Source: a virus. Taken from it: a DNA stretch of 64,000 nucleotides. The stretch covers positions 1 through 64,000 of the IMG/VR virus record IMGVR_UViG_3300046680_000412, one strand, 5' to 3'. Below the pieces are notes generated by a model. That model did not search any database. It was not told where the DNA came from and saw only the letters and a list, made by a program, of their open reading frames with translations. Shown here one piece after another: positions 1 to 64,000 of the stretch. The translations under genes were made by a program, and so were the position numbers. How positions within the stretch are numbered: the first letter of the stretch is position 1; each line of letters starts with the position of its first letter.

Positions 1-1
1 G

Positions 2-211
2 GCAGAGGTCAAGGGCACGTACGAGCGCGTGGATCTGAAGAAGATGTCGCGCGACGACTTGCTGCTCTTGATCAAAGACGATCAAGAGTTGCCGCTCAAG
101 CTGAAGGACGTGCCGAAGAAGGCGAGCAAGCGCGAGATCATCGATCTCATCTTGGGCGCCCAAGCCCCCGACGAAGACGACTCGGACGACGAAGAAGAAG
201 ACGACGACTGA
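2..211 (+). CDS. C-terminal end of an unidentified protein (cut by window start)
   Basis: The reading frame is open from the first bases of the window and stops with TGA at 209-211, so this is the 3' end of a longer gene. The visible 69 residues are rich in Lys and Leu and finish in a strongly acidic tail of Asp and Glu. Acidic C-termini recur in this genome (the DnaB-like and SSB-like proteins). A GTG at 29 could start a short 60-residue version, but nothing upstream closes the frame, so a truncated gene is simpler. By position, just before neck and tail genes, it may belong to the head region; the function is not recognisable. Confidence 0.6.
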   Translation, partial: AEVKGTYERVDLKKMSRDDLLLLIKDDQELPLKLKDVPKKASKREIIDLILGAQAPDEDDSDDEEEDDD

Positions 212-222
212 AAGGGATTCGC

Positions 223-534
223 ATGCCGACCATCATCTTTTCACCCAGCGCGCAGCTGCAGCAGATCGACGACTTCCCCGCTGACTGCGGACGAACCGTA
301 GTAGGAGCGATCCACGTCGCGCCGGGTCGCACGTGTGTCGTGAGCGACGACGAGGCGGCGCACTTGAAGGCGCGCGGTGTGGTGTTCAGCGTGGCCGGTG
401 CGCCTCTCAAGCCGCCCGCTGCATCCAGGGCCGGTCGCAAGCCGGCGCCGGCCGCACCGCCGCCCACGACCCCGTTGCCGGGGCAATCTCCGGGCCCGTT
501 CGGGGCGCCTACGACGACGAACGAGCCCGAATAG
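223..534 (+). CDS. Small hypothetical protein with Pro/Ala-rich tail
   Basis: 103 residues with ATG start; AAAGGGA lies about 9 bases upstream. Residues 1-60 look like a compact folded domain, and residues 62-103 are a low-complexity Pro/Ala/Thr-rich tail, probably disordered. It lies 11 bases after the preceding stop, so it is probably in the same operon. The family is not recognised. Small proteins with disordered tails are common beside head genes, but a head role here is only a guess from position. Confidence 0.6.
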   Translation: MPTIIFSPSAQLQQIDDFPADCGRTVVGAIHVAPGRTCVVSDDEAAHLKARGVVFSVAGAPLKPPAASRAGRKPAPAAPPPTTPLPGQSPGPFGAPTTTNEPE

Positions 535-552
535 TCACTTCGATGGGGTGTT

Positions 553-978
553 GTGCTGAAAATCCATACAGCTGACGGCCAAACACACCCCATCGATCTG
601 ACGGATTCGGATCAGGCGCAGTTGTGGCTGACACGTCTCGCGCGCGAGGACTTTCAGGCGACGATCAACGGAGTGTCGTTGGTCGAGCGTCACAGCGTGC
701 GGGGCCGTTGCCAGCAATGCGGCGAGACAGCGGGGCGAGACATTGGCGTGCAGTATTCCGTGTCTCGCCCCCAGAGGGCTCGTCGCGTGTTTGTGCACGT
801 CGAAGCGGTCGAGCCGAATGGAAAGATCAAAGGCGGAGAGCGCGTAACGCTTTTCGCCGACGATGTGTGTCTGACGCTGATGGCTCACGCCTCGCAGCCA
901 GCTTCGCGCGTGACGATCGAAAAGGTCGGCAAGCAAACATTCAACGCACTGAAGACCGGAGCTCATCGCAATGCCTGA
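553..978 (+). CDS. Hypothetical protein with a CxxC motif
   Basis: 141 residues, GTG start. A Cys-Gln-Gln-Cys pair near residues 55-58 could bind zinc or form a disulfide, but a second pair is not evident nearby. The 3' end overlaps the start of the next gene (ATG at 971, stop at 976-978), which suggests translational coupling. No family recognised. Codon use resembles the neighbours, and the frame has no competing long ORF of convincing composition. Confidence 0.6.
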   Translation: MLKIHTADGQTHPIDLTDSDQAQLWLTRLAREDFQATINGVSLVERHSVRGRCQQCGETAGRDIGVQYSVSRPQRARRVFVHVEAVEPNGKIKGGERVTLFADDVCLTLMAHASQPASRVTIEKVGKQTFNALKTGAHRNA

Positions 979-1444
979 AGAGAAGCCAAAGCAAACGCAA
1001 CTTGTGGCCGTGCAGAAAGACATCGCGCTGGCGACCGGCGAAAGCGTCGGGATGTACGCGCGGAAAATCGGCGAAGCAGCCACGAAGTGGGCGAAGCAGA
1101 AACTGAACCTCGGGGCCAAAGACGCGAGCTGCTACCCCGTCGAGATCTTTTCCAAGTCGATCATTTTGAGCATCTACGTCTACAACAATAGCACCACCAA
1201 CGGCGACGAATATTCGCGCTCGCGCTATTACGCCGCGGCGTACGCCCGCAACAAAGACGGGACATTCGAGTTCAGCGCCCTGACCGAGGTCGAACAAGTC
1301 GTCGGCTATCAGCCGAAAGACAGTGCCGCGGTCACGAAGGCCGCAGCAGCACAAGACGACGAGGCGAGCGAGACCGTCGAGGAGATCGACGATCGGCCCG
1401 GCTGGCAATCGATCGCAAAGTCACTTTGGAACGGCGTTCTGTAA
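971..1444 (+). CDS. Hypothetical protein, possible virion-associated
   Basis: 157 residues, ATG start overlapping the previous stop, with GGAG about 9 bases upstream. The middle (residues 55-115) alternates hydrophobic and polar residues in a way typical of beta structure. The C-terminal 45 residues are Ala-rich and then acidic, ending in a Trp-containing amphipathic stretch. No known family is recognised. It lies in the block between the presumed head genes and the fibre-type protein, so a structural or accessory role is possible but unproven. Confidence 0.55.
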   Translation: MPEEKPKQTQLVAVQKDIALATGESVGMYARKIGEAATKWAKQKLNLGAKDASCYPVEIFSKSIILSIYVYNNSTTNGDEYSRSRYYAAAYARNKDGTFEFSALTEVEQVVGYQPKDSAAVTKAAAAQDDEASETVEEIDDRPGWQSIAKSLWNGVL

Positions 1445-1476
1445 CCAAACCCAATTGCATACGAAAGCGAGGGATC

Positions 1477-3321
1477 ATGGCCGAAGCCATCGCCCAATAC
1501 GTCGAGCGTGAACTGAGAAACGAGATCGAAGAGCAAGCGCGCCGGCACAACGCGGCGGACCTGTGGGACGCGCTGTGGCAGAAGGAAGACGAAGAGACGT
1601 GGCGCACGCAAGCGCTCGCGCGCGTGTACGCACGTGCGAGCAGAATCGTCGGCAGCATCAAGGCGATAGAAGCGCTGCGAATCGCGGACATCGGCGGCGG
1701 ACTTGGCGTGCTGGCGGAGCAGTTGTCCGCGCTCGCCAACGTCGAGAGCGTTGTCGTGATCGACAACAGCGAGGTCGCGCTTCAATCGGCCATCGCGCGC
1801 GGCGTCAACGCGAAGCGTCTCGACTTGGAAGTCGATGATCTCTTGGCGGCGTTCGAAGGCGTCTCGCTGTTCGTGTCGACCGAATGCGTGGAGCATCTCT
1901 CCGCCGCTACGCGCGCTGAACTCTTCGCGGGCATGGCGTTCGTGAAGCCGTACGGCGCGATTATCAGCGTACCGAACAACCGATTGGGCCCGGACGAAGA
2001 GCCGCAGCACACGGTCAAGTTCACCGCGATGACGTTCAAGAACGAGCTGCAGGACCATTTCGGCGACGACGTGCGCGTCGAAGTGCTCGGGCCCTATTTG
2101 CTCGGCGTGTGCGGAGCCCTTGCACACAAGGGCTTTCGCTTGTCGGCAACGCTGCCCGTGCGCGACGAAGGCCACGACCTCGAACCGACGCTCGCTTCGC
2201 TGCGCGGGATCGCCGATGAGCTCATCGTCGGAGTGGATCCACGCACGACAGACAACACCTGGGAAGTGGCCGCGCAGTATGCGGACAAAGTATTTTTCTT
2301 GCGCGATCCCATGGGCCCGCCCGCGGGTCACCGAATCGTCGAGTGCCCGATCTGCAACGGCGCGTGCAAAGAGTTCATGGGCGAGAACGGGATCCACTTT
2401 TCGTGGGCTCGCAACCAATGCATCGACCAATGCACCGGCGATTGGATCTTCATGACCGAGGGTCATGAACGGCTTGTCGCGGGCGATGACGTGCTGCGCG
2501 CGCTCGACACCGTGTTGCCAAAGGCCGCGCGCGTGGGCTTCGTGCTCCGCCAAGGCAACGGACAGCAGTGGGCGTTTCCGTGGTTGTTTCAAAACGCGCC
2601 CGACATCCGGTTCAAGCGCCCGGTTCACAACGTGCTCGACTTCCCGGAAGGCACGTTTTGCGTGGTCTTGGGCCAAGTCAAGACGCTTCACGATCGCCAC
2701 CATGAGCGGGGCGCGAGCCGCGCCAAACAACGCAAGGCCCAGAACAGAAGCGCGCTACTGGACGACTGGTTGTCGCGCAAGTCCGAGGCGAGTCTTTTCT
2801 ATCTCGGCCAGGAGTGGCGCGACATCGACGTCTCGCGCGCGCTCGATCGCCTCCAAGAGTTTCTCGTCGTCTCAAACAACGGAGTTCAGAGGTACCAGGC
2901 TCGGCTGATCGTGGCCAAAGAGCTGATGATTCAGAGTCGGCTGAAAGAAGCTTCTGCCGTCTTGCACGCTTGTACGGGGGACGATTGGAGTCGCAGCGAG
3001 CACTTCTTGTGGCTCGGCGACATCGCGTATCTCGGCAAAGAACTCGAAAAGGCGCGACGCTTCTACACGATCGCTGCGTCGGGGATTGGAGATCCGCCGA
3101 TCACAGTTTGGTGGATCGATCTCGCGTTCTATTCATACTTGCCGGCGCAGCGCTTGGCGATGGTTTGCGGCGACCTCGGCATGTTGGATGAAGCGCTGGC
3201 ATGGTGTCGGCGCGTGGTCGAGCTGTTGCCTGATGACTCACCGCCCGAAGCTTTCGCTGAAGCCAGGGCCAACGTTACACTCATAGAGGGCGCACTCAGC
3301 GGGCGCGCCGCGGAGGACTAG
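1477..3321 (+). CDS. Methyltransferase-glycosyltransferase (GT2-type) fusion with TPR-like C-terminus
   Basis: 614 residues from the ATG at 1477, chosen because GCGAGGG sits just upstream; the frame extends 17 codons further. Residues about 65-190 form a class I SAM methyltransferase (motif I at 70-76, DIGGGLG; a strand ending VVVID near 93). Residues about 220-400 resemble a family 2 glycosyltransferase: an LPVRDEG-type opening near 224 and a catalytic-region motif GDWIFMTEGHERL near 320. The usual DxD-type metal motif of this family (LDADE) is replaced by TEGHE, so metal use may differ. Residues about 460-614 are helical with spaced Tyr, Ala and Leu, as in tetratricopeptide repeats. Known relatives modify sugars or peptides; here the substrate may be virion proteins or host surface glycans (inference). 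Confidence 0.75.
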   Translation: MAEAIAQYVERELRNEIEEQARRHNAADLWDALWQKEDEETWRTQALARVYARASRIVGSIKAIEALRIADIGGGLGVLAEQLSALANVESVVVIDNSEVALQSAIARGVNAKRLDLEVDDLLAAFEGVSLFVSTECVEHLSAATRAELFAGMAFVKPYGAIISVPNNRLGPDEEPQHTVKFTAMTFKNELQDHFGDDVRVEVLGPYLLGVCGALAHKGFRLSATLPVRDEGHDLEPTLASLRGIADELIVGVDPRTTDNTWEVAAQYADKVFFLRDPMGPPAGHRIVECPICNGACKEFMGENGIHFSWARNQCIDQCTGDWIFMTEGHERLVAGDDVLRALDTVLPKAARVGFVLRQGNGQQWAFPWLFQNAPDIRFKRPVHNVLDFPEGTFCVVLGQVKTLHDRHHERGASRAKQRKAQNRSALLDDWLSRKSEASLFYLGQEWRDIDVSRALDRLQEFLVVSNNGVQRYQARLIVAKELMIQSRLKEASAVLHACTGDDWSRSEHFLWLGDIAYLGKELEKARRFYTIAASGIGDPPITVWWIDLAFYSYLPAQRLAMVCGDLGMLDEALAWCRRVVELLPDDSPPEAFAEARANVTLIEGALSGRAAED

Positions 3322-3326
3322 ACGGT

Positions 3327-3815
3327 ATGAACGTTCAAGACATTCTCGAAGGTCGTAAGTTTGGCGGTTACGTCGACGTCGAAGTCATTCGCGACGGCGT
3401 CGATGGCCCGAAAGTGATTCAGCGTACGCGCACGCACAACTTGGTCGTGAACTCGGGCAAGAAACAGACGTGGCGTCAGGCGTGCGGCCTGAACGCGAAC
3501 GACTGGGATCAGATGCGCATCGGCACCAGCTCGGGCGCCGCTTCAAGCGCCCAGACCAACGTGCTGACGCCCGTGACCGGCACGATCAACACGGTCGATT
3601 TGAAGACGCTGCTCGCGGGCACGCGTACGTTTCAGCTCGTCATCAGCTATCCGTCGGGCGCTGGCTCGAAGTCGGCGACCAACATCAAGGAAGTCGTCGT
3701 GCTCAATCAGAATACGAGCCCCGGTGGCTCGTGTCTGATGCGCGCAGTGTTCACCGCGGTCAATAAGACCACGGCGGACAAACTCAAGCTGACGTACAAC
3801 GTCCGGATCACCTGA
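3327..3815 (+). CDS. Putative virion structural protein
   Basis: 162 residues, ATG start six bases after the previous stop. The composition is that of a beta-rich structural protein: many Thr, Ser, Val and Asn, and a Gly/Ser/Ala-rich linker around 60-75. The N-terminal segment with THNLVVNSGK followed by an IGT motif resembles small phage structural proteins that I associate with tail-fibre or head-decoration loci, but I cannot name a family with certainty. Its stop overlaps the next start (TGATG), so the two are probably translated together. Confidence 0.55.
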   Translation: MNVQDILEGRKFGGYVDVEVIRDGVDGPKVIQRTRTHNLVVNSGKKQTWRQACGLNANDWDQMRIGTSSGAASSAQTNVLTPVTGTINTVDLKTLLAGTRTFQLVISYPSGAGSKSATNIKEVVVLNQNTSPGGSCLMRAVFTAVNKTTADKLKLTYNVRIT

Positions 3816-4156
3816 TGGCGAACGATCGCCAACACATGACCGACGTGGTCGCGGCTTCTATCGAAGTCGTGCCCGTCGAAGCTTCTTTTCCATGCCCCGA
3901 ATGCGGTGCGGAATCGAGACCGTACGGGGAGGCGCCGCGGCACGACGAGTCTGAACGCATATGCTCGTCCGCCACGTGTCGTAAAGTGCAGCCAGCACCC
4001 GAAGAAGTTCCACGGAGCGGACCCAACGATGAGAGCCCGCACTTCCCGTGCGCGAAGTGCGGACGCGAGACGAAGATGCACAAGTCAGGCATCTCCGGTG
4101 CCACGACCGAACGCGTGTGCTCCGATCCGACCTGTAGGAACGTGTTTACTGCCTGA
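3815..4156 (+). CDS. Twin zinc-ribbon protein
   Basis: 113 residues. Two similar modules are visible: CPEC near 27-30 followed by a Cys-x4-Cys pair (CSSATC) about 22 residues on, and CAKC near 80-83 followed by CSDPTC about 20 residues on. Each would complete a four-Cys zinc site, so the protein looks like an internal duplication of one zinc ribbon. There is no enzyme domain. Such proteins usually bind nucleic acid or protein, and the function here is unknown. It starts on the last base of the preceding stop codon. Confidence 0.65.
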   Translation: MANDRQHMTDVVAASIEVVPVEASFPCPECGAESRPYGEAPRHDESERICSSATCRKVQPAPEEVPRSGPNDESPHFPCAKCGRETKMHKSGISGATTERVCSDPTCRNVFTA

Positions 4157-4218
4157 CGGGCGCCCGATCCGCTTCTGGATTCGGGGCTCGTCAGGACCCT
4201 GAAGGCGGGTGGCTCCCT

Positions 4219-4323
4219 ATGACGAGTCTGGGCTCGACCACGGTGCAAGTGCAGAGTGTCGCGGCGTCATGCCGCGAATGCTGGCGCCGTGGTCGTTCAC
4301 GCCATCGGAGCGGAGGCGAGTAG
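4219..4323 (+). CDS. Possible 34-residue protein with a CxxC motif
   Basis: The 171 bases between the zinc-ribbon gene and the giant repeat protein contain a short frame, ATG at 4219 to TAG at 4321-4323, preceded by a GGCGGGTGG stretch. It encodes 34 residues with one Cys-x2-Cys and an Arg-rich end. It stops just before the ATG at 4328, which would allow translational coupling. There is no homology support; it could equally be a leader or non-coding. Confidence 0.25.
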   Translation: MTSLGSTTVQVQSVAASCRECWRRGRSRHRSGGE

Positions 4324-4327
4324 GTCC

Positions 4328-7300
4328 ATGGCCATTCCGACTTACGTTGGCGAAGCACACGCGAGTGGCACGGCGGCGACATCGCACACCGTCACGATTT
4401 CCACGATCAACGCCGGTGGCGCACCCGCCAATGGCGATCTGCTGATTGCGTTCATCTCAAAAGCAAACGTAGGGTCGACCGGAGACTCTCATGTCAACGC
4501 GCCGGCCGGTTGGCATCGACTTGGTGCTTCATGGAACGACCTTAGTGCTTCGGTCTTTTGGAAAATTCGTGAAGCTGGCGATAGCAATTCTCCTGCGTTC
4601 AGCTCGTTGTCTGCCGCCGACTATTCAGCCGTCGTTTTTTGCATTCGTGGCGCTGACCAGACGCGGCCTATCTGTCGCCGTTCAGTCCAAATCACCAGTA
4701 GCGACACTTGGACGTGGCTCGCCGAAACTACGCCGGTCGCCGATTGCCTTGCGCTCGCTATCGGCGCGGTCGGAGCGAACCGCTCAGGCATCTCGCCGGC
4801 TACAGGTTGGACTGAGCGGTTAGACCTCAGCAACACGATGTGTCTGTATGCCCAGACGCAAGATTTTGCGACGTCTGGCACAAGCACCGGCACCGCGAGC
4901 CAGCTGATGTCGGGCTCGGGTAATGCGTCTCTCACGCAGCACATGTTCGTGCTTCAGCCGCCGCAAACCGCGACGCCAAAAGACATCCGGGTCGCAACGG
5001 GCTCGTTGACGAGTCCGACGTCGACCGGAAATCAAGATATCACAGGGCTTGGGTTCGACTGCAAGGCACTGATCATTTACGGCATGCGGACGAATGTCAG
5101 CGGCGTGGTGCCGACCGACGTTGAGTACATGCACGGAATAGGCGCTGATGATGGCGTGAGCACAGCCTCTCAGCGCTGTGGCGCTATGTGGGCCACGAGT
5201 GGCGTTTCAGGCGGCACGGGCGGGTTTTCTCAGATTGGAAAGATTGTCGGTGCGTTTTTCTCCACGGCTGTGTCTCCGTCGTTGCTTGCTGTTTACAGCC
5301 GAATAACTGACGGATTTAGACTAAATTGGTCGGTTGTCGATACGAGCGGATGGGACTTTCACTACATTGCATTTGGCGGTTCGGATCTCGCAGCCGTATG
5401 CGGCGCGAAAGACGGATCTGCTAGTCCGTTGAGTGCCTTGCCGTGGCGGCCAGACATGGCCCATATCGTCGGCATCAATGCGACCGGCGACACGAGTTTG
5501 ACGCGCGGTGGCGGCGCCGCGGCCCAAATGAGCGTTGGCTGGCTCGACCCTAACACGGGTGCAGCGTGGGCCGCCTCGCTCGAAGCCAGCAACAGCGCGA
5601 TCGTTCGCGATCAGAGTTTCTACACACAAAGTCAGGCGGGTGCGGCTCAATACGATCTGCAGTTTGCTCAGGCGACATCAAGCGGTTGGTCATGGACCGG
5701 TAGCAATACCGACTATTTTTGGTATCTCGCTCTCAACTGGGGCAACGCAACCTATTTTCCGGCGCAGGTCGAGCTTCAGAGGTGCGAGTCAACTGGCACT
5801 CCGGGCGTAAGTCAGGTCTTTCCGACGATCGGCATGGGCCAGTCGTTGACGACAAAGAAGCTTTCGCACTCGGTCATGTGTCGGTCTACGACGGCGGCCG
5901 GATCGAGCGCCGCGAGCTTTTCTGAAGGGCACGCAAATTACAAATACTCAGTCGGCAATCAGGGTTCTTTTGCATATGGCGCGACCGGACTAACGCGTAA
6001 GCGGCGACGAGAGACGGCTTCGGCGTTTCAAGGCGCTTTCAACGGCAATTTGGATTCTCCGAATAGAATCGGCGCTTGGACCGATCGCGATACGGTCGTG
6101 TGGGCCACGAATACGTCGGCGTCAAGTGCGGGCCAACACATCATTGGCTTGTTCACGCTCGGATTCATCGGTCAGGTCTATACTGTTTCCGCGAGTGACA
6201 CAGTTGCGGTCACCGATTCCATTGGACTTTTGTTTCTTCGCACCGTCGCGAATGATTCGGTCACGATCTCCGATTCCGCTTCGCGCACGTTGACGCGAAG
6301 TCGTCAGGCTTCCGATACGGCCGCGGTGACAGACTCGCTGGCGCGCACCACAACGTATGGTCGCGTGATCAGCGATACTGCGGTTGTCGCTGACTCGGTC
6401 GCGCGCACAGCCACGAAGATCAAGACCGCTTCCGACACGGCTGTGGTAACAGACTCGGCGGCTCGCACTCTCACTCGAAGTCGTCAGGCGTCAGACACAG
6501 TCGCGGTCACTGATTCGGTCGCGCGCACAGCCACGAAGATCAAGACCGTTTCCGACACGGCTGTGGTGACGGATTCGCTCGCGCGTACAGCGACCTTTCA
6601 GCGCGCTTCGACGGACACTGCCGTCGTCACAGATTCTGCAGCCCGCACGTTGACGCGAAGTCGTCAGGCTTCCGATACGGCCGTGGTGACCGACTCGCTG
6701 GCGCGCACGGCGACACACGGTCGCGTGGTCAGTGACGCTGTGGTCGCTACTGAGTCCGTCGCGAGCGCCCCGACGCGGAGTCGGCAGATTTCAGACGCAA
6801 CGGCCGCGTCCGACTCCATGGCGCGCACCACGACGTACGGCCGTCGTCTGGCTTCCGACACGACCGTCGTGACAGACTCGCTGGCGCGTACAACGACATT
6901 TGGCCGAGTTCTCTCGGACACTGCCGTCGTCACAGATTCTGCAGCCCGCACGTTGACGCGAAGTCGTCAGGCTTCCGATACGGCCGTGGTGACCGACTCG
7001 CTGGCGGTCGGTCGCGTGCTGAGTCGTCAAGCGGCCGACACCGTGGCGCTCGTCGATCTGACGGCCCGCACGGCACTGTATGGGCGCCAACCGAATGACA
7101 CGCTGCTGGCGCTCGATGGAGTGCTTGTCGAGCGCGCCGTCGTCATCGCAAATAGCGTAACTCTGTCCGATGCGCTCGCGGCGAAAGTAACTTTCGGACG
7201 CGTCATTTCCGATGCGCCAAGCGTCGTTGACCAAGTGTCAGTGGTCGTGTCGCTGGCCCATACAGATGCCATCGGCATCGCAGATCTTCTTTCGATATCG

Positions 7301-8560
7301 CTGCGCTATGCGCGCTCGACCACAGACGCGGTCACAAGCGCCGACAGGCTTACGACGACGCGATCGACGTCGATTTCCGACGCGGCTTCAGTTGTCGACG
7401 TCGTCGCGCGGGCCATCAGCTTGTCCCGCGCGGCCGCCAGCGACGCTGTCACGGTCTCGGATGGCGCTCAAGTATCCATTGCCGGCGCGTTTCTCTTGGC
7501 CGTTGCCGACGCCGTAGACGTCACAGACGCCTTGACCAGGGCGACGAGCACGGTCCGACTCCTTGTCGACACCGTCACGGTGAGCGAGGCGCTCAGTCAG
7601 AGCAGGGCCAAGAGCCTGACAACGTCGGACGCCATCGTGGCGGCCGACACGCTCGCCAGTGCCCGGAGTTTGTGGCGGACGACGTCTGATGCCACCGCCG
7701 TGGTGGACGCCTTAGAGCGGGCGCACAGCGCGGCGCGAGCGGGCTCGGACACGGTTGCCGTCGCCGATTCCATTGCGTTCGCCCTGAACGGCTTCAAGCG
7801 GGTCGCCCTCGACGACGTCGCTATCGTTGTCGATTCGGTCGTTTTCGATTGCATCTTTGTTCGAACGGTGAGTGACGGCGTAGTCCTTGCCGATCAAGTG
7901 TCGGCCGTCACGAGTCGCGGTGCCGAAGTCGCAACTAGCGACGCCGTTGTGACATCTGACCGTGTCGCACGCGCTATTGCCTATGCGCGAGCCGTTGTCG
8001 ACGCCGTGACTACGGACGACGCAATCGAGATCCGGCAAGACGGGATCGTCGTCGAGCTCTTCGATGCTGTAGTCGCGATCGACTCGCTCAAGAAAGCGAG
8101 TGCGACTGCGAAGTTACTCTACGACGTCGCTGCAGCCGTCGACGCGTTGGTCGCTCAGCGCGTGCTAGGCGGATCTGCCGGCGACGCGGTTGCGATCGCT
8201 GATCATCTCGAAACCGACATCTTCTCACTGAGCGCCGACGCAGTCATGGTTGCTGATGCCATGACGCGCGCCGTGTCGACGTCGCGAAGCATCAGTGACG
8301 CATCCATATCGGAAGACAGTGTATTTACGGGCGAACTCGTGTTCGCTCCACATGGCATCAGCGGAGGCGTGAACATCGGACCGATCGCGATGTACACGGT
8401 CGCGGCCGCGGGGCCACTGACGATTTCACACGGCCCGGATCTTTCGACGGGCCCGGTGGGCTTCGTCTTGAACCTTGGCGACTACATCACGGTGACAGAT
8501 CAGTTGAATCCAGGCGCGAGTCTGACAATCGAGTTCGGCGATTCGGTGGAGGCGACATAA
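4328..8560 (+). CDS. Giant repeat-rich structural protein (fibre-type)
   Basis: 1410 residues from the ATG at 4328, chosen over an upstream in-frame ATG at 4256 because GGAGGCGAG precedes it. Residues 1-200 and 210-410 look like two beta-sandwich modules rich in Gly, Ser, Thr and aromatic residues, of the type found in phage fibre and minor tail proteins. From about residue 620 to 1335 there are roughly 35 degenerate repeats of about 20 residues built on the pattern S-D-x-x-x-V-x-D-S. The final 75 residues return to ordinary sequence. The repeats probably form an extended beta rod or stalk (inference). The same repeat occurs in the protein at 24755-26845. It precedes neck genes, so it may be a head or neck fibre rather than a tail fibre. 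Confidence 0.75.
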   Translation: MAIPTYVGEAHASGTAATSHTVTISTINAGGAPANGDLLIAFISKANVGSTGDSHVNAPAGWHRLGASWNDLSASVFWKIREAGDSNSPAFSSLSAADYSAVVFCIRGADQTRPICRRSVQITSSDTWTWLAETTPVADCLALAIGAVGANRSGISPATGWTERLDLSNTMCLYAQTQDFATSGTSTGTASQLMSGSGNASLTQHMFVLQPPQTATPKDIRVATGSLTSPTSTGNQDITGLGFDCKALIIYGMRTNVSGVVPTDVEYMHGIGADDGVSTASQRCGAMWATSGVSGGTGGFSQIGKIVGAFFSTAVSPSLLAVYSRITDGFRLNWSVVDTSGWDFHYIAFGGSDLAAVCGAKDGSASPLSALPWRPDMAHIVGINATGDTSLTRGGGAAAQMSVGWLDPNTGAAWAASLEASNSAIVRDQSFYTQSQAGAAQYDLQFAQATSSGWSWTGSNTDYFWYLALNWGNATYFPAQVELQRCESTGTPGVSQVFPTIGMGQSLTTKKLSHSVMCRSTTAAGSSAASFSEGHANYKYSVGNQGSFAYGATGLTRKRRRETASAFQGAFNGNLDSPNRIGAWTDRDTVVWATNTSASSAGQHIIGLFTLGFIGQVYTVSASDTVAVTDSIGLLFLRTVANDSVTISDSASRTLTRSRQASDTAAVTDSLARTTTYGRVISDTAVVADSVARTATKIKTASDTAVVTDSAARTLTRSRQASDTVAVTDSVARTATKIKTVSDTAVVTDSLARTATFQRASTDTAVVTDSAARTLTRSRQASDTAVVTDSLARTATHGRVVSDAVVATESVASAPTRSRQISDATAASDSMARTTTYGRRLASDTTVVTDSLARTTTFGRVLSDTAVVTDSAARTLTRSRQASDTAVVTDSLAVGRVLSRQAADTVALVDLTARTALYGRQPNDTLLALDGVLVERAVVIANSVTLSDALAAKVTFGRVISDAPSVVDQVSVVVSLAHTDAIGIADLLSISLRYARSTTDAVTSADRLTTTRSTSISDAASVVDVVARAISLSRAAASDAVTVSDGAQVSIAGAFLLAVADAVDVTDALTRATSTVRLLVDTVTVSEALSQSRAKSLTTSDAIVAADTLASARSLWRTTSDATAVVDALERAHSAARAGSDTVAVADSIAFALNGFKRVALDDVAIVVDSVVFDCIFVRTVSDGVVLADQVSAVTSRGAEVATSDAVVTSDRVARAIAYARAVVDAVTTDDAIEIRQDGIVVELFDAVVAIDSLKKASATAKLLYDVAAAVDALVAQRVLGGSAGDAVAIADHLETDIFSLSADAVMVADAMTRAVSTSRSISDASISEDSVFTGELVFAPHGISGGVNIGPIAMYTVAAAGPLTISHGPDLSTGPVGFVLNLGDYITVTDQLNPGASLTIEFGDSVEAT
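6612..6703 (+). repeat. 92-bp exact direct repeat, copy 1
   Basis: This 92-base segment is identical to 6915-7006, by direct reading. The offset is 303 bases, a multiple of three, so recombination between the copies would delete or duplicate 101 codons in frame and change the length of the repeat rod without breaking the gene. Confidence 0.9.
6915..7006 (+). repeat. 92-bp exact direct repeat, copy 2
   Basis: This is the second identical copy of 6612-6703, in the same orientation and reading frame. Directly after it the array changes to the diverged repeat units. Confidence 0.9.
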
Positions 8561-8561
8561 C

Positions 8562-9662
8562 ATGCCAGCATTGACGAGAAACGAAGTGAGCGACGCATCG
8601 AACCCGAAGCTCGATGTGTTCATGGCGGATAGCTCTGGGCCGATCAACGTGTCGGAGTTGTCATTTCAGATCTTCGAAAAGGTGTCGACGCCAAGCGTTC
8701 CGACCTTGGTGTATCCGTCATCGGGTCGACAGGTCGTGAACCTCAACGCGTACCCCACGGGCGATCAGCTCGCGACAGGCCACTACGTCGCAAAGTTCAC
8801 GGTGCCGGCCAACGCACTGATCGGCACGTGGGAGATCCGGTGGTACACGCGCTACTTGCCGGCGAGCCCTGAGCAGTTTTTCAGCGAAGAGTTCGAGGTG
8901 CTGTCGTCGGCGTCGCTCGGGGCCGGAGCAACGTACATCAGCGTCGCTGACGTGCGCGCGGCAGGCGTGAACGTCGACCCACCGGATGACGCCACGATCT
9001 TCGCTTCGATTTTGCTTTGGCAGCAAGTGCTAGAGCGCGCTACGCGCCAGTGGTTTCGGCCTATTCCTACCCAGTTCTATCTCGACGGCACCGACAGCGA
9101 CACGCTGCATTTGCCGATTCCGATCATCTCGGTCGAGACACTGAAGATGAACAACGACACGGTGGCGCTCGATCCTGGTCGCTATCGCGTGTACGCGGGA
9201 TGTCTTTTGCCTGACGATCGCAAAAACCCTCGCATCAAGCTCGTCGACACATTCGGGTACGACCGCGACATCTACACGGCGTCCGACCGTACGCAACGAA
9301 GTCGCTTTCACAAGGGTCGGCAAAATCAGTTTGTCAAAGGCGTGTTCGGCTACGTCGAGTCTGATGGCTCAACGCCTGCGATGATCAAGCGCGCGCTGCT
9401 CAAGTTGGTCATTCGGAACCTATCGCTGCCTCTGGTGGGCGATCCGCCGATGGGGCTCGCACCTCCGGCGATCACAACCGGAATGGTCAAGGAGGAATGG
9501 ACCGACGGGCATCAGATCAAATACCAGCTGAGCGGCGGCGAGATCGTACCGCGCAAGCCGGGCCTGAACGGCCTCGTCAACGATCCGGAGGTCGAGATGA
9601 TCATCCGGCTCTACAAGGCCCCGACTGGCATGGCGACGCCTGCCAATCCGACTTGGATCTAA
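8562..9662 (+). CDS. Head-tail connector-like protein with N-terminal beta domain
   Basis: 366 residues; the ATG lies one base after the previous stop. Residues about 1-120 are beta-rich. From about 125 onward the sequence resembles phage head-tail adaptors of the gp6-like group: a helical stretch (YISVADVRAAG... through LLWQQVLERATRQWF) followed by a short beta segment with PIPIISVETLKMN, a typical connector pattern. Its position just before stopper-like and gpS-like genes supports a neck role. In related phages such proteins sit below the portal and form a ring that the stopper binds. The identification is by pattern and gene order only. Confidence 0.6.
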   Translation: MPALTRNEVSDASNPKLDVFMADSSGPINVSELSFQIFEKVSTPSVPTLVYPSSGRQVVNLNAYPTGDQLATGHYVAKFTVPANALIGTWEIRWYTRYLPASPEQFFSEEFEVLSSASLGAGATYISVADVRAAGVNVDPPDDATIFASILLWQQVLERATRQWFRPIPTQFYLDGTDSDTLHLPIPIISVETLKMNNDTVALDPGRYRVYAGCLLPDDRKNPRIKLVDTFGYDRDIYTASDRTQRSRFHKGRQNQFVKGVFGYVESDGSTPAMIKRALLKLVIRNLSLPLVGDPPMGLAPPAITTGMVKEEWTDGHQIKYQLSGGEIVPRKPGLNGLVNDPEVEMIIRLYKAPTGMATPANPTWI

Positions 9663-9666
9663 GGCT

Positions 9667-10089
9667 ATGGTTCAACCTCGACTATTGCACCCCCTCCCGA
9701 CCGACATTCAATCGGTGAACACCTCGGCCACCATCCAAGACGATGGTTACGCCGAGCCCGTGCAGACCGTGAGGTACGAGACAGCCTTCACGGTGCCCGG
9801 ACAGTGGCGCTGGCTCTCCGATCGTGAGCTGCGCATGCAAGACAACGGCGCGGCCGAGTATTCGACTGGCTACGTTCTACTGCTCACGCGCGATCTGCGA
9901 GCACAGAGTAAGCAAGTGAAGCGCGGCGATCGCATTGCCGGTTACGGCTCTGGCGTCGCGCGTGTGGATCTCGACGTCTATGTGACGAAGCTGCGCTACG
10001 AAGGCCACTACCCAAGTCAGTTGGGGCCGGCCATGCTGAAGGTATTTTTCAGCGACCGTCAGCCGGAGCGGCAGAAGCCCGGGGTCTGA
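9667..10089 (+). CDS. Putative head-closure/stopper or neck protein
   Basis: 140 residues, ATG start four bases after the preceding stop. The protein is compact and beta-rich, with a YVLLLTRDLRA segment near 74-84, a KRGDRI turn near 93-98 and a VDLDVYVTKLRYEGHYPSQLG segment near its end. The KRGDRI turn is typical of small barrel-like head-closure proteins. It lies between a connector-like gene and a gpS-like gene, where the stopper normally sits. No direct family match is claimed. Confidence 0.5.
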   Translation: MVQPRLLHPLPTDIQSVNTSATIQDDGYAEPVQTVRYETAFTVPGQWRWLSDRELRMQDNGAAEYSTGYVLLLTRDLRAQSKQVKRGDRIAGYGSGVARVDLDVYVTKLRYEGHYPSQLGPAMLKVFFSDRQPERQKPGV

Positions 10090-10090
10090 G

Positions 10091-10729
10091 GTGCCGAAGA
10101 CCCAATTCAAGATCAAGGGCTTGAAGCGCTGGCGCGCTGCGCTGGACGCCCATGGTTTTGACGAGGTCGCGCGCAAGAACATTCGAAAGGCGACTGCGCT
10201 GAACGGCAAGATCATCGAAGCGGCCGTTCGCAAAGTCATCCAGTCCGGAAAGCTCAAGGCCAATGCGCCGCTGACGATCGCCATCAAAGGATCGAGTAAG
10301 CCATTGGTCGACCACGGCGGGCTCTTCCAAGCCGTTACGTCGCACGTCGTCGACGACTTCACCGTGTTCGTGGGCGTGCTTCGCTCGTCTCCGGCGCATC
10401 GCCTGGTTGAGATGCTGCATGAAGGCGTTGTGATCTCTGTGACGCCCGCGATGCGCGGTATGTTCTTCATGCTGTGGCGCGCCAGCATTGGTGAGATCGA
10501 TCCGAATAGACTGACGGGTCGTGCGGCGGAGCTTTGGGCGCGCATGCCGCGTGACTGGAAGCCGCTTGCGACAGACACCAAGAAGATCGTCATTCCTCCG
10601 CGAAGGTTCATCAAGGCGGGGTTTCGAACCGCGGGAATCATCGCGCTGTGCCGTAAGAACTGGAAAGCGGCGCTCGAAGCATCGTTTCGCGCGCGCAAGA
10701 ACGCAGGCAAAGGCCTGAAGGACGAGTGA
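10091..10729 (+). CDS. Phage virion morphogenesis protein (gpS-like tail completion)
   Basis: 212 residues, GTG start one base after the preceding stop. The N-terminal 60 residues are basic and helical, followed by LxxxGGLFQAV and VxDDFTVFVGV segments. This order is typical of P2 gpS or virion morphogenesis proteins, which help complete the tail-head junction. The C-terminus has a PPRRFIKAGF motif near 170, also typical of this family, followed by a basic helix. At 212 residues it is slightly longer than usual family members. Its position before the tail sheath gene fits. Confidence 0.65.
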   Translation: MPKTQFKIKGLKRWRAALDAHGFDEVARKNIRKATALNGKIIEAAVRKVIQSGKLKANAPLTIAIKGSSKPLVDHGGLFQAVTSHVVDDFTVFVGVLRSSPAHRLVEMLHEGVVISVTPAMRGMFFMLWRASIGEIDPNRLTGRAAELWARMPRDWKPLATDTKKIVIPPRRFIKAGFRTAGIIALCRKNWKAALEASFRARKNAGKGLKDE

Positions 10730-10733
10730 AGCT

Positions 10734-11981
10734 ATGCCGCGATATCGAAAGTGGCCGAAGTGTTTTTCGTTCGACGAAACGCAGCGACGAAACCTGACGT
10801 TTGCTGGCGTGCGCTTGGACCCGACGCGCAATCGCCTCGAACTCGCTCCGGTGGCGAGTGGTCTATTTCCGACGGAGCTCGACCTCTATGCGAAGACGCG
10901 CGTGACAACGCCGGGCGCATGTCGCAAGTGGGCGAGCTTCATGGTGCTCTCGAAGACGCATCGCGACTTTCGCGGCGCGCAAGTCACCGACGTGCGCTTT
11001 CGCTTGAATGACGGAACGACTGAACGCTACTGGAATCAGGGTGCGCAAGCTTGGATCCCTGCCTCGCCAAACAATTGGAATACCGAGCAAGAGGTCGCCG
11101 ACAACATCGCGAGTTGGCCGGTGCAGTCGCTGGGCGTCGTCGTCAATCTCAGCACGACCAACCCCAAAGTCACGCCCTATGTGACCGAGATCAGGTTGCT
11201 GTTCGAAACGGATCTCGTCGCGCTCGAAGACTATGTGATTCGATCGTTTGTCGCTGATCTGAAAGAACAGCTGCGGCCGATTTCGATTCTAGCGATCGAC
11301 TCGACAGGGCAAACATCCATCGACCTGAATAAGATGCTGCAGGCGCCGTATGACGTCGTCGGCGTCGATGCGCTCTACAATAATACCAGCGACCCCGTGC
11401 ACATGGCGCCGGTCACTGGCTGGACCTACGACGCGACGACAAAGCTACTTTTGATCCCCGCCCAGCCGACCGGGCACCGGCTCGAAGTTCGCTTCGCGTG
11501 GCGTCCGCACGTGGTCCTGATGCAGTCGCAAGATTATACAGAGATCGCGAAAATCCCTGTCGTGATCGTCGACGAGACCGAGGTCATGAATACGCGGCAA
11601 ATCCGCGAAAGACCCTACGTCATGAACAAGGCGACGGGGGACGGCTTCATGTTCACAGACGGCCTGCAGGGCGACATCCAGGTGCCGTTACTGCTCATTG
11701 CGCCCAGTTCGCGCGACTTGCACGTCTTTGGCGAAGAGCTCTCGCGTTACTTCGCGAACACAGATTTGCTTCGCGTGCGCGGCCAAGACGAGTTCTATCC
11801 TATCTGGCCAGACAGCATGTTCGTTGATCGCTCGACGCCGATGCAGAAAGAGACTTTCAGCGCCAGAGTGCAGGCGCGAATCTGCAACGCAGTATTCTAT
11901 CCCGAAGATGCCAGGCCGATCACCGGGGTAAAGCGCTTCAAAGTGACAGGCACAGGCGGCCCGACAATTGAAGTCCCCTAA
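10734..11981 (+). CDS. Unidentified neck/tail protein upstream of the sheath
   Basis: 415 residues, ATG start. The first 200 residues are beta-rich with many Trp and Tyr. The last 175, from QSQDYTEIAKIPVV onward, look like an alpha/beta fold with DxFxxDGLQGD and APSSRDLHVFGEELSRYF segments, which may correspond to a tail-terminator-type domain fused to an N-terminal domain. This is inferred from its place between the gpS-like gene and the sheath. It ends 15 bases before the sheath ATG, within which lies a strong AAAGGAGGA ribosome binding site. No family name is assigned. Confidence 0.5.
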   Translation: MPRYRKWPKCFSFDETQRRNLTFAGVRLDPTRNRLELAPVASGLFPTELDLYAKTRVTTPGACRKWASFMVLSKTHRDFRGAQVTDVRFRLNDGTTERYWNQGAQAWIPASPNNWNTEQEVADNIASWPVQSLGVVVNLSTTNPKVTPYVTEIRLLFETDLVALEDYVIRSFVADLKEQLRPISILAIDSTGQTSIDLNKMLQAPYDVVGVDALYNNTSDPVHMAPVTGWTYDATTKLLLIPAQPTGHRLEVRFAWRPHVVLMQSQDYTEIAKIPVVIVDETEVMNTRQIRERPYVMNKATGDGFMFTDGLQGDIQVPLLLIAPSSRDLHVFGEELSRYFANTDLLRVRGQDEFYPIWPDSMFVDRSTPMQKETFSARVQARICNAVFYPEDARPITGVKRFKVTGTGGPTIEVP

Positions 11982-11983
11982 AG

Positions 11984-11990
11984 GAGGATT
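11984..11990 (+). promoter_or_regulatory. Strong ribosome binding site of the tail sheath gene
   Basis: AAAGGAGGA directly follows the preceding TAA and lies about eight bases before ATG 11997. It is one of the best matches to the anti-Shine-Dalgarno sequence seen in the window, as expected for a gene made in hundreds of copies per virion. Confidence 0.7.
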
Positions 11991-11996
11991 CACGAA

Positions 11997-14303
11997 ATGG
12001 TAAAGCGATATGGCCCGACCCGTGGCGCTGGCACGGTGATCGAGGAACAAGAGGGCGATAAGACTATCGCGCCCGGCGCGCTCGGATGGGCGGGCTACGC
12101 TGGCATTCTCGAACGCGGTGACATCGGAAAGCTGATGTTGATCGGCTCGAAGACCGAGCTGTTCAAGCGCACGGGCGGCGTGATTCCCGACAGTTTTTTG
12201 CCCGACTGCGCACTGGACTTCTTCAGTAGCGCCAACGGCGCGGGCGGGCTGGCGCTCGTGCGCGTCACCGACGGCAACGAGATTCAGGCAAGCGCAACGC
12301 TCTTCGCGCGCAAAGCGGGCGTGCTCACGCCGATGGGCGTTCTCAAAGCCGCGAACGGTGGCCGCTGGGGAGGAAAGTCACTCCACATCTCCGGCGAGAT
12401 GGATTCGACCGCTGAAGGCGACGATCTCTCGAACACGACGTTGCAGCTCCCGGGCGGGATGGACACGGACTTCGCCACGGATCGCCTCAAGGGGGGCTAC
12501 GTCGAGCTTCGCGATGTGTCGAATGCTCGCTTTCCGATCATCGGGAACTCAGACACGGGGCTCGTCACAGTCGCGAGCGATCAGACGATGTACGATCAGT
12601 ATGTCGCTGCATCGGGTTCGACGACGCGTTTCTTCATCACGCTCGAAAACGCGGGCAAGGCGGTTTCGTTTCGTATCACCGATGGCGAAGACTCGCCCGA
12701 TTCCGAGTTCGCGATCGAAGCCTATGTCGATGGCTCGCTCGCACGGAAATGGCCGAACCTCCACACCGATCCGTTGAACGCTCGCTACTGGGTCAACGTG
12801 ATCAATAACGACGACTCGAACTACTACGTTCGTGCCGAAGACCTCTGGACGGGCGCGCACACCGCTGCAGTTCGACCAGCGAATCACTACGGCCTGATCG
12901 CTTCGGTTACGGCCGGCGTGCTGACAGCCACCATCAAGGACTTTCAGGCCTCAAGTCCAGGCGGCGGCAACCCGACGCTCACGCTGGCGGGCAGTGAAGG
13001 CACGCTGGCCGACACGTACACGATCACGATGACTAACGCGACGCACGGCAATTTCGAGTCGGAGCGTTTCGGGGCGTTTAGCGCGCTAGTCACGCTCGGC
13101 AGCTCCTACGTGACCGAAAACAAGTGGATCCCCGCGTTCACAGTCACGGCCGGTTCTTCACCGCTGGCCGCTGGCGACGTGCTGACGATTCACTACAAGC
13201 CGTTCCTGAAAGATTCTTTGGTCGGTGGTTTTCTGTATCCCGACAAGGTCCACGCGAAGCGCGAGGCCTACCGCATCATCGCAAACAACTACAACACAAT
13301 CACTGTCGCCGCGGGCTCGGATCTCACTCTGAGCGGCGCCGTCAGCGATGAGTTCATGGTGGTCGCGGCGCTCGAAATGACCGGTGGCGCCGACGGCAAC
13401 GCGGATGTCATCGACGCGAGCTACGAGCAGCAGGCATGGGACGTCGACTTGAGCCCGTTCAACGGACTCGCGGACCAAGGCCTTGGACTTGTGAAGTTCG
13501 CCACTCCGGGCATTACGTCCACTGCGGTGCAAAAAGCCGGCATGGCATACGGAGAGGCCAAGAACCATCAGTACCGTTATGAATGCCCGGCGAACGTCAC
13601 GACCGAGCAAGGCGCTATCGGGCTCGTCAACGACACACTGGGCCGCTCAGACTACGCCGTGATGTCGTGGCCGTCCTACGGCTATGTGCCGGATCCGGAT
13701 CCGTCGTTCGCGCGCGAGGGCCGGCTCAAGTTGATTCCGCTCACGGGCATGATTCACGGTCGCGAAGCACGCATCGCTGCGGACTTCGACGGCTACCACA
13801 AGGCAGAAGCAGGCATCGACGCAATTCTGGCGCGCGTGCTCAAGCTGCCGACACTCGACCAGCGGCTCAACGAAGAGCTGCTCAATCCGGCTGGCATCTC
13901 CGTCATCAAGAAGAAGCAGGGCAACTTCGTGATCTGGGGAGATCGCACGCTGCATCGCGATCCGACGTGGCGCTTCAAGCATCAGCGCGAGCAGATGTCG
14001 TATTACGAGCAAGTTCTCGAAACGTCGTTCGACTTCATCATCTTTGCGATCAACGACTCGCAGAGCGACGCGCCCGCCAAGACGGCACTGATCACGTTCT
14101 TTACGCCCGAGTTCGTCAAGCGTGCGTTGCGCGGCAAGACGTTTGCGGACGCAGCGATCATCAAGGTCGACGAAGAGATCAACACCGACCTCACGCGCGC
14201 TCAAGCCGACAAATACGCAGAAGTCAGTTTGAAGCTCGCTGACACGGTCGAGCGCTTCATCATCAAGATCGGCAAGCAGGGCATCTTCGAGTCGGTGGCG
14301 TAA
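11997..14303 (+). CDS. Contractile tail sheath protein
   Basis: 768 residues, ATG start behind a near-consensus ribosome binding site. The N-terminus (YGPTRGAGTVIEEQEGDKTIAPG) and the C-terminal domain (SFDFIIFAINDSQSD, then TPEFVKRALRGKTFADAAIIKVDEEINT) match the sheath family shared by T4-like phages and other contractile systems: the C-terminal domain builds the sheath lattice through strand exchange. A large variable insertion, residues about 130-470, is beta-rich with Gly-rich loops and probably decorates the sheath exterior. The protein polymerises around the tube and contracts during infection. It is followed by a small beta protein and the tube gene. Confidence 0.85.
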   Translation: MVKRYGPTRGAGTVIEEQEGDKTIAPGALGWAGYAGILERGDIGKLMLIGSKTELFKRTGGVIPDSFLPDCALDFFSSANGAGGLALVRVTDGNEIQASATLFARKAGVLTPMGVLKAANGGRWGGKSLHISGEMDSTAEGDDLSNTTLQLPGGMDTDFATDRLKGGYVELRDVSNARFPIIGNSDTGLVTVASDQTMYDQYVAASGSTTRFFITLENAGKAVSFRITDGEDSPDSEFAIEAYVDGSLARKWPNLHTDPLNARYWVNVINNDDSNYYVRAEDLWTGAHTAAVRPANHYGLIASVTAGVLTATIKDFQASSPGGGNPTLTLAGSEGTLADTYTITMTNATHGNFESERFGAFSALVTLGSSYVTENKWIPAFTVTAGSSPLAAGDVLTIHYKPFLKDSLVGGFLYPDKVHAKREAYRIIANNYNTITVAAGSDLTLSGAVSDEFMVVAALEMTGGADGNADVIDASYEQQAWDVDLSPFNGLADQGLGLVKFATPGITSTAVQKAGMAYGEAKNHQYRYECPANVTTEQGAIGLVNDTLGRSDYAVMSWPSYGYVPDPDPSFAREGRLKLIPLTGMIHGREARIAADFDGYHKAEAGIDAILARVLKLPTLDQRLNEELLNPAGISVIKKKQGNFVIWGDRTLHRDPTWRFKHQREQMSYYEQVLETSFDFIIFAINDSQSDAPAKTALITFFTPEFVKRALRGKTFADAAIIKVDEEINTDLTRAQADKYAEVSLKLADTVERFIIKIGKQGIFESVA

Positions 14304-14373
14304 CGATCGCGGCAGCACGGGCATCCAAGGAACAAAACGGCGCTCGGGCGCCAACGGGAAGGAAACAAGGATC

Positions 14374-14817
14374 ATGTCGAGAGCTACTTTGAAGCGGACA
14401 CTGGGCGAAGCGGGCGCGGGGCTGGACGACTCCAACGGCGCAGACAGATTGTTGGACGTCTTGCAGGCGCTTGCTGCGTCGTCGGGCGAGACGATCGGTT
14501 ATAGCCAAGCGACGCCGTCCACCGGCATCAAGGGCTGCGTGCTGTGCGATTCGCCGAGCTTGCTGGCGAACGTCTACATGAAAGCAGACGTCGCCGGCAC
14601 GGCCGGAACCACGACGGTCGCGGTGCTCGTCAACAACGTGTCGAAAGCCACGTTGTCGATCGACAACGCAGAGGCCGACGGCACCGCCAAGGGCCTCGCC
14701 ATCGGGCTGAAGGTCGAAGCCGGCGACAAGGTCGAGCTGTCGGTCACGGCGGTCGGGACGGCAGCCACAGGCCTATCGGCCACGGTCAGACTCAAGCCGG
14801 TGACGGTCGAGGCGTAG
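14374..14817 (+). CDS. Small beta-sandwich-like tail protein
   Basis: 147 residues, ATG start behind GGAAGGAAACAAGGATC. After a short N-terminal helix, residues 50-147 are Thr/Val/Ala-rich alternating beta strands (TTTVAVLVNN, DKVELSVTAVG, GLSATVRLKPV), typical of an immunoglobulin-like or decoration fold. It lies between sheath and tube, so it may decorate the tail; in other phages this position sometimes holds an extra structural protein. The family is not recognised. Confidence 0.55.
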   Translation: MSRATLKRTLGEAGAGLDDSNGADRLLDVLQALAASSGETIGYSQATPSTGIKGCVLCDSPSLLANVYMKADVAGTAGTTTVAVLVNNVSKATLSIDNAEADGTAKGLAIGLKVEAGDKVELSVTAVGTAATGLSATVRLKPVTVEA

Positions 14818-14868
14818 TCGGCTCGCAATGCCGATCAACAACGAACCCCAACGAAACGGAGGGCAAAA

Positions 14869-15306
14869 GTGAAGGGCGAGATTTTACCCGACCACATCCC
14901 GGTCAACAAATACACGCTTCAGGTCGTGGGACTTCTGTCCATCACGGCGCTCGAAGTGTCGGGAATCGAAGACGAGCTCGAAACGACCGAGTTGCCCGAT
15001 CGCACCGTTGCAAGCGGTGGCTTTCGGAAGGCGACAGAGTTCACGATCAAGGTTCCGCTGCACCACACTGTCGAGCAAGCGGCGCTCGAAAAGTGGTACC
15101 GCGATTCCCAAGACCCGATCGATCCTGCGTACAAAAAACCCGTCACGCTCACGCACGAAAGCCTTTCGGGGCAGACGGCGCGCACGTTTTCACTCGCGGG
15201 CGTCTTCCCCAAGAAGCGCGCTCTCCCGGACCTCGAAGCCAAGAACGAAGGCGAGATCGCGCTGGTCGAGTGGACTCTTTCCGCAGACGACGTCTTGCCG
15301 CTGTAG
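14869..15306 (+). CDS. Tail tube protein
   Basis: 145 residues, GTG start with ACGGAGGGC nine bases upstream. The size and pattern match the T4 gp19-like tube family: an N-terminal segment contributing to inter-ring contact, a SGIEDELETTELPDRT loop near 37-50, a FTIKVPLHHTVEQ strand-turn, a helix with LEKWYRDSQDPID, and a final strand (ALVEWTLSADDVLPL). Hexamers stack to form the DNA channel inside the sheath. The order sheath, small protein, tube, chaperone, tape measure supports the call. Confidence 0.8.
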   Translation: MKGEILPDHIPVNKYTLQVVGLLSITALEVSGIEDELETTELPDRTVASGGFRKATEFTIKVPLHHTVEQAALEKWYRDSQDPIDPAYKKPVTLTHESLSGQTARTFSLAGVFPKKRALPDLEAKNEGEIALVEWTLSADDVLPL

Positions 15307-15368
15307 GCGAGGCGCCGGGGCCGAAGCCTCAAGAAGCTTCTTCACGTTCGTGCCGTGACGGCCTCGCC
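15306..15368 (+). promoter_or_regulatory. Hairpin-forming intergenic element after the tube gene
   Basis: GGCGAGGC (15306-15313) and GCCTCGCC (15361-15368) are perfect inverted repeats separated by 47 bases, which themselves contain the 12-base palindrome AAGAAGCTTCTT (15331-15342). There is no U-rich tail, so it is not a clear intrinsic terminator. It lies at the junction of the highly expressed tube and the weakly needed chaperone, where RNA processing or attenuation would make sense (inference). Confidence 0.45.
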
Positions 15369-15425
15369 CATGTGTTGGTTGACCTATCAAGGCTCGTATT
15401 TTGGGCCGATTGAAGGGACCGTGTG

Positions 15426-16370
15426 ATGACAGAGCCTGCAACAACAGAAGAGCGAAAAGAACCACGTCGGGTGTCGAAATTTCTGGCTCAGCTGCCCGTC
15501 GAAGCCGACGGACAACTGATCGAGCGAAGCGACAAGTCCGAAACTCCGCGGCGCATCTCCACCACGATGCGCGAGTGGGGGCAGCGGATGCCGATCGGCA
15601 TCCTAGACTCCGACGGTCGCCTGCATAAAGACATCGCGATCAAGAAGTGGAAGACCAAAGACGATCGCGAGCTCGGGCGGAAGATCGCGCCAGACGCCAC
15701 GATGACTGAGCACGTGCCGCTGGTGGTCGCGAACATGTGCTCACGCATCGGCCCGCACAACATGGACGAGCTCGATGACACGCGCAAGACGGTCGTCTTG
15801 TCGACGATGTACATGGCCGACGTGTTCTACATCTACATCCTCTTGCGCATGCACACGATGGGCTCGCGCTTGAGTCTGAACGTAGACTGCCCGCGCATCG
15901 GCTGCGGGGTCAGCTTCCCGTATACGGGCGATCTCAACTCGATCGACGTCGTCGCGGTCGAAGACATCGACGCGATCATCTGGCGTTACAATCTCGAAGA
16001 TCCCATCGAGCTCCGGCACAAGCCCGTGACTCATCTTCAAATGGCCTATCCGAAGTGGGGCCTGATGGAGCACGCGAAGAACAATCAGAACGAGACAGAG
16101 ATCAAGGCGCTTGCACTTCAAGGCGCGATCGTCGGCTTGAACGACGAGACCGTGCCGGTCGCGCTTTCACTCGTCGAGATCGATGAGCTGTCGAAGCCTG
16201 ACTTCGAAGGGATGCAAGAGGGCATCAACCAGAACTTTCTCGGTCCGAAGATGGGCCTCGAAGGCTCATGCCAGCCGGAAGTGTGCACCAAGTTCAAGCG
16301 CGGCGGGCATGCATTCAATCTTCCGATCGATTGGAAGTACCGAAATTTTTTCGGCGCTTCTTCCCGATAG
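15426..16370 (+). CDS. Tail assembly chaperone (gpG-like, short product)
   Basis: 314 residues from the ATG at 15426 (an adjacent GTG at 15423 adds one residue). It lies just before the tape measure gene, the invariant place for tail assembly chaperones. Four Cys residues near 157-162 and 280-288 may bind metal. The sequence contains a DIAIKKWKTKDDRELG segment near 60-75 and acidic helices. Near its 3' end the message carries the slippery run AAATTTTTTC; a -1 shift there would join it to the downstream frame. In myo- and siphoviruses the chaperones coat the tape measure during tail assembly and are absent from mature virions. Confidence 0.65.
   Translation: MTEPATTEERKEPRRVSKFLAQLPVEADGQLIERSDKSETPRRISTTMREWGQRMPIGILDSDGRLHKDIAIKKWKTKDDRELGRKIAPDATMTEHVPLVVANMCSRIGPHNMDELDDTRKTVVLSTMYMADVFYIYILLRMHTMGSRLSLNVDCPRIGCGVSFPYTGDLNSIDVVAVEDIDAIIWRYNLEDPIELRHKPVTHLQMAYPKWGLMEHAKNNQNETEIKALALQGAIVGLNDETVPVALSLVEIDELSKPDFEGMQEGINQNFLGPKMGLEGSCQPEVCTKFKRGGHAFNLPIDWKYRNFFGASSR
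16343..16352 (+). promoter_or_regulatory. Programmed -1 ribosomal frameshift site
   Basis: In the chaperone frame the codons read CGA-AAT-TTT-TTC, so the sequence contains two overlapping X-XXY-YYZ heptamers, A-AAT-TTT (16343-16349) and T-TTT-TTC (16346-16352). A one-base backward slip moves ribosomes into the frame that stops at 16565-16567, seven bases before the tape measure ATG. The zero frame ends 18 bases later at 16370. This geometry matches the classical G/GT tail chaperone frameshift of lambda and many other phages. Confidence 0.8.
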
Positions 16371-16567
16371 CATCGGCCGACGAGATTCGGGAAGAAGCGT
16401 TCGTCCTCTATTACTACTCAGAGGGCGGCGTCAAGTACGGCGACATCGAAGAGATGGAGACTGTGGAACGCGCTTGGAACCTCAAGCGTCTTTCGAGACA
16501 GAAGCAGGCCGAGCTGTCCGAGGCAAAAAAGGCGCAGAAGTCCCATCGCGCACGACGACGGAGATAG
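16349..16567 (+). CDS. Frameshift extension of the tail assembly chaperone (gpGT-like)
   Basis: This open segment lies in the -1 frame relative to 15426-16370 and would be fused to it by slippage at 16343-16352, giving a product of about 380 residues. It encodes about 72 residues: a helical stretch with EAFVLYYYSEGGVKYGDIEEME followed by a Lys/Arg-rich C-terminus. It has no convincing start of its own: an ATG at 16268 in this frame lies inside the overlapping chaperone and has no ribosome binding site. In lambda the longer product binds the tape measure protein and the tube subunits. Confidence 0.7.
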   Translation, partial: FRRFFPIASADEIREEAFVLYYYSEGGVKYGDIEEMETVERAWNLKRLSRQKQAELSEAKKAQKSHRARRRR

Positions 16568-16573
16568 GAAAAC

Positions 16574-18958
16574 ATGTCCCTTGAAAATGTTGGTCTAGGC
16601 GGCGTGCTGATGTTTGACGAACGCCAAGCCGTGTCCGGCATGAAGTCGGCCGGCTCGGCAGCCGACAAGTTCAAGGGACAATTTTCTGGCATCGTCGACG
16701 CCGCAAAAGGAGTAGGCGCGGGCTTCGCTCAACTGGGTGGCGCTGCCCGCGGCGCTGGCGTCGCCATGATGCCAGCTACGCTAGCGTTTGGCGCGGGCAT
16801 CGACACAGCTGCGAAGTTCGAACAGCAAATGTCAGCAGTTGGCGCTGTGTCGCAAGCCACAAAAGCAGAATTGGGGCAACTGACCGATGAGGCCAAAAAG
16901 CAGAGCCTAGGCACCAAGTTCAGTGCATTCGAAACGGGCCAGGCGATGGAGTTCTTGGCGCGCGCTGGCTTCGATCAGACGGAGACCATTGCCGCGCTCA
17001 CGCCGGTGCTGAATGCGGCTGCCGCGGAGAATATCGATCTCGCCACGACAACGGATATCGTGTCGAACTCACTGCGTGCGCTCGGGAAGCCGGCCACCGA
17101 CGCGGGTTACTTCGCTGACGTGTTGGCGGTCACGAGCGCCAAAACGAACACGAGCATCGTGGGCATGGGCGAGTCGATGAAGTATGCCGCTGGCGAAGCC
17201 AAGACGCTCGGCATTGAACTTCCGGTGCTTGCTGCTTCGTTAGGCGTTGCAGCAGATGCCGGTTTGCGCGGCGCAATTGGCGGCACGTCGTTTACGCAAG
17301 CGCTCATCAAGTTGACGAAGCCTTCGGCGGATGGCGCGGCATTGCTTGAAGACATGGGCATCAAGATGACCAAGACCGCGAAGGGCGGATTGGACATGGT
17401 CGATGTCTTCAGGCAGATCCACACGAAAGTGAAGCAGATCCCGAACGTGATGGAGCGCGCCCGAACCGTCACCGAGATTTTTGGCGTCCGCGGCCAGAAG
17501 ATCTTCACGGCGATGGAAACAGCCCTCGACTCCGGCAAGCTCGACTCATTGGTGGGTCAGTTGGAAAACGCGAACGGTGAAGCGAAGAAGATGGCCGAGA
17601 CGCGGTTGGACAACTTCTATGGCCAGCTCGACTTGCTCACAAAGGCGGTATCAGCGTTTTCGATCGAGACGATGGGTCAGTTCTTGGAGCCGTTCAAGAA
17701 CTCGGTCAAGCAGTACAAGGACTACGCCGTCGGCCTGGTGGTGCTCTTGAAGGAAATCAACTCAGAACAGGGCCTTACACAAGAGACGGCCACAAAATAC
17801 GGCTCAACCATGGTCGCCATCGCGCTTGGGATTCGGCAAGGCATCGATATTGTGATCCATGGTTACGTCCTTCTCAGGCAACGCCTGATGGATCTGATTG
17901 CCCAGTTCACAGGTGGCGGATCTGAAGAAATGATTCAGTCCTTCACCAAGATCGCGACGGTCATCTTCTTCGTGGCCGCCGCCGTGGCGCCGGTGTTGGT
18001 TGCGCTCGGAACAATCGCCTATGTCATCACCAACGTGATTTGGCCGGTGTTCGCGGGACTTGGCTCGGTCATCGGAGCAGTCTTCACCTGGCCGGTGTTG
18101 GCCGCAATCGCGCTCGTCGTAGGCGGCTTTCTGATGCTTCAGAAGGACGGCGAGACGGTGAAAGACACTTTCACGCGTATCGTCGACAACATCGTGGGTG
18201 GATTCAACTGGCTCATGGAGAACGGCATCAAGCCGATCCTCTCCGGTTTCGAGTGGTTCAATCCGGCCTTCGAAGTCATCTGGACCAAGTTCAAAGAGAT
18301 CTGGGGCGACATCACCAACGATCTCACGGATACGTTTGGCGGCATCTTTCAGTCGCTCAAGGCGCTTGGCCCTTTCTTCAAGGTCGTGTTCACTTTCATC
18401 GGCAACATCGCCGGTGCCGCAGCGACGATCATCGGCGGAGCATTCACGCTGATGTTCGGCATCGTGGAGGGAATCTTTTTCAAGATTCGCAACGTTGTAC
18501 TCAGCGTGATGGAATCGATCGTGAACTTTATCAAACAGCTGTCGTTCGGCTTGGGCTACATCGCCGAGCTCGCCGGCTTCGACTGGGGCAAGAAGATGCA
18601 GGACTTCGGCCAGGACGAGTTCAAGATCGACGTCGGGCGCAGCGAGCGAGGCATGGGCGGCTCAGGCGGTTCAGCGGCTGAAGACATCGTGCTCGACAGC
18701 AATGAACGAGACACCATGGTGGTTGATCAGAAGGCGCTCGATGCCGCCGCTATCGGCAACGCCGTGGGCGATGCAGTAGCGGGCGCGATGCCAGACGAAC
18801 TGAACGTTGACAGCAAGGTGTGCGTCGACGGCAAGACCATCGCGCGCGCGACGGGCAAGCACAAGCAGGAACTCAGCGAGCGCGCTGGCTTCAAATCCAC
18901 TCCATGGGCAAAGCGGGCGGCTGCCGAACACGGCGCCGTGCCCGCCCGAGGTACCTGA
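16574..18958 (+). CDS. Tail tape measure protein
   Basis: 794 residues, ATG start behind ATAGGAAAAC. The N-terminal half is the TP901-type tape measure core: residues about 75-330 include FEQQMSAVGAVSQAT, FSAFETGQAMEFLARAGF and GTSFTQALIKLTKPS, all family hallmarks. Residues about 455-525 contain several hydrophobic helices, consistent with a membrane-active segment used when the protein leaves the tail during DNA ejection. The C-terminus is hydrophilic. The length suggests a short to medium tail by the usual rule of roughly 1.5 angstroms per residue. The gene follows the chaperone pair and its stop overlaps the next ATG (TGATG). Confidence 0.9.
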   Translation: MSLENVGLGGVLMFDERQAVSGMKSAGSAADKFKGQFSGIVDAAKGVGAGFAQLGGAARGAGVAMMPATLAFGAGIDTAAKFEQQMSAVGAVSQATKAELGQLTDEAKKQSLGTKFSAFETGQAMEFLARAGFDQTETIAALTPVLNAAAAENIDLATTTDIVSNSLRALGKPATDAGYFADVLAVTSAKTNTSIVGMGESMKYAAGEAKTLGIELPVLAASLGVAADAGLRGAIGGTSFTQALIKLTKPSADGAALLEDMGIKMTKTAKGGLDMVDVFRQIHTKVKQIPNVMERARTVTEIFGVRGQKIFTAMETALDSGKLDSLVGQLENANGEAKKMAETRLDNFYGQLDLLTKAVSAFSIETMGQFLEPFKNSVKQYKDYAVGLVVLLKEINSEQGLTQETATKYGSTMVAIALGIRQGIDIVIHGYVLLRQRLMDLIAQFTGGGSEEMIQSFTKIATVIFFVAAAVAPVLVALGTIAYVITNVIWPVFAGLGSVIGAVFTWPVLAAIALVVGGFLMLQKDGETVKDTFTRIVDNIVGGFNWLMENGIKPILSGFEWFNPAFEVIWTKFKEIWGDITNDLTDTFGGIFQSLKALGPFFKVVFTFIGNIAGAAATIIGGAFTLMFGIVEGIFFKIRNVVLSVMESIVNFIKQLSFGLGYIAELAGFDWGKKMQDFGQDEFKIDVGRSERGMGGSGGSAAEDIVLDSNERDTMVVDQKALDAAAIGNAVGDAVAGAMPDELNVDSKVCVDGKTIARATGKHKQELSERAGFKSTPWAKRAAAEHGAVPARGT

Positions 18959-19812
18959 TGGCAAGTCCACTGCTCACGACAAGCACCGCCGCGGCCGCGG
19001 CCGCGACGAAATTCATTCCGAACTACAAGGTTTGGAACCTGCTCAATCTCGACTCTGGCCAAGTGATGCAAGGCCAGTTCGAAGCGGAAAACGTCGGGCG
19101 CGACATCGAAGTGAACTGGGGTCAGTTCACTTCGCTCAATCGGCAGAACCCGATCCTGCAGTTTCTGAACGGTGCGGCAGAGAAAGTGTCTTTCGACGCG
19201 CGGTTCTACAGCAACCACGCGCTCGACGCTTCGCCGGAGGCCAAGCTCGAAATGCTGGTTTCTTGGACGAAGATCGATCCGTCCCTACGGCGCCCGCCCA
19301 TCTTGCAGTTCTGGATCGGCGACGGCCATCTGATGATGAACTGCGTCGTCACTGGCGCAAAGATCGGCTACGCGCGACCCAACTTCTTTGGTGGCGCGCG
19401 CGACATCACCTTCACGTTGTCGTTGATGGAGTTCACGCCGTTCAGCTTGGACGACGCCGAACAGACAGACACACGCTATGCACGCGCGCGCGACCGGGAC
19501 TACTTCGAGCTGCTCGCGTTCGAAGAGTATGGCAATCCGATGATCGGCGATGTGATCCGGAAGATGCATCCGATCCTGCAAAGCTTGGAGCCCGGCGACG
19601 TCGTCAAGCTGCCGTCCATCGAGGGCGTGCGCAGCAAGCGAGTGATGCAAACTTCGATTCCCTTGAAAAGCGCGTTTGGCAGGGAAGACACGCCACAGCG
19701 TCGGCTACGTCTGCAGTTCTTTCAGAAGCGGTCAGGCAACTACGTCTCGCACGTGCTTTCGCCAACGCGATCTTCGAGTCGAAGCGTCATCAGCGCAGTG
19801 GGCGGCTTGTAA
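18958..19812 (+). CDS. LysM-type baseplate/tail protein (CIS tube-initiator-like)
   Basis: 284 residues from the ATG at 18958, which overlaps the tape measure stop; the frame is open further upstream only inside the tape measure gene. An Ala-rich start is followed by a beta domain with WNLLNLDSGQVMQGQFEAENVGRDIEVNWGQ, typical of the baseplate proteins that follow tape measures in contractile systems. A LysM-like segment is visible near 200-235 (YGNPMIGDVIRKMHPILQSLEPGDVVKLP). In relatives this protein caps the inner baseplate and may dock peptidoglycan or the hub. The next gene, the hub, fits this. Confidence 0.65.
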   Translation: MASPLLTTSTAAAAAATKFIPNYKVWNLLNLDSGQVMQGQFEAENVGRDIEVNWGQFTSLNRQNPILQFLNGAAEKVSFDARFYSNHALDASPEAKLEMLVSWTKIDPSLRRPPILQFWIGDGHLMMNCVVTGAKIGYARPNFFGGARDITFTLSLMEFTPFSLDDAEQTDTRYARARDRDYFELLAFEEYGNPMIGDVIRKMHPILQSLEPGDVVKLPSIEGVRSKRVMQTSIPLKSAFGREDTPQRRLRLQFFQKRSGNYVSHVLSPTRSSSRSVISAVGGL

Positions 19813-19828
19813 CGGGAGGCGTTTCGCT

Positions 19829-21184
19829 ATGGTCGACATATCCACACTGAGCCGTCCGTTTCCAGACGACGTCTCGTTCAATGCACCGAACTTCAGCATT
19901 CGCGTTGGCGGCGTCGAAGTGCCGATGGGGATCCGTCAGCTTGTCGAAAAGGTCGAATACGAATCGTCGGACGGCCTAGCCGACATGATGAAGGTTGTCT
20001 TTCGCGATCCACGCTACGTGCCGCCCAAGGGACTGATGCCGCGCGGCCCACTGGGCGGTCGCAGCACGGGCGGCGGCGGCGTGGGTAGCCACCTGTCGCT
20101 ACGCGACGTGCGCGTCTTTCAGCCGGGCAACGAAATGACGCTGGCGCTGGGCTACGGCACTTCGCTCAAGCACGTAGGGCGCGTGGTCATTCGCAAGGTG
20201 CGCCCGAACTTTCCGCGCGACGACATCCCCACGGTCGAGGTGATTGGCTACACCAAGGACTCGGCCATGATGGACAATGCGCCGCAAGGGCCGAAGACGC
20301 CCAACTCTCCGATCTACGCGAAGCCCGAGACGTCGCGGCGCCGGCCTCGTCGCGGCGGCCACAAGAAGAAAGCGGCGCGGCTCGATCGCATGTTCAAGAA
20401 TGCGACGTTTGCGGACGCGGTTCGACAGCGCGGCCTCGCCTACAACTTCGAGTTGAAGGTCGACGACACGCACGATGCGAAGCATACGTTTGTCCAGAAA
20501 GTCGGCCTGACGGACTACGACTTCGTCAAAGGGCTATCGAACATCACGGGCTTTTTCTTCTGGGTCGATGGCGACGAGACCGGCAAGTGGACTTTGCACT
20601 TCAGAGATCCCGCCAAGGTCGAGCGCAAAGAGCTGCAAGAGAAGGTCTACACGTTCAAATACGATCACGGCAATCTCGGAACGCTCTTGGAGTTCGAACC
20701 CGAACTGGCGATCCACAACGCGATCACGAAGATGCAGGCGCGTGTCAAGGATCCAAAGACTGGCAAAATTTTCGATGCCATCTTCCATGAAGAGAACGAA
20801 GACACCCCCGATCCGCTCGCGGTCGTGCCGGACGACATTGACGGCAACGTGTTGGATGGAGAGTACAAGACGGCGTCGAGCGTCAAAATCTTCATCGACG
20901 AATACAGCTTCACGGCGATCGCGAATCGGCGCTTTCACAGCGAAGCCGAACTGATCCAGTGGACGCGCCAGTGGTTTAGGCGTCATCGCGAAAACTTCAT
21001 TCTTTCGACGGGCACGACCATCGGGATCGAAACGGTGATGGCGCGGCAGATCCACAATATTTCAGGCATCGGCATGGGGCTGGATGGCGAGTACTTTTTT
21101 TCGAATGTGAACCACAAGCTTTCGAACAACGCTGGGTACGAACTCGAATGCACGATGCGCAAGGTCGTGCCCGAGCTCGAATAG
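19829..21184 (+). CDS. Baseplate hub protein (gpD/gp27-like)
   Basis: 451 residues from the ATG at 19829 with GGGAGGCG upstream. The first 120 residues (PNFSIRVGGVEVPMGIRQLVEKVEYES... DMMKVVFRDP) and the later VGRVVIRKVRPNFPRDDIPTVEVIGYTKD segment match the late-control-gene-D/gp27 family, whose trimer forms the hub joining tube and spike. Residues 150-185 contain an Arg/Lys-rich stretch. A DGEYFFSNVNHKLSNNAGYELECTMRKVV end is typical of the family. The spike gene follows nine bases later. Assignment by pattern and position. Confidence 0.8.
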   Translation: MVDISTLSRPFPDDVSFNAPNFSIRVGGVEVPMGIRQLVEKVEYESSDGLADMMKVVFRDPRYVPPKGLMPRGPLGGRSTGGGGVGSHLSLRDVRVFQPGNEMTLALGYGTSLKHVGRVVIRKVRPNFPRDDIPTVEVIGYTKDSAMMDNAPQGPKTPNSPIYAKPETSRRRPRRGGHKKKAARLDRMFKNATFADAVRQRGLAYNFELKVDDTHDAKHTFVQKVGLTDYDFVKGLSNITGFFFWVDGDETGKWTLHFRDPAKVERKELQEKVYTFKYDHGNLGTLLEFEPELAIHNAITKMQARVKDPKTGKIFDAIFHEENEDTPDPLAVVPDDIDGNVLDGEYKTASSVKIFIDEYSFTAIANRRFHSEAELIQWTRQWFRRHRENFILSTGTTIGIETVMARQIHNISGIGMGLDGEYFFSNVNHKLSNNAGYELECTMRKVVPELE

Positions 21185-21193
21185 GTCGTTTCC

Positions 21194-21898
21194 ATGGCAT
21201 TGATGACTGCAACCTATCCCGCGAAAGTTACTTTCAACCAGGACCCCGACAAGCGCGGCGTGATCCGCGTGGCGTGCGTGGGCATCATGGGCGACGAAGA
21301 CGTGGAGGTCCCGGTCGATGTCGAGCCCGTGCACGACTGGGGCTTCTTCTTCGTTCCGGACATCGGCGAGCTTGTCGAGGTCGAATGCCTGGAAGGCTCC
21401 GACGAGGACGAGCAGCCCGGCCAGATGTCGATCGACAATCTCGATCTGAAGTGGCGCAGTGCACGCTACTACACCGACGACGAGGACGGTGACAAGCCAA
21501 CGCTGATTCACAGCAAGTTCACCGAGAAGAACTACGGCAAGCGCCGGGGCTTTGCGACACCTGCCGGGCACGTGTTCATGTTCGACGACACCGAGGGCGC
21601 GGAAGAGATGACCTTGGCGTGGAAGGACGGCAGCGCGCTTTTGACGTTCGACGCAAAGGGCACGGTGACGCTGCAGAACAAAGCTGGCGCGACGCTCGTG
21701 ATGGATTCGGACTCCGGCAAGATTGTCCTGACGTCCGACACGATCGAAGTGAACGGCGGCGAGCAGGCCATGATCCTTGGCAATCTGTTCAAGCAGTACT
21801 TCGACACGCATACACATCCGACGGGAGTAGGACCGAGCGGTGTGCCGATCGTGCCGATGCCCGCAAACACCTTGAGCTCGATCACGAAGGTAGGGTGA
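21194..21898 (+). CDS. Baseplate spike protein (gp5/gpV-like OB fold)
   Basis: 234 residues. Residues about 5-90 form an OB-type barrel (ATYPAKVTFNQDPDKRGVIRVACVGI... GELVEVECLEG), and residues 130-190 a short beta-helix-like run (LAWKDGSALLTFDAKGTVTLQNKAGATLVMDSDSGKIVLTSDTIEVNG), as in P2 gpV and T4 gp5. The C-terminus carries HTHPTGVGPSG, a motif often seen in spike proteins. No lysozyme domain is present, unlike T4 gp5, so cell-wall degradation would need another enzyme. It pierces the outer membrane. Confidence 0.8.
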   Translation: MALMTATYPAKVTFNQDPDKRGVIRVACVGIMGDEDVEVPVDVEPVHDWGFFFVPDIGELVEVECLEGSDEDEQPGQMSIDNLDLKWRSARYYTDDEDGDKPTLIHSKFTEKNYGKRRGFATPAGHVFMFDDTEGAEEMTLAWKDGSALLTFDAKGTVTLQNKAGATLVMDSDSGKIVLTSDTIEVNGGEQAMILGNLFKQYFDTHTHPTGVGPSGVPIVPMPANTLSSITKVG

Positions 21899-21902
21899 GG
21901 CG

Positions 21903-22169
21903 ATGGCACTCGACAAGGCAGGCCTGAAGACAGCGATTCAGCATGTGTTCGAGAAAATCGGTGACGACAACCAATTGTCTGCCGCCGACGCAGCGACGCA
22001 GCTGTCCGATGCGATCGACTCGTACGTCAAGACGGCGCTCGCTACTGTCAGCATCCCGCCCGGGACAGTCGTGATCGCGGCGGCTTCTATCGCGGTGCCG
22101 GTCCTGAACCCAGCGCCCATCTCACTGACGGGCGGCCCGTCGACCACGCCCCCGGGAGGGCTGTCCTGA
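21903..22169 (+). CDS. Small baseplate-region hypothetical protein
   Basis: 88 residues, ATG start four bases after the spike gene. An N-terminal amphipathic helix (KAGLKTAIQHVFEKIGD, then a Asp/Ala-rich helix) is followed by a Val/Ala/Pro-rich hydrophobic strand region and a Gly/Pro/Thr tail. The last base of its stop codon is the first base of the next ATG. In similar loci the gene between spike and gp25-like protein often encodes a spike accessory; no homology is claimed. Confidence 0.55.
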   Translation: MALDKAGLKTAIQHVFEKIGDDNQLSAADAATQLSDAIDSYVKTALATVSIPPGTVVIAAASIAVPVLNPAPISLTGGPSTTPPGGLS

Positions 22170-22558
22170 TGCCCACCGGACTTGCGATGCCCGTGGGCGT
22201 CAGCCAGGGCGGCGGCGCGCGGCTGTCGTCGGGCGACGAAAACGACGACAAGATCATTCGCTTGGCGCTGGGCGACGACGCAAACGAAAACGCCTTTCAG
22301 CAGAATGTAGGCGTCGGCGCGAACATGATCTTTGGCCAGTCCGATCAGGTGCTGCAGGCGACGATCATGCGCCGCCTCAACGACGTGTTTCGGCGCTTCG
22401 AGGCGCAGAAACGCTACATCCTTCGTCGCAACACGATTCGCTGGACACAAGACAGTGAAACGCAAGAGATGATTTTGACGCTGAAGTATCTCTCGGTCGA
22501 AAGCGACAAAGAGCAGATGTTTCGCGAGAGCTTCAACGCGTCTACGACCAACCCATAG
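22169..22558 (+). CDS. Baseplate wedge protein (gp25/gpW-like)
   Basis: 129 residues, ATG start overlapping the previous stop. Residues 35-129 have the gp25-like pattern: FQQNVGVGANMIFGQSD, then IMRRLNDVFRRFEAQKRYIL, then alternating strands ending in LTLKYLSVESDKEQ. The family (called lysozyme-like for historic reasons, but structural) nucleates the sheath at the baseplate and contacts the J-like wedge protein encoded next. The first 35 residues are low complexity. Confidence 0.75.
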   Translation: MPTGLAMPVGVSQGGGARLSSGDENDDKIIRLALGDDANENAFQQNVGVGANMIFGQSDQVLQATIMRRLNDVFRRFEAQKRYILRRNTIRWTQDSETQEMILTLKYLSVESDKEQMFRESFNASTTNP

Positions 22559-22569
22559 AGGCGACCGGC

Positions 22570-24750
22570 ATGCCATCCAAAGTGATCGAAGTCCCGTCGT
22601 TCGAGTTCTCTGCGTTCTACTACGCACAGATCTTGGAGGCGTTGCTCGTCCGCAAGCGCATCGACGTTCCGGAGCTGACCGACGAAAGCGACTTTGAGCC
22701 GTTCATCCAGTTGCTTCGAAGCTTCGCGCTCGTCGGGCACCTGAACAATACGCTACTCGACGTCGTCGCCAACGAAAACACGTTGCCCACTGCGCAGCTC
22801 GTCGAGACCGTTCGCAACATGTTGCAGCTGATCGGCTACGACTTGGCCTCGGCTTCGCCAGCGAGTTCCGAACTCGTCTATCAGTTGGCGCGTGCGTTCA
22901 GCGCGTCGACCGAGGTTGTGCCGGCGCTTGCCCAAGGCGCGACACGCGGCGACACGGATGTGCCCGTAATCTACTTCGAGTCACTCGAAGGCGTGACCGT
23001 GACGCGCACCGATCGCTTCACGAGTGTCCATTCAGAGGATGGCGGCGTAATCACGGATCACACGACTGAAGCAAACGCTGGGTCGAACTTCACTCCGTGG
23101 TCGACGCCGGCAAGTGGCGATGCGCTCTATTTTGGACACGACTCGGCAATGTGGGACGCGCTCAGACTGAACGTGGTCGCGGCGCTCACCAATATCGCAG
23201 GAGCGTGGGAGTACTTTGACGGCGACGTGTTTGACGTGCAGCCGGAAGTGGTTGTGAATATCGGCGCCGGGCAGCTGTCGTTTGATCTCGACTCGCTTCT
23301 GGGCGCATCCGACAGGCGCGGTGCGCGCGTGCGCGTCACGTTGAACGAGACAGGCGCGTACGAAGAAGTGGTGTCGACGTGGAACGGTGCGCAGAATATT
23401 GGCGTAACAGGTCTGTTGGGTCAGAGCTCGCCGTCGACCGTCGCGACCGACTATACGGTCGGCTGTGAATGGTCCGAGTTCGCGATGTCGCCTGAGTTGA
23501 ACTTTTTGGACGACACGCATGGTCTTGCGACGGCGGGCGAGCATGATGTTTCGTTCGGTTTGCCGCAGACCGAATCGACGAACTGGCGCGTCACCACGAT
23601 CAACGGCATTCAGGGTTTTTGGATCCGCTTTCGCATCGTGACCGTAACCGGCCCGACGTCGCCGACTTTGGCTCGTTGCCGCATGGACACTGGCGATCAG
23701 TACGTGATCTCTCCCGTCGTGCAGGGGCGCTCTGTCTCGGACGATCCACTTGGTTCGTCCAATGGCGGGCCCAATCAGCAGTTCGAGACGACGCGCGACT
23801 ACTTCATCGACGGCAGCGAAACCGTGACCGTGGACGACGAAGAATGGACGCGCGTTCGAAACTTTCTTCGCTCGGGACCGCAAGACAGACACTACACGAT
23901 CGTGCTCGGAGACAATGACCGGGCCACCGTGCGCACGGGCGACGGCGTCACCGGGCGCATCCCGCCGCTGGGCCAGGGCAACGTCTCGATCGACTACCGC
24001 TTCAACGCGGAAGTCAGTGGCAACGTGGGATCCAACACGATCGTTGTCGACAAAACCGGCCTTACCTTCGTCAATACGATCTACAACCCGCGACAGGCGG
24101 GTGGGTGGTCAGAAGCTGAAGGCGCTTCGCCTGAAAGCCTCGAACGAGCGAAACTCGCCGGGCCAGCGACGTTGCGCACCAAAGACGTCGCGCTCAATGG
24201 CGATGACGCGATCGTGATGGCGAAGGCGTTCGTGGCATCCGATGGCACACGGCCATTCAGTCGCGCGACCTTTGTCGAAGAAGGCTTCGGCGTCAAGACA
24301 GTGGAGCTTGTTCTGTGCGGATCGGGCGGGGTGATTCCAACCTCGGAATACTTGCGCGAGATCGAGGTGTTCTTCAACGGCGACAAATATGCGAGCCCGC
24401 CGTTGCCGCAGCGTTATGTCGGAAACCAGCGCGTGTACGCTGTCGCCTTCGATTTGAAAGTCGTCGACATGACTGTCGAGATAGAAGCGCCGGAGACCGT
24501 GACCGAAGAGCAAGTCAAGAACGGCCTGGCCCAGGTGCTGCAGCCTGAAGCGCGGAAGAAAGACGGCGTCACGTACGAGTGGAACTTCGGCGGAAGCGTG
24601 CCGATTTCTCGCTTGGTCCACGAAGTATTCAAGATCGACGATTCAATTGCGGCCGTCACTATCGACGGCCTACCGGGAGACGGCGTAGTGCTTAGCTCGC
24701 GACAGCTGCCGATCGCAGGCACGATCAACGTCCTGATCGCAAGGCCATAA
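22570..24750 (+). CDS. Baseplate wedge protein (gpJ/gp6-like)
   Basis: 726 residues. The N-terminal 100 residues are helical (LTDESDFEPFIQLLRSFALVGHLNNTLLDVVANENTLPTAQL..., a family hallmark). A long middle section holds beta modules. The end, from GPATLRTKDVALNGDDAIVMAKAF through EEQVKNGLAQVLQPEARKKDGV and FGGSVPISRLVHEVFKI, matches baseplate J-type proteins, which form the inner wedge ring with the gpI-like protein. It is longer than P2 gpJ because of inserted domains, probably solvent-exposed. The next two genes are propeller and gpI-like proteins. Confidence 0.8.
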   Translation: MPSKVIEVPSFEFSAFYYAQILEALLVRKRIDVPELTDESDFEPFIQLLRSFALVGHLNNTLLDVVANENTLPTAQLVETVRNMLQLIGYDLASASPASSELVYQLARAFSASTEVVPALAQGATRGDTDVPVIYFESLEGVTVTRTDRFTSVHSEDGGVITDHTTEANAGSNFTPWSTPASGDALYFGHDSAMWDALRLNVVAALTNIAGAWEYFDGDVFDVQPEVVVNIGAGQLSFDLDSLLGASDRRGARVRVTLNETGAYEEVVSTWNGAQNIGVTGLLGQSSPSTVATDYTVGCEWSEFAMSPELNFLDDTHGLATAGEHDVSFGLPQTESTNWRVTTINGIQGFWIRFRIVTVTGPTSPTLARCRMDTGDQYVISPVVQGRSVSDDPLGSSNGGPNQQFETTRDYFIDGSETVTVDDEEWTRVRNFLRSGPQDRHYTIVLGDNDRATVRTGDGVTGRIPPLGQGNVSIDYRFNAEVSGNVGSNTIVVDKTGLTFVNTIYNPRQAGGWSEAEGASPESLERAKLAGPATLRTKDVALNGDDAIVMAKAFVASDGTRPFSRATFVEEGFGVKTVELVLCGSGGVIPTSEYLREIEVFFNGDKYASPPLPQRYVGNQRVYAVAFDLKVVDMTVEIEAPETVTEEQVKNGLAQVLQPEARKKDGVTYEWNFGGSVPISRLVHEVFKIDDSIAAVTIDGLPGDGVVLSSRQLPIAGTINVLIARP

Positions 24751-24754
24751 AGAC

Positions 24755-26845
24755 ATGGCGCTTCTCAATCGCACCGTAGACGACAGCTCCGAGACCACAG
24801 ACAGCGCGCTGTCTGTGATGGGCGCGCTACTCGTGATCGCGGATGTCACGGACGCGCTTTCGGCGTCTGACGTCGTGGACGTCAAGAGCGGCCGCTTCGA
24901 TACGCGTAGCGTAAACGACAGCGTCGCCGTCACTGATGCACTCGCGCCTGTGAGCGTTACGCGCATCGCGCTCAGCGACAGCGTCGTCGTGACGGACGAA
25001 CTGTCGATCGTGATCGACGGAATGATCCGCGTGAACGATGTCGTCAGCGTGAGCGACAACTTGGTGCGTCAGCCGATTCTTGCGCTTTTCATCGCCAATG
25101 CGCGCGCGCTGAATGAATCCAAAGTGCGAATCGATTTTTCGGCGCCGATGCTGATCAACGACGCGCTTCGCCGACCCGGTAGCTACGTCTTCCACAACAC
25201 GTCCCCGGGCGGCGCAGAAGTTGTGCCGCTGGTTGTCGCCGTGCCCGCGGGACAGCTCAATCCGTTGTACGTCGAAATCGACGTGACCGAGCATACGAAC
25301 CTTGCGACGTACACGGTGGCGCTTGCGTCGACGCTGCGCGGCGCTGCGGAAGAAGCCAGCACGGGGATCCCGTTCGAGTACCAGGGCATTGGCGTCGAGC
25401 CGACGCTTCAGCTTGTGCTCGCGATTTCGCCCACCGAAGTGGACGTGTATTTCAGCGAACCGATCGCCAACAACGCCGCAGCAAACGATCGCACTCGCTA
25501 CCAATGGGCTGGCGGCATCTCGACTATCGACGTCAAACGTGTTTCAGGGAACGTCGTCACGTTGCAGACCACAGCGCAACTCCCCGGTGCGCTGTACACG
25601 TTGACTGTCATCGGCAGCTCGTCGTTTGCCGTCGTCTTGGCCCAAGACGACATCACAGTGACAGACGAAGCTTCGCACGGGCTGGACCACACCGAACCGG
25701 TTGGCGACGATTCGGTGGCCGTGAGCGACTCGGTTGTGACCAAGCGCACCCGTGTCTATGTGGCATCGGCATCTGACACGGCCGCGGTGAGCGACGGTAT
25801 TACGGCAACGCCGACATTTGGCTTGCAGTTGCAAACGATCTTCGCTTCTGCGCGCCCGTCGCCGCCGAACTCGCCTGAGATACAGCGTTCGGCCAATGAC
25901 ATTTCATGGGTCAGCACCAACTACAGTCCGGCGCCTAACAAGATTGTGCGCAATGGCGGACGAAACCCGCTGACGGACACGGTCATCTTGGTGGGCGACA
26001 ACGGGCTTTTTCTGCGATCGACCGATGGCGGCGCGACATGGACGCTGTCGACGCCATTCGGCACGACACCGTCTATCGGCGCCGTATGGTTTGGAAACGG
26101 CGTGTGGGTAGTCAGCTACTCGGACACGGGCGGCTCCAAGCTCTACTACTCCACGACCGACGGCGCGAGCTGGACAGGGCCCATCGATCCGGACGCGGGC
26201 ACCGGCACGGGGCCGACAGGCACGATCACCGCTGGCTACAGCGACAACTTCTTCGACGGGCGCTGGGCTGCAGGCCTCGGGCTGCACGTGGGCGTCGGCT
26301 ACAAGGGCTCGATCTGGACCTCGCCCGATGCCATCACGTGGACGCGTCGCACGGCCGCTGGAAGCTACGTCGGGAGTTTCTACGGCTTCCGGGGCGTGGC
26401 GTGGTCGCAGAGTCAGAACTTGCTGGTCGCGGTCGGAGACGCGACCAACGGGGAGTGCCAGACGTCGCCTGACGGCGCGGCGTGGACCAAAAGAAACTTT
26501 GACACGACGCTGGCGTTTGCCACGGTGTGGGACGTTGCCTACTCGCCGACGCTCGACCTGTGGCTGGCGGTCGGCGACGGGAGTAGCGTCGGGCGCATCC
26601 AGACTTCTCCGAACGGGACCACGTGGACGTCCCGAACTCCCATTGTGGGCTCGAACGAATGCTACAGCTGCACGTGGGACGCGAAGAATGGCCTTTTCGT
26701 TGTGGGCGGCCGCTTTGGCCAGGTGCAGACGTCGCCGGACGGGACCAACTGGACTTCGCGCTCACCAGCGAACACAGGCGGAACGTTCATTGGGAGTTCG
26801 AGTTCGAGCATCTTCGCAGTCATCGGCGGCGGCGCCGCGAACTAA
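24755..26845 (+). CDS. Fibre-type protein: SDxVxVxD repeats plus Asp-box beta-propeller
   Basis: 696 residues. The first 110 residues and a second block near 305-355 carry the same S-D-x-V-x-V-x-D motif that fills the giant protein at 4328-8560. Between them is a cadherin/fibronectin-like module (SKVRIDFSAPM... TYTVAL...). Residues about 400-690 contain at least six Asp-box (BNR) motifs of the form S-x-D-G-x-x-W-T, spaced about 45 residues, diagnostic of a sialidase-like beta-propeller. Catalytic residues of sialidases were not identified, so receptor binding is likelier than hydrolysis. It lies among baseplate genes and is a receptor-binding candidate. Confidence 0.75.
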   Translation: MALLNRTVDDSSETTDSALSVMGALLVIADVTDALSASDVVDVKSGRFDTRSVNDSVAVTDALAPVSVTRIALSDSVVVTDELSIVIDGMIRVNDVVSVSDNLVRQPILALFIANARALNESKVRIDFSAPMLINDALRRPGSYVFHNTSPGGAEVVPLVVAVPAGQLNPLYVEIDVTEHTNLATYTVALASTLRGAAEEASTGIPFEYQGIGVEPTLQLVLAISPTEVDVYFSEPIANNAAANDRTRYQWAGGISTIDVKRVSGNVVTLQTTAQLPGALYTLTVIGSSSFAVVLAQDDITVTDEASHGLDHTEPVGDDSVAVSDSVVTKRTRVYVASASDTAAVSDGITATPTFGLQLQTIFASARPSPPNSPEIQRSANDISWVSTNYSPAPNKIVRNGGRNPLTDTVILVGDNGLFLRSTDGGATWTLSTPFGTTPSIGAVWFGNGVWVVSYSDTGGSKLYYSTTDGASWTGPIDPDAGTGTGPTGTITAGYSDNFFDGRWAAGLGLHVGVGYKGSIWTSPDAITWTRRTAAGSYVGSFYGFRGVAWSQSQNLLVAVGDATNGECQTSPDGAAWTKRNFDTTLAFATVWDVAYSPTLDLWLAVGDGSSVGRIQTSPNGTTWTSRTPIVGSNECYSCTWDAKNGLFVVGGRFGQVQTSPDGTNWTSRSPANTGGTFIGSSSSSIFAVIGGGAAN

Positions 26846-26864
26846 AACCCAGGTCTAAAACGCC

Positions 26865-28169
26865 ATGACGATCATTCAAGACCTCGCGTTCAACCCATTC
26901 GAGACGGCTTCGTCGCCGATGCTCGGGTTCAGCCCGGGTGCGTTCGCCTCCATCGTGTCGCGGCCGCGACCAGAGTTGTCGCTGCTTATCTATCGTTTTT
27001 TGATCGAGGGCATTCGCGAAGAAGACCAGGTCAACGGCGCGCAATTTCTCGAACGCTTTTTGCAGGGTCCGCAAGGCGTGTGGGACGGCATCGACCGTTC
27101 GATTCGGACGCTCCCGGATATGTGGTCGGTCACGAAATCAGCCGATCGCTTTTTGCCATTTCTGAAATGGATTGTGGGCTGGACCTCCGAGCTCGACTAC
27201 ATCACCAACGACTTGGATGCGGTGACGTTGCGCCGCTTGATCGCGGCGTCGGCACCGTTCTGGAAGATCCGCGGCACTGAAGATGCGTTGGCCGAGATCC
27301 TTCGCCTGACGACGGGCGCGCGCCTGCGTGTCGTCAACTGGTTCGACGTGCGTTACGTGGTGGGAGAGCAAGTTCTTGGCGAGCAGCACCAAGGCAACGA
27401 CACATGGATGCTTTCGTACGGCGCGCCTGACTACAACGAAAACCGCATGAACTTGCGAATCGTCGACAACGGCTCGCTCAATCGGCGCTTGGTGCGCAAT
27501 CTCACGAAGCTGACGCGCCCGGGAGGCGAGCACATCACGATCAGCTATCTCGGCTTTCTCGATCAGTTCACCACTGACGGCGACTCGTCACAGTGGACAG
27601 AAAAAGTCGGCACTGACACGCCAACCGTGATCGATGGTGAGATGGCTATCGGGCCATCTAACTCTGTCTACGCCAATGTCATCGGCGCGGACAGTTGGCG
27701 AAACTACGTCGTGAGCGTGACGTTTCGTGGCGGCAGCTTGGTGTTTGAGACGTACCGCACGGGCGATGGCGACGCGTACATATTTTTGGTCAACACGACG
27801 GACGGCGGGACGGTCTACGTATTCAAGTTGGTCGCGGGCACGGCGACGGCGATAGCTCTCGGCACGACGTACACAACGCCCGTGTACAACGGGCTCTTTG
27901 TCGATACGTGGCTGAACTTCGACTCTGAGTCGCTCTACACGCTGCGCGTGTCGATGGTGCCCGAAGGCGCGTCCACGCGCATCACGGTGTGGCTCGATGG
28001 CAATCGACTCGTCGAGCTACTCGACGCCACACACAACCATGGCGGAATCGCGTTCGCAGGCAACTACGGATCCGGAACTGCGCTGGTGTCGGACGTGGAG
28101 TTGTTCTTTTTACCGCTGCAAGAAGATGTGATCGAGCGCGCCGCTCCCGAAGAAGTACTTCCAAGCTAA
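26865..28169 (+). CDS. gpI-like baseplate protein fused to a lectin-like domain
   Basis: 434 residues, ATG start. Residues 1-225 match the P2 gpI/tail protein I type: DRFLPFLKWIVGWTSELDYITNDLD followed by LRRLIAASAPFWKIRGTEDALAEILRLTTGARLRVVNWFD. Residues about 230-420 look like a concanavalin/LamG-type jelly roll, with strands VSVTFRGGSLVFETY, AYIFLVNTTDGGTVYVFKLV and YTLRVSMVPEGASTRITVWLDGNRLVEL. The usual gpI is only the first part (around 180-230 residues), so the C-terminal domain is an addition and may bind glycans. It bridges wedge and fibre, and the next gene is fibre-like. Confidence 0.75.
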   Translation: MTIIQDLAFNPFETASSPMLGFSPGAFASIVSRPRPELSLLIYRFLIEGIREEDQVNGAQFLERFLQGPQGVWDGIDRSIRTLPDMWSVTKSADRFLPFLKWIVGWTSELDYITNDLDAVTLRRLIAASAPFWKIRGTEDALAEILRLTTGARLRVVNWFDVRYVVGEQVLGEQHQGNDTWMLSYGAPDYNENRMNLRIVDNGSLNRRLVRNLTKLTRPGGEHITISYLGFLDQFTTDGDSSQWTEKVGTDTPTVIDGEMAIGPSNSVYANVIGADSWRNYVVSVTFRGGSLVFETYRTGDGDAYIFLVNTTDGGTVYVFKLVAGTATAIALGTTYTTPVYNGLFVDTWLNFDSESLYTLRVSMVPEGASTRITVWLDGNRLVELLDATHNHGGIAFAGNYGSGTALVSDVELFFLPLQEDVIERAAPEEVLPS

Positions 28170-28188
28170 AGACGAAAGGGCACGTCCA

Positions 28189-30651
28189 ATGCCGACAGCC
28201 GCAGAGTTTGCACTTTTCACAGACCGGAAACTGATGGGGTCTGTCGATTTCGATTCGTACTTGATCAAGTACTTGCGAAACGACATTCGCGCGTCCGTAA
28301 AGCGTCTTTTCGTCCAGGGCGCTTTTCAGGAAAAGATGCCGCTGTCGAGCCCAGGAACCAACCTGATCCAGGTTGGGCTCAAGCCTACGTACGGAGACGG
28401 CTTCGCGCACGATGGCTCCGGCCGCTTGCTCGATCTCGAACAGATCGATCGTACCGCGAGATTCGAGAACGAGAACGGCCAGCTTTACGAAGTCGGCGCG
28501 GCTTACGTCGAGTACCCCGTTGGGATCCGGATCAACCCACGTAGTGGCCAGCCCGAATACGATCGCATGATCGAAGGCATTGGCCTGCAGGCCTCGCCTG
28601 ACAGCGTCACGAACAACGTGGACACGTTGACGTTTCGCGTGGACGCGCTCTTCGAGCACGGCGGCGCCGGATTTCATGTCGGTAGACAGGTCCGAGTGTT
28701 TCTGCTTACGCCGGCACTGGGCGCAACGACAGCGGAGGTCGCCATTGAGACGTGCACGGTCACGTGGAACGGCACTCAAAACGTGATCGAGACAGTGGGC
28801 TTGCTGGGCCAAACGAACGTGCTCATGTCGGGCACCTACTACGTGGTGCAGTTGATTGGCGTGCACGTATTTCGCGACAGCGCCAGCAACCGCCCGTCCG
28901 AACGGCCGGACGAGGTTTTCTTCGTCGGCACGGTGACGGGAAACGGCGGCGGCACGCCGTCGGTGTTTGACATCACTGACCAGAACCTGATCCAAGCACA
29001 GGCGGCCGGTTCAGTGACGGTCGAGATGCTGCCGGATTGGGCTGATGGCACGTCGAATGCGGGAGGTGACGCGCAAAGCGTCTTTGAAGATTTGATTCAT
29101 GACCTGACGTCCACGACGGGCGGACGCGGCGCGGCCAAGCTCACCGCTGCCGCCTTGGCGAATTGGGCCGATGGCACCCCTAACCCCGCGGACATTTTGA
29201 GCGATACGATCGCCAAGATCATCACGGATCTCACGTCGACCGACGGCGAGGCGGGCGCAGGAAAGCTCACGGTCGCGGCGCGCGGGAGCTGGGCGGACGG
29301 GACGCCCAACGCCGCTGCGCGCCTCAGTCAAGCACTGGCTAAAATCATCAGCGACCTCACGGGGACTTCGGGCACGCGAGGTTCTGGCAAAATTACTGCC
29401 CCCGCAATGCCGCCCTGGGCTGACGCCTCTGTCATTCCGGCAGGCACCATCGGGGCGCAGCTCGGCGCGATGATTACGTCATTGGCGGGCACCGACGGAA
29501 CGCTCAAGATCGTCGCCCCGGATCTGTCCGGTTACCCGATCGATCTTCCTCCCGGCACGCTTCACGATACGTTAGCGCTCATGCTGGTCTCGACGAATCA
29601 TGCGTTGCTCTCGGCCAAGCGTCGTGCGGAAGGAGTCGGCGTACAGACCCTGAAGCTTCTTTTTACGAATACCGACTGGACGCTGTATGACATCGCGTGC
29701 CTAACGGATGGATTTGATCACCCGCTGGCATTTGTCGCGGTAGGCGATCACGGCTCGATCGTTTCGCGCGCGGGCATCTCTGGCCAGTGGACAGCACACG
29801 CGCCCGGAGGCAGCTACACGGGCGACTTCAAAGCGATCGAAGCGGGCCTGAATGGGTTTGCCGCCGTAGGGAGCAACGGCGAGATCCAAACAACCACCGA
29901 TCCCACTGTGTGGAACTCGCGACATTCGTCTGGCAACCATTTCACGGACATTGCGTACAAACCCGATGCCACGGCGATCTTCTGCGCCGTGGGTTTGGGC
30001 GGCTACATTTGGACTTCAACCAACTTGACCAGCTGGACGCAGCGCACCGGCGCGCCCGGCATGACTTCAGACAACTACGTCGCGATCACGTGGGGCTACG
30101 GCAAGGGGCACTCGTCGGGCCCGACGGGATTGTTCGTTGTGACCACCGACGGCGGCAAGGTGATGACGAGTCCGGATGGTATTGTTTGGACGGCGCAGTC
30201 GTCCGGTACCATCACGGGCACGACGCCCAAGTTTCTTGATCGCATGCTGCAGAACAACCCCGTGTTTGGGTTTGTGGCGCTGTACACGCGATCGAGTGAC
30301 ACCCAGATCGGTATCGCGTATTCCGATGACGGCGTGACCTGGACGATCATTTCGTCGTTGACGTCGAACTTCGACGAGCCCAACTTGCGCTTGGCTTTGC
30401 TCGACGAAAGCATGTTGTATCTGTCGACCAAGAGCGCCACGCAACCTTACTCGCTCAATGCGATGCAAGTCTTCGACAGGGTCACGATGCCGACGCCGAC
30501 CTCGTCAGATTTGTTCACGAGCATCTACGACGTCGGCGAATGCTACCCGTTCGGCGGACTGAACGCGCTCGGAACACTGTTCGTAGTCGGGCGCCTCAAC
30601 AACGGCGACGGCTGCATCATGAGCGGCGCGCCGTTCCGGCCGACCTACTGA
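28189..30651 (+). CDS. Tail fibre/receptor-binding protein with 42-residue repeats and beta-propeller
   Basis: 820 residues. Residues 1-280 form an N-terminal attachment region, with EYDRMIEG and PRSGQPEYDR segments of the type seen in baseplate-proximal proteins. Residues about 284-450 hold three 42-residue repeats and a partial fourth, each beginning WADGT or WADAS. Residues about 490-810 contain repeated WT/W-S motifs (GGYIWTSTNLTSWTQRT, GGKVMTSPDGIVWTAQS, GIAYSDDGVTWTIIS), i.e. Asp boxes of a beta-propeller related to that at 26000-26830. By position after the gpI-like gene it is the most likely main receptor-binding fibre. Confidence 0.75.
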   Translation: MPTAAEFALFTDRKLMGSVDFDSYLIKYLRNDIRASVKRLFVQGAFQEKMPLSSPGTNLIQVGLKPTYGDGFAHDGSGRLLDLEQIDRTARFENENGQLYEVGAAYVEYPVGIRINPRSGQPEYDRMIEGIGLQASPDSVTNNVDTLTFRVDALFEHGGAGFHVGRQVRVFLLTPALGATTAEVAIETCTVTWNGTQNVIETVGLLGQTNVLMSGTYYVVQLIGVHVFRDSASNRPSERPDEVFFVGTVTGNGGGTPSVFDITDQNLIQAQAAGSVTVEMLPDWADGTSNAGGDAQSVFEDLIHDLTSTTGGRGAAKLTAAALANWADGTPNPADILSDTIAKIITDLTSTDGEAGAGKLTVAARGSWADGTPNAAARLSQALAKIISDLTGTSGTRGSGKITAPAMPPWADASVIPAGTIGAQLGAMITSLAGTDGTLKIVAPDLSGYPIDLPPGTLHDTLALMLVSTNHALLSAKRRAEGVGVQTLKLLFTNTDWTLYDIACLTDGFDHPLAFVAVGDHGSIVSRAGISGQWTAHAPGGSYTGDFKAIEAGLNGFAAVGSNGEIQTTTDPTVWNSRHSSGNHFTDIAYKPDATAIFCAVGLGGYIWTSTNLTSWTQRTGAPGMTSDNYVAITWGYGKGHSSGPTGLFVVTTDGGKVMTSPDGIVWTAQSSGTITGTTPKFLDRMLQNNPVFGFVALYTRSSDTQIGIAYSDDGVTWTIISSLTSNFDEPNLRLALLDESMLYLSTKSATQPYSLNAMQVFDRVTMPTPTSSDLFTSIYDVGECYPFGGLNALGTLFVVGRLNNGDGCIMSGAPFRPTY
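29038..29541 (+). repeat. 126-bp (42-residue) tandem repeats in the fibre gene
   Basis: Tryptophan codons that open the units lie at 29038, 29164, 29290 and 29416, exactly 126 bases apart. Each unit encodes WADGTxN, a helical stretch (LSxxIAKIIxDLT) and a GKLT/GKIT strand. The fourth is diverged and shortened. These probably form a repetitive stalk. Confidence 0.85.
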
Positions 30652-30668
30652 CGGAAAGGATCTTTTCC

Positions 30669-31154
30669 ATGGGAGTGTTGTACTCAGAGATTCGAAAGGT
30701 CAACGACTGCCTGATTACGCTGTCGCGTCAGAAGATTCTCAATCGTCGCGACCTCAAGGGCGTGACCGAGTTGACCGATGCGGCCGCGCTCAATGCCCAC
30801 ATCGATGGCTACTTGGCGGCGCGCGAAGTGCTGTTTCGCGACGTCGTCAAACTTTTTTTGACCGTCTATTCCGATCCGTGTCTGGTGCTCGACGGCGAGC
30901 CCGTGCTAGTCGCCATGTACCGACTCACCGGTGGCAATGAGTACGGCGTTTACTATCGCTGGAAGTGCTCGCCGATCATGGATGCGTTGGCCGACTTCAG
31001 GATCGGCTTTTCCGAAAACGGCGATCTGATTCTCATGGAGGCCGATTCGATCGCGCGCGCCGCGGCGTCGCTCGGCTTCAGCTCTGAAGTGACGCCCGAA
31101 TGGGACGTGACCATGGTGATGGGCCAGCGGCTCATCCGAAAGAAGGAGGCATAG
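30669..31154 (+). CDS. Hypothetical protein downstream of the fibre gene
   Basis: 161 residues from the ATG at 30669, chosen for GGAAAGGATC just upstream; the frame is open further only inside the fibre gene. It mixes helices (TDAAALNAHIDGYLAAREVLFRDVVKLFL) and strands, and has no signal peptide or membrane segment. Its place directly after the fibre suggests a fibre chaperone or assembly factor, as in many tail loci, but nothing in the sequence proves this. It stops three bases before the next start. Confidence 0.55.
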   Translation: MGVLYSEIRKVNDCLITLSRQKILNRRDLKGVTELTDAAALNAHIDGYLAAREVLFRDVVKLFLTVYSDPCLVLDGEPVLVAMYRLTGGNEYGVYYRWKCSPIMDALADFRIGFSENGDLILMEADSIARAAASLGFSSEVTPEWDVTMVMGQRLIRKKEA

Positions 31155-31157
31155 TTC

Positions 31158-31721
31158 ATGGACGACAGCGTACTAGGGACATTGCAAACGTACGTGCTGC
31201 CGCATTGGCCATTCGTGTTCATGTCGTTCGCGCTCGGGACGGTCGGGCAGTTCTTCAAGACCAAAGTCTGGACGCTCGAAAATGCCGTGAGGGGCGGCAA
31301 GTTCATGACGCTCATGCACACGACGCTCGGCATACATGCTCCGCTGGCCGGTGCGCTTGCGGGCGCGCTCGGAGCGCCAGCCTCGCCCGGGGTCAACACG
31401 TGGCTTGCGCGCGCTCTGTATCACTTCGTCGCGGGAGCTATGGCCGCGTGGACAGTGGCCGCGTGGAAGCATTTCATGCTGTCGCGCGGCATCGTGCTCG
31501 CTGAGTCGATGCTGCCGCCGCCAATCGTGCTGCGAGCACCGGACGGCGCGCCGGTGACTCCGGGGACTTGTCGCGTGCAGGTAGGCGGCAATGTCCGTGG
31601 CGATGATTTGTATCCATGTGGTCTGCCGTTGCCGTGCCACGTGCATGACAGTCGCCCTGACGCAAACGCGAATTTGCCGCAGCTGCCAACAGTGCCGCCG
31701 CCGATCGGTGACAGCAAATGA
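31158..31721 (+). CDS. Membrane protein, possible holin
   Basis: 187 residues. Hydrophobic segments near 15-33 (WPFVFMSFALGTVGQFF), 60-72 (Ala/Gly/Leu-rich) and 84-102 (ALYHFVAGAMAAWTVAAW) suggest two or three membrane spans, followed by a hydrophilic Pro/Cys-rich C-terminal half. The neighbours downstream are spanin-like, so a holin role is plausible. The long hydrophilic tail with five Cys/His positions is unusual for a holin. It overlaps the next gene by four bases (ATGATG). Confidence 0.5.
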   Translation: MDDSVLGTLQTYVLPHWPFVFMSFALGTVGQFFKTKVWTLENAVRGGKFMTLMHTTLGIHAPLAGALAGALGAPASPGVNTWLARALYHFVAGAMAAWTVAAWKHFMLSRGIVLAESMLPPPIVLRAPDGAPVTPGTCRVQVGGNVRGDDLYPCGLPLPCHVHDSRPDANANLPQLPTVPPPIGDSK

Positions 31722-31981
31722 TGTCGCTCAAAAAGGCGCTCGCGCGCGCGGATCGTTTGTGTCCGCCAGATCATCCGAGCGGTCGGCGTGTGCTCTTTAC
31801 GGTTTCGTCGCGACCGATACGCTCGCGCAAGGGCGAGCCGGCCATTCCGAAGGCAGAGCTCGAAGAACAGCTCACGACGGCCGAAGCGATCGGCGTGCTG
31901 GCGGAAGAAGTTCGGCGGCTGCGCGCGCTCGAAAAGGCTCGCGCCAAACTCCGCAAAGCTTCTTTGGGGAAGGAATCATGA
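31718..31981 (+). CDS. Small basic protein in the lysis region
   Basis: 87 residues (an ATG three bases later is equally possible). The protein is basic, with a long C-terminal amphipathic helix (EEQLTTAEAIGVLAEEVRRLRALEKARAKL) likely to form a coiled coil. It has no signal or membrane span. It sits between the putative holin and the Rz-like protein, with four-base overlaps on both sides. Function unknown. Confidence 0.55.
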   Translation: MMSLKKALARADRLCPPDHPSGRRVLFTVSSRPIRSRKGEPAIPKAELEEQLTTAEAIGVLAEEVRRLRALEKARAKLRKASLGKES

Positions 31982-32361
31982 CGGTCGCGATCGCGTGGTT
32001 GACGCGCGCGTGGGGCGCCATCGTGGCCGCAGCGAAGTGGCTTTGGGCTCATCCTGCCGCGCTCGCCGCGGCCGCGGGCACGCTCTTGGGTGCGCTCGTC
32101 GTGTTGCGCTCGAAGCGCAACCAAGTCGAAAACCTCAAAGATGCGATCGAAGTGCAGCGCATTCGCACGTCGGTCGCACGCGATGAAGCCAAGGTCGAAG
32201 TGCTCACCCAAAACGCCGACGAGCACGCTGGGAAGGTGGCCGAGCTACAGATCCAGATCGCGGACAGCAAACGGCGGGCGGCCGAGCTCGCGCACGCTAC
32301 GTCGTTGGAGGGCCGAACGGATGACGAAGTCGCAAAGATGTTTTCGGACGCTGGCCTGTAG
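31978..32361 (+). CDS. Inner-membrane spanin-like protein (Rz-like)
   Basis: 127 residues from the ATG at 31978, which overlaps the preceding stop (ATGA) and has GGGGAAGGA upstream. A single N-terminal membrane segment near 20-43 (Ala/Leu/Val-rich) is followed by a long hydrophilic, heptad-like helix to about residue 115. This is the topology of inner-membrane spanins, which disrupt the outer membrane at the end of lysis together with an outer-membrane partner. The following gene begins inside its 3' end, as Rz1-type genes often do. Confidence 0.6.
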   Translation: MTVAIAWLTRAWGAIVAAAKWLWAHPAALAAAAGTLLGALVVLRSKRNQVENLKDAIEVQRIRTSVARDEAKVEVLTQNADEHAGKVAELQIQIADSKRRAAELAHATSLEGRTDDEVAKMFSDAGL

Positions 32362-32803
32362 TTTGGTCGCGCTGGCGTTCGTGAGCGCCTCCGCGGCGCG
32401 CGCCTGCGACACCGCGGCGTTGGCGACGCGCGAGTCCACATGCGTCGTGCAAGACCGCCTAGGCGTGCCAGGCGTGTGGTTTGTGCTGGCCACGGCCGAA
32501 GAGCTGCGGGCTTCCCATCAGCTGGTTCCCGAGCTTCGCCTACAGCTGGAAAAATACAACGAAATCGACCTACAGCGGACGGCAGAGGCGATTGACCTAC
32601 GCAACGCAATCGCCTCACAGCGCGACGCAGTGGCCAAGCTCAAAGCCGAGACAGTGGCCAGCGACAAGGCCATGCGCGCGGCGCAAGACGACGCCACGGC
32701 TGCCCGGACCGACCTTGACCGATGGTGGCGGAGCCCCTTTTTGTGGTTCGCCGTAGGCGCGCTTGCAGGGGCCTTGGCGGGCGTAGCTATCGCCTCGCAC
32801 TAG
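32321..32803 (+). CDS. Secreted coiled-coil protein with C-terminal membrane anchor, spanin partner candidate
   Basis: 160 residues from the ATG at 32321, 41 bases inside the 3' end of the Rz-like gene in another frame. Residues 1-29 are a signal peptide (basic start, hydrophobic core LVALAFVSASA) ending Ala-Arg-Ala before a Cys, which fits signal peptidase I better than a lipobox. Residues 70-130 are coiled coil. Residues 138-158 are a Phe/Ala/Gly-rich membrane span. An exported N-terminus plus C-terminal anchor recalls unimolecular spanins, but the lipid attachment site is not consensus. It may act alone or with the preceding protein. Confidence 0.5.
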   Translation: MTKSQRCFRTLACSLVALAFVSASAARACDTAALATRESTCVVQDRLGVPGVWFVLATAEELRASHQLVPELRLQLEKYNEIDLQRTAEAIDLRNAIASQRDAVAKLKAETVASDKAMRAAQDDATAARTDLDRWWRSPFLWFAVGALAGALAGVAIASH

Positions 32804-32813
32804 GTGCCCAAAT

Positions 32814-32844
32814 AGCGCACATGCACGCGTGCGCGCTGTGCGCT
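32814..32844 (+). promoter_or_regulatory. Nested inverted repeats at the lysis/replication boundary
   Basis: AGCGCACA (32814-32821) and TGTGCGCT (32837-32844) are perfect inverted repeats around the 10-base palindrome GCACGCGTGC (32823-32832). It lies between the lysis block and the replication block and could be an operator or an RNA hairpin. No T-run follows. It overlaps the most upstream start of the helicase gene. Confidence 0.45.
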
Positions 32845-34340
32845 CGGTACGTAACGCTGTGGCCGTCACGTTGAGAATTTCCAATCGCCTCGTTCGCGTC
32901 GACGGGGTTGACCTCAAGACCTTGCGCGCGCTCGACGCCGTGTGCTCCTACCGCGTCGCGGGCTACTGGTTTTCGCCCGCATACAAGTCGCGCCGGTGGG
33001 ACGGCAAAGAGCATCTCTTCAAGTTCACGCAAAAGCGCGGCTACCACGCGCCGTCAGGCATGACTGAAGAGATCGCGCGTCTCTTGCGCAAGCGCAAGGT
33101 CCCCTACTCGGTCGTGTTCGATACGAAGCTCCACAGTCGCTTCAAGCGATTCGAGTGGAATCCCGACGTCGTGCTGCGCGACTACCAAAACGAAGCCGTG
33201 CGCGGGCTGTTGCGAGGCGCGGTCCCCGGCCGTGGTGTGTTGAAGATGCCCATTCGCTCGGGCAAGACCAAGACAGTTGCGCGCGTGCTGCACAAGCTCG
33301 GGCGCAGCGCAGTGATCGTCGTTCCGTCGCGCTGGCTTCTGCACCAAACGATCGCCAGCTTGCGTGAGTGCATGCCTGACGCCCCGATCGGTCAAATCGG
33401 AGACGGCGTGTTCGACGTGCAGTTCTTCACCGTGGCCACGATTCAGTCGCTGTCGAACATGGCGCCGGTGCGCAAGACGCGCAAGAAAAAGGGGCGCGCT
33501 GCGCATCCGGAATACGCCAACTTGATGTCTCGCTTTGACGTGGGCGTGTTCGACGAAGCGCATCACGTGCGAGGTGACGGCGACTGGTATCGCGTGTTCA
33601 TCGATCTGGACGCGCGCTTCAAGATCGGCGTGTCGGCCACGATCTTTTTCGACAACACCAAAGAACAAGAGTCAGGGATCATCTGGTTGCGCGGCGCATG
33701 CGGGCCGATTCGCTACGAGGTGTCCGCGTCACGGCTCATCCAGGCTGGCTATTTGCTGCCGCAGACGGTCAAGATGTACCGCGTTCACGAGCCGGCCGAG
33801 CTTCGTAATGCGAAGTACAGCGCCACGCTCAAGAAGCAATGCATCACTGAGAACGCGCATCGCAACACGATGATTGCGCGCATCGTGCGCGATTACGCGC
33901 ATGCCGACAAACCCCGTAAGGTGCTCGTGATCGCGCGCGAGCTCGCGCACATCGAAGCGATCGGCACGGCATTGGAAGAGCTCGACGTCAGCTTCCGCGT
34001 GCTCACGGGCACGACGCCGCATGACCAGCGCATGGACTACGTCGACGAGTTCTGCAGCAAGCGCGGCCCGCACGTGCTCGTCGGCAACGTGCTCGGCGAA
34101 GGCGTGGACATCCCGGACGTCGAGATCGTGGTGAACGCCGAGGGAGGCCGGGACGAAAAGCAAACGTGGCAGCGCCAGCGCAACCTGACGGTCGTGGAGG
34201 GCAGCGACAAGGTGCCGATCATGATCGATTTCTACGACTGCATGTCGAGCGTGTTCGAGAAGCACAGCAAGGCCCGGCTCAAGGTCTACCGGTCGGAGTC
34301 GGAGTTCAGCGCTGAGGTCCTCGAATGCGACGCCGACTAG
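32829..34340 (+). CDS. SF2 DNA helicase (UvsW/DEAH-type)
   Basis: 503 residues from the first GTG; in-frame starts at 32859 (GTG) and 32871 (TTG) are also possible, and none has a clear ribosome binding site. Helicase motifs in order: motif I near 140 (MPIRSGKTKT), motif II near 241 (FDEAHH), motif III near 268 (GVSATIF), then a C-terminal RecA-like domain with LVIARELAHIEAIG and VLVGNVLGEGVDIP. The usual motif VI QRxGRxGR is degenerate (WQRQRNLT). T4 UvsW unwinds branched DNA and R-loops and moves replication from origin-dependent to recombination-dependent mode. It opens the replication block. Confidence 0.75.
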   Translation: MRAVRSVRNAVAVTLRISNRLVRVDGVDLKTLRALDAVCSYRVAGYWFSPAYKSRRWDGKEHLFKFTQKRGYHAPSGMTEEIARLLRKRKVPYSVVFDTKLHSRFKRFEWNPDVVLRDYQNEAVRGLLRGAVPGRGVLKMPIRSGKTKTVARVLHKLGRSAVIVVPSRWLLHQTIASLRECMPDAPIGQIGDGVFDVQFFTVATIQSLSNMAPVRKTRKKKGRAAHPEYANLMSRFDVGVFDEAHHVRGDGDWYRVFIDLDARFKIGVSATIFFDNTKEQESGIIWLRGACGPIRYEVSASRLIQAGYLLPQTVKMYRVHEPAELRNAKYSATLKKQCITENAHRNTMIARIVRDYAHADKPRKVLVIARELAHIEAIGTALEELDVSFRVLTGTTPHDQRMDYVDEFCSKRGPHVLVGNVLGEGVDIPDVEIVVNAEGGRDEKQTWQRQRNLTVVEGSDKVPIMIDFYDCMSSVFEKHSKARLKVYRSESEFSAEVLECDAD

Positions 34341-35818
34341 GCAAGCGACGCGACCGCAAGGAACGCATCAAGGCCGTCCCGACGCTCTACCCAGACGAGG
34401 GGCCGTGCGGCCTCGTCGAGGCGTACGAGCAGCTGACGCGCGGCGCATACGCCATCTGGCTTCGCATGTCGGTAGCCGAGCGCTCGGAGCTGCGCATGGG
34501 CCGCGGGCAGCTGTCCAAGCTGCTCGGCTATTCGCGCCGGCAAGGCGACGAGCTCTTTCGCGAGCTCGAACGCAAGGGCTTCATCATGTTCATCCCGCAC
34601 GGCCCGTGGCGCCGGACCATCATCGTGATCGTGCGCAAGCCGCTCTTGGAACGCGGGCACGGCTTCACACGTTTTTCCTCGCTTCTGTTCTCGCCGATTT
34701 CAGAGATGCATTTTCGAGAACTGGTATCGGGGAAATCTGTGTCGCTGGATCCTCCGAATAGCTATGGCCTTCTAGGGGTCGCCACGCACTTACCAGAATC
34801 AGTCAATCACTTACCCATTTCGTTCACTCAGTTACCGTTTCCGTCACGCACTTACCAAATGCCATTTGGGGCGCCCCACAAATCTCTGGGTTTCACGACA
34901 GCCCACGCAACAGAGATCGGTCAAAAAATGCACGCTTCAACCTCACGTGTGAAACGCCAGAAGTTTATAGCTGAAGGTCAATATTTTGACGCATTGGCTG
35001 CGTATAGAGATCAGATCAGTAATTGTAAGAGAGAAGAATTAGACAGAAGACGATTGCTACGAAGTAGCAATCGCGCAAGACGCGACGTGCGCAACGCAGC
35101 CAACCGCGCCCGGGGCATCGAGGTGCTCGATTGGAACGACTTGGACATCGTGACGTTCGACCCTCGCCGGCCCAAGCACGCGCTCATGTGCGCTGTGCTC
35201 GATCGCAAGTCCCGGGATCCCGAGCGCATGGCGCTGGTGAAACGGCTTGAGTCGGAGTTTTGCCGGCTCTACTCGCGCTACCGTCGTGCGGCGGAACGTG
35301 CATCGGGTCGACCCGTGGTTTCGTACAAAGTCACGAGCAAAGAGCGAAAGTATGCAGCCGCGGCCGGAGTCCTGTGCGTTCAGCGCGGAGTGACGCCGCG
35401 GCACCTGATGCAGTTTTGGCACGCGAACATCAAACACTTTCGGCGCGCATCGCACATGACGGTGCCGACGCTTTCGTTTCTCTCTGCGCCGGCCAACATC
35501 GACACCGTCGCGTGCGGGCTTGTGCTCGACGAGACGGCGCCCGGTGGCGCGCGCATCGGCGCCTCGACGGCCGAGGCGGATGGCAGCGACTTGCGCCCCA
35601 AGGCGGGCAACAGCTTCAGCGACACATCGAGGCTCGATCCCCGGCTGCGGTCGGGGCTGGAAAAATCTGGGTTCTCCACGACCGAGCTCAACGACCGGTA
35701 CCTTCTCACCGTGCAGAAGAACGCGCTCGGGATAGCCAACGGTCGGGACATTTTCATCGGACGGGGTCCCTTGCGCGATATGTCTCTTTGGGCAGCGCGG
35801 AACCTGTATGCGAAGTGA
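34325..35818 (+). CDS. Replication initiator-like protein carrying a putative origin
   Basis: 497 residues, ATG start 16 bases inside the end of the helicase gene. Residues about 20-110 look like a winged-helix DNA-binding domain (LSKLLGYSRRQGDELFRELERKGFI). Residues about 150-245 are encoded by unusually AT-rich, non-typical sequence with four iterons. The C-terminal half contains a basic helical region. A DNA-binding N-terminus, an origin in the middle of the gene, and a DnaC-like loader gene directly after it (11-base overlap) recapitulate the lambda O-P arrangement. Sequence similarity to lambda O itself was not evident; this is an architectural assignment. Confidence 0.6.
   Translation: MRRRLGKRRDRKERIKAVPTLYPDEGPCGLVEAYEQLTRGAYAIWLRMSVAERSELRMGRGQLSKLLGYSRRQGDELFRELERKGFIMFIPHGPWRRTIIVIVRKPLLERGHGFTRFSSLLFSPISEMHFRELVSGKSVSLDPPNSYGLLGVATHLPESVNHLPISFTQLPFPSRTYQMPFGAPHKSLGFTTAHATEIGQKMHASTSRVKRQKFIAEGQYFDALAAYRDQISNCKREELDRRRLLRSSNRARRDVRNAANRARGIEVLDWNDLDIVTFDPRRPKHALMCAVLDRKSRDPERMALVKRLESEFCRLYSRYRRAAERASGRPVVSYKVTSKERKYAAAAGVLCVQRGVTPRHLMQFWHANIKHFRRASHMTVPTLSFLSAPANIDTVACGLVLDETAPGGARIGASTAEADGSDLRPKAGNSFSDTSRLDPRLRSGLEKSGFSTTELNDRYLLTVQKNALGIANGRDIFIGRGPLRDMSLWAARNLYAK
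34776..34856 (+). repeat. Four origin-type iterons
   Basis: The core CACTTACC (CAGTTACC in the third) occurs at 34787, 34808, 34829 and 34849, with starts 21, 21 and 20 bases apart, i.e. about two helical turns. The upstream flank is shared too, with a consensus near TTTCnGTCACG before the core. All four are in the same orientation. Regular helical phasing is expected for initiator binding sites. Confidence 0.75.
35051..35073 (+). repeat. Perfect inverted repeat at the right edge of the AT-rich tract
   Basis: CGATTGCTAC and GTAGCAATCG are perfect complements separated by GAA. The element lies within the coding sequence of the initiator-like gene, so it constrains both protein and DNA, which argues that the DNA structure matters. 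Confidence 0.8.
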
Positions 35819-36494
35819 GGTCGAGTGTGATGAGTTTGCAACAGCGGTGGCCGATCAGCTGGGCGAGGATGATCCTCGCTGTCGCTATCGTTTGGCGTGC
35901 TACGAGGCTTGCATCCCGCGCACGTTCTGGGGCGTGGCGAGCTCGGACGTTTCGTACAACGAAACCGTCTTTCGCGGGGTCGTGGTGCGGTATCGGCGAC
36001 GGCTCAAGCGCGCGTTGCGCAACGGCTACTCGCTGCTTTTTGTGGGCGACAACGGCGTCGGGAAAACGATGTTCATGTCGTACCTGCTTACGCAGGCCAT
36101 CAAGCGCGGATTCACTGCGTACTACACCACGCTTACTCAGCTCGATGCGGACATCAAGCGCGGCTTTCGCGATCGCGACGCCGACCAGCGACTGCAGGCC
36201 ATGCTCGAAAGCGACTTTGTTGCGATCGACGAAGTCGGCAAAGAGCGGTTCAAGCCAGATAGCTTCACGACGTCACAGTTCGAGTCGTTTCTCAAGCGCC
36301 GCTACGACGACGGAGAGCCCGTGTTGCTCGGTTCGAACGCGGCCCACGATGATCTCTGTAAGATGTATGGGGCCACGATCGAGAGCATGATCGAGGGCCG
36401 CTACCAGGTTGTGTCCCTCGAACCGGGAGACTGCAGGCGCGACCACAAGCGACGGATGAAGCGCGCCATGCGCTTCGGAGGCAAGGGCAAATGA
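35808..36494 (+). CDS. DnaC-like helicase loader (AAA+ ATPase)
   Basis: 228 residues. A Walker A motif is at about 80-88 (GDNGVGKTMF), Walker B near 138-143 (DFVAIDEVGKE) and a sensor-like GSNA near 176. The size and the N-terminal Cys-containing region fit DnaC/IstB-type ATPases that load the replicative helicase onto DNA. The gene overlaps the initiator-like gene by 11 bases and the DnaB-like helicase is encoded 0.7 kb downstream, which supports the loader role. Transposon helper IstB is excluded by context. Confidence 0.75.
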   Translation: MRSEVECDEFATAVADQLGEDDPRCRYRLACYEACIPRTFWGVASSDVSYNETVFRGVVVRYRRRLKRALRNGYSLLFVGDNGVGKTMFMSYLLTQAIKRGFTAYYTTLTQLDADIKRGFRDRDADQRLQAMLESDFVAIDEVGKERFKPDSFTTSQFESFLKRRYDDGEPVLLGSNAAHDDLCKMYGATIESMIEGRYQVVSLEPGDCRRDHKRRMKRAMRFGGKGK

Positions 36495-36766
36495 CCATGG
36501 GCAAGAGCGATGCGCCAACAGACGAAGCCGAGATGGCAGAGGTCGCCCGGATCCAAGCCTGCATCGAGCGCGCGCCCGTGCCAGCGCCCAAGGGAAAGAA
36601 CAAGCTCTATGCGAACCAGGGCGGCTGTTGGTTTTGCTCGACCGACGAGTGCGATGCGTTCGACACGGAATGGGACACGTTCGTGCATATCGCATGTTTG
36701 CGCGAAGTGTTGGCCGCGGAGCCCGAGCATCCTGAAGCGGCTCTCATGAAATATTTGTTGGAGTGA
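36491..36766 (+). CDS. Small zinc-binding-type protein
   Basis: 91 residues; an ATG two codons later is also possible. The start overlaps the preceding stop by four bases (ATGA). The centre has CWFC near 47-50, a second Cys a few residues on, and HIAC near 66-69, a plausible C-C-H-C zinc site. There is no enzymatic domain. It ends before a 120-base gene-free element with strong secondary structure. Confidence 0.6.
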   Translation: MTMGKSDAPTDEAEMAEVARIQACIERAPVPAPKGKNKLYANQGGCWFCSTDECDAFDTEWDTFVHIACLREVLAAEPEHPEAALMKYLLE

Positions 36767-36771
36767 GCGAG

Positions 36772-36881
36772 CCGACTTGATTGGAATCTGCAGCGGTCAC
36801 GCAGGCTGTATCCCGTGCTCGCCGTAGGGGATTATGCACCGCTTGCGGAAGGCGGCCCGCTGCAGATTCGAGTCAAGTTGG
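36772..36881 (+). ncRNA. Candidate structured RNA (long imperfect stem enclosing two hairpins)
   Basis: Two 25-base arms, 36772-36796 and 36857-36881, are imperfect inverted repeats. Read as RNA they pair at 24 of 25 positions: 22 Watson-Crick pairs and 2 G-U wobbles, with one G-G mismatch. The 60-base interior holds ATCCC/GGGAT (36810-36814 and 36828-36832) and CCGCTTGCGG (36839-36848), giving a three-way-junction-like shape. Replacement of two Watson-Crick pairs by wobbles hints at selection on RNA rather than DNA. It does not fit a tRNA: the TTCGAGT segment in the right arm lacks a pairing T-stem. A U-tract is absent, so it is not an intrinsic terminator. Confidence 0.4.
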
Positions 36882-36887
36882 GAGCCA

Positions 36888-37049
36888 GTGAAAAGTCACT
36901 ATCTACAGATGGCCGTGGTTGGAACTGCGGGCTTTCTTTGTCGGCTTGTTCTTGAGCAGGCTGGCGTGTCTAGCGGACTCGTGATGTGTGCGTGCCTCGT
37001 GTTTATGCTTTTGCTGACGATTTTGTTGTACTTCTGGATTGAGCGCTGA
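36888..37049 (+). CDS. Small two-span membrane protein
   Basis: 53 residues from the GTG at 36888, chosen because GGGAG lies upstream; an in-frame ATG at 36834 lies inside the structured element and is less likely. Two hydrophobic segments (LQMAVVGTAGFLCRLVL and LVMCACLVFMLLLTILLYFWI) fill most of the protein, ending in Glu-Arg. The function is unknown; small membrane proteins near replication genes sometimes tether or exclude. Confidence is limited by its size. Confidence 0.45.
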   Translation: MKSHYLQMAVVGTAGFLCRLVLEQAGVSSGLVMCACLVFMLLLTILLYFWIER

Positions 37050-37052
37050 ACG

Positions 37053-37223
37053 ATGATCACTCTGACTCCAAAGCGTCTTTGCGAAGACTGCGGCGACGAA
37101 GCGCCGCGCAACAAGAAGCGTCGCATGTGCGAGCGCTGCGGGCTGCGCGTTTGTCCCTGGTGTTATTCTCATGTGCACGCGCTGCATGTGGAGCTGGACA
37201 AGCAGAAGGCGACGAAGCATTGA
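37053..37223 (+). CDS. 56-residue double-CxxC zinc finger protein
   Basis: ATG at 37053 to TGA at 37221-37223. The sequence has CEDC near 10-13, CERC near 26-29 and a further CPWC near 34-37, with two His after it, so one or two zinc sites are likely. It is basic between the Cys pairs. Its stop overlaps the probable TTG start of the DnaB-like gene (TTGA), so the two are probably coupled. Small zinc proteins next to helicase genes may modulate replication, but no function can be assigned. Confidence 0.65.
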   Translation: MITLTPKRLCEDCGDEAPRNKKRRMCERCGLRVCPWCYSHVHALHVELDKQKATKH

Positions 37224-38662
37224 ACTTCGACGCAGCCTACGAAGACGCGGTTTTGGCCGAGTCGCTTCGCGACGAAGCGTTTCTGAAGCGCGCGGCGCGC
37301 GTGTGCCAAGAGCACCACTTCGCAAGCAAGGAGCGGTCTTGGTTGTGGGGCGTCATCCACGACAACTGGACCAAGTACCACGAACGCACCTCGGGCAAGA
37401 TCATCGCGTCACGTGCCCGGCGAGACTTCGACAAGGCAGAGAAGCGCAAGCCCTACCTGCTTCTCGCCCGGAAGGTGTTTCGCGCGCGCGTCAAAGATCC
37501 GCGCGCTGTGCTCGAAGAGCTTGAGCGCTTTGTCAGGCACGTCGGCATTCAGCTCGCGATCGAAGAGTCTGCGACGCTCTTGGAGAAGGGCAAGATCGAT
37601 GACGCCGAGAAGGCGATCGAGAAAGCTTCGCGCGGCGTTGTTCGGCAACGCAACTACACGCACATTCGCTGGATCGAAGGCTTCAAAGAGCGGCAGGCGC
37701 AGCGCAAATACGAGCGCGATCACCCTGACGAGTTCACTACGATTCCGCTCGGCTTCCCCCGGATCGATAAGACGCTTTCGGGCGGCGGTCGCAAGGGTGA
37801 GCTCGCGCTGATCATGGGCACGACCGGACGCGGCAAATCGATCTTTCTCACCAACAGCGCACAGGCGTGCGTGGCGCGTGGCTACAACGCGATCTACTTC
37901 GGATTCGAAATGCCAGCGCGTCAGATCGCCGCGCGGCAGGACTCGCGATGGACAGGCCTGCAGTATCAGAAGTTCAAGGGCTTCGACTTCAAGCCGAGCG
38001 AGTTGCGCACGATTCGCGCGCGCTTGCGCAAGGCGCGAAAGCGTTTTCGTAACCGCCTGCACATCGTGTCGATGCCGGTGCGTTCCGCCACGATCACGGA
38101 TGTGCGCAACGCCATCGAAGACATCCGACAGGATCACGGTTTTCAGGCCGACGCGATTTTTTTGGACAGCGCCGATCATTTGCGCGCGCTCGAAACCTAC
38201 GGCGGCAACTTTCGTCTGCAGCAAGCCGAGGTCTACTGGGCCGCGAAGGAGCTCGCCGAAGAAGACGGCTACTTCGTCATGTCGTCGACTCACGCGGGCA
38301 GGGAGTGGGCGACGAAAGTCGCCACAGCCGAAGCGAGCAGCGAAGCCTACGACAAGAGCCGGATCGCGGACATGGTGATGTCACTCAACGACCCGGCCGA
38401 AATGAAGCGGAAGGGCCGCAAGACGGTACTTGCAGATGATGACGACGACGAAGACTTCGACGACGGCGGCGAAGAGCTCGGCGAGCCCGTGGTGAAAGAG
38501 GGCGCCAAGCTGATGGAACTGTATTTGGGCAAGTATCGAGACGGCGATTCGCGGTTCATGGTCAACGTGGAGTGCGACTTTGCTTGCATGACGATGAAGG
38601 AAACTCGGGAGGCCGATCATGGCGGCGACGACGATGAAGACGACGAAGACGAGCTCGACTGA
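37220..38662 (+). CDS. dnaB: Replicative DNA helicase (DnaB-like)
   Basis: 480 residues from the TTG at 37220, which overlaps the stop of the zinc-finger gene; the frame is open further upstream but that region encodes the small zinc protein in another frame. Residues about 1-90 correspond to the DnaB N-terminal helical domain. Walker A is at about 200 (GTTGRGKSIF) and Walker B near 310-318 (DAIFLDSADHL), followed by a GYFVMSSTHAGREWAT stretch. Unusual is an acidic insertion of Asp/Glu near 409-425 and an acidic C-terminus. It unwinds DNA at forks with the primase encoded 1.2 kb downstream. Confidence 0.8.
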   Translation: MNFDAAYEDAVLAESLRDEAFLKRAARVCQEHHFASKERSWLWGVIHDNWTKYHERTSGKIIASRARRDFDKAEKRKPYLLLARKVFRARVKDPRAVLEELERFVRHVGIQLAIEESATLLEKGKIDDAEKAIEKASRGVVRQRNYTHIRWIEGFKERQAQRKYERDHPDEFTTIPLGFPRIDKTLSGGGRKGELALIMGTTGRGKSIFLTNSAQACVARGYNAIYFGFEMPARQIAARQDSRWTGLQYQKFKGFDFKPSELRTIRARLRKARKRFRNRLHIVSMPVRSATITDVRNAIEDIRQDHGFQADAIFLDSADHLRALETYGGNFRLQQAEVYWAAKELAEEDGYFVMSSTHAGREWATKVATAEASSEAYDKSRIADMVMSLNDPAEMKRKGRKTVLADDDDDEDFDDGGEELGEPVVKEGAKLMELYLGKYRDGDSRFMVNVECDFACMTMKETREADHGGDDDEDDEDELD

Positions 38663-39494
38663 GACAGAGATCGTGGGCAACAGTCTGCTTCGCTGGCGCT
38701 GGGAGTGCGCGGCGAACTGGCTCGAAGTGCGCGACGCGGACTCATTGGTATTCGTGTGCGACGCGTTCGAGGCCATGCGGCTGATCCCCGACGGCGTGGT
38801 CGATTTGATCATCACCGATCCTCCGTACGCGTCGCTCGAAAAGTATCGCGATAGCAAGGCGCGCATTCGCAAGTACGAGCGAGAGAAGGCGGCGGGCCTA
38901 CTGACGGGCACGCGCATCCCGCGCTTGCGCGAGTGGTTCCCGATCATGCAGAACGACCGCTTCCCGGAGCTGTTGTCCGAGCTGTATCGTGTGCTCGCGC
39001 CGGACTCGCATTGCTACATCTTTTGCGACGACGAAACGAGCGACGTGATTCGTGCCGCTGTGATGGCCATGGCCGATGCGCGCGGAGGCAAAGATTGTTT
39101 CGTGTGGTGGAAGCGAATCGTGTGGGACAAGCTTCATCGCGGGCAAGGCTACCACTACCCGAATCAACACGAGTTCATCGTGTTTCTTGAGAAGGGCAAG
39201 CGCAATCTCAACACGCATAGCCATGCGTCGGTGCTGCCGTGCAAGCGCGTGAGTAAGACGACGCTGGGCGGGCGCGCGCCGGGGCCGACAGAGAAACCCG
39301 TGAGCGTGTGCGCGAAGCTGATCGAAAATAGTTCGAAGCCCAAAGACCTGGTGTTCGATCCGTTTTGCGGCCGCGGCGCAACGGGTGTCGCCGCGCTCTA
39401 TGCAGGCAGGCAGTTCTTGGGGCTCGACGTGCAGCGTAAAGCAGTGCGGATTTCGCGTGCGCGGCTACGTGAGGTCGAAATGGTCGTGGCGTAG
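38619..39494 (+). CDS. DNA methyltransferase (DPPY type)
   Basis: 291 residues, ATG start 44 bases inside the DnaB-like gene. The catalytic motif ITDPPYAS is near 64-72, and the SAM-binding motif DPFCGRGATGVAA near 247-260 comes after it, the beta-class order of adenine-N6 or cytosine-N4 methyltransferases. GLDVQRKAV near 276 continues the SAM fold. DPPY favours adenine. No restriction endonuclease gene is adjacent, so it is an orphan enzyme, probably protecting phage DNA from host restriction or acting as a regulator. The target sequence cannot be read from the protein. Confidence 0.75.
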   Translation: MAATTMKTTKTSSTETEIVGNSLLRWRWECAANWLEVRDADSLVFVCDAFEAMRLIPDGVVDLIITDPPYASLEKYRDSKARIRKYEREKAAGLLTGTRIPRLREWFPIMQNDRFPELLSELYRVLAPDSHCYIFCDDETSDVIRAAVMAMADARGGKDCFVWWKRIVWDKLHRGQGYHYPNQHEFIVFLEKGKRNLNTHSHASVLPCKRVSKTTLGGRAPGPTEKPVSVCAKLIENSSKPKDLVFDPFCGRGATGVAALYAGRQFLGLDVQRKAVRISRARLREVEMVVA

Positions 39495-39497
39495 CCC

Positions 39498-39722
39498 GTG
39501 AACAAGAAATTCATTCGGCCTGCTGTGAGGATCGCGGCCGCGATTGCGGCCATGGACGCGAGACGCAAAGAGCGTGGCGAGGACCCTGTCTGGCCGGAGG
39601 CCGAGATGCGCAAGCTCAAAGCGCTTGGCTCGCGACTTGTCGTGTTGGAGGGCGACACGACTGACGCGCCTGCAGGCGAGATATGGTTGCGCGTGACGAT
39701 GTTGGACGGGACAGAGATCTAA
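39498..39722 (+). CDS. Small hypothetical protein
   Basis: 74 residues, GTG start three bases after the methyltransferase stop. The N-terminus is basic and Ala-rich; the rest has alternating strands (SRLVVLEG, GEIWLRVTMLDG). No family recognised. It fits the compact pattern of the replication block, where almost no DNA is left between genes. Confidence 0.5.
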   Translation: MNKKFIRPAVRIAAAIAAMDARRKERGEDPVWPEAEMRKLKALGSRLVVLEGDTTDAPAGEIWLRVTMLDGTEI

Positions 39723-39735
39723 AGGAGCCCCGCGA

Positions 39736-39888
39736 ATGAGCACAGACGAACTGCCCGAAAAGTTTCCGCGAGAGCGGCGGCGGCGTGAGCGCACGAAGCT
39801 CGACGGCGTTGCCGCTCGAAAGCGCAAGCTGAAGTCGCGCGAGTCCGCCAAGGTTGCGCGCGCGACGCGCAAGAAACAGCGACGCTAG
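39736..39888 (+). CDS. 50-residue highly basic protein
   Basis: ATG at 39736 to TAG at 39886-39888 with a strong AAAGGAG ribosome binding site. About half of the residues are Lys or Arg, in clusters (RERRRRERTK, ARKRKLKSRE), so it should bind nucleic acid non-specifically. It has no hydrophobic core and is probably disordered. The GTG of the primase gene starts on its last stop base. Confidence 0.6.
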   Translation: MSTDELPEKFPRERRRRERTKLDGVAARKRKLKSRESAKVARATRKKQRR

Positions 39889-40937
39889 TGCGCTTCGACA
39901 TCGAAGATTACGTGAACGCGAACCTGACGAATGCCAAGTCTGTGCAAGCAGGCAACGGTCAAGAGATGACAGCCGTCTGCCCGGCGTGCGATCGCTACGG
40001 CGGGTTTTACGTCAACATCGAGACGGGCGCGTACGTGTGTTGGAAGTGCGACTTTCGCGCGCATACGGTGGTGGGGCTCGTCGCTGAGGTCGAAGACATT
40101 TCGTGGAGTGAGGCGCGCGGCTTCATCTTCACGCGCAGCGTCAAGCTGCGCCGCAAGCAAGATGTGTTTTCGCTGGCCGATCGCGTGAGGGCGATCCGGC
40201 CGCACGCGATCGTGGAAGACGAAGAGCCGGCGCCGAACGTCAACGTCGAGCTGCCCGAATACTACGTGCAGATCTATGATCCGGACCGCGCGACGCCGTG
40301 GCAGTTTCCGCGCTATCTCAAGGAGCGCGGGATCACGGCGGCCGCGGCCAAGTCGTGGGGCCTCGGGTATTGCCGAAAGGGCAAGTATGGCGACCGGTTG
40401 ATCATTCCGATCAGTTGCCCGGCTGGCGAGTCATGGACCGCGCGTGCGATGTCAGATGATGTGTTCGGTCCGAAGTATTTGAACCCGCCCGGCGCCGACC
40501 ATCGGCGTCTGCTCATCGGCTGGCACGTCTCACGGGTGACAGGCGACATCGTGCTTTGTGAGGGGCCGCTCGATGCCGTGCGCCTCTATCAGCACGACTT
40601 GCCGGCGCTGGCGCTGGGCGGGAAGGAACTCCACGACGAGCAGCTGGCGATGCTGCGGTCGCTGCCTCCCAAGGCCGCGGTGACGATCATGCTCGACCCT
40701 GAAGAAGAGGTCGCGCCGTTCAAGCTGGCCGAGCGGCTGAGCCTGCATTTCGAGCAAATCTACATCGCCAAGCTGCCGCTGCGAACCAAGGCAGGCAAGA
40801 AGCTGGACCCGGGCGAGTCGACCCGCAAGCAGGCGCACAGAGCCGTGGACGAGGCCGTCTTGTGGCGCTCGTCCCGGGGCCCGAAGCTTTCGGCCATGCT
40901 TCGACAATCACGGAAAGCCTGGGAAAAAAGATGGTGA
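39888..40937 (+). CDS. DNA primase (zinc finger plus TOPRIM)
   Basis: 349 residues, GTG start on the final base of the preceding stop. A four-Cys zinc finger (CPAC near 31-34, CWKC near 51-54) is the DNA-binding domain of DnaG-type primases. TOPRIM motifs are CEGPLDA near 224 and LDPEEE near 269. In between is an RNA polymerase basic domain. There is no C-terminal helicase, consistent with a separate DnaB-like protein. It makes RNA primers for the lagging strand. It is shorter than bacterial DnaG (about 580), which lacks here the helicase-binding C-terminal domain. Confidence 0.8.
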   Translation: MRFDIEDYVNANLTNAKSVQAGNGQEMTAVCPACDRYGGFYVNIETGAYVCWKCDFRAHTVVGLVAEVEDISWSEARGFIFTRSVKLRRKQDVFSLADRVRAIRPHAIVEDEEPAPNVNVELPEYYVQIYDPDRATPWQFPRYLKERGITAAAAKSWGLGYCRKGKYGDRLIIPISCPAGESWTARAMSDDVFGPKYLNPPGADHRRLLIGWHVSRVTGDIVLCEGPLDAVRLYQHDLPALALGGKELHDEQLAMLRSLPPKAAVTIMLDPEEEVAPFKLAERLSLHFEQIYIAKLPLRTKAGKKLDPGESTRKQAHRAVDEAVLWRSSRGPKLSAMLRQSRKAWEKRW

Positions 40938-40970
40938 GTTGAAGCGTATCGGTACTTACTCATAGAAAAC
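40938..40970 (+). promoter_or_regulatory. GTTGAAGCG motif, candidate promoter 1
   Basis: The 144 bases after the primase gene hold GTTGAAGCG at 40938-40946. Read as a -35 element TTGAAG, a 17-base spacer leads to CATAGAA near 40961. The same nine-base word lies in three other gene-free stretches (41038, 61643, 62659). Confidence 0.4.
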
Positions 40971-40984
40971 GCCACGCACTCACC
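40971..40984 (+). promoter_or_regulatory. Solitary iteron-like site
   Basis: GCCACGCACTCACC matches the first origin iteron region (34781-34794) at 13 of 14 bases. It lies in the same gene-free stretch as the promoter-like motifs and could let the initiator regulate downstream transcription. Confidence 0.35.
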
Positions 40985-41037
40985 TGCTTCGAGTCGTCAA
41001 CAAAGCGGCTATGTGATCCGGTGTGTTTTCAGTGCGC

Positions 41038-41070
41038 GTTGAAGCGACCTGGTAGTTTCCTATGTCGTTG
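41038..41070 (+). promoter_or_regulatory. GTTGAAGCG motif, candidate promoter 2
   Basis: A second copy of GTTGAAGCG lies at 41038-41046, exactly 100 bases after the first, with TATGTC about 16 bases after TTGAAG and the next gene's ATG at 41082. Confidence 0.4.
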
Positions 41071-41081
41071 GCGAGCGACTC

Positions 41082-42236
41082 ATGCGCTTGACCGCGCGTG
41101 TGTTCGCGCGTTATCACCGGCGCCCCATGGGTTCAGCGAGTGAGCGTCACGATGCCCGCGGTCGCGAAAAAGTGCAGTGTCGCGATTGCTCGAAATGGTT
41201 CCACCGTGTGGATCATCACGTGTCGTCTCTGCATGATGACGTCGACGCCTATCAGGCGCGTCATCCAGGCGCGCCGCTGATGTCAGAGACTGCACGTCGT
41301 AAGGTATCGTCGAGCCTCGACGATTGCTCATTCAAGTTCGGAGTTGCGCGCATGCGCCTACGAGAGAACGACGAGCATTCGCAGGGCTTTGTGCCCGTGC
41401 ACGACGAAGATTGGACGCTCGGCACGGTAGAGCGCGAGGCGCTCGACGCTCTGGCTCTCGCCATGGAGGACAACGAGAACGTCCTAATCGTGGGACCTCC
41501 CGGTGTCGGCAAGTCCACGCTGGTCAAGGAGTTGGGCGCGATCACCAACACGCCGCTGCGGCGCATGCCGTTTCGGGGCGACATGCGCGTGAGCGACCTC
41601 GTCGGCGCAAAGACGCTTTCGGTCGATGAAGCGTCAGGGCAGTCGGTCACGATCTACGAGCACGGCGTTTTGCCGGACGCGGCGCGGCATGGGCACTGGT
41701 TCTTGATCGACGAAATCGACGCGGGCCCGGCCGAAGTCATGTTTGTGCTCTTCCCCGTGTTGGAGTCGCCGCGTTCGCTGATGCTTGCGAACAAGGGCGG
41801 AGAGCAGATCGATTTCGATCCGCGCTTTCGCGTGATTGCTACAGCCAACACGCTCGGTTGGGGTGACGAGTCGGGTCTGTACGCAGGCACGACGCCGATG
41901 AACGAAGCCTTGCTCGATCGCTTTCACACGGTGATTACGCTCGACTATCCTGACGTCACGAGCGAGATCAAGCGCCTTGTGCAGGCGTCCGGGATCTCGC
42001 CTGACATCGCGCAGAAGATGGTGGCGACGGCGACGAAGATTCGCGACGCGCAGAAAGCTGATTCTGTGGCGTCGAGTTTTTCGCCGCGTCGCCTGATGAT
42101 GTGGGCACGCAAAGCCGCGCGCATGGGCGACCCGGTTCGGGCCGCGGCGTACACCGTGACCAATCGTTTGCCGCGCGAAGAAAGCATCTTTGTCGCAGGC
42201 ATCATTCAGCGTCACTTCGGCGGAGGTACGCCGTGA
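41082..42236 (+). CDS. MoxR/CobS-like AAA+ ATPase with N-terminal zinc finger
   Basis: 384 residues, ATG start. Residues about 30-70 contain a Cys-x2-Cys...His-His/His arrangement (CRDCSKWFHRVDHHVSSLH), a small zinc finger followed by an Ros-like YQARHPGAP stretch. The AAA+ core has Walker A near 137-144 (GPPGVGKST) and Walker B near 206-212 (FLIDEIDAG), with an ATANT sensor segment near 254 and an Arg-rich C-terminal lid. Such ATPases work with a VWA-domain partner (CobT, NorD, MoxR-linked), and that partner is the next gene. In CobNST the pair drives metal insertion; a phage role is unknown. A start before the finger is supported because the motif is complete. Confidence 0.75.
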   Translation: MRLTARVFARYHRRPMGSASERHDARGREKVQCRDCSKWFHRVDHHVSSLHDDVDAYQARHPGAPLMSETARRKVSSSLDDCSFKFGVARMRLRENDEHSQGFVPVHDEDWTLGTVEREALDALALAMEDNENVLIVGPPGVGKSTLVKELGAITNTPLRRMPFRGDMRVSDLVGAKTLSVDEASGQSVTIYEHGVLPDAARHGHWFLIDEIDAGPAEVMFVLFPVLESPRSLMLANKGGEQIDFDPRFRVIATANTLGWGDESGLYAGTTPMNEALLDRFHTVITLDYPDVTSEIKRLVQASGISPDIAQKMVATATKIRDAQKADSVASSFSPRRLMMWARKAARMGDPVRAAAYTVTNRLPREESIFVAGIIQRHFGGGTP

Positions 42237-43963
42237 AGGGAAAGGCTGTTTGCTCCGAGCTGCTCGGCTTGGCCGGACCGTTCACGCGGATTGCGCGCGC
42301 GATGTCTTCCGAGTGGAAAATTAGGATCGTGCCGTCGGGCGCGCGTTGTGACACTGACGGCGAAGTGATCCGCATCCCGTTTACGTCGGACTATCTGCCG
42401 CGTGAGCAGCGGCATTGGCTGCACGGCATGCTCGACCATGAAGTGTGCCACGTGGCAGAAGAGCGCCGGCATCGCGAAGCCAAGCGCATAACGCCGATCG
42501 AGGTGTTGAAGGGCCAGACCGATAGCCGCATGAAGCTTCTTTTGAACGTGGTCGAAGATGTGCGGATCGAGAGCCGCTACAGCGCGCTCTATGTGGGCGT
42601 GGCGCAGAACTTGGAAGCGATCAATGTGAAGGCCGCGCAGGACTGGGCGGCGCGCTCGACGGCGTGCGAAAACTGGTGGAGCTGTTTCGCTGCCGCGATG
42701 ATTTTGCGTGCGCACGGGCTCGATGCGTCGTGGGCCGACGAGGAATACGGCGACTACCTGAGCGCGTGCCAGGCCGAGCTACGCGACATGCGAACGGGCG
42801 TTGGCGAATGGGTTGACGCTTCGCTGGCGCTCGCCGCGCGCATCTTCGCCAAGGTCAAGCATGTGCACGAAGACAAGACAGACAAGGGCGAAAGCAAGGG
42901 AGGCGAAGACGACGAGGACGATGGCGAGAGCGAGAGCGAGAGCGAGAAGTCAACAGCGGAAGACCAGCCGGAAGTCGTCGACCTCACCGAGATCGTTCGC
43001 AGCGCGATGGAAGAGTACGTGATCCACGACGCCGTCGAACATCAGCGCTACATCCCGCATCCAAAGGCGCAAGCGCTCGACATCGTGAGCGAGTCCGAAT
43101 CGAACATGTACGTGTATTCCGCGGCGCGCGCCGAAGTGCTGCCGCAAATCCGTGTCTTGCGCCAGAAGCAGCGCGCGCTGGTATCGGCCTGGACGCGCCG
43201 GCGCGTGCGCTCGGGTCGCGATCGCGGCGATGTGGACGATCACACGCTGGCGGACGTGCGCACGGGCTCGCAGGATCTATTCACCGAGCTGACGCAAAAG
43301 CGTCTTTTGAACACCGCGATTACGGGCCTGGTCGACTGCTCCGGCTCCATGCGCACCAACCGCGACGCGAGTCACGGCGCGTACTATGCCGTGCGCACTG
43401 CGGTGGCGTTGGTCGAGACCTGGTCGGCGCTCGGCATTCCAAACGAGTGGCTCGGCTACACTGCGCTGGACTCGACTGCCACGGGGATTGTGCCCGCGGA
43501 TTTGAGCGGGCCGTATTTTTGTCGGCCGCCGCTTCGGCACATCGTGTTCAAGGCGTTCGAAGAGAACTTGCGCGCTACACGCGCGCGCTTCGGCGGCATC
43601 TCCGGGTATGGCAGCAACGTCGACGGCGAGGCCGTGCTGTGGGCGTGGCAGCGGCTGATGGTGCGACGTGAGCCGCGTAAGATCCTGGTTGTGATTTGTG
43701 ATGGCCAGCCGGCGACGTGGAACGGCTGCGAAGACGAAAAGGAAGTGGCCGACTACGGCGCGTTGCAGGCGCATTTGCGCGACGCGATCTTGCGCGTGAC
43801 GCGCTCGGGCGTGGAAGTGATTGGGTTCGGTGCCGGCACCGAGGCGCCGCGCATGTTCTACAACGCGCGCACGGGCGCAAAGTTTGTTTACGTGAGCAGC
43901 ATTGCGACGCTGGCGCTCGATGTTTTCCGGGCGATGAAGCAGCGCGTGACAGACCTTGCATGA
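42233..43963 (+). CDS. CobT-like VWA protein with an HExxH motif
   Basis: 576 residues from the GTG at 42233 (overlap GTGA with the ATPase, with GGAGG upstream). Residues about 60-90 carry HEVCH in a helix, the zinc-binding motif of zincin metalloproteases. A central acidic linker (residues about 215-250) is Glu/Asp/Ser-rich. A VWA domain follows with an intact MIDAS motif DCSGSM near 368 and the DGQPATWNG segment near 487. The order HExxH-acidic linker-VWA is that of CobT-type cochelatase subunits, with MoxR ATPase next door. CobN is not present in the window. It is a good candidate for an ATPase-driven chaperone, chelatase or peptidase assembly. Confidence 0.75.
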   Translation: MKGKAVCSELLGLAGPFTRIARAMSSEWKIRIVPSGARCDTDGEVIRIPFTSDYLPREQRHWLHGMLDHEVCHVAEERRHREAKRITPIEVLKGQTDSRMKLLLNVVEDVRIESRYSALYVGVAQNLEAINVKAAQDWAARSTACENWWSCFAAAMILRAHGLDASWADEEYGDYLSACQAELRDMRTGVGEWVDASLALAARIFAKVKHVHEDKTDKGESKGGEDDEDDGESESESEKSTAEDQPEVVDLTEIVRSAMEEYVIHDAVEHQRYIPHPKAQALDIVSESESNMYVYSAARAEVLPQIRVLRQKQRALVSAWTRRRVRSGRDRGDVDDHTLADVRTGSQDLFTELTQKRLLNTAITGLVDCSGSMRTNRDASHGAYYAVRTAVALVETWSALGIPNEWLGYTALDSTATGIVPADLSGPYFCRPPLRHIVFKAFEENLRATRARFGGISGYGSNVDGEAVLWAWQRLMVRREPRKILVVICDGQPATWNGCEDEKEVADYGALQAHLRDAILRVTRSGVEVIGFGAGTEAPRMFYNARTGAKFVYVSSIATLALDVFRAMKQRVTDLA

Positions 43964-43973
43964 AGGGATCTAT

Positions 43974-44735
43974 ATGGCCGGTGACGACGAGCGGATCTAT
44001 CAAGGGGTCGAGAAGTTGGTACGGCCGATCTTGGAGTCGAACGCTCGGCGCTTTGAGCGACAGCTCAATTTGACCCGCGAAGAAGCGCTTCAGGAGGCGC
44101 GCCTTGGATTGATTTGCGCGCTCGCCAAGTATGACTACAACGCTTCGCGCGGCGGCATTTACAATTTCGCCAAGATTGCGGTGCGGCGTCACTTTCTGAA
44201 GGAGTGGGCGAAGTACCGGACGCAGTGTCGACTGCCGCATCTCATCGTGGAGAAAGACGGCAAGCGCGAGCCTCTGTGGCTGCCGTTCGAAGAGCCGAAG
44301 CTCATGCGCGAAAACTGGCGCGGAGGCAGCAACAACAAGATAGCCAGGAACACGCACGCAGGCCCGCCCGACTTCTTGGACCTGATCGAATCCCCGGTGT
44401 CGGCGCCTGACGCTTCGCTTGCTGAAGCCGATGAAGAGCGCACTGCGTCGGCGTTTCAGGTGCAGCTAGCCGGCGTGTTGAGTGAGCGCGATCGACACGT
44501 GTTGGAGTGCAAGTCGAACCCTCCCCGGGGCTTGCGCATGCTGATGCTGGATGAGCTCGCGACCGAGCCGACGATCCCATTGATTTGTCGATTTTTGGGG
44601 CTGTCGAAGAACGAAGTTGATTGGGCGTTGCGCCGCATTCGGGAAGCGGCGCTTGAACTGATCTCGCGCGATTTCAGCGACCTGACCGATTCCACGATAG
44701 TTCGTACCTACGTGGATAGGCATACCTGTGACTGA
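43974..44735 (+). CDS. RNA polymerase sigma factor
   Basis: 253 residues from the ATG at 43974, behind TGAAGGGA. Sigma region 2 is visible at about 30-80 (EALQEARLGLICALAKYDYNASRGGIYNFAKIAVRRHF), with the helical core recognition and the -10-binding helix. A linker with a RGGSNNK stretch follows. Region 4 is at about 165-240, ending in a helix-turn-helix (ICRFLGLSKNEVDWALRRIREAA). Phage sigma factors redirect host RNA polymerase to a subset of phage promoters. Candidates for its targets are the gene-free stretches listed above, though specificity cannot be read. Confidence 0.75.
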   Translation: MAGDDERIYQGVEKLVRPILESNARRFERQLNLTREEALQEARLGLICALAKYDYNASRGGIYNFAKIAVRRHFLKEWAKYRTQCRLPHLIVEKDGKREPLWLPFEEPKLMRENWRGGSNNKIARNTHAGPPDFLDLIESPVSAPDASLAEADEERTASAFQVQLAGVLSERDRHVLECKSNPPRGLRMLMLDELATEPTIPLICRFLGLSKNEVDWALRRIREAALELISRDFSDLTDSTIVRTYVDRHTCD

Positions 44736-45660
44736 AACGACAGAGACGACGCTCGACTATGGCCGGAAGCTGCCTGTGTGTTTGCGCAAGTACGACCGGG
44801 GCAATCCGGAGTGCGACGGGCGGCCGCGCGCGCGCACGCCCGAGGAACGCATGCCGTGCGTGTATCGGGACCGGTGTGTGGCTCTGCAGCGTCTTGTGCG
44901 CGTGCAGGGCCACAAGGCGCGTGACTTGCTCAAGCTTCGCAAAGTGCGCGACCCCGATGGCAAGCGCCGGGTGTATGCGTTCGCAGTAGGGGACAGCGAG
45001 GCCTTTCAGCAGTGGCTGACGCGCGCGATTGATCGCTACGGCATTCGCAATGGCCGACTCACGATCCGTCATCCGGACGAAGAGAAGCCGCGCAAGCCGC
45101 GCAAGGTCCGTAGTCGCAGCGACGAGAGCAAGCGAAAGAGCGTTCATGCGCTCGTCAAGGCGCGGCAGTTTGCGACGCGCGCGCTACGCGAAAAGTCACG
45201 CAAGGATCTGGCTGCGACACGAAAGCTGGTTTTGTGGTTCGTGTCGCGGCTGCAGCGTGCGCTTCAGCGGACATTGGCCGCAGATCAGGCGAGCGCGGAA
45301 GTCGGGCAACTGTTTTTGATCGATCGCTTCAAGTCGTCTCGCTACGTGACCTTGTACGCGAAGAGCATCAAGCGCGATTTGAATGGCAGGCGCAAACGGA
45401 TCTCGCGGCGGCCGATCGCGCGCGCCGTGTTGGCCGTGCGCACGCACAGTCTGCAGTTTCATTTTCCGTTCGATCGCGCGACGCTCGAATCACTTCTGTC
45501 GGCTCAGGCGCTGAAGAAGGTTTCGCCCGTGGATTTTGTGGAAGGGCGATTTCTTTCGTCTACCTGCCTGGTGAGCAAGGAAGGCGCATCGCTCGCCGCG
45601 GAAGTGATCGCGCGGGCATTTCACAAGGGCATCATTCGGCTGCCGGCCGCGGAGTCATGA
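44728..45660 (+). CDS. Hypothetical protein with N-terminal Cys cluster and basic region
   Basis: 310 residues, GTG start eight bases inside the sigma gene. Residues about 18-51 have four Cys (CLRKYDRGNPEC...CVYRDRC) in a pattern seen in other phage zinc domains. Residues 120-190 are Lys/Arg-rich and probably bind nucleic acid. The last 100 residues (HFPFDRATLESLLSAQALKKVSPVDFVE) are helical and could be a DNA-recognition or partner domain. Position after the sigma factor suggests a transcription or replication role, but the family is not recognised. Confidence 0.55.
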   Translation: MTETTETTLDYGRKLPVCLRKYDRGNPECDGRPRARTPEERMPCVYRDRCVALQRLVRVQGHKARDLLKLRKVRDPDGKRRVYAFAVGDSEAFQQWLTRAIDRYGIRNGRLTIRHPDEEKPRKPRKVRSRSDESKRKSVHALVKARQFATRALREKSRKDLAATRKLVLWFVSRLQRALQRTLAADQASAEVGQLFLIDRFKSSRYVTLYAKSIKRDLNGRRKRISRRPIARAVLAVRTHSLQFHFPFDRATLESLLSAQALKKVSPVDFVEGRFLSSTCLVSKEGASLAAEVIARAFHKGIIRLPAAES

Positions 45661-45664
45661 ACCC

Positions 45665-46558
45665 ATGCGCATCTGTGTCAATGGGGGCGACGTCGTTGGG
45701 TTGATTGCGGCGTACCTATGCCGCGGGCGCGGGCATACGGTGGTGATCGTCGAGCCATCGAAAACGCTGGGCGCATCGGCGTACTTGCCCACGCACAAGT
45801 ACCTCGAACGCACGCCGGAAGTGCTGCGACTGCTCGACGGACTTGGCGTGCTGTATGGCGAATACACGCTCGCCACGGGGCTGTTGCGATCGGGCCAAGT
45901 GGCGCTGTGTCCGCGGCGTGTCTCGGACGCCGTGCATCATGCGCATTGGCGCAAAACGCGTTTGACTGCGATGCCCGTGCACTCGGCCGGCTTGAGCGAT
46001 CCCGAGGTGACGTCGAAACGCTATGCGGTGTCGCTCGACTGGCGGGATTTGGTCAAGCGCTTGTCGACCGGTCAGAAGGTCGTGCGCGACATCAGTAGCC
46101 TGGGCGGGCCGGTGGATTTGGTGCTTGAGACGGTGCCGCTCTGGGAATCGAAGTTTGTGAAGACTGAAGGCGCGCGCGATGCCATGGCGGTCACGCTGAA
46201 CTTGCTGTCGGTGCGGGCGAACAAAGACCGGTATCTTCGATGGGACGTCGTCTATACGCCTCACACGCCGGGCAACGCCATTCACCGGCTGTACCACGGG
46301 GACGAAAGCGGATACGTCTGCGAGTTCTCAGGAGTCGTTGCAGAAGACGCCGTGACCTCGGACCTCAACTATTTGTTTCCGGACGGCTGGCACGACGACG
46401 GGGAGCTTCTCGCCACCTACGGAAAGCTGGTCGCGTTGCAAGAGCGCCCGATGTGGGCCGACAACGTGCGCGCGGTCGGCCGCATGGCGGCGTGGGACGA
46501 AGGCGCGTCGCTGACGCGGGTCGTGCGTGACGTGCTGAACGCCGTAGGAGGCGCCTAG
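45665..46558 (+). CDS. Rossmann-type dinucleotide-binding (FAD/NAD-like) protein
   Basis: 297 residues, ATG start. The N-terminus has a dinucleotide-binding beta-alpha-beta signature: CVNGGDVVGLIAAYLCRGRGHTVVIVEPS, with the usual GxGxxG reduced to GGDVVG and the acidic residue at the end of strand 2 (VEPS) kept. The middle and the C-terminus resemble the FAD-dependent oxidoreductase family (LRWDVVYTPHTPGNAIHRL... DNVRAVGRMAAWD, a C-terminal cofactor-proximal segment). Substrate unknown. An oxidoreductase in a replication region is unusual; roles in nucleotide or surface sugar metabolism are possible (UDP-galactopyranose mutase-like enzymes share this fold). Confidence 0.5.
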   Translation: MRICVNGGDVVGLIAAYLCRGRGHTVVIVEPSKTLGASAYLPTHKYLERTPEVLRLLDGLGVLYGEYTLATGLLRSGQVALCPRRVSDAVHHAHWRKTRLTAMPVHSAGLSDPEVTSKRYAVSLDWRDLVKRLSTGQKVVRDISSLGGPVDLVLETVPLWESKFVKTEGARDAMAVTLNLLSVRANKDRYLRWDVVYTPHTPGNAIHRLYHGDESGYVCEFSGVVAEDAVTSDLNYLFPDGWHDDGELLATYGKLVALQERPMWADNVRAVGRMAAWDEGASLTRVVRDVLNAVGGA

Positions 46559-46887
46559 TGCCCACCCTGGACGAGTTGCGTCGTTGGGCCCGAGGCGAGC
46601 GCGTGGAGGGCTTGCCGAGCGCGCCAGCACGTCCGGAAGTGCCGAAGCCGGTACTCAGCGCCGGGGCGCACAGCAAAAGCGGCAGATACAAAGTGAACAG
46701 CGAGGGGACCGACGCGCTCTTGCTATTTGGCACGGTGTTCAACGGCGAGAAGCTGTCGGTCGTGGTGACGACGCCGCGCGGGCGCAAATACATGAACTGG
46801 ATTCTTGAACGCGATTTCGACGACGTTCTCAAGGCGGTGTGTCGCTATCGACTCGAAGTCTACCAACGTGAGCGCGAGGCCAAGTGA
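46558..46887 (+). CDS. Hypothetical protein upstream of the polymerase gene
   Basis: 109 residues, GTG start overlapping the previous stop by one base (TAGTG). It has an N-terminal acidic/basic helix, then a beta segment (GTDALLLFGTVFNGEKLSVVVTTPRGRKYMNW) and a C-terminal helix. Its stop overlaps the GTG of the polymerase gene (GTGA). No family recognised. Confidence 0.55.
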   Translation: MPTLDELRRWARGERVEGLPSAPARPEVPKPVLSAGAHSKSGRYKVNSEGTDALLLFGTVFNGEKLSVVVTTPRGRKYMNWILERDFDDVLKAVCRYRLEVYQREREAK

Positions 46888-49800
46888 GCGACAAGAAGAC
46901 CGAAGACTTCGTCCACCTCCACACGCATTCGGACATGTCACAGCTCGACGGTTGCGGCCGCGTGGGTGATTACGTGAAGGCCGCCAAGGAGCGCGGCAAT
47001 CCGGCGCTCGCGTTCACCGAACACGGTTCGATGCGCGGCTACTTGCAGCTGCGCAAGGAAGCTGAAAAAGCGAACATCAAACCGATCTACGGGATCGAGT
47101 TCTATGTGAGTCGCGACATGCACCGCAAGGGCGTGACCGACGAAGAGAAAGCGACGCTTTTGGCAGGCGTCAAGAAGAACGATCGCCGCGCTACGATTCG
47201 CGCCTACGAGGACCGTGAAGGCATTCGCGATCGCTGGCACACGACGTGTTGGGCGTTGACGCAAGAAGGCATGCTGAACCTGCAGCGGCTGTCCAGCAAA
47301 TCGTACGTGGAAGGCTTCTACTACAAGCCACGCGTCGACATCGATGCATTGTGCGAATACAACGAAGGCCTTGCGATTTCGACGGGCTGCCTGAACGGGC
47401 CAGCGCACGACAGTTTTCTACAGGGCCGGCGCCGCGATGCACTGACCTATGTCGACAAGTTGCACGACGCCTTTGGCGATCGCATGTACTTGGAGATTCA
47501 GCCGCACGCGATCGAAGATCAAGCGCGCGTGAATCAGTTCGACGTGGACGTGCTGCGAAAGCGCACCGGCGCAAAACTACTGGCCACGCAAGACGCGCAT
47601 TACGTCAATCCCGAGGATAGCCACGCGCACGACGTGCTGCTTTGCATTGGCACGGGCGCGAAGGTGAGCGACAAAGATCGCTTTCGGTTCGACGGAGACG
47701 AGTTCTACTTTCGTACGCGCGCCCAGATGCGCGACGCATTCATCCGGCATCATGGCTACCTTCGCAAGTCGCAAATCAGAGAAGCGCTCGACTCGACCAT
47801 CGAGCTCGCGGAGCGCAGCGACGTCAAGATCGAGATCGACTATCTGCGCGCGCTGCTGCCCTCGCCCGGGATCCCTGCGAAGTATGAAGGCGACGACTTT
47901 CGTTTTCTGAAAGACATTTGCTTGGACGGCTGGACGTGGCGCGGCATCCCGGCGCGCGCGCGGTCGTATGCGCACAAGCATGGGATCCCCGCGGGCGATG
48001 CGCTCGGGCGCTATGCGGAGCGATTGAAGATCGAGCTGACAGCGCTGAAGCGCCAGCGCTTGATCCTGTATTTTTTGGTGGTGCGCGATCTGTATGCGTT
48101 CGCGCGCAAGGAAGAGATCTTTTGCGGGCCGGGCCGCGGCAGTGCGGGCGGATCGCTCGTTGCCTACTTGCTTGGCATCACGTCGATCGATCCGATCGAA
48201 CACGGTTTGCTGTTCGAGCGCTTCATCAATCCGGACCGTCACGATCTACCGGACATCGACATGGACTTCGAGGACTCGCGACGTCGCGAGGTCATCGACT
48301 ATTTGGTCAAAAAATACGGCAACGACAAGGTCTGTCAGATCGCTACGGTGGGCCGGCTCTCTGGCAAGAGCGTGCTTCGAGACGTGTCGCGCGTGCTGGG
48401 CGTGCCGCTCTCCGAAGTGAATGCGATCGGTCCGTCGATTTTGGAGCGCCCTGACGGCCATCCGCGCGAGTTCAACACGCTCGAAGATTCGTTCAAGGAG
48501 TTCGACGCGTGCCGCGCGTTCGACAAGCGCTACCCCGCGGTGCGCAAGTACGCCAGCAAGTTGGAGGGCATGGCCAAGACGCTCGGCATTCACGCCGCGG
48601 GCGTGGTCGTGAGTCCCGTCACGTTGACCGATATCATCCCGTTGGAGATCCGCAAGCACAAGGGCCAGGACATCAAGGTCAGCGCGATCGACATGAACGA
48701 GATCGCGAGCGTGGGCCTCGTGAAACTCGACGTGCTCGGGTTGCGCACGCTGACGGTGATTCGCGATTGCGTGAACGCGATCAAGGAGCGCCACGGGGTC
48801 AAGCTCGACATGGAGCGGATCGAGATGAACGATCCGGCCGTGTTGGCGCGTTTCACCGCGCATGATTTTGGCGGCGTGTTTCAGTACGATACTCCGAGCG
48901 CATACAAGATCTGCCAAGACGTCAAGTTCGAAGACTTTGAAGACATCGCGGCCATGACTGCGCTCAACCGCCCGGGTGCCACGCGCAGCGGTCTGGCCGA
49001 GCGCTACCTCGTACGCAAGAAGGACAAGCGCAAGCGTGACGAGGTCGACTTTCATCCGCTCATCAATCAGATCTGCGCCGACACGTTGGGCGTCATCGTG
49101 TACCAAGAGCACGTAATCAAGATCTTCACCGAGGTCGCGGGCTTCTCGCCCGGCATGGCCGACAACTTGCGCAAGGCCATCGGCAAGAAGAAAGCCGAAG
49201 AGCTCAAGGCCGCGCGCGTGGACTTCGTGGCTGGCTGCGAAAAGCGACACGGCATTGCGGATAAGCTTGCGAACAAGATTTTTGGTGCGATCGAAGCGTT
49301 TGGCGCGTACGGCTTCAACAAGTCGCACGCCACGGCGTACGCCACGATCGCGTATTGGTGCCAGTGGCTGAAGGTCCACTACCTGACCGAGTTCTACTGG
49401 GCGCTTCTTCGCAACGAACCCGACAGCGCGCACCTCAAGGCACTCGCCAAAGAAGCCAAGCGGGCAGGGATCAAGATCCTGAACCCGCATGTGTCGTTCA
49501 GTCGCGACGTGTTCAGCATCGACCCCAAGGGCAACGTGCGCGGGTCACTGGTCGACATCAAGGGCGTGGGCAAGGGCGCCGCTGCGACGGTGATGGAGAA
49601 CCAACCGTTTCGCAGCTTCTTGGACTTCGCCAAGCGCGTCGATCGACGCCGCTGCAATCGCGGCGTGGTGGTCGTGCTGATCAAGGCGGGCGCGTTCGAC
49701 GGCCTGATCCCTAACCAGAAGTTTTTCGAGGCGCATCTCGATGAACTGTGGAAGGCGTTCACGAAGAAGCGTTCGAGGCGCGAAGCGATCTATGACTTCT

Positions 49801-50705
49801 GGGATCGCGCGAAGAAGGCGTCTGACTACACGCCTGAAGAGCGCATGCTTGTCGCAGCCAAGGTCAACCCGCTGGCGTTCGGAGAGCACCCACTCGACGC
49901 GTATCGCGAATTCATGACCGGTCACATTGGCGTGGCGCTCACGCGCATGGATGCCGCCGCCATGAAAGAGCTGGACGGAGAGTCCATCTACGTGGCCGGA
50001 TTGATGCTCGACTCGCGTGTGCAACAGATCGGGGATTTCCACACGGGCGACTTGCCCACCGAGCTCGAACGCAAGCGCATGTTCTGGGGCGCGCGCTATG
50101 CGAATGTGAACTTGGAATGCGACAGCGGCGAGTCGTTCCGGGTGCGGTTTGATTTCGACATTTTCGAATCGCATCGCGAGCTCATCGAGGCCGACTCCGG
50201 CACGCCGATGATCCTGCACGCCACGGTCGACGCGAAATACAACCGCCTCGTAGCGCACTTTGCGATCGACTTGGAACGCTACCGCGTAGCCGTGCGCGCG
50301 GGCGACGAAAGTGGCTTTTGGGATCGCATCGTCGCGGGTGGACATCCGGCGCGCGACTACCCATGGCCGAGCGAGGAAATCGCGAAAAAGCGCCGCTTCA
50401 ATGGGCGCGTGCTGCGCTCGGGCGGCGGCGTGTTCACTGGCGTGGTGACGCACGTGCGAAGGAAGTTCGACAAGAACGGCGACGAAATGGCGTTCTTCGG
50501 GCTACTGGGTGAACGGGGTTTCGTGAACGTGATCGCGTTCGCATCGCAGTGGCACACGATTCGTAAGATCGTGAAACGAGGCAGGTTGCTGTCGATGCCT
50601 GTGGATCGATCCACCGATTCCGAACGGGGCATAGCGTTTTTCTTCAACGGTGGAAAAGTTCGGCACTTGAAAAAACATTCAGCGGACTGGGGCTTGAGCC
50701 CGTAG
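46884..50705 (+). CDS. dnaE: DNA polymerase III alpha-like replicative polymerase (PHP plus Pol III core)
   Basis: 1273 residues, GTG start. Residues 10-280 form the PHP domain with metal-binding residues in place (HLHTHSDMSQLDG, FTEHGSM, QDAHYV), so it may supply 3'-5' exonuclease activity. Pol III motifs: GPGRGSAGG near 414, the catalytic pair in DIDMDFED near 457-464 and the third aspartate in KLDVLGL near 615. Helix-hairpin-helix-like residues SPGMADNLRKAIGKK are near 755, and an OB domain lies near 1165-1225 (FTGVVTHVRRKFDKNGDEMAFFGLLG). The size fits DnaE1-type enzymes. No proofreading epsilon or sliding clamp gene was recognised in the window. Confidence 0.85.
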   Translation: MSDKKTEDFVHLHTHSDMSQLDGCGRVGDYVKAAKERGNPALAFTEHGSMRGYLQLRKEAEKANIKPIYGIEFYVSRDMHRKGVTDEEKATLLAGVKKNDRRATIRAYEDREGIRDRWHTTCWALTQEGMLNLQRLSSKSYVEGFYYKPRVDIDALCEYNEGLAISTGCLNGPAHDSFLQGRRRDALTYVDKLHDAFGDRMYLEIQPHAIEDQARVNQFDVDVLRKRTGAKLLATQDAHYVNPEDSHAHDVLLCIGTGAKVSDKDRFRFDGDEFYFRTRAQMRDAFIRHHGYLRKSQIREALDSTIELAERSDVKIEIDYLRALLPSPGIPAKYEGDDFRFLKDICLDGWTWRGIPARARSYAHKHGIPAGDALGRYAERLKIELTALKRQRLILYFLVVRDLYAFARKEEIFCGPGRGSAGGSLVAYLLGITSIDPIEHGLLFERFINPDRHDLPDIDMDFEDSRRREVIDYLVKKYGNDKVCQIATVGRLSGKSVLRDVSRVLGVPLSEVNAIGPSILERPDGHPREFNTLEDSFKEFDACRAFDKRYPAVRKYASKLEGMAKTLGIHAAGVVVSPVTLTDIIPLEIRKHKGQDIKVSAIDMNEIASVGLVKLDVLGLRTLTVIRDCVNAIKERHGVKLDMERIEMNDPAVLARFTAHDFGGVFQYDTPSAYKICQDVKFEDFEDIAAMTALNRPGATRSGLAERYLVRKKDKRKRDEVDFHPLINQICADTLGVIVYQEHVIKIFTEVAGFSPGMADNLRKAIGKKKAEELKAARVDFVAGCEKRHGIADKLANKIFGAIEAFGAYGFNKSHATAYATIAYWCQWLKVHYLTEFYWALLRNEPDSAHLKALAKEAKRAGIKILNPHVSFSRDVFSIDPKGNVRGSLVDIKGVGKGAAATVMENQPFRSFLDFAKRVDRRRCNRGVVVVLIKAGAFDGLIPNQKFFEAHLDELWKAFTKKRSRREAIYDFWDRAKKASDYTPEERMLVAAKVNPLAFGEHPLDAYREFMTGHIGVALTRMDAAAMKELDGESIYVAGLMLDSRVQQIGDFHTGDLPTELERKRMFWGARYANVNLECDSGESFRVRFDFDIFESHRELIEADSGTPMILHATVDAKYNRLVAHFAIDLERYRVAVRAGDESGFWDRIVAGGHPARDYPWPSEEIAKKRRFNGRVLRSGGGVFTGVVTHVRRKFDKNGDEMAFFGLLGERGFVNVIAFASQWHTIRKIVKRGRLLSMPVDRSTDSERGIAFFFNGGKVRHLKKHSADWGLSP

Positions 50706-50725
50706 TTACATGGAAGAAGGCACAC

Positions 50726-51070
50726 ATGGCAGGCATTCACGAAATAGCAAAAGCGGCAGGGATCAAGCCCGACGTTGTGACCGATATTTTCGAAGCGGTG
50801 TTTCAGCTGGTGCGCTCCGGAGAGCTGGTGCGCGTCTCGGGATTCGGCTCGTTCGAGCGAAAGACGTTTCCGGGTCGGACCGTCAAAAGCCCTGTGATCA
50901 ACGAGGGCGAGCCCACGACGTTCGGCGAGTCGTATCGCATGGCGTTCCGCCAAAGCGATCAGGCCAAGCGCCGGCTGAACATGAGTCGTCGTAAGCGCGA
51001 GGCGAAGCGTGCGGCGGCCGAAGAAGCGAAGGGCAAGAAAAAGAAGAAGGCCAAGAAGGATCGGAAATGA
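50726..51070 (+). CDS. HU/IHF-like DNA-binding protein with Lys-rich tail
   Basis: 114 residues. Residues 1-90 match the HU family: an N-terminal helical pair (IHEIAKAAGIKPDVVTDIFEAVFQLV), GELVRVSGFGSFERKTFPGRTVKSP in the beta arm region and MAFRQSDQAKRRLN in the C-terminal helix. A 25-residue Lys/Arg/Ala tail follows, recalling the basic tails of some actinobacterial and phage HU proteins. HU bends DNA and assists replication initiation and packaging. ATG start, 20 bases after the polymerase gene. Confidence 0.8.
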   Translation: MAGIHEIAKAAGIKPDVVTDIFEAVFQLVRSGELVRVSGFGSFERKTFPGRTVKSPVINEGEPTTFGESYRMAFRQSDQAKRRLNMSRRKREAKRAAAEEAKGKKKKKAKKDRK

Positions 51071-51726
51071 GCGAGACCGAGCCCGAATATGCGGCGCGCT
51101 TTGCGCGCCAGAAAATAAAGGTTGCCGGCACGGCGATCGACGTGTTGATTCTCGGCGACGGTTCGGAGCTCGCGATCAGCGAGAACTTGTCCGACGACAT
51201 GGATCGGGTGTCTGCACAGTTGGCATATTGGGGTTCGGTGCTCGCGGAGGCCAGCGCGGAGAAAGTGCAGGTCGACGCATTCTACCGGCGCTTTCGCGCG
51301 AGCTGTGCGGAGGCGGTGCTGCAGCGCGATCCGAAGGCGGCCGAGTGGAAGGTCAAGAACGCAATCGAGGCTACGGACGGCTTCATTCAGCACAAGAATG
51401 CGATCGCTATGGCCGAGCGCAACGTGGGCATTTTGGAAGCCATGGTGCGGGCATTCGACAAGAAGGCCAATCAGCTGCAGAGCAAGGGCGCGCGCGTACG
51501 CTCGGAGCTCAATGCGACAGGCATGACGACGCCGGAGGTGCCGCGTACGCCGCGCGGCTGGAATCTGTCGGGTCGAGGCAGCGACAGCGACGACGAGCGG
51601 TATGTCTCTTCGCCAGCGGAGGGCGTCCGAAGACCCTCGCAAGAAGAAAAGATCAGGCGAATGGAAGAGATCAACAGTGCGCGCGATAAGAGCAAGGCGG
51701 CACGGAAAAAGGGAAAGAGAACATGA
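51067..51726 (+). CDS. Hypothetical helical protein between HU and SSB genes
   Basis: 219 residues, ATG start overlapping the HU stop (ATGA). A short beta start (IKVAGTAIDVLILGDGSELAI) is followed by long helices from about 45 to 150 that could form a coiled coil, then a disordered Pro/Ser/Asp-rich region and a Lys/Arg-rich C-terminus. The position between HU-like and SSB-like genes and before RecA suggests a role in DNA handling such as recombination mediation (inference). The stop overlaps the next ATG. Confidence 0.55.
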   Translation: MSETEPEYAARFARQKIKVAGTAIDVLILGDGSELAISENLSDDMDRVSAQLAYWGSVLAEASAEKVQVDAFYRRFRASCAEAVLQRDPKAAEWKVKNAIEATDGFIQHKNAIAMAERNVGILEAMVRAFDKKANQLQSKGARVRSELNATGMTTPEVPRTPRGWNLSGRGSDSDDERYVSSPAEGVRRPSQEEKIRRMEEINSARDKSKAARKKGKRT

Positions 51727-53351
51727 GCAGTGGCGTCAACATGGATGCGATGCGTCGCGGTTACGACGAGCAGCAGCGCGGCGGCGGCGAGTATCTAGCC
51801 TTCGAAAAAGGCGAAACGCTCTTGTACATTCACCCACCGTGTCGCGACAACGACAAGCACGCGCTGACCAAGGGCAAGAACTACGTGCCGGTCACGGTGC
51901 ACTACGCCGTCGGCAAGAACAATCGGATGGTGGTCGGTCTCGACGCCGAGACCAATCCGATCATCGAGCATCCGTTCGTCGAAAAAGTGCTTACCAAGCG
52001 CAAGGTGCATCTGACGGGCAAGTGCCCGATGAAGAAAGCACTCGACTCCGGAAAGACGTTTTCGGACGAAGAAGCCGACGAGTCGCGCCCCCAAACAAAG
52101 TATCTTTGGGGTTTCACGCCGATGGGCTTCCGCAAGAAGTCTTCGTCCGATTGGCAGGAGCACGATAAGCAGGGAGAGCCGCAAGTCGGCATGGTCGGAA
52201 AGCAGATCTTCGACGGGATCATGGAGTGCTTTTTCGACAATGGCGACATCAGCGATCCGCGTGCTGCGGTGCTCGTGCGCGTGATCAAGTCGGGGAAGGG
52301 CCGACAGACGAAGTACGAGGTCAAGGTCGATCCGGATACGTCGAAGTCGCCGCGCAAGCTGCCCAAGGCAACGCGCGCTGCGATCGCGAAGTCGATGGCA
52401 GAAGACGGCGACTGCGATCTGTTCCGTGTCGTTGGGAACATGATCAAGTCGCCTGATGAAGTGGTCGCGATCATCAAGGGTGTCGAGGTCGACGAGGATG
52501 TCGACGACGAGGACGATGGAAAGGGAAAAGCCATGAAGAAGGGCGCCAAGAAGGGTAAGCGCGACGACGAAGACGAAGAGCTCGACGACGAAGAAGAGCT
52601 CGACGAAGACGACGACGAAGACGACGAAGGCGATCTCGACGACGACGAGGATGAAGACGACGACGAGCCCAAGGGCAAGAAGTCGAAGGCCAAGTCGAAA
52701 GCCAAGTCGAAGTCCAAGGATGACGACGACGAGGACGACGAGGACGAAGACGACGAGGACGAAGACGACGAGGACGAAGACGACGAGGACGAAGACGACG
52801 AGCCCAAGGGCAAGAAGTCGAAGGCCAAGTCGAAGTCCAAGTCGAAGTCCAAGTCCAAGGACGACGACGAGGACGAAGACGACGAGGACGAAGACGACGA
52901 GGACGAAGACGACGAGGACGAAGACGACGAGCCCAAGGGCAAGAAGTCGAAGACCAAGTCGAAGTCCAAGTCGAAGTCCAAGGACGACGACGAGGACGAC
53001 GAGGACGACGACGAGGACGAAGCCGACGACGAGGACGACGAAGCCGACGACGAGGACGACGAAGACGAGCCCAAGGGCAAGGCCAAAGCGAAGGCCAAGG
53101 GCAAGAAGGGCAAAAAGTCGGACGACGAAGACGACGACCTCGGACTCGATGATCTCGACGACGCGCTGGCCGACCTCGACGACGAAGACGACGACGACGA
53201 GAAGCCCAAGAAAGGCAAGACGGCCGTGAAGAAAAAAGACAAGAAGGGCGACGACACCAAGCCAGCCAAGTCGAAAGACAAGGACAAGGCCAAGGGCAAA
53301 GAAGCCAAGTCGAAAGACAAAGGCAAGTCCGCGAAGAAGGCAAAGAAGTAG
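51723..53351 (+). CDS. Putative ssDNA-binding protein with extreme charged-repeat tail
   Basis: 542 residues. Residues about 25-245 look like a gp32-type ssDNA-binding core: ETLLYIHPPCRDNDKH, LTGKCPMKK, TKYLWGFTPMGFRKK and VGKQIFDGIMECFFDNGDISDP are recognisable as OB-fold and zinc-region-like pieces, but a certain match cannot be claimed. From about residue 250 to the end the protein is a block polyampholyte: Asp/Glu blocks alternate with Lys/Ser/Pro blocks. SSBs normally have one short acidic tail for partner binding, so a 290-residue charged tail is unusual. Position before recA supports a recombination role. Confidence 0.6.
   Translation: MSSGVNMDAMRRGYDEQQRGGGEYLAFEKGETLLYIHPPCRDNDKHALTKGKNYVPVTVHYAVGKNNRMVVGLDAETNPIIEHPFVEKVLTKRKVHLTGKCPMKKALDSGKTFSDEEADESRPQTKYLWGFTPMGFRKKSSSDWQEHDKQGEPQVGMVGKQIFDGIMECFFDNGDISDPRAAVLVRVIKSGKGRQTKYEVKVDPDTSKSPRKLPKATRAAIAKSMAEDGDCDLFRVVGNMIKSPDEVVAIIKGVEVDEDVDDEDDGKGKAMKKGAKKGKRDDEDEELDDEEELDEDDDEDDEGDLDDDEDEDDDEPKGKKSKAKSKAKSKSKDDDDEDDEDEDDEDEDDEDEDDEDEDDEPKGKKSKAKSKSKSKSKSKDDDEDEDDEDEDDEDEDDEDEDDEPKGKKSKTKSKSKSKSKDDDEDDEDDDEDEADDEDDEADDEDDEDEPKGKAKAKAKGKKGKKSDDEDDDLGLDDLDDALADLDDEDDDDEKPKKGKTAVKKKDKKGDDTKPAKSKDKDKAKGKEAKSKDKGKSAKKAKK
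52500..53340 (+). repeat. Charged block repeats in the SSB-like gene
   Basis: Four copies of a unit opening EPKGKxxKxK start at 52665, 52800, 52929 and 53067, i.e. 135, 129 and 138 bases apart. Each is followed by Lys/Ser-rich and then Asp/Glu-rich segments built from GACGAGGACGAAGAC-type 15-base micro-repeats. Slippage on such DNA would change tail length in frame. Confidence 0.85.
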
Positions 53352-53390
53352 TAGTTAGCAGCTGTGCTCACTCACGCGTGAAGGGAACAC

Positions 53391-53426
53391 GGGGCCGGCC
53401 AGTTCAGGCGGCCCCTGTTTTGTTTT
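53391..53426 (+). terminator. Intrinsic terminator ending exactly at the recA start codon
   Basis: GGGGCC (53391-53396) pairs with GGCCCC (53410-53415), one more G-C pair extends the stem, and the run TGTTTTGTTTT (53416-53426) follows. ATG of the next gene is 53427-53429. It is the clearest intrinsic terminator form in the window. Because it directly abuts the start codon, the recA gene has no purine-rich ribosome binding site. Confidence 0.7.
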
Positions 53427-54518
53427 ATGGCCGACAACAAGACCGCCAAGAAGACCAAGAAGTCGAATCGCAAGGCGCGGCTAGAGTCTCCGACGGACAT
53501 CATCGCGGACTACCTCGCCGGCATGGAGAGCGACAAGGACGTCCCGGGCAAGGTGCGCGTCTTGGGCGATGCCGCGTACAAGAAGCGGATTCGCGGTGTT
53601 CTCTCGACACATTCGGCGACGCTCGATGCGGCCATTGGACGCGGCGGCTATCCGCTTTCGCGCGTGGTGATTTTTCACGGCAGGGAAGGCTCGGGTAAAA
53701 CGACGCTTGCGTTGCACGCGTGCGCCGAGGTGCAGCGCCGCGGCGGCGTGGCGGTGTACTTCGACAAAGAACACAAGATGGATCCCGACTACGCTGCCAA
53801 GGTTGGGGTTGATGTCGCGCGCCTGGTGATGCCGCCAGCGAAGACGCTCGAACAAGTGATCGCGTACACGCGGGCGACGATTCGGCGCGCGCGAGAGATA
53901 CGCAAGAAGACCAAGCGCGTCGTGCCGTTCGCGATCGTGGCCGATTCGCTGAACGCCATGAAGGCTTTCGAGACGCTCGACACGCCGACGGGAAAGAAGC
54001 GCTACCCCGCGGAGGCGCGCATTTGGAGCGAAGAGTTGCCGGAGCTGTGCGAAGAGATGGCGAGCGAGAACGTCACGCTGTTTTTCATCTCGCAGGTTCG
54101 CAAGAAGATGAATGTGAAATTTGGCAGTGACGAGGAAATGGCGGGCGGTAATGCGCCGCGCTTCTATGCGTCGCTCATCGTGTACGTGACACGTGTCGGA
54201 ACCGAGAAGACGGGCGACAAGACCAAAATCGGTAGCGTAATCGAAACCGAGTGCAAGAAGAACCAGATCGCTCCGCCGTTCAAGAAGGCGCGATTCGTGA
54301 TCTATTGGAACCGCGGCATCGACTACGAGCATAGCCTTGTGCTGCAGCTCGAAGAGATGGGGCTGGTCAAGAAGAAGCAGGGGCACTTGGTTGTGGGCAA
54401 CATCGAGTTGGGGCAGGGCTACGCCGCGGCGGCGAAGACACTTCGCGAGCGGCCGAAGTTGCGCGCGAAACTGATCGAGTTGTTTTACAAGCGAATGAAA
54501 TGGGAGCAGGCGGCGTGA
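53427..54518 (+). CDS. recA: RecA/UvsX-like recombinase
   Basis: 363 residues. The N-terminal 25 residues are Lys/Arg-rich. Walker A is near 86-93 (GREGSGKTTLA), Walker B near 168-178 (FAIVADSLNAM), then loop regions and a GGNAPRFYASLIVYVTRV stretch as in RecA loop L2 region, and an ATPase-coupled C-terminal domain. The protein catalyses strand exchange, used for repair and recombination-dependent replication. The ATG at 53427 is preceded by a terminator hairpin instead of a ribosome binding site, and no upstream in-frame start exists before a stop at 53379-53381, so expression may depend on termination read-through or a leaderless-type start. Confidence 0.8.
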   Translation: MADNKTAKKTKKSNRKARLESPTDIIADYLAGMESDKDVPGKVRVLGDAAYKKRIRGVLSTHSATLDAAIGRGGYPLSRVVIFHGREGSGKTTLALHACAEVQRRGGVAVYFDKEHKMDPDYAAKVGVDVARLVMPPAKTLEQVIAYTRATIRRAREIRKKTKRVVPFAIVADSLNAMKAFETLDTPTGKKRYPAEARIWSEELPELCEEMASENVTLFFISQVRKKMNVKFGSDEEMAGGNAPRFYASLIVYVTRVGTEKTGDKTKIGSVIETECKKNQIAPPFKKARFVIYWNRGIDYEHSLVLQLEEMGLVKKKQGHLVVGNIELGQGYAAAAKTLRERPKLRAKLIELFYKRMKWEQAA

Positions 54519-55657
54519 GCCAAGCAGAGGCAGACGTTCGTGCCTATCGGTCGCTCAACATCAGCGACATTCACATGAGCAACTCGCTCCCGCACGCCAA
54601 GCAAACCAACGCGCGCGGTGTGACAGACCGCTTGGCCGATCAGTTGGCGCTGTGGCGTCGCGTGTTCGCAGCGGCCGAGCGCGCGCGTTGCGAAGCGATC
54701 TTCATTCAGGGCGATCTGTTCGATCACTCGCGCACCGATGCGATTACCCTGACAGAGACGTTTCGCGCGATAGGCGCGTCACCGGTGCCGGTGTTCATCG
54801 TGCCGGGCAATCATGACGGCGTGAACACGCGTGGCGAGCGCTTCACGGTCGAAGCGCTCTCTGAGCTGCCGCGTTGTCAGTACATGGAAACGGGCTGGGC
54901 CTATCGGCCGCGACCGTGGCTCACGTTCTGGCCGATGGAGTTCAGTCCGCTCGCGCGCACGCGCGAAGCGCTCAAAGCGATGAAGCTGCAGCGCGGCGAG
55001 GTCAACGTGCTTCTGATGCACAACTCAGTCGTGGGCTGCACGCATGGCGGTTGGACATGCGAAGACGGACAGGGCCTGACGCCGGCCGAGTTGACCGAGC
55101 GATTCGATCACGTGCTGTCGGGCCACTTTCACGATCCGCAGTTTTTCGGGCGCAAGCAGAAGGGCCGCTATTTGGGCGCGCCCATGCATCACCGGTTCGA
55201 CGACGTCGGGCGGCCCGCTGGCTTTTGGATCATGGAGTTCCGCAAGGACGGCTCGCGCAAAGAAGTTTTCGTCGACGGCGGCGCGCCGCGCTTTCACACG
55301 GTGCCATTCACCAAAGACCGCGCCGAGCTCAAGGTGCGCCGTGGCGACTACGTACGCGTCATCGTGCGCTGCACGCATGCCAAGCTGGTCAAAAAACAGA
55401 TTGCGGCCGATCGCTACGTCGACACGTTGCGGGAGCAAGGGCTACGCGCGAACTGGATACACGAGCCTGTCTATCACCATGTCTCGCGCATGGCGTCTAC
55501 GGACAGCAGCGGCGCAGCGGAAGTGTTGACGCCCCGCAAGATGGTGCCCGGGTACGTCGAGACTGTGGAGGTCGACACGGCCGGGCTCGATCGTAAAGCG
55601 CTCAAGCGCATGGGTCGTGAAATCTTCACAGCGGTCGAGGGCGAATGGCGCGGCTAG
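54515..55657 (+). CDS. sbcD: SbcD/Mre11-like nuclease
   Basis: 380 residues from the GTG at 54515 (overlaps the recA stop, with GGGAGC upstream). Metallophosphoesterase motifs in order: SDIHM near 17-21, GDLFDH near 66-71, PGNHDG near 96-101, MHNS near 168-171 and SGHFHDP near 202-208. This is the SbcD/Mre11 (T4 gp47) nuclease, partner of the SbcC-like ATPase encoded next. The two process DNA ends and hairpins. The C-terminal 120 residues are basic and probably bind SbcC or DNA. Confidence 0.85.
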   Translation: MSQAEADVRAYRSLNISDIHMSNSLPHAKQTNARGVTDRLADQLALWRRVFAAAERARCEAIFIQGDLFDHSRTDAITLTETFRAIGASPVPVFIVPGNHDGVNTRGERFTVEALSELPRCQYMETGWAYRPRPWLTFWPMEFSPLARTREALKAMKLQRGEVNVLLMHNSVVGCTHGGWTCEDGQGLTPAELTERFDHVLSGHFHDPQFFGRKQKGRYLGAPMHHRFDDVGRPAGFWIMEFRKDGSRKEVFVDGGAPRFHTVPFTKDRAELKVRRGDYVRVIVRCTHAKLVKKQIAADRYVDTLREQGLRANWIHEPVYHHVSRMASTDSSGAAEVLTPRKMVPGYVETVEVDTAGLDRKALKRMGREIFTAVEGEWRG

Positions 55658-57516
55658 TTAGTATGCGAGCCGAGAACTTTGCCGGCTTCGTCGAGTTCGA
55701 TATGGATCTCGGCAAGCAGGGGCTTGTCTTCGTCATCGGCGACAACCGCGACACCGAGGCCGCGACTTCGAACGGCGCATGCAAGTCAGGTTTGTTCAAG
55801 GCGCTCGGCTGGTGTCTGTACGGTGAAGCGATCGACGGCGAGCCAGGTGACCGCGTGATTCATCGCGGCGCCAAGAGCGCGCGCGTGGTCGTGAACTTGA
55901 TGGACGGCGAAGACGCCTACAGCATTGTGCGCGAGCGCTGGAAGCAGAGTCCGAAACTGTATCTCGAAAAAAACGGCGAAGCCGTGACGGCGGCGAAGGC
56001 CGACTTGCAACGCGCGATCAACGCGCTGATCGGTGTGGACTGGGAAGGCTTTCGCAACACCGTTTTGTACGGCCAAGGCGATCGCGATCGCTTCGTCTAT
56101 CCCACGACCAAAGACGCGGAGCGCAAGGGCATCCTGCATCGCATGCTGGGCACAGGTGTGTTTGAGCTGTGCCACGTCGAGGCCAAGCGGCGGCGACTGG
56201 CGATCGACAAGGAGCTCGATCTTGCGCGCGCCAACGTCGAACGTCTGACGCAGCGCATCGACGATCACGATTTGGACGCGCTCTACAAGCGCAAGGAGGG
56301 CCATGCCGACGACGTGGCCGAGCGCGTGCGCGAGCTCACGACAGCGGCCCGGGAGCTTGCGGAGTCTGCAAAGTTAGCCGGGGCCACGATCGATGCGCCA
56401 GCGCTCCGAAGCGAGCTCTCTGAGCTCGACGGCAAGCTTGCGACGGGCCGCACGGCGCGGACTGAAGCCGTGACGGCGCGCGGGGCGGCGAGGGATCAGG
56501 TCAAGGCGGATTCGCAGCACAAGGCCAACCTGACAGCCGAGCTGCGCGCACACACGGCTGCACTGACACAGCTCAAGGGCGAGCGGTGCCCGGTTTGCAC
56601 GGGCGATCTGTCCAAGGGGCACGCCAAGGAGCACAGGGCCGAGCTCTTGGCGCGTGGCGAGGCGCTTGCGGTCGAGCTGCAGGAGGCCGGACGGCGCGAG
56701 CAGGAGGCGCTACGGGCGGAGCGCGGAGCCGAGCGGGCACTCGTCGAGCTCGATGAGCAACAGAGGCGCCTCGGGGAACGTCGCGCGCGCGCCAAGGCGC
56801 AGCTGGATGCGCTCGACACGGCGAAGGAGCGCGTGCGCGAGCTCGCCGCGCGTAGTCGAGAGAAGGCAGAAGAAGCGCGTGTGATCCGGGATGCGCCCAA
56901 CCCGCACCTTGCGCCCTACATGCAGGCGCGAAAGAAGGTTCGGGCGCTGAAGTCAGAGCGCAAGGCCGCGCGCGCGTCGCTCAAGACGTTGGCCGGTGAG
57001 CTCGAACTTTTGACATTTTGGGTGCGCGGCTTCGGGCCGACCGGTATACCTTCGTTCGCGCTCGACGCGGTCATGCCTCTGTTGACCGATCGGGCCAATC
57101 ACTACTTGATGACGCTGGCGTGCGGCGACATATCGATCCACTTCAGCACGCAACGCGAGCTGAAGGGCGGCGAGATGCGCGACGAAATCGGCATCTCTTG
57201 GACGATCGAGGGCATCGAAAACTACCCTCCGAGCGGCGGCCAGTGGAAGAAGATGGAGATCGCCACGAACTTCGCACTGATGGACCTGGTCCGGACGCGT
57301 GAGGGCTCGCACGTGAACATCCTGTGCTTGGACGAATGTCTCGACGGGCTCGACTCCGAGGGGCGCCAGCGCGTGGTTGATCTGCTGCAATCGCTGCGCA
57401 AGGAGCGCGAAAGCATCTTTCTGATCTCGCACGATCCTGATTTGGCAGAGACGTTCGAGCGCACACTGATCGTGGTCAAAGAAAACGGCGTGTCGAGGTT
57501 GGAGCGAGCCATGTGA
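55645..57516 (+). CDS. sbcC: SbcC/Rad50-like ATPase
   Basis: 623 residues, ATG start 13 bases inside the sbcD gene. The Walker A loop reads GDN...TSNGACKSGLF near 34-53, where the usual G-K-S is A-C-K-S. A zinc hook CPVC is near 314-317 between long coiled-coil regions (about 170-310 and 320-440). Walker B is near 559-566 (ILCLDECLDGLDSEG) with the downstream His-containing switch (LISHDPD). It forms the gp46-like ATPase with the SbcD-like nuclease, acting in end resection and replication fork processing. The short length (623) fits phage versions. Confidence 0.8.
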   Translation: MARLVSMRAENFAGFVEFDMDLGKQGLVFVIGDNRDTEAATSNGACKSGLFKALGWCLYGEAIDGEPGDRVIHRGAKSARVVVNLMDGEDAYSIVRERWKQSPKLYLEKNGEAVTAAKADLQRAINALIGVDWEGFRNTVLYGQGDRDRFVYPTTKDAERKGILHRMLGTGVFELCHVEAKRRRLAIDKELDLARANVERLTQRIDDHDLDALYKRKEGHADDVAERVRELTTAARELAESAKLAGATIDAPALRSELSELDGKLATGRTARTEAVTARGAARDQVKADSQHKANLTAELRAHTAALTQLKGERCPVCTGDLSKGHAKEHRAELLARGEALAVELQEAGRREQEALRAERGAERALVELDEQQRRLGERRARAKAQLDALDTAKERVRELAARSREKAEEARVIRDAPNPHLAPYMQARKKVRALKSERKAARASLKTLAGELELLTFWVRGFGPTGIPSFALDAVMPLLTDRANHYLMTLACGDISIHFSTQRELKGGEMRDEIGISWTIEGIENYPPSGGQWKKMEIATNFALMDLVRTREGSHVNILCLDECLDGLDSEGRQRVVDLLQSLRKERESIFLISHDPDLAETFERTLIVVKENGVSRLERAM

Positions 57517-57563
57517 GGGCCACGAATGGATGAAATCTGCGAAGCGCCAAAGGATGGTGTGGC

Positions 57564-58382
57564 GTGAAAAACATACGCGTGCAGGGCTGGGATATCAGTT
57601 TGAACCACGGCGCGGTCGTGGAGCTCTGCAACGGCAAGCTCGACGGCTATTGGTTCTACAGCGACAAAGCGGGCAGCGTCGCGCGCAGTCGGAAGCACGG
57701 CGAGCGCGTGGAGCTGCCAACGCCTACGCGCATGCCTGACAAGCACGTGCGTTCCATCGTCCGGCTCGATTGGGTGAGTCGTTGGATCGAGCGCGTGGCA
57801 CTTGCGAACCCGCCCGGCTACGTCGCGCTCGAAGACTACGCGATCGGCGCAGATCAGGGCGCTCACTACTTGGGCGAAATCGGCGGGCAAGCGCGGCGCC
57901 TGATGTGGACGCACGGCGTGCGCTACCGCTTGCATGATCCAATCGCGGTGAAATTGTTTGTCGCACATGACGCCACTGCACAGAAGGACCTGATCGAGCG
58001 CATGGTGTCTGATCGTTGGGGCGCGGATTTCAGCCATTGCAACGCCAACGCCAAGCGCACGGGCCGCGGCAAGGAGTCGCGGCAAACATCCGAGGACTTG
58101 GCCGACGCATTTGGGCTCGCGCAAATGGCGTGGGCTGAATACCGGTTGCGTAAGGGCCACGTCCACCTGTCATCACTGCATGAGAAAGAAATTCAGGTGT
58201 TCAATCGTGCGACGAAAGCGTTTCCGATCAACGTGCTCGGTCGCGAGTGGATTCGCAATCCGAGCGCGGCGCCTAGTCGATCGAGGTTGTGCGTCAATGG
58301 GCGATGCGTAGTTAGTTTGCTCGACGCGAAAAAACTTCTAAGCGACCGAACGATCGTTGCGCTATCTAAGGTTGCGCGCTGA
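57564..58382 (+). CDS. RuvC-like Holliday junction resolvase
   Basis: 272 residues, GTG start with GGATGGTGTGG upstream. The RNase H-like fold of RuvC is recognised by D at about 10 in GWDISLNHG, E near 88 in ALEDYAIGADQG, and D residues in SEDLADAFGLAQM near 177-186. Residues 190-272 are a basic extension. The enzyme resolves Holliday junctions made by RecA and can trim packaging intermediates. It follows sbcC by 48 bases, a gap that contains a 13-codon open frame of no evident value. Confidence 0.65.
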   Translation: MKNIRVQGWDISLNHGAVVELCNGKLDGYWFYSDKAGSVARSRKHGERVELPTPTRMPDKHVRSIVRLDWVSRWIERVALANPPGYVALEDYAIGADQGAHYLGEIGGQARRLMWTHGVRYRLHDPIAVKLFVAHDATAQKDLIERMVSDRWGADFSHCNANAKRTGRGKESRQTSEDLADAFGLAQMAWAEYRLRKGHVHLSSLHEKEIQVFNRATKAFPINVLGREWIRNPSAAPSRSRLCVNGRCVVSLLDAKKLLSDRTIVALSKVAR

Positions 58383-58431
58383 AGCGAACAGACAAAGAAG
58401 TTTTTGAAGTGCATGAACGCGACGAGTCAAA

Positions 58432-58650
58432 ATGCAAAAGTCCAAGCCAGCAACGGCCGCGCCTAAGCCGCAAACGAAGCACGAAGAGTGGGTTCAGGAC
58501 ATTCGTGGCGCGGACGGCGCGATCGGCGGAATCAAGCTCAATGAGTACGAGCAAGAATTCATGGACAGCGTCGAGGGCCGACTCGAAGCGGGCCGGTCGC
58601 TGACGCCAGCACAGGCCGAGTTGCTCGAAAAAATCTGGGATCGAATCTGA
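58432..58650 (+). CDS. Small hypothetical protein
   Basis: 72 residues, ATG start with a poor ribosome binding site. The N-terminus is Lys/Pro-rich and disordered; the rest contains an amphipathic helical pair (EYEQEFMDSVEGRLEAG... TPAQAELLEKIW). It ends at the base before the flap nuclease start. No family recognised. Confidence 0.5.
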   Translation: MQKSKPATAAPKPQTKHEEWVQDIRGADGAIGGIKLNEYEQEFMDSVEGRLEAGRSLTPAQAELLEKIWDRI

Positions 58651-59610
58651 ATGCCCCATGATGAAAAAGCTCTGTCTCGCGATCTTCCGCGAGTCACGAT
58701 CGTCGACGGCAAGAACTTGCTGTGGCGCAACGCCGATGCATTCAGCGAGTTGACCGCGCACGTCGACGGTGAAGAGCTGCGAACGGGCGGCATGTACGGA
58801 TTCGTTGCCGGGCTCTTGCGCATTCGCTCGCGCTACCGCGCGCCCATCATCGTGGCATGGGAAGGCACCGACAATTTTCGCTTCAAGCTGTGGCCGGACT
58901 ACAAGCGCAAGCGCGTCGAAGACGCTACGCCAGCGCAAGAAGAGCTGGCGCGTGAAGTCGTGGCGAGCGAGGGCCGGCTCAACGAGCTTCTGTCGCACGC
59001 GGGCGTGCGACAGTACTACGGGATCGAGTGCGAGGCCGACGACGTGATCGCGACTTTGGCTGCGACGCTGCAGCGCAAGGGTATCGGAGTCACGATCTAC
59101 ACGGGCGACTCCGACTTGCGACAACTCGCGGGCACGGGCGTCACGATCATGGCGCCCGGCTACGGCGGCGCGGGCGACACGCTCTACGACTATGACGCCG
59201 TGGTCAAGCGCTACGGCGTGCGGCCGCGGCAGTTGCCGGCGTTCAAGGCGTTGGCGGGCGACACCAGCGACGGCATCCCGGGCTTGCCGGGCATCGGCGA
59301 GAAGACCGCGTCTGTGCTGATCGAAAGGTTCGGTCATCTGAACGGTGTGATTTCGTGCGCGCGTTCGTCGCCGACTTCGCCGTCGGGCGAGCTCTGGCCG
59401 GTGGCTGATCGCTTTCGTGACGTCGTCAAGCAAGGCGCGGACAAGGCGAGGCTGTTTTTGCAGCTCACCACGGTCAAGTCCGACGTGCGCGTCAAGCCGG
59501 TTCCGCGCGCCACCGATCGCGACGAAGTGATGCGCCTGCTCAAGGCGTACAAGTTTCGCAGTCTGTCGAGCGCGGCCGAGCTCTTGGACATCATGAGGCT
59601 TGGCCAGTGA
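58651..59610 (+). CDS. 5'-3' exonuclease/flap endonuclease (PIN-type)
   Basis: 319 residues, ATG start adjacent to the previous stop. The PIN/FEN fold shows VDGKNLLWRN near 17-27, GMYGFVAGLL near 46-56, CEADDVIATLAA near 128-139, GDSDLRQLAG near 152 and the helix-hairpin-helix GDTSDGIPGLPGIGEKTASVL near 203-223. It removes RNA primers and flaps, as T4 RNase H or Pol I 5' nuclease. The N-terminal acidic residues required for metal binding are present. It ends with a stop overlapping the start of the glycosylase gene. Confidence 0.8.
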   Translation: MPHDEKALSRDLPRVTIVDGKNLLWRNADAFSELTAHVDGEELRTGGMYGFVAGLLRIRSRYRAPIIVAWEGTDNFRFKLWPDYKRKRVEDATPAQEELAREVVASEGRLNELLSHAGVRQYYGIECEADDVIATLAATLQRKGIGVTIYTGDSDLRQLAGTGVTIMAPGYGGAGDTLYDYDAVVKRYGVRPRQLPAFKALAGDTSDGIPGLPGIGEKTASVLIERFGHLNGVISCARSSPTSPSGELWPVADRFRDVVKQGADKARLFLQLTTVKSDVRVKPVPRATDRDEVMRLLKAYKFRSLSSAAELLDIMRLGQ

Positions 59611-60245
59611 GCGAAGAAGCGGAGGTCTCGCTCGACGCTCAGCGCCAGCTCGCTCAGCTGGCGCTGTCGTGGGCTGGCTGCACGAGTTGCGGGCTGTGCA
59701 CGATGCGATCGCGCGTGGTGTTCCATCGCGGCAATCCGAGCGGTTCGATCGCCATCGTGGGCGATGCGCCCGGTCGTGAAGAAGACGCGCGCGGTCTGCC
59801 GTTTGTTGGGCCGGCCGGCAAACTGCTCGACGAGATGCTGGCTGCTGCGAAAGTGTCTTTCGACGACGTGTGCTATCTGAATCTCATCGGTTGCCGGACG
59901 CCCTACGATCGCGCTCCGAACCGCGAAGAGATTGGTCCGTGCTTGGCGCGTACGTTAGGCATGTTGCGCGCGATCGATCCGGCTGTCGTGATTATGCTCG
60001 GGCTCACCGCGGCGAATACGCTGGCGCATGTGACCTCGGTGGGTCCGTGGCGCGGCATGCCGGTTGAAGTGGAGCTCGATCGGGGCCGCTCGTGTCGCGG
60101 GATCGTGACCTATCACCCGCGGTTTTTGTTGCAGCACTCCGGGCACCGTTTGGCGGCGTTGCGGCGCAACATGCTCTCTGATCTCAAAGTCGCGCGGGCG
60201 CTGGCTTCGACACGAAAGGATTCACGTGACCTACTCGGACACTGA
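59607..60245 (+). CDS. Uracil-DNA glycosylase, iron-sulfur type (family 4-like)
   Basis: 212 residues, GTG start overlapping the previous stop. Cysteines fit a 4Fe-4S site: CTSC near 26-29 (and a third Cys close by), then GCRTP near 96 and GPC near 113, with the long spacing typical of family 4. The active-site motif is GDAPGREEDARGLPFVGPAGKLLDE near 52-76, and YHPRFLL is near 170 at the place of the HPSxLL motif. It removes uracil from DNA, which suggests that this phage keeps uracil out of its DNA. Next gene is a dCTP deaminase. Confidence 0.8.
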   Translation: MSEEAEVSLDAQRQLAQLALSWAGCTSCGLCTMRSRVVFHRGNPSGSIAIVGDAPGREEDARGLPFVGPAGKLLDEMLAAAKVSFDDVCYLNLIGCRTPYDRAPNREEIGPCLARTLGMLRAIDPAVVIMLGLTAANTLAHVTSVGPWRGMPVEVELDRGRSCRGIVTYHPRFLLQHSGHRLAALRRNMLSDLKVARALASTRKDSRDLLGH

Positions 60246-60795
60246 CATCATGGAAGCGCTCAGGCGCGGCGACGCGTGCGACCGCTGCGACAACTGGATT
60301 CGCGTGATCCCGTTCGATGTGAGCCGGCTTCAGCCTGCGTCGATCGATCTGCGATTGGGTACCGAGTTTGTGTGCTTTCGCGCGTCTGAGTTTATCGACA
60401 TGGCCGATCGTCTGGTCCCGAGCTACCCGGTAGACATCGGCACGGGGCGGGACAGCTATTTCGAATTGAAACCTGGACAGCTCGCGCTCGGAACAACCGT
60501 CGAGCGCATCCACTTGGCGCCGCGCGTGTGGGCGAGCATCGAGGGCAAAAGCAGCATGGGCCGCATGGGCCTGGCCGTGCACGTGACCGCGGGCTTCATC
60601 GATCCAGGGTTCTACGGACAGATCACGCTCGAACTTCTGAACGTGGGGCCAAGCCCGATTCGACTGCGCCCGGGGCTGGCCATTTGTCAGGTCGCATTCG
60701 GTGAATGCGGGACGCGCGCGCTGCGACCGTACGGTTCTCCCGGGCTCGGCAGTCGCTATCAGAATCAGGCCGGCGCAGTGCCGGTGAAGCCGTGA
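60226..60795 (+). CDS. dcd: dCTP deaminase (Dcd-type)
   Basis: 189 residues, GTG start 20 bases inside the glycosylase gene. The family motif EGKSSMGRMGLAVHVTAGFIDPGFYG is near 105-131, followed by ITLELLNVGP; the Ser/Arg and the Glu/Asp of the active site are present. The N-terminal part includes a Cys pair (CDRCDNW) that is unusual for Dcd. It makes dUTP from dCTP; bifunctional Dcd-Dut enzymes also hydrolyse it to dUMP, and the phage UDG would remove misincorporated uracil. This supports a TMP supply role. Confidence 0.75.
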   Translation: MTYSDTDIMEALRRGDACDRCDNWIRVIPFDVSRLQPASIDLRLGTEFVCFRASEFIDMADRLVPSYPVDIGTGRDSYFELKPGQLALGTTVERIHLAPRVWASIEGKSSMGRMGLAVHVTAGFIDPGFYGQITLELLNVGPSPIRLRPGLAICQVAFGECGTRALRPYGSPGLGSRYQNQAGAVPVKP

Positions 60796-61037
60796 CGGGG
60801 CGAGGCTGGATTCGTTTTACAAGCTCGCCGTTCATGAACGCGGGCGAACGCGGTGAGTTCAAACGATTGCGGGCGGGCGGCGCAGTGACAGTGTTCGGAG
60901 TGCGAGAGTGCGCGGCAGGCGGTTGTCAAAACGAAGTGCCGCACGGCGCGAAGCTGTATTGCAGTGAGGCGTGTTGGCGTAAGGAAGAAGGGCCCAATGA
61001 AGAAGAAAAAGAAGACGCGGCCGGGACAGTGGATTGA
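60792..61037 (+). CDS. Small zinc-finger-type protein
   Basis: 81 residues from the GTG at 60792 overlapping the dcd stop (GTGA). Near 43-66 lies C-x4-C...CSEAC-W, typical of a zinc-binding module (CAAGGC, then YCSEACW). The end is acidic. Function unknown. Confidence 0.55.
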   Translation: MTGRGWIRFTSSPFMNAGERGEFKRLRAGGAVTVFGVRECAAGGCQNEVPHGAKLYCSEACWRKEEGPNEEEKEDAAGTVD

Positions 61038-61239
61038 CGACGTGACGGCCGCGATTGGTCACCACGTGCATTTGGAGACGGGCGACGGCGTTGTGCGCGA
61101 AGGCCGTTTCACTGGGCTTGCGTGTCGCGAAATCGAGATCAACGGACAGGTGCGCGAGGTGCCGTCGCGCGTCGAGCTCAACGGCGATCCGAGCGACTAC
61201 GTGGATTTTCCGCTGATTGTGCGCATGAACATCGATTGA
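60997..61239 (+). CDS. Small hypothetical protein with Lys-rich start
   Basis: 80 residues from the ATG at 60997 with AAGGAAGAAG upstream, 41 bases inside the preceding gene. It starts with five Lys in a row and then alternates strands (HVHLETGDGVVREGRFTGL, REIEINGQVREVPSRVEL), resembling a small Sm/OB-type beta barrel. No family recognised. Confidence 0.5.
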   Translation: MKKKKKTRPGQWIDDVTAAIGHHVHLETGDGVVREGRFTGLACREIEINGQVREVPSRVELNGDPSDYVDFPLIVRMNID

Positions 61240-61255
61240 AGGAAAAGCGAGGGCC

Positions 61256-61639
61256 ATGTCGAAACTTCGTGATGCAGTTTCCAAGACCCATCTGCAGCGT
61301 CTTGTGCAAGACGTCGAGCCATCGGGTCGACCGTTGTCCCGTGGGCAACGGCGTCGTGCACGTGTGGGCGCAGTGTCGCCGCTCGGCAGTCACGTGGCGG
61401 CCAACGAAAACGGCGCGCTCAAGGCACCGACCGGCGAGCCGGGGCCGATTCGGGAGGCGCGTGCGCGGCTGCGCTCGATGATTGCGCAAGCCACCCAAGA
61501 TGCGCCGCGGAGCTCGATCGGGATCGTGCTGGCGATCGTGAATCAGGAGACCGGTAACCATACAGCTGCGAACGCGCTGATCGACGAATACGGGCTAGAG
61601 CGGCTTTTTGGCATCAAAAAGTTCAGCATAAATAGTTGA
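61256..61639 (+). CDS. Hypothetical protein
   Basis: 127 residues, ATG start behind GGAAAAGCGAGGG. The first half is basic (SRGQRRRARVG near 28-38) and the second is a helix-rich stretch (REARARLRSMIAQA... SIGIVLAIVNQETGNHTAANALIDEYGL). The last part could pack as a small helical bundle with a recognition-helix look (NHTAANALIDEY). DNA binding is possible but unproven. Directly after it is a promoter-like stretch. Confidence 0.5.
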   Translation: MSKLRDAVSKTHLQRLVQDVEPSGRPLSRGQRRRARVGAVSPLGSHVAANENGALKAPTGEPGPIREARARLRSMIAQATQDAPRSSIGIVLAIVNQETGNHTAANALIDEYGLERLFGIKKFSINS

Positions 61640-61663
61640 CACGTTGAAGCGAAGCGCTAGAGT
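61636..61663 (+). promoter_or_regulatory. Candidate promoter upstream of the zinc-rich protein gene
   Basis: TTGACA (61636-61641), the shared word GTTGAAGCG (61643-61651) and TAGAGT (61658-61663) give a -35/-10-like pair with 16 bases between them, 20 bases before ATG 61683. Confidence 0.5.
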
Positions 61664-61682
61664 TGAGCAAGGAAGTAACGGT

Positions 61683-62645
61683 ATGAAGATTCAACATAGC
61701 TATCTGATGTGGGTGGGCGCCGAACAGTACGACACCATTCGCGATTATGTGCAGGAAGTGCGCGAGTTGGGCGTATCGAAGCGTCTTCCGGGCATCGGCA
61801 TGGCGAACGCGCTGGCGGAGCCCGGTTCGATCGTGTTCGTCGCACACGATGACGGCGAGGCCTACAGCTGCGACGTGTGCCTAGGGCAGGTCGAGTGCTC
61901 GGAGTGCCGCATCGGTGAGCAGAAGATCGCCAAGTGGAAGCGTGAGGCCGAGGCGGTGCGTAAGCGCTACGCCAACGACGACGAAGTGCCGCGCGGCAAA
62001 GAGCGCATCGTCGAGATTCGCGAGGCGCGAATCGCCAAGGTACGTGAGGCCATGGCGCAGTGTGAGCTTTGCGGCGGCGACGGTAAGTACGAGTGCGGCA
62101 CGGGCGGCCATGTGGTGCGCAAAGATGGTTCGAAGATGGACTATCGCGCATACAACTACTGGATGCGCCAGCCGGCGAAGTTCGACGACAGCGAGATCGC
62201 CTCGCGTCACATGTGCGCAGAGTGTAGCGGCACGGGCAAGAAGCCGGCCGCGGTCGTGTTCGGTGCGTTCGTGCCTACGATCGAGGTCGTGGTCAGCGGG
62301 CGCGAAATCGATGTGGTCAAAGAGAAGATCGCGGACTTCGATCAAGTCAGCTTGTCCAAGGTCGCCAAGGAGGCCGAGCGGCGGCCGAGCAAGCGTCGAG
62401 CGCTCGAACTGAGCAAGCGCCAGCCCGGCTACTACGCCGTGGCGGGTGCGGGCAAGGCGAGCAAGCGTGCGCAGTCGGTGGCGATGGCCTTGACGGCGGC
62501 GCGTGCGGTGAAGGGCGAGATCGAAGTGATCGGCGACGTCGTGCTGTTCTCGAAGCCGGTCAAGGTCGACGAAAAGCGCTTTCGCGGTGTGAAACGATTC
62601 GGGCTTTTGCCGGTCGAAGAAATTCGCGCAGAAATGAGCGCCTGA
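61683..62645 (+). CDS. Zinc-rich protein with DnaJ-like cysteine motifs
   Basis: 320 residues from the ATG at 61683, chosen as the first after the promoter-like stretch. Between about 63 and 190 there are several CxxCxGxx-type elements: CDVCLGQVEC-SEC, CELCGGDGKYEC and CAECSGTGKK, as in the zinc domain of DnaJ and related chaperones, but no J domain. The C-terminal 120 residues are helix-rich and basic. A nucleic acid or protein chaperone function is possible. It ends 13 bases before another promoter-like motif. Confidence 0.6.
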   Translation: MKIQHSYLMWVGAEQYDTIRDYVQEVRELGVSKRLPGIGMANALAEPGSIVFVAHDDGEAYSCDVCLGQVECSECRIGEQKIAKWKREAEAVRKRYANDDEVPRGKERIVEIREARIAKVREAMAQCELCGGDGKYECGTGGHVVRKDGSKMDYRAYNYWMRQPAKFDDSEIASRHMCAECSGTGKKPAAVVFGAFVPTIEVVVSGREIDVVKEKIADFDQVSLSKVAKEAERRPSKRRALELSKRQPGYYAVAGAGKASKRAQSVAMALTAARAVKGEIEVIGDVVLFSKPVKVDEKRFRGVKRFGLLPVEEIRAEMSA

Positions 62646-62658
62646 TAAAAGTTGTTGC

Positions 62659-62682
62659 GTTGAAGCGTGGCGCTGCTAGAGT
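62659..62682 (+). promoter_or_regulatory. Candidate promoter upstream of the 62689 gene
   Basis: GTTGAAGCG (62659-62667) is followed by TAGAGT (62677-62682), seven bases before ATG 62689. The same pair precedes the 61683 gene, so the two may be co-regulated. Confidence 0.5.
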
Positions 62683-62688
62683 CTGAGC

Positions 62689-62937
62689 ATGTCGTTGCAA
62701 CCAAAGTCGCTTGCCGCCAGCGCATCCATCAGTCAGTCGGTGGCGAGTGGCCAGCCCGTGAACTTGGTCGATTGGGCGCTGGCCAAGTTTGGCGACACGC
62801 GCGGCAACGCGATCGCGGAGCTCACTCGGCTGGCGACGAAGGTCGAAGCGCACGGGCAGCATACGGTGTTTTCTGGCCGCAAGGGCCGGCGCAACTGGCG
62901 CGTGCGTGTGTTGACGTCGGAGGCAGCATGTCAGTGA
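62689..62937 (+). CDS. Small hypothetical protein
   Basis: 82 residues, ATG start soon after the candidate promoter. The N-terminus is Ser/Ala-rich; the rest is helical then basic (FSGRKGRRNWRVRVL). It overlaps the start of the next gene by ten bases. No family recognised. Confidence 0.5.
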   Translation: MSLQPKSLAASASISQSVASGQPVNLVDWALAKFGDTRGNAIAELTRLATKVEAHGQHTVFSGRKGRRNWRVRVLTSEAACQ

Positions 62938-63410
62938 GCATCGTCGCGGATGTAGTCGCGGCACGTGTCGAGCGCACGGAGCCGTGTCTGTGTGCGCAGA
63001 TGGCGCCACTGTTCGGCGATCTGCTCCATGGCCAGAGTCAGGACTGGGAGAGCTTGCGCGAGCACGCTGACGCCGGGTGCGCGAACTGTGGCGGCTCAGG
63101 CGTCGAGTGCGTTTCGCTCGACGGGCGGCCGCAAGTGAATTTTTCAAACGGGAACGCGGCGATCATCTTCCGTGCGCTCGGGATCGACATGAGTGCGGGC
63201 TACGGCGACATGGAGCTCGCGACACTGCGCCGGGGCCTGATTCGCGCGCGCAACGTGGCCGTGCCAGAGACGCTACGCGCCAGCGACGAGTCCGAGCGGG
63301 TGCACGTGGCCGGCTACTCGCGCGGTGACTTGTTGCGGGCGCTGGCGCGGTTAGATGAGCTTGTCGCGGCCGCGCAGCAGCTGGGCGCGACACGATTGAC
63401 GTGGCACTAG
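62928..63410 (+). CDS. Hypothetical protein with CxxCxGxG element
   Basis: 160 residues from the ATG at 62928 behind GGAGGCAGC. CLC near 20-22 and CANCGGSGVEC near 51-61 form a cysteine cluster with the GxG spacing seen in DnaJ-like zinc elements. The middle and C-terminus are helical (LRRGLIRARNVAV... RGDLLRALARLDELVAAAQQLG). It resembles the cysteine motif of the 61683 protein, so the two may act together. Function unknown. Confidence 0.55.
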   Translation: MSVSIVADVVAARVERTEPCLCAQMAPLFGDLLHGQSQDWESLREHADAGCANCGGSGVECVSLDGRPQVNFSNGNAAIIFRALGIDMSAGYGDMELATLRRGLIRARNVAVPETLRASDESERVHVAGYSRGDLLRALARLDELVAAAQQLGATRLTWH

Positions 63411-63484
63411 GGATCGACCCGGAGTGCAAAACCGGGTTGCGCGCGACGCGTCCTGTGATTAGGTTTGGCGCGTGAGGCTAGACC

Positions 63485-63778
63485 ATGGAGCGCACCGAAG
63501 ATCTGATCCGCGCCCTTTTGGAGTCGTTCCACGCTCATGCGCGGCCGTGTAAGCTAGACACGGCCCGGGGCCGCGCCTGGCTGCAGGCTAGCCACGCGAT
63601 CGAGCTTGTCGCCTCGGAGTCGTTTGCTGACCTGACGGAGCCGCTGCGCGCCACGGTGCGGGCCTGCCGCGTCCTCGGCGTAGTCGAGCCGGTGGCGTAC
63701 GCCGCGGCGCTTGGCGGTGCGCTACGGCTCGACCTTGGGCCGGTTTTTGTCGACAGCGACTGCGACTGCGCAGCGTAG
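63485..63778 (+). CDS. Hypothetical protein
   Basis: 97 residues, ATG start with no strong ribosome binding site. It is mostly helical, with an Ala-rich middle and a Cys/Asp-rich C-terminus (DSDCDCAA). The 74 bases before it contain a CCCGG/CCGGG inverted repeat and a GGCTAGAC sequence resembling the -10-like part of the two candidate promoters at 61636 and 62659. No family recognised. Confidence 0.45.
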   Translation: MERTEDLIRALLESFHAHARPCKLDTARGRAWLQASHAIELVASESFADLTEPLRATVRACRVLGVVEPVAYAAALGGALRLDLGPVFVDSDCDCAA

Positions 63779-63805
63779 GCGCCGCGCGCGCGTTACCTCG
63801 ATTGC

Positions 63806-64000
63806 ATGAGCTCCATGCTATCAACGGTGACATGTCGGGTCGTGCGAGTCGTCCAAGCAGTGCGAGGCGCCGTCGCCATGGCTCGCGTCGATGGCTCGCC
63901 GAAAGACGTTTTGGTGACGTTTCAGCTGCTCGACTCGCCGCACACCGAGGGCCTGACGGCGCGCAACGCGATTGCGATCGTCAAAAAGGCGCGCGTTCAC
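63806..64000 (+). CDS. 5' part of a protein cut by the window end
   Basis: The frame from the ATG at 63806 (or 63815) stays open to the window end, giving 65 residues so far. The start is Val/Ala-rich (RVVRVVQAVRGAVAMARVDG) and continues with VLVTFQLLDSPHTEGLTARNAIAIV. No family can be named from this fragment. Confidence 0.5.
   Translation, partial: MSSMLSTVTCRVVRVVQAVRGAVAMARVDGSPKDVLVTFQLLDSPHTEGLTARNAIAIVKKARVH

Follow-up and report, generated by a model that had tools for sequence, protein, structure and literature searches.

The protein encoded at 1477–3321 is, by its reading frame and predicted folds, a single-chain methyltransferase (MT), GT-A glycosyltransferase (GT) and TPR-like protein of a tailed phage. 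An E-x-H sequence stands at the place of the usual DxD metal motif, and the next gene encodes a virion-appendage-like partner. We give an even chance to the reading that this one chain glycosylates the adjacent appendage protein, after which its HEN1/UbiG-type MT O-methylates the sugar, with E-x-H and H405 replacing DxD. Positions refer to the window, bases 1–64000 of a virus record of 81,974 bases in total, in which the following features were mapped:

1477–3321, + strand: MT–GT-A–TPR fusion, 614 aa (ATG at 1477, TAG at 3319–3321)
1549–2124, + strand: class I SAM methyltransferase domain, HEN1/UbiG-like (residues 25–216)
1882–1896, + strand: E136, E139 and H140 (E-x-x-E-H), three of four putative HEN1-type metal ligands
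2008–2010, + strand: H178, the putative fourth HEN1-type metal ligand
2125–2706, + strand: GT-A (GT2-like) domain (residues 217–410)
2455–2469, + strand: TEGHE (residues 327–331) at the DxD place, from homologue conservation and alignment
2689–2691, + strand: H405, possible third metal ligand; both GmaR and SunS have a His at this alignment position
2707–3318, + strand: TPR-like helical region (residues 411–614)
3312–3316, + strand: GGAGG, within the enzyme gene and read from the sequence as the partner's probable ribosome-binding site
3327–3815, + strand: partner gene, 162 aa, virion-appendage-like by neighbour searches and fold matches, the proposed acceptor
4256–8560, + strand: Ser/Thr-rich repeat protein, 1434 aa by longest ORF, an alternative acceptor

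Architecture of the fusion enzyme

Pfam Glycos_transf_2 matches residues 226–276 above its cut-off (28.0 vs 23.3 bits), which, with a fold match to ThuS and SunS, assigns the central domain to GT2/GT-A. Methyltransf_25 (residues 69–154, 26.2 vs 27 bits) and TPR_2 (residues 559–587, 23.4 vs 27 bits) fall slightly under their cut-offs; both assignments are backed by structure matches, and the TPR region folds in the model as helical pairs that match designed TPRs. The AlphaFold2 model of the 614-aa enzyme, made with 9 sequences, has a pLDDT of 79.3 and a pTM of 0.63. Reading frame, GT2 hit and structure matches together bear out the fusion on one chain that the preliminary description had proposed.

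The best structural matches over residues 217–614 are the glycocin S-glycosyltransferases SunS and ThuS (PDB 7msp, 7msn, 7msk), peptide-modifying enzymes in which a GT-A domain is likewise followed by TPR-like helices. ThuS aligns with Z 20.0 and rmsd 8.8 over 313 residues and SunS with Z 18.9 and rmsd 4.5 over 271, scores that come from re-examination of Foldseek's match list rather than an independent search; the high ThuS rmsd may reflect differing domain angles. SunS is, by its name, also prophage-borne, and the acceptor peptides of both enzymes are encoded nearby. The differences are that SunS carries D-A-D where the phage enzyme has E-G-H, that the matched chains lack an MT domain, and that their acceptor is a small bacteriocin, glycosylated on a Cys or Ser of its precursor, whereas the adjacent phage gene is virion-like and not bacteriocin-like. 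By sequence, the nearest solved relative of the GT part is GmaR (PDB 22ao, E 8.3e-12), the Listeria flagellin glycosyltransferase, which shares the His aligned with H405 but has a D-A-D motif and no MT.

We found no description of an MT–GT–TPR phage fusion in the open-licence literature, and the motif terms sought in PMC6405829 do not occur there. Among 50,697 GenBank phage records there was no enzyme homologue at E 1e-5 and no partner homologue at 0.01; five weak partial matches appeared at E up to 10. Three short unannotated ‘Listeria phage’ GenBank records (OR848573, OR848533, OR847070) match the GT half weakly and, at a guess, may be bacterial DNA. A pattern scan for the enzyme in 84,980 bacterial and archaeal genomes (GTDB) and a scan of GTDB genomes for the partner gave nothing confirmed and no prophage host. 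The fused architecture may nonetheless be commoner than sequence searches suggest, because the top-ranked entries in a viral structure library are proteins of uncultured phages named ‘Glycosyltransferase, DXD sugar-binding motif’, 605–797 aa in length and matched over long alignments.

The E-x-H motif of the GT-A domain

TEGHE, in the context CTGDWIFMTEGHE, aligns with DWIVAIDADE of GmaR and EWIYFIDADN of SunS, in agreement with the earlier reading that it occupies the place of LDADE-type residues. The GT-A fold is not absent, given the match to ThuS and SunS; since DxD is replaced by E-x-H, however, the domain is a GT2/GT-A variant and not a canonical member.

Relatives were collected in two ways. 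A search with six peptide patterns, none covering TEGHE, returned 11 loci; ten have a full-length enzyme, and TEGHE is present in every one of these. An alignment search, leaning toward the motif because its patterns included TEGHE, returned 51 loci, 28 with a full-length enzyme (L002–L011 and L013–L030, although the contig of L023 stops within it) and 23 with the GT part only. Four of the 28 duplicate another sequence (L002 being that of the window itself), which leaves 25 distinct proteins including that of the window. E328, H330, E331 and H405 are identical in 25/25, and the middle residue, G329, is Ala in one homologue (L021). The preliminary description had allowed that relatives might restore DxD and expose the motif as a sequencing change; DxD is not restored in the full-length relatives. 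This invariance and the purifying selection described below rule out a sequencing change or a pseudogene.

Among the 23 GT-part-only loci, 17 have D-x-D, one (L012) has D-G-H and five could not be read by the pattern. The DNA pattern W-I-F-x-x-[DE]-G-H-E matched 26 stretches among 2.9 million virus contigs: by contig name, 23 belong to the fused family, and the others are a new deep member (L115), the contig of L012, and L139. By these sequence comparisons, the fused family holds on to E-x-H consistently; even L115, with only 33% identity in the enzyme, retains TEGHE. The L012 protein (L012:8409–9650) and L139, which has a helical tail, are stand-alone GT2 proteins with LDGHE and without an MT; such D-G-H proteins may link the fused E-x-H family to ordinary DxD enzymes.

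The metal motif is therefore altered, as had been noted, but a substituted putative site, formed by E-x-H plus H405, is likelier than a lost one, and E328, H330 and H405 would hold the metal in place of DxD. DxH metal sites occur in polypeptide GalNAc-transferases. If the GT were instead inactive for sugar transfer, E-G-H could belong to a protein-binding scaffold that aids folding or assembly of the partner, perhaps with direct methylation of the partner. We consider this improbable: the loss of DxD and the obligatory presence of the partner in enzyme loci would suit it, but the GT residues are the most conserved of the protein (37 invariant/84) and GT dN/dS is 0.07–0.14, values that suggest retained catalysis. 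Across domains, pairwise dN/dS is 0.03–0.38 in the 19 comparisons, out of 21, whose dS is unsaturated, so all three are under purifying selection; in the window's own comparisons MT is less constrained than GT and TPR.

The GT domain also contains a variable insert (window 2344–2367, residues 290–297) that reads CPICNGAC; comparable Cys pairs occur in some relatives, and model confidence is low here.

The methyltransferase domain

Many class I methyltransferases match the enzyme model over about residues 19–217, among them Hen1 (3jwg; Z 17.8, rmsd 2.9, 167 aligned). The best NCBIfam model for the window MT is bacterial Hen1 (E 6.9e-7), although the score lies far under the whole-protein cut-off (TIGR04074, 28.1 vs 340 bits), as does that for UbiG (TIGR01983, 24.4 vs 102.95 bits). 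Over the 25 MT domains, NCBIfam matches are to UbiG in 22, CpaM in 22, Hen1 in 11 and the sugar methyltransferase MftM in 8. Profile comparison of the phage MT with five plasmid Hen1 or Hen1-like proteins, four of them annotated Hen1, gave 98.1% (E 9e-14).

E136, E139, H140 and H178 align with the HEN1 metal ligands and do not vary among the phage proteins (25/25) or the Hen1 proteins (5/5); E. coli UbiG has E, E, H and H at the same four aligned positions. UbiG acts on catechol-like intermediates. HEN1 methylates beside a neighbouring hydroxyl and binds its metal through two Glu and two His. Both enzymes thus place the methyl group on one of two diol hydroxyls, and a diol of a sugar would fit the putative MT site. 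The quartet thus fits sugar O-methylation, while sequence alone leaves the choice among HEN1-, UbiG- and sugar-type substrates, and the same quartet in UbiG, which is not a sugar enzyme, counts against a sugar-specific MT. Despite the aligned and invariant ligands, the phage domain differs from HEN1 and UbiG in not approaching their curated cut-offs and in being fused to GT–TPR; relative to HEN1 it also lacks the Hen1 N-terminal region and an RNA-repair neighbour.

These differences bear on a nucleic-acid target, either RNA 3′ ends, as for HEN1, or modified phage DNA. Bacterial Hen1 being the best curated MT model would favour it, as would the ability of phage glycosyltransferases to glucosylate DNA (PMC12619734). 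Against this stand the very low Hen1 score relative to its cut-off, the sharing of the ligands with UbiG, and a constant neighbour that is virion-like, where the four annotated Hen1 loci have a polynucleotide kinase-phosphatase instead; we regard a nucleic-acid target as very improbable.

For glycosylation followed by O-methylation of the glycan, which we prefer, mycofactocin offers a parallel. There MftF adds the sugar and MftM then O-methylates it (PMC11778925), and the MftM model matches 8 of the 25 phage MT domains. MftF and MftM differ from the phage enzyme in being two separate bacterial proteins whose substrate is a redox cofactor.

The partner gene and candidate acceptors

The partner (162 residues, phrog_5417, function not annotated) starts five bases past the enzyme stop. 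Of 29 enzyme loci that had come from enzyme- or motif-based searches, a partner profile search found it downstream in 28; in the one exception, L023, the sequence stops at the enzyme. Relative to the enzyme stop, homology to the partner begins at −41 to +154 nt, the genes often overlapping, and in the deep member L115 it lies 13 nt downstream; the profile gave no match in the 1.5 kb upstream of the enzyme or on the reverse strand. The genes before the enzyme vary. In tblastn of the window genes against 28 loci, 27 had the partner, whereas only 9 had the gene immediately upstream of the enzyme and 11 the one upstream of that. Neighbour clustering, based on rough home-made gene calls that overlooked the partner in L019–L022, placed many families at the −1 position. 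We propose the partner as acceptor because it is the constant next gene while its upstream counterparts change.

The reverse search shows that the pairing is not obligatory for the partner. It gave 54 partner loci, 35 close and 19 remote. Of the close ones, 31 have the enzyme, three (L068, L075, L076) lack it and one (L073) begins at the partner; the enzyme is present in 0/19 of the remote ones. The enzyme thus accompanies the partner in the loci seen, and the partner can exist without it. As candidate acceptor residues, S110 and T130 of the partner are present in all 27 partners that occur with the enzyme, and most of the 18 remote relatives that were aligned (of 19 found) lack them, but they are kept in the four close loci in which no enzyme was seen, L073, which has no upstream sequence, among them. 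That the three others have upstream sequence, lack the enzyme and still keep these residues argues against an exclusive pairing and against the partner as acceptor. Enzyme and partner distances correlate (r 0.735, with 0/2000 permutations as high), which reflects common descent only, because a head protein taken as control correlates comparably on its subset (0.708 for head protein and enzyme, 0.949 for head protein and partner). Enzyme-free loci, non-specific co-variation and modest Z values for the partner fold all weaken the case for the partner as acceptor.

The partner model (pLDDT 81.9) matches best to residues 381–508 of HFTV1 tail chain BD (Z 8.2, rmsd 3.5, 125 aligned), which is also the single match at E 0.001 or better by Foldseek alone. 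Next come, at Z 7.2–7.3, gp105 of Listeria phage A511 and baseplate or arm chains of phi812, followed by a neck chain of Sf14 and a connector chain of Bas63 (5.9), a GP4 fibre-tail-adaptor entry (5.7), phiKZ gp139 (4.5) and a phiKZ baseplate chain (4.2); all ten best rows are tail, neck or baseplate chains of tailed viruses. The HFTV1 tail entry comprises connector, tube, hub and fibre proteins (PMC12494034). For these modelled matches ‘virion appendage’ is a safer label than ‘tail fibre’, since head genes lie near the pair in some loci and a tail sheath gene precedes the enzyme in L029. The head genes are a phrog_1623 structural protein, within five genes upstream of the enzyme in 12/28 loci, and, near the window's own pair, a head-tail adaptor gene at 8562.

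Such neighbours are themselves candidate acceptors, with the partner then serving only as an adaptor or complex member. The repeat protein at 4256–8560 contains 23% Ser+Thr, in repeats such as SDTAVVTDSLART, and repeat-like genes are found in many enzyme loci as well as in the enzyme-free L068, L075 and L076; head structural genes, as noted, are close upstream in 12/28. We think modification of one of these other virion proteins unlikely: upstream genes vary and a repeat gene is missing from the available sequence of some loci, whereas the partner is constant.

Less probable again is a host surface glycan as target, altered for receptor masking or superinfection exclusion. Temperate-phage glycosyltransferase genes can change host serotype (PMC12619734), but the enzyme gene sits among virion genes, no membrane-like stretch was found in the fusion protein, and its nearest solved relatives (SunS/ThuS, GmaR) modify a peptide or protein. 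Glycosylation of virion proteins by phage enzymes has precedent in mycobacteriophages, for which virion glycans are reported (Freeman et al. 2023, as cited in PMC12619734 and PMC11256854); there the acceptors are capsid and tail-tube proteins and not an appendage of the present kind.

In the preferred reading, the GT-A domain would take its sugar from a nucleotide-sugar of the host and attach it to the partner, guided by the TPR-like scaffold, and the N-terminal MT, through its putative E-x-x-E-H...H metal site, would O-methylate one hydroxyl of the transferred sugar. The virus record has no match to either of the nucleotide-sugar families PF01370 and PF00483. The particle would then bear a methylated glycan on its appendage, perhaps tuning attachment or shielding the appendage. 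A methylated sugar on a virion or surface component, as first suggested, is consistent with the MT metal ligands, the SunS/ThuS-like half and the fixed virion-like partner, which support that interpretation in part only. More doubtful is the stricter version, a dedicated one-enzyme, one-substrate cassette in which a non-DxD GT-A and an O-methyltransferase place a methylated sugar on the adjacent appendage protein, the pair being kept while the neighbourhood changes.

To our knowledge, few cases of glycosylation of phage virions have been worked out, and sequence seldom reveals which protein is the acceptor. In this phage the constant pairing of genes supplies one candidate acceptor and narrows the question to two genes. 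If the proposal is true, the known protein-glycosylation enzymes would gain a GT-A metal site of E-x-H type and a sugar O-methyltransferase fused to the glycosyltransferase.

Two further genes of the phage are recorded. Directly after the partner, window 3815–4156 encodes a protein of 113 aa in which two Cys motifs resemble zinc ribbons and which has weak Pfam zinc-finger matches only, a homologue of which occurs in about ten relatives. At window 42101–43960 lies a match to phrog_17276, annotated as an aerobic cobaltochelatase CobT subunit, in a phage that also carries replication helicases.

Follow-up and report, generated by a model that had tools for sequence, protein, structure and literature searches.

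Does a phage replication initiator gene carry, inside its own coding sequence, the origin at which its product would act, and to which kind of known origin would such a site belong? This question is raised by positions 34776-35073 of the window, i.e., the 64,000-nucleotide stretch analyzed here, which belongs to an 81,974-base uncultivated-virus record (hereafter W) of a phage genome with 61% GC. Comparison with related loci makes it likely that this region is a theta-type origin located between the two initiator domains, in the linker that joins them. In terms of kind, its best reading is an intragenic iteron-type origin, as in lambda O or SPP1 gene 38, which would be operated by a winged-helix initiator, a DnaC-type loader, and a phage-encoded DnaB.

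The initiator gene and its relatives

The genes and gene segments on which this reading draws are the following:

32829..34340, + strand: UvsW-like helicase, directly 5' of the initiator gene, and also 5' of the initiator in relatives with loci long enough
34325..35818, + strand: initiator gene (ORF, 497 aa), host of the putative origin; relatives in L002, L004, L011, L012, L021, L024, L025/L026, L083, L084, L089, and L092
34412..34636, + strand: winged-helix N-terminal domain, the presumed iteron binder (AlphaFold model; HTH_36 match in one relative, E=3.6e-5)
34928..34930, + strand: in-frame internal ATG; the Met is invariant in four close sequences, and split relatives begin their C-domain gene here
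35808..36494, + strand: DnaC/IstB-type helicase loader, 3' of the initiator (phrog_50, E=5e-22)
37079..38662, + strand: DnaB-like replicative helicase ORF (phrog_19, E=4e-50)
39888..40937, + strand: DNA primase (phrog_47, E=5e-42)

The original prediction had placed iterons, an AT-rich element, and a palindrome inside the coding sequence of a protein with a winged-helix-like N-terminus, followed by a DnaC-like loader, in a contractile phage with its own DnaB, and this description was borne out. All three elements lie within ORF 34325-35818, the AlphaFold model of the N-terminal domain is a winged helix (mean pLDDT 70), the gene at 35808-36494 encodes a DnaC/IstB-type loader, and the phage encodes a DnaB (phrog_19) and a tail sheath, along with a DNA polymerase (phrog_405). 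Judging from alignment to relatives, the true start of the DnaB-like ORF is probably near 37223.

A PHROG search with the 497-aa initiator returned 0 matches at E<=1, and a Pfam search a sub-threshold HTH match only. The initiator, loader, and DnaB served as queries for scanning IMG/VR contigs, and the resulting family comprises 13 distinct initiators (W, L002, L004, L011, L012, L021, L023, L024, L025/L026, L083, L084, L089, and L092/L093); L023 is without its N-terminus, and L003 is near-identical to L004 along its length. None was detected in the phage collection or in GTDB genomes, so that the family appears absent from these two sets as well as from PHROGs. The order UvsW-initiator-loader-DnaB was kept wherever loci extend far enough, and the lineages compared are related and not fully independent.

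In L011, the initiator consists of two ORFs (L011:5827-7340), with iterons at the 3' end of the N-domain ORF, whose stop overlaps the C-domain ORF as ATGA, and with AAGGA preceding the C-domain ORF. The initiator is also split at the origin position in L021 (5718-7302), L025/L026 (L025:5833-7219), and L084 (3533-5762). Assembly error is possible for single contigs and less likely for four. Because these initiators are split exactly at the putative origin, this site is placed in the linker between the DNA-binding domain and a second domain, as are the iterons in lambda O, and the reading frame of this linker is free to change. The ATG at 34928 is a possible internal start, which could yield a separate C-domain protein.

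An iteron array kept in place while its sequence changes

The repeats of W are located as follows:

34687..34721, unstranded: inverted repeat GTTCTCG-21 nt-CGAGAAC, just 5' of the iterons, with DNA near-invariant in W, L002, and L004
34782..34794, + strand: iteron 1 (periodicity scan)
34803..34815, + strand: iteron 2 (periodicity scan)
34824..34836, + strand: iteron 3 (periodicity scan)
34844..34856, + strand: iteron 4, in a codon phase unlike that of the other three (periodicity scan)

A 9-mer family test could not separate the iterons from chance, and a four-copy periodicity scan of the 81,974-base record was used instead, with first-order Markov copies of the record as null. All four predicted iterons, with starts 21, 21, and 20 bases apart, were recovered at a score of 65 out of 78, for null maxima of 47-50. 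Their TTACC cores are at 34790, 34811, 34832, and 34852 (spacing 21/21/20), and the core reads CACTTACC in three copies and CAGTTACC in the third. Arrays elsewhere in the record that outscored the iterons repeat every 18, 21, or 24 nt, which is what repeated codons would give. Outside the initiator gene, the record held two isolated CACTTACC-like sites and no second array.

Iteron arrays were found at the same place, with different sequences, in five loci (W, L002, L004, L011, and L012). Both L002 and L004 have four TTACC iterons spaced 21/21/20 as in W, L011 has four with an ACTTGC core spaced 21/21/21, and L012 has four copies of TCGGACTTTCCCA spaced 22/22/22, which reach 78/78 with all 13 scored positions identical. 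The periodicity scan returned no iteron array for the L021, L024, and L026 loci, nor did a repeat search in L083, L084, L089, and L092.

A repeated protein segment was considered as the source of these arrays and rejected, as copies stand in differing frames, i.e., copy 4 in W and all copies in L012. In the latter, the 22-nt spacing means that copies are read in three frames (codon phases 1, 2, 0, and 1), and a protein repeat therefore cannot explain them. Where iterons of W, L002, and L004 do encode leucine in frame, the codon is TTA in 9 of 9 cases, against a usage of about 2% of Leu codons in eight W genes. Synonymous codon identity reaches its gene maximum (0.87) at the 34687-34721 inverted repeat, and L011 shows an inverted repeat of 22 nt in the corresponding position (L011:6166-6224).

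Outside the initiator gene, the L012 genome (contig G004) contains the exact 4 x 22 array one more time:

30120-30460, reverse-complement coordinates of G004: second L012 iteron array, with a tandem-GA C-GNA-G hairpin

This array sits between a lysozyme-like ORF ending at about 29849 and an ORF starting at 30605 (same coordinates). An open frame crosses it with no recognized gene product matched, and the array is probably non-coding. Tandem-GA C-GNA-G hairpins occur exactly twice in the L012 genome (null 0.2), 315 and 335 nt past the starts of the respective arrays and in the same orientation. From this arrangement, the site is possibly a second origin.

An AT-rich tract followed by a covarying hairpin

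Downstream of the iterons, two further elements were delineated in W:

34976..35045, unstranded: AT-rich tract, 37% GC (GC window ranking), a probable DNA unwinding element
35051..35073, + strand: 10-bp hairpin with a C-(GAA)-G triloop on the coding strand (stem scan, synonymous shuffles, covariation)

A recount of 34971-35070 gave exactly the predicted 39 G or C in 100 bases. When all 70-nt windows of the record are ranked by GC, the 70 nt 5' of the W hairpin belong to the bottom 0.13%, and the tract falls in the lowest 0.07-0.33% in W, L002, L004, and L011. The corresponding 70 nt 5' of the in-gene hairpins of L012 and L021, at the 14th and 27th percentile, are not strikingly AT-rich.

The perfect 10-base inverted repeat with a 3-base loop was likewise found as predicted (CGATTGCTAC-GAA-GTAGCAATCG, 35051-35073). 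The W record contains 57 perfect stems of at least 6 bp with a 3-nt loop; none is longer than this one, and no other has a C-GNA-G loop on the + strand. A scan of both strands of the record returned no other C-GNA-G stem of at least 8 bp. A C-(GNA)-G hairpin is present at the matching place in 9 of the 13 related initiator loci, with GNA always on the coding strand. Stems measure 10 bp in W and L002, 7 in L004, 5 in L023, 8 in L025/L026, and 9 in L083; L011 combines 7 bp, a tandem GA, and 3 further pairs, and L012 and L021 have short stems with tandem GA. Arms are perfectly palindromic in W, L002, and L004 and unrelated between lineages. The C-G closing pair and G-N-A center recur on the same strand in 10 of 10 listed sites, a constancy that partly reflects the picking of sites by their C-GNA-G loop. 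The independent evidence for the hairpin is thus its covarying arms, its position, and its link to the iterons.

Across ten aligned sites, including the second L012 site, 89% of cells in seven core pairs are paired, and 27 are changed on both sides, for a shuffled mean of 8.8 (sd 2.4), a count that none of 500 shuffles reached. Pairing fell to 29-57% when the partner was shifted by 1-3 columns. None of the 62 paired core cells is G-T (G-U), and the tandem G-A pairs of L021 and of both L012 sites account for six of the eight unpaired ones. Synonymous shuffling gave P values of 3.5e-4 for W, 5e-5 for L002, 0.007 for L004, 0.0025 for L021, and 0.003 for L025; the L011 stem was recreated in 0 of 20,000 shuffles, and L012 (0.05) and L023 (0.11) offer weak evidence when taken alone. 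From the first iteron to the hairpin loop, the distance is 278-288 nt in W, L002, L004, and L011.

Codon usage (Arg-Ser, CGN AGN) was rejected as a sufficient cause of the loop motif, which survives 14-30% of synonymous shuffles. In L023 and L025, the second codon encodes Arg in place of Ser but retains AG, and the L083 loop stands in another codon phase.

Once the pattern had been defined, it was checked in two new loci from the initiator scan (L083 and L084) and in L089 and L092, obtained via the DnaB scan. In L083, cgtttcttc-GGA-gaagaaacg lies directly 3' of an AATTTAA-rich tract and is the sole such stem of at least 7 bp in 10.8 kb. No C-GNA-G hairpin was found in L084, L089, or L092, which rules out that it is universal in the initiator family, and L024 has a mismatched one only. 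The hairpin is therefore frequent rather than universal, and not all members share the origin layout. Overall, these comparisons indicate that iterons, AT-rich tract, and hairpin are under constraint at the DNA level, with their order and spacing fixed, largely independently of the encoded protein.

GC skew

Cumulative GC skew had been proposed as a check on the replication start, and its outcome was mixed. The detrended whole-base curve has its minimum 0.9 kb away from the site for W, and in seven of eight records this distance is 0.4-3.4 kb, whereas four-fold synonymous sites place the minimum elsewhere in seven of eight (the exception being L011). The whole-base signal may thus stem from gene content, and GC skew is equivocal, i.e., neither for nor against an origin. 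It was discarded as decisive proof of a replication start, given this disagreement.

Comparison with known origins and the question of common ancestry

In phage SPP1, oriL lies in gene 38, a second origin (oriR) is non-coding, gp39 is the loader, and gp40 is the phage DnaB (PMC6316719). As in W, direct repeats and an AT-rich unwinding element are found within the initiator gene, and gp38-gp39-gp40 form an initiator-loader-phage DnaB cassette, a likeness drawn from description only, with PHROG tying the W initiator to no described phage family. SPP1 also resembles L012 in its second, non-coding origin copy, unlike W with its single array, and the hairpin with a C-GNA-G loop sets W apart from SPP1. 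To our knowledge, gp39 is not described as a DnaC-type ATPase. The annotated rep_origin of Staphylococcus phage 80alpha lies inside a putative replisome organizer gene with DnaC next to it, and shows the W order of repeats, AT-rich tract, and short triloop hairpin, although its loop is CAA rather than the GNA of the W family.

The lambda origin in gene O also combines four iterons, an AT-rich tract, an inverted repeat, and an adjacent loader gene (PMC5043065), and its tract is, like that of W, purine-rich on the coding strand. However, lambda iterons are imperfect inverted repeats that bind O dimers, whereas those of W look direct; lambda relies on the host DnaB, whereas the W phage has its own; the lambda inverted repeat has a TGGC loop instead of GAA, and lies about 45 nt 3' of the iterons instead of about 195 nt. 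SPP1 and 80alpha are closer parallels to the putative W origin than lambda. The original prediction of a lambda-style origin stands as far as the order of iterons, AT-rich tract, palindrome, and loader and the DNA-level constraint are concerned, but its notion of independent reuse is unproven; the layout already exists in SPP1 and 80alpha. Relative to these known layouts, the distinctive part is the C-GNA-G hairpin, together with a new initiator family.

Rather than being reinvented, the layout could descend from an ancestor shared with lambda O or SPP1 G38P, the initiators having diverged past recognition. We take this possibility seriously and consider it somewhat unlikely: element order and neighboring genes are shared, as is a winged-helix N-domain followed by another domain, but hhalign against lambda O gave probabilities of 1.6% for the N-domain and 0.1% for the C-domain, and the C-domain model, which is helical and of low confidence, had no match in a structural search. 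With no Pfam match to a lambda O family either, the initiator looks unrelated to lambda O, in agreement with the lack of evident similarity noted in the original prediction. For the N-domain model, the nearest solved structures (Foldseek) were plasmid RepA-type initiators and MarR-type regulators, none significant. RepA-N-type initiators (PDB 5kbj, 4pql, and 4pt7), which have a winged-helix N-domain, were among the best neighbors (best E=0.01), with MarR family regulators scoring about equally.

Possible roles of the hairpin and of the region as a whole

The coding strand probably carries the functional hairpin, as some stems hold tandem G-A pairs, and such stems are symmetrical only when the top strand folds. 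DNA triloops of this kind and tandem GA pairs are unusually stable. Calculated DNA folding energies did not differ between strands, because the parameters do not visibly reward GNA loops or GA pairs; the case for the coding strand is thus built on the sequence pattern and on literature. Promoter hairpins of the N4 virion RNA polymerase require a C-G closing pair and a loop with 5'G and 3'A for their extrusion at physiological supercoiling (PMC4496689). The W hairpin shares this closing pair and loop but sits at a putative origin instead of a transcription promoter, and the features of this extruding class (C-G closing pair, 5'G...3'A loop, and short stem) are found in 10 of 10 sites, which had themselves been picked by this loop. 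That the structure is kept while its sequence changes suggests a mark read by shape at a double-stranded DNA origin. As a tentative and rather doubtful extension, the hairpin, often with tandem sheared G-A pairs, may be a strand mark proper to one class of phage origins, which would fold upon opening of the adjacent AT-rich tract and be read by the C-domain, loader, or primase in choosing the strand and edge for the helicase. If so, it would represent a structural origin element without arm consensus, and hence one invisible to sequence searches.

A double-stranded binding site for a dimeric protein, instead of a single-strand hairpin, would account for the perfectly palindromic arms of W, L002, and L004. 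It is unlikely, as a duplex site should keep its arms, but here arms vary around a constant, asymmetric G-N-A center and closing C-G, and as duplexes, the tandem GA stems of L011, L021, and both L012 sites lack palindromic symmetry.

The region as a whole might also be regulatory, with the initiator binding the iterons to repress or time its own operon and replication beginning elsewhere. Autoregulation is common among initiators, and this explanation fits the conserved inverted repeat at 34687-34721 and iterons inside the operon, the intergenic location of the second L012 array, where an operator could sit, and a whole-base GC skew without backing from synonymous sites. We nonetheless judge it improbable: the array lies about 450 nt into the gene, an extreme AT-rich tract and a covarying hairpin follow at fixed distance, the extra L012 site retains array and hairpin jointly, and the element order with adjacent loader and DnaB agrees with known origins.

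Finally, the hairpin could be an RNA or transcription signal (mRNA structure, terminator, or N4-type promoter) and no part of an origin, given that it lies within a transcribed segment and has the C-G closing pair and 5'G...3'A loop needed by N4 virion RNA polymerase promoters (PMC4496689), but this is quite improbable, since it is not followed by a U tract, a non-exhaustive scan of the large window proteins turned up no RNA polymerase family, G-U is absent from the 62 paired core cells, unlike in drifting RNA stems, W has a single C-GNA-G stem of at least 8 bp where a promoter class should recur, and the hairpin is tied to an iteron array also at a second, probably non-coding site in L012.

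Under the preferred reading of an intragenic iteron-type origin, the winged-helix N-domain would bind the four direct iterons, spaced by about two helical turns, to form a nucleoprotein complex. Torsion and negative supercoiling would then open the AT-rich tract, beside which the coding strand could fold, or be extruded from supercoiled DNA, into the C-(GNA)-G hairpin, which would remain folded and mark one strand and one edge of the bubble. The C-domain would deliver the DnaC-type loader and phage DnaB to this marked edge, and the phage primase and polymerase would arrive after helicase loading. An initiator family seen here only in uncultivated-virus contigs would thereby join the short list with intragenic origins, and the several diverged versions of one origin would make its elements readable by comparison alone.

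Additional observations

Three further features were recorded along the way. A long low-complexity repeat protein, acidic and lysine-rich, is encoded at 52500-53100 of the window, with periods of 18 and 21 nt. GC-rich 24-bp tandem repeats, several copies of which are perfect, occur in L005 at about 13080-13310 (record 75080-75310). In L007 (50-1759), a DnaC-type loader is apparently interrupted by an intein inside its Walker A motif, between GVGK and T.
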